A stretch of DNA of 26,873 nucleotides. It comes from a virus. Positions 1 to 26,873 of this stretch are shown piece by piece. The stretch covers positions 1-26,873 of IMG/VR virus record IMGVR_UViG_3300040856_003409; one strand, given 5' to 3'. Below the pieces are notes generated by a model. The model was not told the DNA's origin and did no database searches. It saw only the letters and a program-made list of their open reading frames with translations. Each line of letters opens with the position of its first letter. Position 1 is the first letter of the stretch. The translations under genes were made by a program, and so were the position numbers.

Positions 1-1
1 A

Positions 2-2569
2 CCAAATGTGTGCGGCGATGGCACAGAGGTTTGCAATGATTCATATCCAAATTTTAGATCTATTACCCTAAATGACATCCCTGACTTATCTTCTTTTTAT
101 GCTAGCTTTGCCGATATAGAGGAAGCTTCTGGAGTTCTTCGTGCTGACTTAGAAACAGTTTCTGGTGTTCTTAGAAATGACTTTGAGTTGGCAGACTCAA
201 TTAATCACGACAACTTAGTTGCAGCTTCTGGCGATCTTGATGCTTCAATAAATAATCTTAAACTAAAGTTTGATGTTACGCTAAATTCAGATGAATCGGC
301 ATTAGTCTTTGATGGCGTTGGGTGTCAAAGCGATGAAAATCCTACACTCAAATTGCACAAAGGTCTTACGTATTACTTTAATGTTAATACTGTTGGTGGT
401 TCACAAAATTATCCATTATTCATAAAGACTAGTCCCACGGCAGATTCAGACAATCAATATTCTGATGGTGTCATAAACAATGGAGTGCATGACGATCAAA
501 TTACTTTCACTGTTCCCCAAGATGCCCCAGATAAGTTATATTACAGCGTAAATAATGCCAACTTAATGTCTGGAGTAATTTTCACTTCTACTGTAAACTT
601 AACAACATTCAATGACTATAACTACATAGAAAACGCAAATACTGAAGGTAGTGATAGCTTGGTTTTATGGGACAACAGTGACTCGTCTTACAAAAATATA
701 AGTTTGCAAAACTTATTGTATTCACCTTCTGGTAATAGTTACATTAAGTATGAAACTGTTGGCAGTGCCGATGCTGATGGCGATCTTGGAGAAATTACTT
801 TTGATGACACTTGGGCTTATTTCAAAACAAGCGGAGGTTGGAAGCGTGTTAGAATTCAAACTTTTGAAACCACCACGACTTCAACCACCACATCGACTAC
901 AACAAGTACTACTTGGCCACCAAACTGTACTCTCCCACCAGACTGTCCAGCAAATCAGTTTAGAACAATTGTTGGTGTTGTTGAGGGCGGTGAGTTTGAT
1001 GGTTGTCCAATATATAGCGAATGTGCAACAACGACAACTACCAGCACCACAACTATTGCTCCCACAACTACAACAACTGTCGCTCCACCAGAACCTTCAT
1101 TTACCAACCATGTTTATACATGGGGTTATAATGGAAATAATCAACTTGGATTTAGAACTTCAGAACTGTACTCTCTTGTTCCAACTAGGGTTGAGGTTGG
1201 CAATGTTGTTCAACTTTCAGCCAGCGACTACCATGTATTAGCCATCGATGACAACTCTCACTTATACGGATGGGGCTGGAATAATCAAGGTCAAATTGGC
1301 GATGGAACAAAGGTTGATGCTGCCGTTCCGGTAGCCGTTGATACTACACGATCTTGGAATTATATAGCTGCTGGAGATTATCACAGCGCCGGTATCTCTG
1401 AAGGTAAGCTTTATACTTGGGGTTACAACATTAACGGTCAACTTGGAAATGGTACTAGGATTGGACATAATGTTCCTACCCAAGTTGGAACTGCTAACAA
1501 TTGGATTAAAGTCTTCTGTGGTACTTCTCACACTGTTGCTATTAATAACTTAGGCGAATTGTTTGCTTGGGGTTCCAACGAATATGGTCAGGTTGGCAAT
1601 GGCAGTTTCGAAGATGTTTTAATTCCAACTAAAATTGGTTCCGGTTCTTTCTGGACAGATGTTTCTGCATATATGCATACTATGGCCATCAATAGAGAAG
1701 GCCAGTTATTTGTGTGGGGCAGAAATACAGAAGGCCAATTAGGCATCGCTACACTAACTACTACCACAGACGATCAAGGAAATACAACTTCTACGTTTGT
1801 TAATGATTTATCAAATAGGAATACCCCAACACCTGTATCCAAGACTTCTAGCTCTACGGTTGATAAAGATTCAGTTACGCCAAACGCTGGTTTAACTGAT
1901 AACTGGTTGTCCATAGCTGCTGGATATCAACACTCGGTTGCTGTTAATCAGGCTGGAGAGCTTTATGTTTGTGGTACTAATAAGTATGGCTCTATGGGTC
2001 TTTCTGCTGATTCTACTGTCCCAGCAATGCTTAAGCTCACAGACGAGAGAAACTGGTTAAAGGTTTCTGCTGGTAATTATCACACAGTTATTATTAATGC
2101 TGCTGGTGATCTTTATGCAACCGGTCGCAATAATTATGGTCAGCTAGGAAATAATACTACGACTGATATATCATCAGTAACTCTAATTTCTACTGACTAC
2201 GATTGGGACTTCCCAGCAGCTGGCTATGATTTCACCGCCGCCATTGGGAACATAAAGGTGGCAGCAACCACAACTTCAACCACGGAGGCTCCATTGACAT
2301 TTACAGAAACAATTACTATAGGCTCTGATGGTCAGGCAACTGGAAGCGGTGGAGTATTTGCCTTGGGTACAGAAAATGATCAAATATTGTATAATATTCC
2401 AGAAACCACATCTGCATTACCTCTCAATTCTGACGTTTACAAGAATGGCTCATACCTATTTACATTCACTGCCACTGTAGCATATAGTGGAGCTACTATA
2501 AAACATATTTCAGCTTCAGATTCTAGTGAAACTTTTGTTGTACTATCAGATGGAAGGGTAGATGTATGA
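2..2569 (+). CDS. Virion surface protein with a degenerate cupredoxin-like domain and seven RCC1 repeats (5' partial)
   Basis: The reading frame is open to the left edge, so the true start is probably upstream. A GTG at 8 is the first possible start inside the window, and residues are numbered from it. Residues about 25-85 hold helical 'ASGVLRADLE'-like repeats typical of phage fibre stalks. Residues about 85-200 form a cupredoxin-like beta domain whose copper ligands are replaced (Y135, V181 and A184, with M187 kept). Two poly-Thr linkers (about 282-300 and 338-362) flank a small Cys module. Residues 368 to about 750 contain seven RCC1-type motifs of the form 'LYxWGxNxxGQLG', the number expected for one complete seven-bladed propeller; the fifth has an insertion of about 40 residues. 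A third Thr-rich linker leads to a short beta-rich C-terminal domain. The role is inferred: particle-surface or fibre protein that binds a ligand. The stop overlaps the next start (ATGA). Repeat identity is confident; function is not. Confidence 0.85.
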   Translation, partial: PNVCGDGTEVCNDSYPNFRSITLNDIPDLSSFYASFADIEEASGVLRADLETVSGVLRNDFELADSINHDNLVAASGDLDASINNLKLKFDVTLNSDESALVFDGVGCQSDENPTLKLHKGLTYYFNVNTVGGSQNYPLFIKTSPTADSDNQYSDGVINNGVHDDQITFTVPQDAPDKLYYSVNNANLMSGVIFTSTVNLTTFNDYNYIENANTEGSDSLVLWDNSDSSYKNISLQNLLYSPSGNSYIKYETVGSADADGDLGEITFDDTWAYFKTSGGWKRVRIQTFETTTTSTTTSTTTSTTWPPNCTLPPDCPANQFRTIVGVVEGGEFDGCPIYSECATTTTTSTTTIAPTTTTTVAPPEPSFTNHVYTWGYNGNNQLGFRTSELYSLVPTRVEVGNVVQLSASDYHVLAIDDNSHLYGWGWNNQGQIGDGTKVDAAVPVAVDTTRSWNYIAAGDYHSAGISEGKLYTWGYNINGQLGNGTRIGHNVPTQVGTANNWIKVFCGTSHTVAINNLGELFAWGSNEYGQVGNGSFEDVLIPTKIGSGSFWTDVSAYMHTMAINREGQLFVWGRNTEGQLGIATLTTTTDDQGNTTSTFVNDLSNRNTPTPVSKTSSSTVDKDSVTPNAGLTDNWLSIAAGYQHSVAVNQAGELYVCGTNKYGSMGLSADSTVPAMLKLTDERNWLKVSAGNYHTVIINAAGDLYATGRNNYGQLGNNTTTDISSVTLISTDYDWDFPAAGYDFTAAIGNIKVAATTTSTTEAPLTFTETITIGSDGQATGSGGVFALGTENDQILYNIPETTSALPLNSDVYKNGSYLFTFTATVAYSGATIKHISASDSSETFVVLSDGRVDV

Positions 2570-5500
2570 GCTTAGAAATAAATTCTAAAATACAATTAAC
2601 CCAGTATTTTGGGAGTTCTAATTCTGTAACCATAGCGAATATACCCAACATTGCAAACGTCAAGCAAATTTACAAACTTGTCGATGGAAACTACAGAGCT
2701 TGGAATCAAGACGGATCAAAAGCATTTCCAACTATTGATTATGGAGAAGGGTATTTAATTGTATCGGAGGATTCTGCCCCATCTTCATATGTTTTAATTG
2801 ATGATACAGAATCTCTCCCAAGTACTATAGAAATAAACGCTTCAATTAACATTGTAAGATATGTTGGTCCCACAGTTGACTTATCTGATCCTGAAAATAT
2901 AACAAATTTTAAGCAGATATATAAACTTGTTGACGGCAACTATAGAGCTTGGAATAAAGACGGATCAAAAGCATTTCCAACACTAGATGACGGTGAAACA
3001 TATTTAATATTGAGCGAAAACGTTTCTTTTCCATATTTGTTTTCTTCAATTTCTGATCCAGATTATTTATTAAGACCTTCCCCTAATGGTATAGAAAAAA
3101 TTAATCTCAGGAGTTTTTCCGTAGAAAGTATAATAGATATTCTATCTGGGGTTGATGAATACGCTTTTAGCCTTTATCCAGAAAGGGGCAAAGCCTACGT
3201 TGCTTCTTCTGTTGATGGAACCGGCATTTCTGTTATAGACTTAGATACATCTAAATTAATTTGTCATATATTAACACCAGCAGCTATTAAAAATATCAAC
3301 AGATATGGTGACAGATTATACGCCACTAGTGAATCTTATCATATTTATGAAATTGACTTAAACACAAATAGAATTGTACACACTATTGCGCTTTCTCCAA
3401 CCACTATAGATATTACATCGGCATTCCAAGATGCAGACTTTTTGTACGCTCTAGATAGGACAGGAGATAAAGTCTATGTTCTTGCAGAAGAAGAAGAAGA
3501 AGTTGCAGATCCTCCACCAGAGCCGCCAGTTCCAACTACTACTACAACAATAGCTCCGGGGTATTATTGTATTGGTCCTGCTGAACATATCCCCTTTCCA
3601 TATCCATGTTTAACTAAAACATACAGGCAAACATGCAACGAAGACGTTCCAGAATTTCCATACGTTGAAATATATACGCTAGATAGTCACGTACATAGAA
3701 TGGAACTGGTCGTTGATACATATGAGTATGGAGATTCCCTTTTAATTGAATCAATTAGTGATACTGGCACTATAACAACTCTTGTTAATACGGGCGAGTT
3801 TGATGGCAGTGATCTATCATCCTTCAGTAATTGTGAAGAAATATTTGGAAACAAAGCTAGATATTATGAGTTTTATAAGCCCGAAGGAATCAGAAATCTT
3901 CGCATTACGATTACAAGCAATGATCCCAAAAATATGACGGGACGATTAACCGGCTTGTCTTATAAGCTTTGCTATCCTTGTTATGGAATACAGTGTCCAG
4001 TTGGATATTCTTTATCGCAAATAAGTTGTGAATGTATAGAAGATTTAACAACTATACAGCCAACACCACCACCAGATCCACCCGTAACGGATTGTTTACA
4101 GCCAGTTACCATAAAGGGGTATGCTTATTATAAAGGCAATGCGGCAGACGGAACTACTCCTCAACTTATACCAGAAACAAATGTATCTCTATTGCCAGCT
4201 AGTTATGGTGGCCATTGTTGTATCAGAGGAGTTTTTACTCCAAAATTATTCTTTGATGATGGCACTTGTTTATATGCAAATAAGACTATTGATATAAGTA
4301 ATGTAGATGACCCACGGTGCGGAAGTAGAGAGGATTCTTTTTTTTTCTACATCCCAGATGGCCTTAAAATAAACGACAACACTCAAATGATGCTTGAGTG
4401 TGTTTCTTCATATGTTCCTTCAGATCCAAAATCTGGAGTTTATTTACCAGATTGTGAAATATTTCCTATAGATACTAGTCGTTGTCATAGCGGAGTAACT
4501 TGGGTTGTATTAACAGCTGAAGATATTTCTACTAATCAACAAAAAATTATCTTTAGTGATAGCGTAGTTCCAAATACTTTAGATGGTATTGGTTTTGTTT
4601 GTGGAACAACTGTGCCACCGACAAATTTGATCAACTGGACACAGGTGGGAGCAGACATTGACGGTGAAGCGGCTTCTGACTGGAGCGGTCGCTCGGTCGC
4701 ATTGAGCAGCGACGGCAGTCGTGTTGCTATTGGTGCGCCCTACAATAACGTTGCTGGCACAGATGCTGGTCATGTTCGCGTCTACGACTACGATATTGTT
4801 AGCTCAACTTGGACTCAGGTTGGTGCTGATATCGACGGCGAAGCGGCTGGTGACTGGAGCGGCTACTCAGTTGCCATGAGTAGCGACGGCAGTAGGGTTG
4901 CTATCGGTGCGAATCAAAACAACGGTACTGGCCCTAGTGCTGGTCATGTTCGCGTCTATGATCTAGTTGGATCAACGTGGACTCAGGTTGGCGCAGACAT
5001 CGACGGTGAAGCGGCTGGTGATCTGAGCGGCTACTCAGTTGCCATGAGCAGCGACGGCAGTCGCGTTGCAATCGGGGCTTATGGCAACGACGGCACTGGC
5101 ACAGATGCTGGTCATGTTCGCGTCTACGACTACGATATTGTTAGCTCAACTTGGACTCAGGTTGGTGCAGACATTGACGGTGAAGCGGCTAACGACGAGA
5201 GCGGTTACTCTGTTTCGCTCAGCAGTGACGGCAGCCGGGTTGCTATCGGGGCTTATTTTAATGACGGCACAGGGACAGATGCTGGTCATGTTCGCGTCTA
5301 CGACTACGATATTGTTAGCTCAACTTGGACTCAGGTTGGTGCTGATATCGACGGTGAAGCAGATGGTGATTGGAGCGGCTGGTCAGTTGCCATGAGCAGC
5401 GACGGCAACACTGTTGCTATCGGTGCAGATGACAACGACGGCAAAGGTACTTACTCAGGGCATGTTAGAGTTTACAGTTGGGACGGAGGGGCATGGACTC

Positions 5501-5838
5501 AGGTGGGTGCAGACATTGACGGTGAAGCGGCTGGTGATCGGAGCGGCTACTCAGTTGCCATGAGTAGCGACGGCAGTAGAGTTGCTATCGGTGCAGATGA
5601 CAACGACGGCAAAGGTACTTACTCAGGGCATGTTAGAGTTTACAGTTGGGACGGAGGGGCATGGACTCAGGTGGGTGCAGACATTGACGGTGAAGCGGCT
5701 GGTGATCGGAGCGGCTACTCAGTTGCCATGAGTAGCGACGGCAGTAGGGTTGCTATCGGTGCGAATCAAAACGACGGTACTGGTGTAGATGCTGGTCATG
5801 TTCGCGTGTGGGCCACCCACACCACCTTAACAAACTAA
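2566..5838 (+). CDS. Multidomain virion protein ending in seven near-identical FG-GAP-like repeats
   Basis: 1090 residues. The start overlaps the previous stop by 4 bases and has an AAGGG ribosome site at 2554-2558. Two copies of an 83-residue domain come first, each with 'IYKLVDGNYRAWN' and 'DGSKAFPT'. Residues about 190-305 have a YVTN-like partial propeller, followed by a run of glutamates and a Thr-rich linker near residue 325. Residues about 345-690 are Cys-rich and beta-rich and include a module shared with the gene at 9648. Residues 691-1082 are seven repeats of 56 or 58 residues with the core 'WTQVGADIDGEA', 'SVAMSSDGSRVAIGA' and 'GHVRVY', an FG-GAP/integrin-alpha-like pattern, probably one seven-bladed propeller. 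The repeat DNA is much richer in G+C than the rest of the gene. It is inferred to be an adhesion or decoration protein of the particle. Alternatives such as a tail fibre or capsid fibre cannot be separated here. Confidence 0.88.
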   Translation: MSLEINSKIQLTQYFGSSNSVTIANIPNIANVKQIYKLVDGNYRAWNQDGSKAFPTIDYGEGYLIVSEDSAPSSYVLIDDTESLPSTIEINASINIVRYVGPTVDLSDPENITNFKQIYKLVDGNYRAWNKDGSKAFPTLDDGETYLILSENVSFPYLFSSISDPDYLLRPSPNGIEKINLRSFSVESIIDILSGVDEYAFSLYPERGKAYVASSVDGTGISVIDLDTSKLICHILTPAAIKNINRYGDRLYATSESYHIYEIDLNTNRIVHTIALSPTTIDITSAFQDADFLYALDRTGDKVYVLAEEEEEVADPPPEPPVPTTTTTIAPGYYCIGPAEHIPFPYPCLTKTYRQTCNEDVPEFPYVEIYTLDSHVHRMELVVDTYEYGDSLLIESISDTGTITTLVNTGEFDGSDLSSFSNCEEIFGNKARYYEFYKPEGIRNLRITITSNDPKNMTGRLTGLSYKLCYPCYGIQCPVGYSLSQISCECIEDLTTIQPTPPPDPPVTDCLQPVTIKGYAYYKGNAADGTTPQLIPETNVSLLPASYGGHCCIRGVFTPKLFFDDGTCLYANKTIDISNVDDPRCGSREDSFFFYIPDGLKINDNTQMMLECVSSYVPSDPKSGVYLPDCEIFPIDTSRCHSGVTWVVLTAEDISTNQQKIIFSDSVVPNTLDGIGFVCGTTVPPTNLINWTQVGADIDGEAASDWSGRSVALSSDGSRVAIGAPYNNVAGTDAGHVRVYDYDIVSSTWTQVGADIDGEAAGDWSGYSVAMSSDGSRVAIGANQNNGTGPSAGHVRVYDLVGSTWTQVGADIDGEAAGDLSGYSVAMSSDGSRVAIGAYGNDGTGTDAGHVRVYDYDIVSSTWTQVGADIDGEAANDESGYSVSLSSDGSRVAIGAYFNDGTGTDAGHVRVYDYDIVSSTWTQVGADIDGEADGDWSGWSVAMSSDGNTVAIGADDNDGKGTYSGHVRVYSWDGGAWTQVGADIDGEAAGDRSGYSVAMSSDGSRVAIGADDNDGKGTYSGHVRVYSWDGGAWTQVGADIDGEAAGDRSGYSVAMSSDGSRVAIGANQNDGTGVDAGHVRVWATHTTLTN
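2677..2996 (+). repeat. Direct repeat of a domain-coding segment (period 249 bp)
   Basis: The segments beginning at 2677 and 2926 encode nearly the same stretch ('LVDGNYRAWN' then 'DGSKAFPT'). They are 249 bases, or 83 codons, apart. Many differences are at third codon positions, which suggests a duplication kept under protein-level selection. A diverged relative of the same domain opens the gene at 8939. Confidence 0.85.
4636..5811 (+). repeat. Seven tandem FG-GAP-like coding repeats, 168 or 174 bp each
   Basis: Repeat starts, taken at the Trp codon of 'WTQVGAD', are at 4636, 4810, 4978, 5152, 5326, 5494 and 5662. The spacings are 174, 168, 174, 174, 168 and 168 bases. Positions 5413-5579 and 5581-5747 match base for base over 167 bases. 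Two linker types alternate: 'YDYDIVSS' after units 1, 3 and 4, and 'YSWDGG' after units 5 and 6; unit 2 has a third form. A hand count of 5341-5400 gives 34 of 60 G+C, against 21 of 60 for 3361-3420 in the same gene. Confidence 0.95.
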
Positions 5839-5862
5839 ACTAGTTAAAGGTTTCTTAACAAA

Positions 5863-7083
5863 ATGTCTTCCTGCATATCCCACACTCAGTACAATCCTTT
5901 GTTTCAGAAGTTAAATTCTGGACCATATGAAAATCTTAACGTTTGTGGAATTGCATGTACAACAACTTCTCCACCACCAACGACCGTGCCGCCAACCACC
6001 ACTTCTGGTCCAACTCCAACCACCACCTCTGGTCCAACCACCACTTCTGGTCCAACCACCACCTCTGGTCCAACCACCACTTCTGGTCCAACCACCACCT
6101 CTGGTCCAACAACTACCACCCCGCCACCCGGAACTTTTTCCTGCTACCAAAACTTAAATACTCCTTACAATAATATATGCGTTAATTCGGACACCTACGT
6201 TGATACAGTGTATGCATTAATAGGAACTGGCTACACCTCTCTTGAAGAATGTGTTGATGGTTGTGGAGCCTGTATTCAAGGTTCAGGTACGCCAACCTCT
6301 GTTGAATTCGAAACTTTTACAATACCAGATGCTTTACAAGTATTCGACAAATGCAATGACCCCTCTCTGTCTAACGCTATTATAGATACTGGACCATTAA
6401 GTACTCAAGGAACTCCTTATGTAGCTGGTGATCTTGATATTTGTCCAGAATGTTTAGCTATATGTGTAACGGCTTCTGGTGTTGGTACTGCTTGGTGGTT
6501 TAAGGCTTATGATGCGTTAGGTGGTCTAGTTTTTTCTGAAGCTGGCGGTTATGAGGGTAATACGCCTGCTTGTTTTGGTCAATCTTGTAACACTACTGGT
6601 TATAACTTAACTCACAGTACTTCTGGAGCTTTAAAGGCGTGCGACGGATATAGTGGTTACGACTTAAACACATATACTGCTACACTAACATTCTCAAATG
6701 GTTTAGTTTCAAACAAGTTTGATTGGATTTCCCCTTATGATGCTAATCATTTTACTGGATACGATCTTTATACAGCCAAATACGAGGAGAGCGCTATTTT
6801 TGATAATGTTTGCGATGCTTTCACCTGTAGTAGATTTAAAGCAAGAAACTGGATTGTTTTATGTAGCGGAAATATTGTTTGGGATCTAACTGGGATTGCC
6901 GCTAGTGGTAAAGACTTTACTTACACCGATGTTGAAGGTAATAGTGAAACAAGAAATTACGCAGATTGGAGCGAAGATTGCATTGCGCATGAAGGTACAT
7001 CTATTACCGCTAATTGTAACGCTTCATGTGTTCCCCCATATTATTTTAATATTAATCCAACTTACCCAACGTTTCCATCATGA
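5863..7083 (+). CDS. Cys-rich virion protein with a Gly-Pro-Thr-Thr-Thr-Ser repeat linker
   Basis: 406 residues; I do not recognise a named family. The N-terminus holds a Cys module ending 'SGPYENLNVCGIAC'. Residues about 37-87 are a Pro/Thr linker built from the hexapeptide GPTTTS. A second Cys module follows ('TGYTSLEECVDGCGAC'), then an unassigned C-terminal domain of about 270 residues with many cysteines, including the pairs 'CPEC', 'CFGQSC' and 'CNASC'. About 20 cysteines in 406 residues is high for a phage protein and suggests metal binding or disulfides formed outside the cell. No signal peptide or membrane segment is seen. The start has a weak TAAAGG site 12 bases upstream (5845-5850). 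The neighbours are propeller proteins that share its linkers, so a particle-surface role is inferred. Confidence 0.82.
   Translation: MSSCISHTQYNPLFQKLNSGPYENLNVCGIACTTTSPPPTTVPPTTTSGPTPTTTSGPTTTSGPTTTSGPTTTSGPTTTSGPTTTTPPPGTFSCYQNLNTPYNNICVNSDTYVDTVYALIGTGYTSLEECVDGCGACIQGSGTPTSVEFETFTIPDALQVFDKCNDPSLSNAIIDTGPLSTQGTPYVAGDLDICPECLAICVTASGVGTAWWFKAYDALGGLVFSEAGGYEGNTPACFGQSCNTTGYNLTHSTSGALKACDGYSGYDLNTYTATLTFSNGLVSNKFDWISPYDANHFTGYDLYTAKYEESAIFDNVCDAFTCSRFKARNWIVLCSGNIVWDLTGIAASGKDFTYTDVEGNSETRNYADWSEDCIAHEGTSITANCNASCVPPYYFNINPTYPTFPS
6007..6120 (+). repeat. 18-bp coding microrepeat (GPTTTS) with 36-bp higher-order period
   Basis: The GGTCCA element occurs at 6007 and then every 18 bases at 6031, 6049, 6067, 6085 and 6103. 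The bases ahead of it alternate strictly between CTTCT and CCTCT, so the unit that duplicated seems to be 36 bases. It encodes a flexible Thr/Pro/Gly linker that probably varies in length between relatives. Confidence 0.93.
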
Positions 7084-7112
7084 ATTATGAGTAACAACAA
7101 GAGGAAAACAAT

Positions 7113-8942
7113 ATGACACATGTACCAGTTTCGGATATAGAATTATCTACAGCGGGAAATATGCAAGCTTCTTCGTTAGATGATGCTAATAATTTATTGT
7201 ATGTTGCTAATGGTCGATATATCTCAATAATAAATACAGCAACTCAACTTGAAATAGAAACAATAGATTGTTCAGAAACAAGTTCAGGTAGTAGTCAAGT
7301 TCAAGATATTTTAGTAGATAGCATCAGAAACAAATTATACATTACCGCAGGCTACTATTTTCTTGTTTATGATTTATCTACAGCTAGCTTCACGACACAG
7401 CTTGGGCCAATGAATTCAGAGGGTTTAAACATACTCCACAAAATTATTATTCATGAATCTGAGAACAAGATATATGTTCAAGATAGATATAACAGAATTG
7501 GGGCCATTAACATAGCAGACTATAGTTTTATTGAAACTATTTCTGGTTCTCTATATACAACGTCTTTGCAATACCGAAATGCAGGAATATATGACGAAGA
7601 TGTTCGCGTCACAACAACAACTACGCGAAGCCCCAACTCAGAATACTTATTGTTATCTGCTAATTCTGAATCTAGCAATGTGTCTATTTTTGATACACTT
7701 TCTGATACACGTTTAGATATACTTACCGGTTCTAGCACTTATCCACAACGGATTGCATATCACTCAGCCAACAGACTTGCCTATGTAACAAATTACGATA
7801 GCAACAAAATTAGCATACTTGACATTGATACAAACTCAATAAACAATACTATTACAGTCCCAAGGGGTATATCTGATATTGTTATAGATGAGTCTACAAA
7901 TATTATGTTTGCTATCAATAGTTTAGATAACACGATGTTAACAATAAATCTTACAGACAATAGTACATTCAATACCATCGACTTAAACTTAAGACCAATT
8001 AGATTGTTTCATGCTCCAAGTCTTGGGGCTATTTTTATATCAGCTTCTGATAGTAGCGACGGAGTAACAGATCATAGAATACTAATTTTAAATACTTCCT
8101 CTTTTGAATTATCAACTTGGCTATTTCGTCCAGCAACCCAAACCTGTGAACCATTTACTTTGCATTATTATGAAAACATAGTTGATTTAATTCCAAAAAA
8201 GACTTTATACGTAGCCTCTCCAGAATGTAACGTTCTTTATAGATACGAAAGAGATGAAAACTATGATTTATTTACATCTTCTTTGTCAATTAGATACAAG
8301 GAAGCAATATCAGTTGGTGGAATTTATGACATTTTAGTTTCTAGTCAAAATAATCTATTATATATTTCATCACAATCTGAGGATAAAATCTATGTTGTTA
8401 ATCCAAATGATATTAGTGAAGAATACTTCAAAATACCAGTATCAGCAGGCCCAGCCTCTCTATCTTTAGATGAAAATGACAACAGGCTTTATGTTAGCCA
8501 CCCGCTTACCAATAAGATCACGGTAATCAACACATACAATCATACAGTTATTTCAGAAATAGACACCCAAGAATTCCCGGATGGTATTATGAATATAAAT
8601 CCAACCCCACCCACGACATTACCACCAGAGGCAAACATGCTAACAATTCCATCTATGGAAATTAACCACGACGAAGAAGACTATGTAGTATTTTACGGTC
8701 AACCTAATGATACTTTGCAATACAACAAAATCGCAACCGGAGATATCAATATTCCGCTAGTCATAAAAGAACTTTATATTTACATTGACGAAAACGGTGA
8801 TGGTAATAGTGTACTATCTAATAGAATAACTGTTCCGCAGGAATACATTAATCAACAAGGTGTTTTTAATCTAAAGTCTTATACTTCTAACTTTGCCGCT
8901 GGTGAAGATTATGGAGATCACAGGAGAATATACTTGTCATGA
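7113..8942 (+). CDS. YVTN-type beta-propeller virion protein
   Basis: 609 residues, start chosen at an ATG with GAGGA seven bases upstream (7101-7105). Repeats of the form 'LYVxN...ISIIN...ETI' mark YVTN/NHL-like propeller blades. I count three blades before a Thr-rich linker near residue 165 and seven after it (about 175-490, for example 'LAYVTNYDSNKISILDID' and 'RLYVSHPLTNKITVIN'). A second linker ('PTPPTTLPP', about 495-504) leads to a C-terminal beta domain of about 105 residues with an acidic loop 'IDENGDGNS' that resembles a calcium-binding turn. YVTN propellers are known in archaeal surface-layer and bacterial extracellular proteins. A particle-surface binding role is inferred from neighbours. 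The stop overlaps the next start (ATGA). Confidence 0.87.
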   Translation: MTHVPVSDIELSTAGNMQASSLDDANNLLYVANGRYISIINTATQLEIETIDCSETSSGSSQVQDILVDSIRNKLYITAGYYFLVYDLSTASFTTQLGPMNSEGLNILHKIIIHESENKIYVQDRYNRIGAINIADYSFIETISGSLYTTSLQYRNAGIYDEDVRVTTTTTRSPNSEYLLLSANSESSNVSIFDTLSDTRLDILTGSSTYPQRIAYHSANRLAYVTNYDSNKISILDIDTNSINNTITVPRGISDIVIDESTNIMFAINSLDNTMLTINLTDNSTFNTIDLNLRPIRLFHAPSLGAIFISASDSSDGVTDHRILILNTSSFELSTWLFRPATQTCEPFTLHYYENIVDLIPKKTLYVASPECNVLYRYERDENYDLFTSSLSIRYKEAISVGGIYDILVSSQNNLLYISSQSEDKIYVVNPNDISEEYFKIPVSAGPASLSLDENDNRLYVSHPLTNKITVINTYNHTVISEIDTQEFPDGIMNINPTPPTTLPPEANMLTIPSMEINHDEEDYVVFYGQPNDTLQYNKIATGDINIPLVIKELYIYIDENGDGNSVLSNRITVPQEYINQQGVFNLKSYTSNFAAGEDYGDHRRIYLS

Positions 8943-9646
8943 TAACACAAAAAGTACAAACAGTCTATTTTGCTGGAACAGATAATCTAGAGCTTAGTAC
9001 TCTTCCAAATATTGGTAATGTAGATAAAATTTACACTATTGACAGTAATGGAAATTATCTTGGTTGGCTTTCAGATTTAGTCAATTATGATTACTTACAG
9101 GCTTTCGATCACTTTTACATGGGCGTCTATTACATCATTTACACAAAAGATGGCGTCGGCTTACCATACGATTTATTCGGATTTAATAATGAGCCTGTAT
9201 ACCAAACTGAGTTCATGGCTGTTTCTGGTCAAAAACAAGATATTTATAGATTTGATATTACCAATAATTCAAATAGTGCGTATGTTTTTAACGGTGTTGG
9301 ATTAGATACAGACGAAGAAAACCCCTCAATTCATCTCCAGAGGGGAAATACTTATCTTTTTGATGTTGACGCTTTTAATCATCCATTCTGGATAACTGAT
9401 AGTGCTGATCCCAATCAGACAGCACAGACTGTTGCTTATATCGATGGCGTTACAAACAATGGTTCTGGTGATGGTAGAATTAAATTTGATGTACCGCATG
9501 ATGCTCCCGGAACTTTATATTATCGTTGTAATAGCCATGTTGCCATGAGTGGCACAATATATACTGACGATGGACTTTCAGAAACTTCTAACGATTTATC
9601 AAATCTTATTTTAGATCTTCAAGTTATAGACGGCGGCGAGGCTTAA
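8939..9646 (+). CDS. Small virion protein with a cupredoxin domain that keeps the type-1 copper ligands
   Basis: 235 residues. The start overlaps the previous stop by 4 bases, with AGGAG at 8922-8926. Residues 1-80 are a diverged copy of the domain repeated at the start of the gene at 2566 ('NIGNVDKIY', 'NGNYLGW'). Residues about 95-210 are a cupredoxin-like domain with the expected ligands: H148 in 'NHPFWI', then C197, H200 and M203 in 'YYRCNSHVAMSG'. The C-x2-H-x2-M spacing matches amicyanin-type sites. Similar 'YYxCxxHxxM' domains are found in structural proteins of marine phages, where copper binding is generally untested. No signal peptide is present, so this is probably a particle component and not a periplasmic electron carrier. 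Domain call is fairly strong; copper binding is inferred. Confidence 0.85.
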   Translation: MITQKVQTVYFAGTDNLELSTLPNIGNVDKIYTIDSNGNYLGWLSDLVNYDYLQAFDHFYMGVYYIIYTKDGVGLPYDLFGFNNEPVYQTEFMAVSGQKQDIYRFDITNNSNSAYVFNGVGLDTDEENPSIHLQRGNTYLFDVDAFNHPFWITDSADPNQTAQTVAYIDGVTNNGSGDGRIKFDVPHDAPGTLYYRCNSHVAMSGTIYTDDGLSETSNDLSNLILDLQVIDGGEA

Positions 9647-9647
9647 T

Positions 9648-12600
9648 ATGGTTTGCAAATACTCAACCAATATAAATAATTTATGGGAGGGTATTGCATC
9701 TGGACCATACGCTACAAACGATGATTGTTTAAGTGCTTGCTTTACAACACAGCCTCCAGTTATCTTAGATTGTTTAGATAGTTACACTTTAGATCCAACC
9801 ATACATGGTGGTACTTGTGGAAACTTTTCATACCTCGACACCAGTATTTATGCTTACAAGGGTGATTTGATCAAAATTAATGCTAATGGCTCCATTCGAT
9901 ATCATCCTGATCGACCGTTTATTTCTCCAGATGGTGATGATACTGTACAGCGTGTTCCTGAATTTGCCGATCCGCCATGTATAACACCCAGCATTAATTA
10001 TGAGCCAATATTAGCAAAAATAGGAAATTCTATTATACCTATTGGTTCTGATGTTTCAATTGTTGCTCCAGAAGATGGCTTGTTGCAATTTTTTATTATT
10101 GACTCACCACTAAGTGATAATGCTGGATCTTACAATATACAAGCATCTAATTTAACTTCGTATAGATGGTTTGATGGAGATGATAAATTAGACGAAGTAA
10201 GTATAATAAGCAGCGTAGCTTCAGGCGGGGCAATTATTAGAACTACTCTACAAGCGGTCGGTTGCAGTAAAGCAGCTTTGCCAGCTAGATTTCAACTCCC
10301 AAACGATGCTTTATATTCATTTGCACCCACAGCTGGTTCTGTAACTTTTACATTTTCAGATCCATGCAAAGATCTTCTTTTATATATTGGAAGTCTTGGG
10401 GAATTGTCTACTGCCGCTAGTCTTTCTTTTAATGTTCCTTTTGAAATTATATCTGATTCTGTTGACTCAACTGCTGATTGTAACGGTGAAACACCAACAA
10501 TTCTAACAAGCTTTGGCCTTACCGTTTCTGGAAATCAAGGTTTTGGAATAATTAAATTTCCCGGTTTTCATAAACAAATAACTGTTGATTGCTCTTTAAA
10601 TATCGACTACACATTTTTGCGATGGGGTTTGCTTGGGTCTTCTCAATGTTCTTGGAATATTGTAACAGCCTCTCCATACGCAAGATTATCGTACTGGCCA
10701 TATCCACAAACGCCGCTGGAAAGAACATATGAAGCCCCATATGCTGCTTCTGAATATCATATTATTTTTGATATCTGGGGATTTCCTGATCGCTTACAAA
10801 TTTATTCTGAAGATGATTCAGGTTCTAGAAGTTTACTTTTTGATAGAAATGTTCTAACTGGAACATACCCAGACGGAACTCCAGCAGATGGTTGTTCAAC
10901 TGCTTTAGATTTTTGTCATGGTCCCGGACCAAAAGCTTTATCTGAAAAATTCATGAAACCAGAAGGTGTACAAAAATTAGTAGTAATACAAAGTACTCAA
11001 CAAAGTAGTGGCTTAAGTGGTCAGTATTTATCCATTAAAGCGTCTGATAATCTGCTTAAAAACTCTACGCTTACACCTAGAACATTTATTGGGTCTGATT
11101 GTTACATAAGAATACCTGAAACAGAACTTATTCACTGGAAAGCAATGAACGATCTTGATATATGCAAAGTAACTGTTTTTCAATCTGCCCCAAGCAGAAC
11201 TCCTCCATATAAAGATTATGAATATAAATTAGATTTGTATGGAACCTCATCTTCAAGCTCCATTGGCTCAATAGAACAAGATGTTGTTTTACAGCCTGAC
11301 ACAGAACATGTTTTATATTTTGATTTACTTAGTAACCTATCAGGCAGTCCAACAGATGCAAAAAGAATTTATGTAGACGTAACAGAAACTGTTAGCGGCT
11401 CATCGGTTTTTAGTACCGTCGTTGATTTCCAAGACTATTTTCAACCAAATGTTTTTTCTGCTATAGCCACAAGACAGAGATTAACTTTCACAACTAATGC
11501 AACCCAGTACTATACTGTTAAATTTTCTTCTGATGATATTTCCGGTAATTACGGAGGAGTTTTAGTAAGGCCGTATTTGAGACCGCTTAATCTTGAGCCA
11601 GTACGTGATAAAACTGTTGATATAACTAATTTCTCACAAGATGGTAACGGTAGACTCAACCTTACATATTCAGTGTATGATTATGATAGCACAACGGGTA
11701 CTGTTGTTAAAATACAGAAACTAATACAACCAACAAATGGAACACCCTATTATTCAACTGTGTATACTACCGTTAGTGATGAAAATGGATTCACTAACTT
11801 GAGCGACACATTGTGGAACCCAAACAACGAATATGAAAGTTTTCGCGCAATAGTATTTAACCGTCAAGGCCATGCTTCTGTTAGTAATACTATTGCTGGC
11901 GGTATTCCATTTTACACGCGAGATCTTACTTATGGCAGTAATATATTTTTAGCCGTCACTCCAAATGTTTATAGTTCCACCGATGGCTCAAGTTGGAATA
12001 GAAATCTCTCTTCTAATTGGAATATTTTGGATGACAAAATCAAACTTGTCGGTAGTGAATTTTTTGCCTTTTCTTCGTCTGGGTATAAGACTGCTTTGAG
12101 TCCATACGACGGCACTTCTTGGGATGCATCGCGCTTTTTTGGTAACGTCACCTTGGTTGGTAACGTCACCTCCGTAACAGATGTAGCCTACGGTGGCGGT
12201 AAATATATAGCAGTTAGCAGTAGTAATAATGAGTATGCAATAAGTTCAGATAGAATAAATTGGACAAGACAACTTTTTCCATTTGTTGGCGCAGGAATTG
12301 AACCATATTGGAATTCTATAGCTTATGGAGGTTTAGTTTTTATAGCTGTGGCGAGATATTGGAGTTCGACGAGACCTAAAGCTGTAGCTATTAGCACAGA
12401 CCAAGGATCAACTTGGACTTATATTACCAGCCTGTTTCCATCTTCATTTGCTCCTACTACAGTTTTCTTTGCTGATTCTAAGTTTATTATTTTTGGTGGC
12501 GGATCAGTTTATTACAGCGAAGATTTTGGACAAACATGGCATTTCATTAGTCTTGTGAGTGTTGGTAATTTACATAAAGTTGCTTATGGCAATGGAAATT

Positions 12601-12827
12601 TTGTTTTTAATGAGCGAAATCGTAATTTAATCACCATTGTTAATAATTTTAGTGGCGGCTCACAAGGAAATACTTTTCAAGTATCACTTCCAGCTTTGCC
12701 AACAAACTCTCTCTGGGATGGTATAGCTTCAGACGGTCATAATAATTTTGTAACAGTTGCTACTTTTTCTAACATTGCCGCTAGAAGTATAGATGGTGGT
12801 TTCACTTGGACTCAACATGTCATTTAA
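9648..12827 (+). CDS. Large modular virion protein ending in Asp-box (BNR-like) propeller
   Basis: 1059 residues; ATG with GAGG six bases upstream (9638-9641). It opens with a Cys module ('SGPYATNDDCLSAC') like those in the gene at 5863. Several beta-rich domains follow. Residues about 369-465 match a module in the gene at 2566 (conserved 'KPEGV' or 'KPEGI' near its end). Residues about 650-765 look fibronectin- or Ig-like. Residues about 765-1059 have Asp-box motifs: 'SSTDGSSW', 'SPYDGTSW', 'SSDRINW', 'STDQGSTW', 'SEDFGQTW', a degenerate sixth unit and 'SIDGGFTW', probably a seven-bladed sialidase/VPS10-type fold. No sialidase catalytic Arg triad can be argued, so a binding role is likelier than an enzyme. 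It is the last of the six surface-type genes before the neck genes. Confidence 0.86.
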   Translation: MVCKYSTNINNLWEGIASGPYATNDDCLSACFTTQPPVILDCLDSYTLDPTIHGGTCGNFSYLDTSIYAYKGDLIKINANGSIRYHPDRPFISPDGDDTVQRVPEFADPPCITPSINYEPILAKIGNSIIPIGSDVSIVAPEDGLLQFFIIDSPLSDNAGSYNIQASNLTSYRWFDGDDKLDEVSIISSVASGGAIIRTTLQAVGCSKAALPARFQLPNDALYSFAPTAGSVTFTFSDPCKDLLLYIGSLGELSTAASLSFNVPFEIISDSVDSTADCNGETPTILTSFGLTVSGNQGFGIIKFPGFHKQITVDCSLNIDYTFLRWGLLGSSQCSWNIVTASPYARLSYWPYPQTPLERTYEAPYAASEYHIIFDIWGFPDRLQIYSEDDSGSRSLLFDRNVLTGTYPDGTPADGCSTALDFCHGPGPKALSEKFMKPEGVQKLVVIQSTQQSSGLSGQYLSIKASDNLLKNSTLTPRTFIGSDCYIRIPETELIHWKAMNDLDICKVTVFQSAPSRTPPYKDYEYKLDLYGTSSSSSIGSIEQDVVLQPDTEHVLYFDLLSNLSGSPTDAKRIYVDVTETVSGSSVFSTVVDFQDYFQPNVFSAIATRQRLTFTTNATQYYTVKFSSDDISGNYGGVLVRPYLRPLNLEPVRDKTVDITNFSQDGNGRLNLTYSVYDYDSTTGTVVKIQKLIQPTNGTPYYSTVYTTVSDENGFTNLSDTLWNPNNEYESFRAIVFNRQGHASVSNTIAGGIPFYTRDLTYGSNIFLAVTPNVYSSTDGSSWNRNLSSNWNILDDKIKLVGSEFFAFSSSGYKTALSPYDGTSWDASRFFGNVTLVGNVTSVTDVAYGGGKYIAVSSSNNEYAISSDRINWTRQLFPFVGAGIEPYWNSIAYGGLVFIAVARYWSSTRPKAVAISTDQGSTWTYITSLFPSSFAPTTVFFADSKFIIFGGGSVYYSEDFGQTWHFISLVSVGNLHKVAYGNGNFVFNERNRNLITIVNNFSGGSQGNTFQVSLPALPTNSLWDGIASDGHNNFVTVATFSNIAARSIDGGFTWTQHVI
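12139..12171 (+). repeat. 18-bp tandem duplication of an imperfect palindrome inside a coding region
   Basis: The 15-base segment TTGGTAACGTCACCT occurs at 12139-12153 and again at 12157-12171. It encodes 'GNVT' twice. Its core GGTAACGTCACC is a near-palindrome with one mismatched pair. It is most likely a slippage duplication. Confidence 0.85.
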
Positions 12828-12832
12828 TAAAT

Positions 12833-12838
12833 AAAGGA
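12833..12838 (+). promoter_or_regulatory. Ribosome binding site that fixes the start at 12845
   Basis: AAAGGA lies six bases before ATG 12845. The frame is open further upstream to an ATG at 12806, but that one lies inside the previous gene and has no ribosome site, so 12845 is chosen. Confidence 0.8.
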
Positions 12839-12844
12839 AAAATC

Positions 12845-13327
12845 ATGCCAATAAATGTGCCAAGCTCTGTTTTTGACAAATACTTCGATGTTATCGATTC
12901 TACGTTTGACATCTTTGGGGTCACATGTCAACTTGTGTCTATAGAGAAAAAAGAAGAAATTATCTACACTCCAGATAATAATAATCCCGTGATCAATTCT
13001 ATCAATAATAGAAGAATTACGGGCGGTACTCACAATAAAGGCACAAAAACAATTAAAGAAATTGAGACATTAACCGATATTAAACTTAAGGTTTACTGGG
13101 ACGCAAAACAATGGGTTGGCATTACAGACCAACTTAAGGTTCCAGACGGCTCCATACAAACAATAGGGTTTATGTCTGATCTCCCCAAAATACTAAGAGC
13201 AAAACAACTTTTAGTACACAAGGGCATTAAAGATATAAAAGAAATGAGATTTGAGAGATTTGGTGAACATATACCTATCGGCTTAAAACAAGACAGATAT
13301 TTTTCTTGTATGTGGAAGCGAGTTTAG
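12845..13327 (+). CDS. Putative head-closure (neck) protein
   Basis: 160 residues from the chosen ATG. The sequence is mixed alpha/beta with a basic middle and a conserved-looking C-terminal end 'DRYFSCMWKRV'. I do not recognise a named family by sequence. The assignment rests on order: it is the first of three modest-size genes directly ahead of the tail tube gene, the place where head-closure proteins of long-tailed phages usually sit, and its size is in the usual range. It could instead be a head-tail adaptor or a minor structural protein. Confidence 0.75.
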   Translation: MPINVPSSVFDKYFDVIDSTFDIFGVTCQLVSIEKKEEIIYTPDNNNPVINSINNRRITGGTHNKGTKTIKEIETLTDIKLKVYWDAKQWVGITDQLKVPDGSIQTIGFMSDLPKILRAKQLLVHKGIKDIKEMRFERFGEHIPIGLKQDRYFSCMWKRV

Positions 13328-13329
13328 CC

Positions 13330-13956
13330 GTGCTAGAACTAATAGATTCTTATTCAGATATAGAACGAAAGGTCAATCAAGCTCTGGCTGAAGAGTTTAA
13401 TGCTGTTCTTGGAAAAAGTGTATTAATAATTAGAGATAGAATTAGGGAACTAGTCGGCCCGTGGATTGCTTCCCAGCCAGAAATTTTATCGCTTGGTTTT
13501 CAGAGTGGAGACTCTTTAGCTGGATATTTTGGAATACCAGTATCACAGGTCGGTATAGCAATAGAGTCCATTATATTGTCAGTTCAAAATTCTGTACACG
13601 TTAACTTCACAAAATTAAACAAAGATTTAAAAGGCGGCTTCTCTATATACGTACAACCTTCAGATTTTCAAAACTTATTATCATTATCTGTTGGCCACGT
13701 TGTTTACGAAAGGGGAGATTTACATTGGCTAGATTGGCTTTTAACTAAAGGTTCATCCATTATTATCGCAAACTATGAATATTCCCCCAAGTCTGGCGCT
13801 GGTCGATCTGGACTAGGAACTATGTCGATTGGTGGATCTTTTAGAGTTCCCCCCGCATTTTCTGGTACAGAGCAAGACAATTTCATTACCAGAGCCTTGG
13901 TTGGTGGCACACAATTTTCTGAAATAGAAAAAATTATTAAATCGGTACTTCTATAA
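13330..13956 (+). CDS. Putative tail-completion / neck protein
   Basis: 208 residues from GTG 13330, two bases after the preceding stop. In-frame alternatives are GTG 13312 and TTG 13306, which overlap the previous gene and have poorer ribosome sites; GGAAG at 13313-13317 favours 13330, though the spacing of 12 is long. The N-terminal half is helical ('DIERKVNQALAEEFNAVL'). The C-terminal half is beta-rich with 'HVVYERGDLHWLDWLL' and ends in a 'GRSGLGTM...FRVPPAFSGT...NFITRAL' pattern, which I associate with neck or tail-completion proteins of large phages. The role at the head-tail junction is inferred from this and from position. The stop and next start share a base (TAATG), so translation is probably coupled. 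Confidence 0.78.
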   Translation: MLELIDSYSDIERKVNQALAEEFNAVLGKSVLIIRDRIRELVGPWIASQPEILSLGFQSGDSLAGYFGIPVSQVGIAIESIILSVQNSVHVNFTKLNKDLKGGFSIYVQPSDFQNLLSLSVGHVVYERGDLHWLDWLLTKGSSIIIANYEYSPKSGAGRSGLGTMSIGGSFRVPPAFSGTEQDNFITRALVGGTQFSEIEKIIKSVLL

Positions 13957-14960
13957 TGACAACAACGACAACCACAACAGCCTCCCCAAAAGATAGCATC
14001 CCAGTTTATACTACTGGTTTATCTAATATTGACAGTGTATTTAACACATCGTTTTACAACGAAATACAAGATAATGTTGTAGAATGGCTTGATTGGGGGC
14101 TACTGGAAAAGGGCAATTATTTCAACACAACAAAAGATGAAATTTCACCAGAGGGTAACGATTATAGTTTGCTTCAAATTTCCAATAATACCAATTTTGA
14201 ATTGGGCAGAGCTTGGGACGGCTTTAGACCAAATTGGGTTTGGCAAAGCGGAATTGTCCCACCGGAAGGAATGGAGCCACCCATAGTCGGAAACGACAAC
14301 GAACATCCCGGTATTAGCGGAGTTTACGTTGATGATACATTTTATGCCTCCGATACCACCGGAGAATACTCTCATTACGTAGATTACTATAATGGCAGAG
14401 TAGTTTTTGATAATCCCATACCCACAGGATCAAAAGTTCAGGCTGAATATAGCTACAAATATATTAATGTAATTTACGCTAATTCTTTACCTTGGATCAG
14501 GGAGGTCAGGTATAGAAGTTTAATTGGTGAACACGATGATATATTACCATCGGAAATGACGGTTAATTTACCATTTATAGCCATAGAGGTTTCAAATAGG
14601 CGTACATCTCCTTTTGCTCTCGGTGGCGCACAAAGTTTATATACTGATATTTTGTTTCATTGCGCAGCAGAAAATGAATATACTAGAAATCAATTACTGG
14701 ACATTATATCTGCTCAGTCCGATCAGATTTTAACATTATTTGACACAAATAGTGTAATTAATAGTGGAGATTCACCATTAAAATATAACGGCTCACCAGT
14801 TGCTGGAGCTTTTCGCTATCCAGATTTGGTAAATGGCCATAAATTTTGCACTTTAAGATTAAATGATGTTAAATGTGACAACGCGATCAGCATTAATTCC
14901 AATTTATACTTAGGTATAGCAAAAAGCACAACAGAAATTTTATCTTTTAACACAACATAA
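13956..14960 (+). CDS. Virion structural protein in tail-terminator position, poly-Thr N-terminus
   Basis: 334 residues, starting within the TAATG junction with the preceding gene; no separate ribosome site is seen. The protein begins 'MTTTTTTTASPKD', the same low-complexity leader type as in the gene at 24569. Residues about 110-180 are beta-rich with 'YVDYYNGRVVFDNPIPTGS' followed by 'VQAEYSYKY', a pattern common in phage structural proteins. The C-terminal half ('ILFHCAAENEYTRNQLLDII') resembles the alpha/beta layout of tail terminators, which cap the tube and join it to the neck. Position immediately before the tube gene supports this. The poly-Thr leader and length are unusual for that role, so the call is tentative. 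Confidence 0.75.
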   Translation: MTTTTTTTASPKDSIPVYTTGLSNIDSVFNTSFYNEIQDNVVEWLDWGLLEKGNYFNTTKDEISPEGNDYSLLQISNNTNFELGRAWDGFRPNWVWQSGIVPPEGMEPPIVGNDNEHPGISGVYVDDTFYASDTTGEYSHYVDYYNGRVVFDNPIPTGSKVQAEYSYKYINVIYANSLPWIREVRYRSLIGEHDDILPSEMTVNLPFIAIEVSNRRTSPFALGGAQSLYTDILFHCAAENEYTRNQLLDIISAQSDQILTLFDTNSVINSGDSPLKYNGSPVAGAFRYPDLVNGHKFCTLRLNDVKCDNAISINSNLYLGIAKSTTEILSFNTT

Positions 14961-14975
14961 CACCTTACCAATTAC

Positions 14976-14981
14976 AGGGAG
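14976..14981 (+). promoter_or_regulatory. Strong ribosome binding site of the tail tube gene
   Basis: AGGGAG lies seven bases ahead of ATG 14989 in a 28-base gap between genes, one of the clearest sites in the window. This fits a gene whose product is needed in many copies. Confidence 0.75.
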
Positions 14982-14988
14982 ATAACAC

Positions 14989-16209
14989 ATGGCCGTTAAT
15001 AGAATTTATTATGCTCTCCAGAACGTACTTTACTATGATTCAACAAGTGCGACTTGGGGAACATTGGGTGGAGTGCAGAGCGCTGGCATTAGCAGTACTG
15101 TAAATATTCAAAATTTTAGTTCTTTTGGCAGTTTAGCAACAGCAACGGCCATAGATGATGTTGATTTTGAAGTAAGCATAGAAGCTCTACTTGGACATAC
15201 ATATGGCGGCTTATTTGGTTTAATGGCAAATCAGGGTGTGCCAACTGCTGATGTGCTACTTGGTTTTAATCAAATAGATCCAGATAAGACAATTAGATTG
15301 GCTTTGGTTTATGCAATTCCAGCCACCTCTGCAAGCGGAACAACAACAAAGAAGGTATTACAAATAGACTGCGTTCCAGCTTCATATTCGGTCACGATGG
15401 CTCTAGATGGAGCATTAACTGAAAGCATGAGCTTCCAAAATGCTGGAAATGCTATCTTAACGAATACTGCTACCGCGTTGTCCCAGTACACGCCAAACAA
15501 AACTATGGTTCAAACTGGTCTTTCTAATGTTTATACTAGAAAAGATTTTAGATTTATTAATTTCAAGAAATTTGAGAATGGTACATCTACAGACGCCTTT
15601 GCTTCATGTGTCCAAAGTTTTACTGCAAGCATGGACTTTTCGACAGAAAAGCTTTCTTGCCTTGGTTCACAGCTCCCAGCCGCTAAATATGCAACATATC
15701 CTATCGAATGTTCTTTAGAGGTTGAAGAACATATGGACCCAACTGCTAACATTATGAGTTCTCCAATCCAGCCAGAAGCAGGCACAAGCCCCGGTCAAAT
15801 TAATAGACTGAAAAATACATTTTGGAATCCTCATGTAAAGGTCGGAAATAGTGGCCGCACCGATTCTTTAGGCAATACTAGCGTTTCAACTTTGGAACAT
15901 AACTGGCAGCTTGGTGGAGCCAGAATGGTTAGCAGAAACTTAAGCGGAGGCGATGTTGGCGGCGGTAATGCAACAGTAAGCACTAGCTTTACTGGTTATA
16001 ATTCATTAAGCTATTCCTCATCCACAACCGAACTTGCGTCTGTTACTACTCAGCCACCCGCACAATATAATCTAGATTCCGGCAGCTGGGCGCACACTGA
16101 TTATGTTGACACTACAACTCCTTCGCCTTCTGGCACTGTTGTTCATATAAGTCAAATATACGATACTAATGACACTACTCTTGATTCAGACCAAGGTTAT
16201 AATACATAA
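14989..16209 (+). CDS. Major tail tube protein with C-terminal extension
   Basis: 406 residues. Two parallel segments are typical of tail tube beta-sandwiches: 'ASYSVTMALDGALTESMSF' (about 130-148) and 'QSFTASMDFSTEKLSCLG' (about 208-225), each followed by further strands ('YPIECSLEVEEHM'). The N-terminus 'NRIYYALQNVLY' also fits. It would polymerise as stacked rings around the tape measure. Tube proteins of many phages are about 150-300 residues; here residues from about 265 add a Gly/Ser/Thr-rich tail of about 140 residues, ending with 'DTTTPSPSG' and an acidic end, which may decorate the outside of the tail. Position between the terminator and tape-measure genes supports the call. No sheath gene precedes it, so a non-contractile tail is likely. 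Confidence 0.82.
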   Translation: MAVNRIYYALQNVLYYDSTSATWGTLGGVQSAGISSTVNIQNFSSFGSLATATAIDDVDFEVSIEALLGHTYGGLFGLMANQGVPTADVLLGFNQIDPDKTIRLALVYAIPATSASGTTTKKVLQIDCVPASYSVTMALDGALTESMSFQNAGNAILTNTATALSQYTPNKTMVQTGLSNVYTRKDFRFINFKKFENGTSTDAFASCVQSFTASMDFSTEKLSCLGSQLPAAKYATYPIECSLEVEEHMDPTANIMSSPIQPEAGTSPGQINRLKNTFWNPHVKVGNSGRTDSLGNTSVSTLEHNWQLGGARMVSRNLSGGDVGGGNATVSTSFTGYNSLSYSSSTTELASVTTQPPAQYNLDSGSWAHTDYVDTTTPSPSGTVVHISQIYDTNDTTLDSDQGYNT

Positions 16210-16221
16210 TAAATTTGGAAG

Positions 16222-17172
16222 ATGAGGATAGACGAACAGGAATTTTTGATACAATCTATTAGGGCTGGTACGATTTGCTATAAAAGCTTAAAAATCGTAC
16301 CAGCTACTATAGATCAAAATCTAAATTCTTGCAGAATATATACCAAGACTTACAACGACTGCTTAGAGTCAGGAATTATGACAGAGGAATCTTTAGAACA
16401 GTGGATGATATTTAATCAGTTGTTACCGACTGATTTTGTTGCTACTAAAAAAACATTGCTTAACGATATAGATAATGAAAAATTTTCTCTTTATAAAAAC
16501 AGGGCAAATAAAAAACAAGTTGGAAAAATAAAATATCTACTTGAAGAATTAAGGTCTAAATTCAGCTCATTGGTTGCCCCAAAGTTAAACCACAATCAAA
16601 ACACTTGTGAGTTTATTGCAAACCTCGAAAAGCAAATGTATTTATTGAGGGCTACCTCTTTCTATAAAAACAGAAAGTATAAGGGAACCAATTTCAATAA
16701 GATATTTTCTATTTGGCAAGACTCTTTACTTTCAGAATCTAAAATTAGAATTCTGGCACGGTCATATATCTGGAAGTCTATTTACAACCAAAGTAAATCT
16801 TCTAGATTTCCCCTATTTAAAAAACACAAAAATAAGAATGTTGATTTAACAGTTAACCAAAGAAACTTGCTAACTTGGTCTAATATTTATGATAATGTTA
16901 ACGAATCTCTTGAGTGTCCAGATGAGTTTGTTATAAATGACGATGATATGCTTGACGGATGGTTTATTGATCAGAAAAGGAATAAAGACAAAGAAAAGAC
17001 AGAAAACTTATTATCCAGCAAAGTGCATAATCAAAAAGTTGCTAATTCTGATCATTTATTCATGGTGTCTAACGACGAAGAAGAAATTTCAACTATGGGT
17101 CAATATAATAGTGTTGTGCCTTCAGAATTTTTTATCCACAACAGGCCGGGAGTAGATGTTAAAAATGAATAA
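16222..17172 (+). CDS. Putative tail-assembly chaperone-region protein 1
   Basis: 316 residues, Lys- and Asn-rich, predicted mostly helical. The start follows the tube gene stop by 12 bases; the nearest purine-rich stretch (GGAAG, 16217-16221) touches the ATG, so initiation may depend on coupling. Residues about 35-65 ('CRIYTKTYNDCLESGIMTEE' then 'LEQWM') resemble residues about 45-65 of the protein at 17500 ('ARIWTECVRDKIMTKQELKK'). A middle section 'IRILARSYIWKSIYNQSKSS' and an acidic C-terminal third follow. I do not recognise a characterised family. Genes between the tube and tape measure usually encode tail-assembly chaperones, which bind the tape measure until the tube is built; this is the basis for the call. 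A perfect inverted repeat lies in its first 85 bases. Confidence 0.72.
   Translation: MRIDEQEFLIQSIRAGTICYKSLKIVPATIDQNLNSCRIYTKTYNDCLESGIMTEESLEQWMIFNQLLPTDFVATKKTLLNDIDNEKFSLYKNRANKKQVGKIKYLLEELRSKFSSLVAPKLNHNQNTCEFIANLEKQMYLLRATSFYKNRKYKGTNFNKIFSIWQDSLLSESKIRILARSYIWKSIYNQSKSSRFPLFKKHKNKNVDLTVNQRNLLTWSNIYDNVNESLECPDEFVINDDDMLDGWFIDQKRNKDKEKTENLLSSKVHNQKVANSDHLFMVSNDEEEISTMGQYNSVVPSEFFIHNRPGVDVKNE
16264..16304 (+). promoter_or_regulatory. Perfect 13-bp inverted repeat (hairpin) in the 5' coding end of the gene after the tail tube
   Basis: GCTGGTACGATTT (16264-16276) is the exact reverse complement of AAATCGTACCAGC (16292-16304), separated by 15 bases; a G-U pair could extend the stem outward by one. 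No U-tract follows, so it is not a standard intrinsic terminator. Its place directly after the highly expressed tube gene suggests attenuation, mRNA processing or control of translation of the downstream genes. The structure is seen; the function is inferred. Confidence 0.7.
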
Positions 17173-17497
17173 CTACAGACAACGAAGAGACTCTCTTGAA
17201 AAGAAAAAGTCAAAACAAAAACTATCAGATAATATAAAGAAAAAAATTGAAACCACCATGATAGGCTCTCTTAGTAGCATAGAAAAACATTTTGGGTTTT
17301 TGTGGGAAAACGAAAATTTATCATTGGAACAAAGAGAAAAGTATCTTGGAATTTACAACGATCTTAGGTCAGAAATTTTAGATAAAGGCAATCATCAGTT
17401 AAGAAATGTTGATGCTGAATTGTCTAACTATCAAGTTATTTTTGAAGGATATAACTATCATTTTTCGATAAACTCTAATCACTTAAAAGGAGAATAG
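17165..17497 (+). CDS. Small conserved-type protein between tail tube and tape measure genes
   Basis: 110 residues from ATG 17165; an ATG at 17156 in the same frame would add three residues and begins right after a stop. A GGGAG stretch at 17148-17152 is too near the first ATG and rather far from the second, so the start is unsure. The gene overlaps the previous stop (17170-17172). The N-terminus is very basic ('RRDSLEKKKSKQKLSD'), followed by 'MIGSLSSIEKHFGFLW', 'EILDKGNHQLRN' and an aromatic end 'FEGYNYHFSI'. It is probably helical. I do not recognise a characterised family; its position suggests a tail-assembly chaperone component or tail protein. A possible slippery sequence near its end could join it to the next gene. 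Confidence 0.75.
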   Translation: MNNYRQRRDSLEKKKSKQKLSDNIKKKIETTMIGSLSSIEKHFGFLWENENLSLEQREKYLGIYNDLRSEILDKGNHQLRNVDAELSNYQVIFEGYNYHFSINSNHLKGE

Positions 17498-17499
17498 AT

Positions 17500-18384
17500 A
17501 TGGCTAAGGAAAAGGAAAGAAATATTGATGTTAAAGTTGGCGAAGGAGAAAGCCAAAAAGTCGTTAAGATTGTGGTCAAAAAACCCAGTAGCAAAGTTTT
17601 GTCAGATTCCCAGAGGTTGTCAGCCAGAATATGGACTGAATGCGTGAGAGATAAAATAATGACAAAACAAGAGCTTAAAAAATTCATGTATGCTAACGAC
17701 ATATGGAATGCTAGTAAAGATGCTGAACAAGTGAATTTAACTCAAAAAATCAATCAGTTAGAAAAGAAGCTTTACGTTAGGGGCAATGACAACAACAAAC
17801 TCAAAACTTCTGAAGGTAAAGATATTGCAATTCAGATGAGAATTGCCAGAATGGAGCTTCGTGACCTAATTGCTGAAAAAATGGCACTAGAGGGCAATAC
17901 GGCAGAATCTCTTGCTGACAACGCCAAATTTGATTTTTTGGTATCAAAATGCACTTACTATAATGGCGGTGAATTGGTGTATAAAACATTAGATGAATAC
18001 AATGATCATTCAGATGATGAAATCGCAGTCGCAGCTGCTACGGCTATGGCTGAGATGTTGTATTCGTTAGATAAAGATTTTGAGGCTAATTTGCCTGAAA
18101 ATAAGTTCTTAGTCGATCATAAGTTGGTTAACGAAGAGTTATCGCTTGTAAACGACAAGGGTGAAACTGTAGATACCAAGGGACGTAGGATTAATGAATT
18201 AGGTCATTACATTAATGACGATGGACAGAGGGTAGACCTAGATGGCAATCTACTAGATGAGAATGGAAATTATATTCCATCGGTGGAGTATATTGATGAT
18301 ATTCATGAAGAATCAGCTCCTAAAACAACAAGAAAAAAGAAGAAAGTAGAAGCTGAAGAAACAGAAGATTCATCTACTAGCTAA
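17500..18384 (+). CDS. Putative tail-assembly chaperone-region protein 2 with GxxVDxx heptad repeats
   Basis: 294 residues; AAAAGGAG (17485-17492) lies seven bases ahead of the ATG, two bases after the previous stop. Residues about 45-110 are helical and resemble the protein at 16222. Residues about 115-200 include 'NTAESLADNAKFDFLVSKCT' and 'AMAEMLYSLDKDFEANLPEN', a charged, helical middle. Residues 221-262 are tandem 7-residue units of the form G-x-x-V/I/L-D/N-x-x (for example GETVDTK, GRRINEL, GHYINDD, GQRVDLD, GNLLDEN). The C-terminus is a charged tail with 'TTRKKKKVEAEE'. It sits directly ahead of the tape measure gene, the usual place for a tail-assembly chaperone. It could also be a scaffold-like or structural tail protein. 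Confidence 0.76.
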   Translation: MAKEKERNIDVKVGEGESQKVVKIVVKKPSSKVLSDSQRLSARIWTECVRDKIMTKQELKKFMYANDIWNASKDAEQVNLTQKINQLEKKLYVRGNDNNKLKTSEGKDIAIQMRIARMELRDLIAEKMALEGNTAESLADNAKFDFLVSKCTYYNGGELVYKTLDEYNDHSDDEIAVAAATAMAEMLYSLDKDFEANLPENKFLVDHKLVNEELSLVNDKGETVDTKGRRINELGHYINDDGQRVDLDGNLLDENGNYIPSVEYIDDIHEESAPKTTRKKKKVEAEETEDSSTS

Positions 18385-18392
18385 TACATCTA

Positions 18393-18407
18393 GAGGGCGT
18401 TTATGTG
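18393..18407 (+). promoter_or_regulatory. Start region of the tape measure gene: GAGGG and overlapping ATG/GTG starts
   Basis: GAGGG (18393-18397) serves both ATG 18403 and GTG 18405, which overlap as ATGTG. ATG 18403 opens a frame of only six codons before a stop at 18421-18423. GTG 18405 opens the full tape measure frame, so it must be the real start, with spacing of seven bases. Confidence 0.72.
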
Positions 18408-21400
18408 TCAAAATTCGTACTAACAGCACAGTTACAGCTTCAAGCACCCAACAACGTTCGTCAAGTTGTTGATCAGATACAAAAACAGCTAAAGGGCGTT
18501 AGTGTTAACGTTCAGGTTCAAGGTGCGCAACAAGCCCAGCAACACGTTCAGCAACTTGCAAAGTCTACCCAGCAAGCCTCTACGGCAGCTGCTAAACTTG
18601 GTGAAAATTTTGGTAAATCGATACGCCGTTTTTCAGCGATGGCTATCGCTACTAGGGCTGTTGGTTTATTTACCAATAAGCTTGGTGCGGCTATTGAAGA
18701 ATCAATTGCTTTTGAAAGAGAATTGATTAAAATTGCGCAAGTAACTGGCCAGACAACTAAACAGCTTTCCTTTTTAACTAAAACAGTTTCAGATCTATCT
18801 ACCAGCTTAGGTGTAAGTTCTTCTTCATTACTAAGTGTAAGTAGAATACTATCTCAAGCTGGTCTGTCTGCCAAAGAAACACAAGTTGCTTTAGCTGCTT
18901 TAGCTAAAAGTGATTTAGCTCCTACGTTTGATGATATTACTCAAACAGCAGAAGGCGCTGTTGCGGTATTCAACCAGTTTAGACAGGGCGCTGCGGCATT
19001 AGAAGCACAGCTTGGTTCTATTAATGCTGTTGCTGGACAGTTTGCTGTTGAGGCTGGTGATTTAATTTCAGTTGTTAGAAGAACTGGCGGTGTTTTTAAA
19101 GCTGCTGGCGGTGATCTAAATGAACTTATTGCATTATTCACTAGCGTTAGATCAACAACCAGAGAGTCCGCTGAAAGTATTGCTACGGGCTTACGTACTA
19201 TTTTTACACGTATTCAACGCCCCAAAACAATTGAATACTTAAAAAGATATGGTGTTGAGCTAACTGATTTAGAAGGTAAGTTTGTCGGCCCATATGAAGC
19301 TACACGTAGGTTAAGTCAAGCCTTAGCTGGACTAGAAGAAGGCGATATTACATTTGTTGAAATTGCTGAACAGCTTGGTGGATTTAGACAGATTGGTAAA
19401 GTTATTCCGTTATTACAACAATTTAGTGTAGCTCAACAAGCTTTAAATGTTGCTCAAAAGGGCAGTTCTTCTTTAGCGAAAGATGCGGCAACTGCCCAGC
19501 AATCTCTAGCTGTGCAAATTATAAAAGTTAAAGAAGAGTTCTTTGAACTCATAAGAGGCGTTACAGAAACAGCCACTTTTCAAATCATGGCTAGTAGCGC
19601 CCTAACTTTAGCGTCTGCCTTGGTGAAAGTTCTGGATGCCCTTAAGCCAATTTTACCAATAATTACAGCAATCGCTGCTGTTAAATTCGTGAAAGGCTTC
19701 TCAGGATTTTTAGGAGGTATTGCTGGTGGCTTAGGAGGAGGAAAGGGCTTTAATACTGGTGGGAAGGTCACTGCTTTTGCTAGAGGAGGTGTTGTTCCCG
19801 GAACTGGCAATAGAGATACAGTTCCTGCAATGCTTACACCGGGAGAGTTTGTAATTAAGAAGAGTAGCGTTGCTAAATTAGGTGCTGCAAATTTGGCAGC
19901 GATGAATGAGAACCGTTTTGAAGATGGTGGTCAAGTTAAGATCAAAGTTGACAATGGAGCTGTTGGCGGGTTTTTCTTAACGCCAGACCAAGGTACAGAT
20001 CGAAATTTTGATCTTAGTAAAGGGACTGCCGTAGGAAAGAAAATTACCAACCCAAATGTTATTTCTTCAATTTCTGGAGGTGGTGACCTTACTGATGATC
20101 AGCTTTTAAGTTCTTTAAGTGGCGCAGCTAGAGTAAGAATTTTTGGAAACGTTGTGGGCAAAAAAGGTAAATCTCAACTTAAAGGCCCAATCACAGCTAA
20201 TACCCCAATACAGACTAAAATTAAAGACCCGCAAGGTAAATACAAAAGTATGACCTTTAAAGATCTTGGCAAAGAAGGCCAAGAAAGATTAAAGAAAGAG
20301 TCAAACACTGGAACCTCTACTGTTACCGCAGGCTTAGAAGTTGCTTCTTTAACTGGTACAGGGGTTGGGTTTTTACCCGGACAAGACATAAAACAAAATG
20401 CCCAAATCGCTAGCGCCGTTGGTTTAGCGACTCAGAAAATTTTAACACAAGGAGTTACTGAAGGTGCGCAGAAAATATTATCGCTAGGAAACTTTGGTGA
20501 CGTTATAAAGTTAGATAAAGACGGTCTTTCCGGCGCTGATAGATTGGCTAGTGACCCAAACGCAAAAGCTAGCGTTGAAGGTTTCTTATTTGAAGGAATA
20601 ATTGATGCAATTACTGGAGCTAATCTAGCTGGTAAGCAGGCAGCTTTTGATTTTCCCAACTCTTCCTTACAGGCTAATAAGAAAGCGTTGGAAAGATTTT
20701 TTACCCCGTCTGGTAGTATTGGTAATTTAATAAACGCAGATGCTAAGAGATCTTATTCTTTAAAGGATACTATCGCTTCTAAAATTATTAGTGATATCAA
20801 CGCTGGCAATACCAAAGGTTATGATATTGAACGATTTGCTTCTGGAGGTTCAGCTACTGGAACAGATACAGTTCCAGCCCTATTAACTCCCGGTGAGTTT
20901 GTTGTAAATAAAAAATCTGCCCAGAAGATTGGTTACGGTTCGTTAAACCGAATGAATAAGGTCGGTAAGTACGCCAATGGTGGAATTGTTCAGCACTTTA
21001 AGGGTGGGGGTGGAGTTGCCGCTACTGGCGGCGGCGGTTTGACTGGTTTGGGCGCTATGAATGAGGGGTTACTTGGAGTTAGCATGGCTTTGAATATGTT
21101 AACACCAACCATAGATGAAACTAGCTCTACTTTTACAAAAATGGTTGCTGGCGGAATGGAAGCTATTACAACTATAAGTAATTTAGCACTAACCGTAACA
21201 GCTTTAAGTACTGCTATGAAAACTGAGATGCTTGGCGGTATGCTAACTTCTTTAAAGAAATTTAGTTCAGCAATGAAATCTGGTGCATCTGCTGGCGCAT
21301 CTAGAAGTCAAATGGCATCGCAAATGAGAAAATTTAGAGCAGATAATCCTATGGTTGAAGGCTCTTCCTTTCAGATAGATAGAAAAGCTCTTAGAAACGA

Positions 21401-24400
21401 TGTTTTTAAAACTAGACCAATAAAACCTACTGGTGTGGCTGGAAAAGCTGGAAATATTTTAGGGCGAGGTGTAGAAAAATTAGGAAAAACATTCCCAACT
21501 TTTACAAGGCTTCTTGGAAGTGCTGGTAAATTGCTAGGAACATTCGGAACATCTTTAGCCGGTTTTGCTCCAGCGATTGCCGCAGCAGCTGGTCCGATAG
21601 CGGCAATAGCAGCTATTGGTGCTGTTGTAGGAGGAGTTATATCTGGCTTTAGAGATTTAGATGCTAGACTAAAAGACGCTGTTGATGCTCAAGACACCGC
21701 AGCCGCTAAAAGTTTAGCTATAGCTCAAGCAGCGGAGCAAAATTTTGGAGGCGTAGTAGCCGGAATAGCTTCTTTGTTTGGTGATGCTGGAAATGAATTT
21801 TTACTTGGTATAAGCAGTTTTTTTGGTGGACAATCTTCTACCGCAATTAAAACAGATATCGCAGCAAAAATACAAAGTGCTAAAACAACCAAATCATTAT
21901 CTGAAGCTCAAACCGTAGCCTCAAAAGCTATGGAGGATTTAAAAAATGGAACCATCACAGCAGCGGACGGTTTAAGAAAAGTTGCTAGTCTTACATCTGA
22001 AGCAAAAAAAAATCAAGAACTTGCTAATCAAGCAATTGGCGCAAACGAAGAACAAAAAGCTGGAGGTGTTAGTGGTTTTTTCAGAAATGTAGCTTCTTTG
22101 GGTGGATTAACAAGCGTAGAAACTGTTGGTCAAAGAAATAGAAGAATAGATAGAGAAAATGAGGAAAGAAGCCAAGGCGCGATCCAACAAAGATCACAAG
22201 CGCTTGGTATAGAACGTCAACTCAGTATGGCTACTGCTAGAAGCACTTTTTCCACTGGTGGTAGTTACGAAGCAGCCGTAGCTAAAATTGGTGCTGCTGG
22301 AGGAGCAACGCCAGAATCATTAGCAGCAGAAGCTACAGAAAAAAGAAATCAAGCTTTTAAAGCCTACGGAGAAGGTGATACGGCAAAGGGAGATAGGTTA
22401 AAAGCAGAAGCTGATATGCTTTCTAGTAATGCTAGAGACATGGCTCAATCTCTTTTAAATCTACAAAAAGAGGTTGAAAAACAAAGAGCAGCTATAGCAG
22501 CAATGAATATGGGGCTTAATAGTGTTAATGGCGCAGCAAATGCAGTATCAGTTGGTTTGAATAATTATTTAGCTTCACAAGAAGCTGGCGCTGTAACTGT
22601 TGGCAATAGTTTAGCAACTCTTGAAGCTAGCATGACCGGAGCAGCAGTTGGTATTGGTAAGGCCGACTTTGAAAAGTCATTTAAGGACGTAAAAAATGTA
22701 TTAAAAGAATATGGTGCTACAGAAGGCTCATTAAAAAGTTTTGAAACAGGAATGAAATCTGTTTACGCTGCTCAGAAAAATGCTTCAAAAGGACTTGATG
22801 CATTTAAACAAAGATTATTTGATAGAAGCGATGCTGGGCTTGGTGGCGCTAATCAAGAAGAACAAGTTTCTGCATTGTTTGATGAAATTATTAAATCTTC
22901 CGGGTTAGACAAAGACGCAGGTGAAAATCTTAGAGCAAAACTAAAAGGTTTAGAAGATGAGCTAGATTGGGACGAAATTGGCGCTGGAGACTTTTCTTCA
23001 GTCGAAGAAGTACTTGCAAAAGTTGGTGAAGAGCAAGCAAAACAATTTAGAGATATTATTAAAGCAGAGCAGGAATATCAACAAGCCGTTGTTAGTATAA
23101 CCCAAAAACGTATTGCAGCTGAAGACGCTCTAACTCAAGCGTCAATGAAACGTATTGACTTGGAAATGGAAGCCGCACAAATAATTGCAGAAGCTGGTGG
23201 TCCAGCCGTTACAACGGAAATGAAGCGTGATGCTAATTTAAGAAAGTCTAACTTAGCAGTAGAAGGTATTAATGGCGTTGGCCCAATGAAGGATACAAGT
23301 GTCGCTTCTATCCGGGAAAGAAAAAGACAACTTGCCGAGCAGAAGATGGCACAAGGAAATGCAGTTAATGCTTCGGCAGATTCTGGCGAAGCAGTTGCTG
23401 GTGGAGTCGGCGCTGGAGTTGAGTTTGGAGCAAGCCAACAAAGAACAGTAGAAGCCGGTCAAGATCTTTACCGAACTATCAAAACAGAAATTGACATCAG
23501 AAAGCAAGAAATAAGCATAATACAGGCTAAGAATAAACTTGAAAAAGATTCTTTTGAAGCTTTAGCTTCTGGTGATTTGGAGGGATTTTTTGGCGCTCAA
23601 GCTACTCAGGGTGCTATTAGTTCTATTGCTAGTGGCGCTGGTGCTGGAGATTTTGATGCTGACACTCTCAAATCTGCTTTTGACGAACTAAAAAGACAAA
23701 AAGCAGCTGGAGTCACAGAAGTAGACGGACGTAACATTGATGATGTTCTTCAACAAACTGGAGAGGCTATGCTTCAGGCCAGAGGCATCGATCCAGCCCA
23801 AGCTTCTTCATTAGTCCAAAGGGAAGTTTCTGGTTCTCCAGAAGAACAAAAGCTAAACAACGAAATACAACAGTATGCAGCAGAATTGGCTGGTGTAGCT
23901 GATTTAGAAATTCAAGCTGCTAATCTACAAATACAAGCCGCCGAAAAACAATTAGTTGCAGCTGGAAAAATAAAAGATGACGCTATTCAAGAAGCTAAAG
24001 ACTCAACAGGAAAATCTAGAGGTGGATTAATCTATGCCGCCAAGGGCAGACTCATAAATTTTATTCCCAAGGGTACAGATACAGTTCCAGCGATGTTAAC
24101 TCCGGGAGAATTTGTAGTTAATCGTTCAGCCGTTCAACGAGGAAATAACCTCAATATTCTTAAAGCAATGAATCAAGGCTCTAATGTCGCTGCTCAAGCC
24201 CCAGCCCAAATGAAAAGGGGTGGCGTTGTTTACAGAGAAGCTGGTTCAACTGGTCCAGAATCTGGAAATTCTGGTGGATCTATGGGTGGTTTTGATCAAT
24301 CTGCTATGACTAATTTTACTAATGCTTTGAACAAGTTTAATGAAACCATACTACAAAGTATTAATACCCTACAAAATACAGCATTCACAGTTAAGCTTGA

Positions 24401-24563
24401 ACCGACAACTGTTAATATTAATTTAACAGGTACTTCATTCCTTAAAACTCTAACAGATGATATACAGAAAAATCTGTATGGAATGATTAGCAAGAGATTT
24501 GCAAACTTAAAAGTTGATCCCAACAACAGCGGAAGAGTCATAGAGAGCGCTAGCGAGGTATAG
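18405..24563 (+). CDS. Tail tape measure protein
   Basis: 2052 residues from GTG. It sets tail length inside the tube and later enters the host envelope with the genome. Residues about 60-340 are the classic phage tape-measure core (regular Ala/Ser-rich helices, 'FERELIKIAQVTGQTTKQLS', 'AGLSAKETQVALAALAKSD', 'TTRESAESIATGLRTIFTRI'). Hydrophobic segments lie near 395-445 and 1040-1085 ('FAPAIAAAAGPIAAIAAIG'). Three copies of a Gly-rich hinge with 'DTVPAMLTPGEFVVN' occur, with the conserved Pro at 479, 829 and 1900; such motifs recur in many tape measure proteins. Between the first two is an inserted globular region of about 300 residues with a PD-(D/E)XK-like pattern. Residues about 1130-1890 are long charged helices, probably coiled coils. 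The C-terminus is beta-rich then helical ('VKLEPTTVNINLTGTSFLK'). Identification is firm from length, composition and position. Confidence 0.95.
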   Translation: MSKFVLTAQLQLQAPNNVRQVVDQIQKQLKGVSVNVQVQGAQQAQQHVQQLAKSTQQASTAAAKLGENFGKSIRRFSAMAIATRAVGLFTNKLGAAIEESIAFERELIKIAQVTGQTTKQLSFLTKTVSDLSTSLGVSSSSLLSVSRILSQAGLSAKETQVALAALAKSDLAPTFDDITQTAEGAVAVFNQFRQGAAALEAQLGSINAVAGQFAVEAGDLISVVRRTGGVFKAAGGDLNELIALFTSVRSTTRESAESIATGLRTIFTRIQRPKTIEYLKRYGVELTDLEGKFVGPYEATRRLSQALAGLEEGDITFVEIAEQLGGFRQIGKVIPLLQQFSVAQQALNVAQKGSSSLAKDAATAQQSLAVQIIKVKEEFFELIRGVTETATFQIMASSALTLASALVKVLDALKPILPIITAIAAVKFVKGFSGFLGGIAGGLGGGKGFNTGGKVTAFARGGVVPGTGNRDTVPAMLTPGEFVIKKSSVAKLGAANLAAMNENRFEDGGQVKIKVDNGAVGGFFLTPDQGTDRNFDLSKGTAVGKKITNPNVISSISGGGDLTDDQLLSSLSGAARVRIFGNVVGKKGKSQLKGPITANTPIQTKIKDPQGKYKSMTFKDLGKEGQERLKKESNTGTSTVTAGLEVASLTGTGVGFLPGQDIKQNAQIASAVGLATQKILTQGVTEGAQKILSLGNFGDVIKLDKDGLSGADRLASDPNAKASVEGFLFEGIIDAITGANLAGKQAAFDFPNSSLQANKKALERFFTPSGSIGNLINADAKRSYSLKDTIASKIISDINAGNTKGYDIERFASGGSATGTDTVPALLTPGEFVVNKKSAQKIGYGSLNRMNKVGKYANGGIVQHFKGGGGVAATGGGGLTGLGAMNEGLLGVSMALNMLTPTIDETSSTFTKMVAGGMEAITTISNLALTVTALSTAMKTEMLGGMLTSLKKFSSAMKSGASAGASRSQMASQMRKFRADNPMVEGSSFQIDRKALRNDVFKTRPIKPTGVAGKAGNILGRGVEKLGKTFPTFTRLLGSAGKLLGTFGTSLAGFAPAIAAAAGPIAAIAAIGAVVGGVISGFRDLDARLKDAVDAQDTAAAKSLAIAQAAEQNFGGVVAGIASLFGDAGNEFLLGISSFFGGQSSTAIKTDIAAKIQSAKTTKSLSEAQTVASKAMEDLKNGTITAADGLRKVASLTSEAKKNQELANQAIGANEEQKAGGVSGFFRNVASLGGLTSVETVGQRNRRIDRENEERSQGAIQQRSQALGIERQLSMATARSTFSTGGSYEAAVAKIGAAGGATPESLAAEATEKRNQAFKAYGEGDTAKGDRLKAEADMLSSNARDMAQSLLNLQKEVEKQRAAIAAMNMGLNSVNGAANAVSVGLNNYLASQEAGAVTVGNSLATLEASMTGAAVGIGKADFEKSFKDVKNVLKEYGATEGSLKSFETGMKSVYAAQKNASKGLDAFKQRLFDRSDAGLGGANQEEQVSALFDEIIKSSGLDKDAGENLRAKLKGLEDELDWDEIGAGDFSSVEEVLAKVGEEQAKQFRDIIKAEQEYQQAVVSITQKRIAAEDALTQASMKRIDLEMEAAQIIAEAGGPAVTTEMKRDANLRKSNLAVEGINGVGPMKDTSVASIRERKRQLAEQKMAQGNAVNASADSGEAVAGGVGAGVEFGASQQRTVEAGQDLYRTIKTEIDIRKQEISIIQAKNKLEKDSFEALASGDLEGFFGAQATQGAISSIASGAGAGDFDADTLKSAFDELKRQKAAGVTEVDGRNIDDVLQQTGEAMLQARGIDPAQASSLVQREVSGSPEEQKLNNEIQQYAAELAGVADLEIQAANLQIQAAEKQLVAAGKIKDDAIQEAKDSTGKSRGGLIYAAKGRLINFIPKGTDTVPAMLTPGEFVVNRSAVQRGNNLNILKAMNQGSNVAAQAPAQMKRGGVVYREAGSTGPESGNSGGSMGGFDQSAMTNFTNALNKFNETILQSINTLQNTAFTVKLEPTTVNINLTGTSFLKTLTDDIQKNLYGMISKRFANLKVDPNNSGRVIESASEV
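19950..20850 (+). other. Inserted globular region of the tape measure protein with PD-(D/E)XK-like pattern
   Basis: Residues about 515-815 of the tape measure protein differ from the helical Ala-rich surroundings. They lie between two 'TPGEFV' hinges. The final third has E730 in a helix ('FLFEGIIDAIT'), D749 in a likely strand ('AAFDF'), then D779-A-K781 in another ('INADAKRSYS') followed by a helix ('LKDTIASKIISDI'). This order and spacing fit the Glu-helix, Asp, Asp/Glu-x-Lys, helix plan of PD-(D/E)XK nucleases. Whether it is an active nuclease, an inactive remnant or chance is not settled. Confidence 0.45.
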
Positions 24564-24568
24564 TTTTA

Positions 24569-26873
24569 ATGTCTACAACAACGACCACATTATCTCCAAA
24601 GTGCCTCTTTGAAGCTGGAAATATCTCGGCTTCTCTTAGAATTTCTGGAATGCTAAAAGCAAATATTGCTGTTAGAAATAAACCACGTTTAAAATTTTCA
24701 GCAAATAATAAATTTTCTGCAAATCTATCATCTAATATTTTTCCTATACAAAAAGTAAGCGCTTCCTCAAAACTTAAAGTTACTAAAAAAAGTGAAATCG
24801 CACTTTCTTGTAAATTGGTTTCTCGTTCTAATATCCTTGGAAAAATTTCTGGAGATGTTTTATATTCTGCTAATGTTGGTAATGCATTATTTTTTAACGT
24901 AAAATACGCAGATAAAATTTCTGGAGATATAGACGCAATAAACAAATTTGATGAGTTCAATCCATCACAAAAATTATATCCTATCGCGGACATATCTTCG
25001 GAAATAAATGGTAACGCCTTTATTAATGAAAGAAACTCTTCCAACAATTTATATGATAGCATTAACGAGGGAGTTTGCCTTGGTCCTTGTTATAAGAATT
25101 TTGGAACAAGCTCCACTGTATCAGATAGCAGTACTTTTATTTATCCATCAGCATTATACACTGACGGTTCGTTTAGATACGAGTGCCAAGTAACAACCCC
25201 TCTACTAACTCCATTAGAAAGTTTTTTGTTTATCAGAGCGGCTGCTCCTATTAAAAATTATACGTCTGAAGTACCACCAGTTTACAAACTAACAAATATA
25301 CTTTTGACAGATCCATATGATCAAACTATTATTCAATACAATGACGTTAGTATTACTGGAGATTCTAATTATTACAACGTCAAGGAATCTAACTTCACTA
25401 CGTACATCTTAAAACCTATAATTAATAATTCTCGTAAAAAATCTGATGATCCAGATTTTCCAAGTTTTGGCGTAGAATCTTTACCTTACAAGTTTAAGTT
25501 TGACTTGGAGATTTTGTGCAATCAATATTCTTTTACCGAGGGTTTTGGTGATGGTTACGAAGATGTATCTTGCGATACAAGCTTAACGCTGAATGGAAGA
25601 GATGATTACTTAGCGTATGATGGTTCTCCGTTTTCAGCTCAATCGTTAGCGCACCATTTGAATCCATCTCCTCATATTAGGATATCTGCTATAGAAATTG
25701 CTAATAGTGGAAGTTCTGTTGGATTTACTGTTAGAAACGAATTGAATCTAGTAACAGCTGTTGATGACATTGGATTAAGAAACAGAAGAGAAATTCTTCC
25801 TAACCAGATCAAAATTGATTCTTACCACAATGATATTTATCCTTCTGACTACCAAAGCGTCTGGTCTTCTTCGGATGGTTTACTTGATAACACAGATGTT
25901 GATCAGGCAAATGATCTTGTTGAAATTATTAGATCCAAAAAATCTGATAAGTATATTAATTTGTCTTATTCTGAAATACAAGACTCCGGTAAGCTAGTAT
26001 TAAGATTTGCTCACGAACCCCCAAAGCCTCAATCCAAGTATCTCAATGGTGCTTTTAAGATTGGTTTTAATTACAAAGGTAATAAAAAGGAGTTTGATTA
26101 TGCAAGCTTATACGAGACTGTAGAAACTGATTCCTATTTTGACATTGAAACAATTTACTTACGAGTCATAGCCAAAAAAGACGCTTCAATTCCTGATTAT
26201 ACGCTTGATGTTGTTGGTTATAGTGACGATAGGATACTTTTTGTTACTCCGTCTCAGGGTGGCTTCTTGCAAAACATAGAAGGCATTGGAACTATTCCTG
26301 ACGTATCTGGTTACTTGTCAACCGAAGAATTTGGAATTTCCTCAGAATCAATTTCCGACAAGGGTGACATATACTACAAGTCTGCATCGTCTAATGCTGG
26401 TGGAGATCATTACTTAGTAGCTGAGTATGCTGACATTGAGCAACAATCAAAGATTAATTCCACTTCCTTCAAGGAATACTTAATTCCTCTGAAGATTTAT
26501 GAAAATAGCACGAATAACACTGGAGGCAATTACAGCTTAAGTTCTTACTTTGAAAATCTTTATCTAGATATATGCCCAATACCAAGCGGTGCGTCTATTG
26601 CTCACTTGTCTTTAGTGGCCTTTTATAAACCATCAAATGCTATTAATCTTTATACCCTTGGTCATAAAGATCGTATTATTGAAGCTGCTACTTCAACCTT
26701 ATTTCCATCAGCTAGAACTTCTACAGAGTCTCCGTTTAACCACGGGCCATCTTATGCGCCTATTTCTAAAATTGAAAACATCCCACACGGATATGGATTT
26801 GATAATACTTTAAAAACTAATTACTCCAGACGTTGGAGAAATGTTGATGGCTTAGTTGCCGTTGGTCCATTTA
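24569..26873 (+). CDS. Distal tail / baseplate-type structural protein, poly-Thr N-terminus (3' partial)
   Basis: The frame is open for 768 codons from ATG 24569 to the right edge, with GAGG (24555-24558) upstream and five bases after the tape measure stop. The protein begins 'MSTTTTTLSPKC', like the gene at 13956. Residues about 15-130 are short beta repeats ('ISASLRISG', 'KISGDVLYSANV', 'KISGDIDAI'). The rest is beta-rich: 'GVCLGPC' near 168, 'NPSPHIRISAIEIANSGSSV' near 370, and 'HGYGFDNTLKTNYSRRWRNV' close to the edge. I associate the last pattern with large beta-sandwich tail proteins of marine phages, sometimes with lectin-like (LamG) domains, but none is visible before the cut. Position right after the tape measure fits a distal tail, hub or fibre-attachment protein. 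The family is not named with certainty. Confidence 0.85.
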   Translation, partial: MSTTTTTLSPKCLFEAGNISASLRISGMLKANIAVRNKPRLKFSANNKFSANLSSNIFPIQKVSASSKLKVTKKSEIALSCKLVSRSNILGKISGDVLYSANVGNALFFNVKYADKISGDIDAINKFDEFNPSQKLYPIADISSEINGNAFINERNSSNNLYDSINEGVCLGPCYKNFGTSSTVSDSSTFIYPSALYTDGSFRYECQVTTPLLTPLESFLFIRAAAPIKNYTSEVPPVYKLTNILLTDPYDQTIIQYNDVSITGDSNYYNVKESNFTTYILKPIINNSRKKSDDPDFPSFGVESLPYKFKFDLEILCNQYSFTEGFGDGYEDVSCDTSLTLNGRDDYLAYDGSPFSAQSLAHHLNPSPHIRISAIEIANSGSSVGFTVRNELNLVTAVDDIGLRNRREILPNQIKIDSYHNDIYPSDYQSVWSSSDGLLDNTDVDQANDLVEIIRSKKSDKYINLSYSEIQDSGKLVLRFAHEPPKPQSKYLNGAFKIGFNYKGNKKEFDYASLYETVETDSYFDIETIYLRVIAKKDASIPDYTLDVVGYSDDRILFVTPSQGGFLQNIEGIGTIPDVSGYLSTEEFGISSESISDKGDIYYKSASSNAGGDHYLVAEYADIEQQSKINSTSFKEYLIPLKIYENSTNNTGGNYSLSSYFENLYLDICPIPSGASIAHLSLVAFYKPSNAINLYTLGHKDRIIEAATSTLFPSARTSTESPFNHGPSYAPISKIENIPHGYGFDNTLKTNYSRRWRNVDGLVAVGPF

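Follow-up and report, generated by a model that had tools for sequence, protein, structure and literature searches.

The largest gene of this 26.9-kb virus record encodes a protein that is identified as a tape measure protein from a Pfam PhageMin_Tail match over residues 126-312 (E = 4e-23) and from PHROG matches to tape-measure families. In what follows, the window is the whole 26,873-nucleotide stretch of DNA that was analysed. A first-pass annotation of the sequence had placed a nuclease-like region in this protein between two TPGEFV hinges, and both hinges are present (Table 1); a third TPGEF hinge near the C-terminus had not been included in that annotation. The four residues that it fitted to the PD-(D/E)XK plan, E730, D749, D779 and K781, also lie exactly where it placed them, with codons starting at 20592, 20649, 20739 and 20745. 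When the inter-hinge stretch was compared with Pfam and PHROG, no family recognised the nuclease-like domain.

Table 1. Positions in the window of the tape measure gene, its hinges, the inter-hinge cassette and the conserved residues of the nuclease-like domain.
Feature	Position	Strand	Evidence
Tape measure protein, 2052 aa, GTG start	18405..24563	+	Pfam PhageMin_Tail, PHROG
Hinge 1, TPGEFV, residue 478, left cassette edge	19836..19853	+	
Inter-hinge cassette containing the nuclease-like domain	19917..20870	+	
Nuclease-like domain core, residues 716-798, matched by core profile	20550..20798	+	
E730, predicted helix alpha-A	20592..20594	+	E in 122/123 non-redundant copies; helix in AlphaFold2 models
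D749, FDFP motif, at strand	20649..20651	+	D in 123/123 non-redundant copies
D779-A-K781, (D/E)xK motif on strand	20739..20747	+	D or E in 122/123, K in 112/123 non-redundant copies
K793, fifth conserved polar residue, following helix	20781..20783	+	92% K, 78 sequences
Hinge 2, TPGEFV, residue 828, right cassette edge	20886..20903	+	
Third hinge, TPGEFV, residue 1899, near C-terminus	24099..24116	+	

Conservation of the putative active site

Relatives were collected by a hinge-region search of viral contigs, which gave 80 loci, and the total reached 258 loci after other hinge regions and one cassette had been added as queries. An iterated profile seeded with ten sequences detected the domain in 69 of the tape measures from the initial locus set. 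A stricter core profile that contained no hinge sequence had matches in 184 of the 3,941 open frames in the 258 loci, and all 184 bear hinges. Because the profile is hinge-free and matched hinge-bearing frames only, its matches are neither due to the hinges nor spread over other genes. The core profile matched 171 of 198 tape-measure-like frames, and the nuclease-like domain is shown by these profile matches to be a near-obligatory part of the tape-measure family. With the window cassette alone as the query, a close-relative search of viral contigs returned no relatives and a search of annotated phages returned nothing convincing; a weak match in Tenacibaculum phage Gundel_1 proved not to be a relative when the core profile was applied to it. 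The hinge-carrying isolates (cyanophages S-SM2 and S-BM3, and marine virus AG-345-O18) gave no core-profile match. Two tape measures (L072 and L158) contain the nuclease-like core in two copies.

The first-pass annotation had matched E730, D749, D779 and K781 to the PD-(D/E)XK plan, and this match withstood the comparison with divergent homologues, in which the four positions are kept in 112-123 of the 123 non-redundant copies (Table 1). The four-residue pattern exceeds chance among these relatives. Mean column identity across an alignment of 78 cassettes is about 12%, and its top conserved columns are G726, E730, D749, K793, K781 and D779, with a few glycines and aromatics; K793 is a near-invariant extra lysine on the next helix after the DxK motif. 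Judged by sequence, the conservation profile is that of an active site within a fast-evolving protein, and the alignments show the active-site pattern retained while the remaining domain sequence diverges to background. We consider it quite unlikely that the domain is a catalytically inactive nuclease-like fold which serves as a DNA grip or spacer, for example for the genome end in the tail or at the membrane pore. Such a role would suit tape measures, which are structural proteins, and a domain with no known activity, and it would suit the loss of the DxK lysine in some sub-lineages (about 9% of copies). However, about 90% or more of the very divergent copies retain E, D and (D/E)xK, none of which a grip would need; moreover, replaced cassettes keep the motif though the remaining sequence is swapped.

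In a minority lineage (L027, L035, L060, L078, L118, L143, L154 and L195), D-x-K is replaced by D-x-T-R, and this sub-lineage has a Q-x-x-R-Y/W/F pattern on the following helix. The D-x-T-R copies may be inactive, or the basic residue may have been relocated.

The core profile missed 27 of the tape-measure-like frames, and the inter-hinge sequence was read for 21 of them. Most of these 21 cassettes have the same E..D..[DE]xK order with different spacing, as in L246 (FEAMVAKKYRLKTTGDNAYLDFLYGEAK), and several non-core cassettes have the short classical spacing between D and [DE]xK. In an alignment of twelve non-core cassettes, F-E, D and a later K are invariant and (D/E)-x-K/R is kept. By profile comparison, the non-core group is related to the core (P = 1.8e-5). 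In a few tape measures the same interval holds segments that are SNase-like (DGDT...DxxE) or HAD-like (DFDDT), the former between the hinges in L036, L082, L127 and L232, and the latter within the tape measure, either between the hinges or ahead of them, in L059, L073 and L133. A single SNase Pfam match was obtained, in L059 (E = 0.0026), and none in L232, L036 or L127; a PDB profile search with the short-group and SNase-like cassettes returned nothing. The SNase-like segments are a lead to a possible second nuclease fold in the same slot, and this assignment is weak.

Predicted structure and relation to the PD-(D/E)XK superfamily

The AlphaFold2 model of the window domain was weak, with an overall pLDDT of 64 that rose to 77-92 in the core, and it had no match among known structures. 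A compact relative, L010, which is 34% identical to the window cassette, was modelled with a pLDDT of 92 and a pTM of 0.83. In the L010 model, E148 is part of a long helix, D167 is next to a short strand, a strand carries D194 and K196, and K214 falls on the next helix; these residues correspond to E730, D749, D779, K781 and K793 of the window, respectively. The E on helix A is followed by D and then by (D/E)xK on strands, in the right order, the residues being conserved in the 123 copies and so placed in the L010 model. The secondary structure of this model fits the alpha-beta-beta-beta-alpha-beta core in part, but it shows no clear first canonical strand between helix A and the strand of the D. 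The confident L010 model was also compared with solved structures by Foldseek and VIA-align and no relative was found, so the fold is not confirmed; the missing match is compatible with a restriction-endonuclease-like fold. The earlier suggestion that the region follows the PD-(D/E)XK plan was borne out in its residue conservation and its helix/strand/strand/helix order, but not by a match to a solved fold.

When the domain profile was used in a PDB profile search, it found one other tape measure only, via the hinge. Profiles of several families, among them Mrr_cat and a PIN control, were built from genome searches for comparison. Mrr_cat gave the best, in-register alignment among the tested families for both the core and the short groups, but this alignment was not significant, with P = 0.11 for the core and P = 0.03 for the short group, and the corresponding values for the PIN control were 0.48 and 0.81. 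As a yardstick, true pairs within the PD-(D/E)XK superfamily gave values from P = 2e-12 (YraN-Mrr) to 0.004 (Mrr-VRR), and the profile similarity of the domain to known PD-(D/E)XK families is no more than suggestive. Membership of the domain in the superfamily is likely, though unproved, because of its motif order and conservation. It shares with the superfamily, in which Mrr_cat was the nearest family tested, the E on helix A, the D at a strand, the (D/E)xK on the next strand and the K on the following helix. It differs in its lack of a significant sequence or structural match, in a long helical insertion that separates D from (D/E)xK, in extra N-terminal strands and in its site inside a tape measure protein.

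Alternatively, the domain could be a different enzyme or metal-binding domain with a fold absent from the PDB, in which the E/D/DxK/K likeness arose by convergence. A confident model without a structural match would be expected of such a fold, as would the lack of Pfam and PHROG matches. We regard this as improbable, since the order, spacing and secondary-structure placement of the motif fit PD-(D/E)XK, related cassettes show its short classical form, and the best in-register alignment is that with Mrr_cat.

Cassettes are replaced whole, hinge to hinge

Between tape measures, identity over the 300 N-terminal residues that precede hinge 1 is mostly 40-99%, whereas cassette identity is about 25% regardless of N-terminal identity, and in some pairs N-termini that are 97-99% identical precede cassettes that are only 23-24% identical. 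The N-terminal conservation comes partly from the way in which the loci were retrieved, but the contrast within pairs is not explained by retrieval. Exchange was screened in 46 phage pairs with a DNA identity of at least 80% through hinge 1 (up to 99.8%), and the cassette DNA could not be aligned in 28 of them; these 28 have members in common and do not represent as many independent events. In these 28 pairs DNA homology stops at a median of 82 bp beyond hinge 1 (quartiles 80 and 91), and in every one of them it restarts at hinge 2, at a median of 51 bp before it. For example, L051 and L052 share 99.0% identity over 8,213 bp, to 74 bp beyond hinge 1, then have cassettes without detectable similarity, and match again from hinge 2. 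With L046, which is 99.8% identical to L052 through hinge 1, they form a trio with three different cassettes and the nuclease-like motif in each. In the swapped pairs generally, the motif is present in both members wherever the core profile detects the cassette. These DNA comparisons show that cassettes are replaced whole, hinge to hinge, between otherwise near-identical phages, which is stronger than the cassette-like insertion that the first-pass annotation had guessed. An assembly artefact is unlikely because many of the pairs come from different samples. We infer from the family that the window's own cassette is exchanged too, the window having no close enough relative.

The stretch after hinge 2 (about 21000-21500 in the window) often diverges to background as well between close relatives. 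The cassette and this region vary independently, because in L005/L034 and L097/L208 the region after hinge 2 is kept and the cassette is different.

In those pairs for which longer flanks are available, the cassette had been exchanged without any neighbouring gene. In particular, no cognate immunity gene was swapped with it in L051/L052, where the flank is continuous for 8.2 kb upstream, or in L011/L084, which is continuous for about 7.3 kb upstream and for 2.5 kb beyond the gene end. Hinge 1 is intact in 121 distinct tape measures, and in these the inter-hinge length ranges from 203 to 1851 aa (median 348).

An exchange that stops at the hinges could also be the work of a homing-like selfish cassette, which would cut the different cassette or DNA of a co-infecting phage and have the break repaired from its own allele by gene conversion, with the hinges as homology arms. 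Phage nucleases have been located at borders of genetic exchange, and tape-measure genes are a known insertion target of homing endonucleases (PMC10448857); moreover, such a cassette accounts directly for the exchange borders at the hinges. On the other hand, fused hinges, the expected empty allele, were found in none of the 121 tape measures, 118 of which have the second hinge, and intein-like ends (HN/NN[CST] near the cassette end) were found in only two. In almost every member, moreover, the nuclease would be an in-frame part of a structural protein, which an optional mobile element is not. An intein or an optional homing element was rejected as the main reading, there being no splice motifs and no empty alleles, and the homing-like reading is our second choice because empty alleles are lacking; we judge it rather unlikely.

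Tape-measure-binding host defences could instead be what drives the turnover, so that being different outweighs what the domain is. SNIPE recognises tape measures and phages escape it through tape-measure mutation (PMC13190303), and variability is much higher in the cassette than in the N-terminal region. However, such pressure leaves the retained nuclease residues in replaced cassettes unexplained, and the long variable region after hinge 2 could serve equally; we give this explanation very little weight.

A proposed nuclease effector carried by the tail

We hypothesize, with a probability of about one half, that residues ~510-820 form an exchangeable, metal-dependent nuclease effector domain of the PD-(D/E)XK type that is carried by the tail. 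Its putative site would consist of E730, D749 and D779-x-K781, assisted by K793. The tape measure would be ejected ahead of or with the genome and would span the inner membrane, so the nuclease would enter or face the cytoplasm at the start of infection, where it could cut chromosomal DNA of the host, plasmids or the DNA of competing phages. The turnover of the cassettes would then be an arms race over target specificity or inhibitors, in the style of polymorphic toxins. Delivery of a nuclease by the tail is plausible, because the lambda tape measure has been located at the inner membrane while DNA enters the cell (PMC13190303) and because Tme, a tape-measure-related effector of the Streptomyces davawensis contractile injection system, has a working endonuclease domain (PMC11126660). 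Tme and the window protein have in common a nuclease domain, in the window nuclease-like by sequence, on a tape-measure-like protein of a tail-like particle. The domain of Tme is C-terminal, of the EndA type (DRGH, H-N-N) and part of a bacterial injection system (PMC11126660), whereas that of the window is internal, PD-(D/E)XK-like, in a phage, bounded by hinges and exchangeable.

The parallel with polymorphic toxins (CDI, Rhs, colicins) lies in a conserved delivery part with an exchangeable effector module, often a nuclease; here the 28 hinge-to-hinge pairs reveal such an exchangeable module on a conserved carrier. In contrast to those toxins, the module is internal and not C-terminal, and it has no co-swapped immunity gene in the compared flanks. 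Tape measure proteins with embedded peptidoglycan hydrolases exist, and YomI of SPbeta is annotated as a transglycosylase. The window protein resembles them in having an enzyme domain, here a putative one, embedded in the tape measure, but its putative target is nucleic acid and not the cell wall, and its cassette is of a kind swapped between near-identical phages. A search limited to published open-access papers yielded no account of a phage tape measure with a PD-(D/E)XK domain. A survey of phage protein mosaicism found that tape measures look mosaic and confirmed no genuine recent case (PMC10684548), and here exchange is caught between phages whose DNA is 99% identical, the borders of the exchanged piece falling at a short conserved motif.

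Should the module prove to be an active nuclease, tape measures would act as vehicles that deliver exchangeable effectors, and the structure of the tail would be linked to early take-over of the cell, to competition in superinfection and to defences that sense tape measures. More tentatively, and at less than even odds, a family of environmental tailed phages might carry a polymorphic nuclease effector in the tape measure, traded hinge to hinge between near-identical phages with its active site preserved and delivered together with the genome, at the very start of infection, against the DNA of the host, of plasmids or of rival phages.

Two contigs with tape measures of the window's family (L083 and L087) are binned as SAR202 cluster bacterium, which is a possible, unproved hint at the host. 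Elsewhere in the window, the protein encoded at positions 8-2569 is large, contains many RCC1 repeats (Pfam RCC1, E = 1.5e-70) and weakly matches a baseplate/tail-fibre connector; it is probably an adhesin or tail fibre that forms a seven-bladed propeller. Weak beta-propeller-type matches were also obtained for two further proteins, at 7113-8942 and 9648-12827 (Lactonase/DUF5074; Sortilin-Vps10), and several propellers may be used in the tail of this phage.
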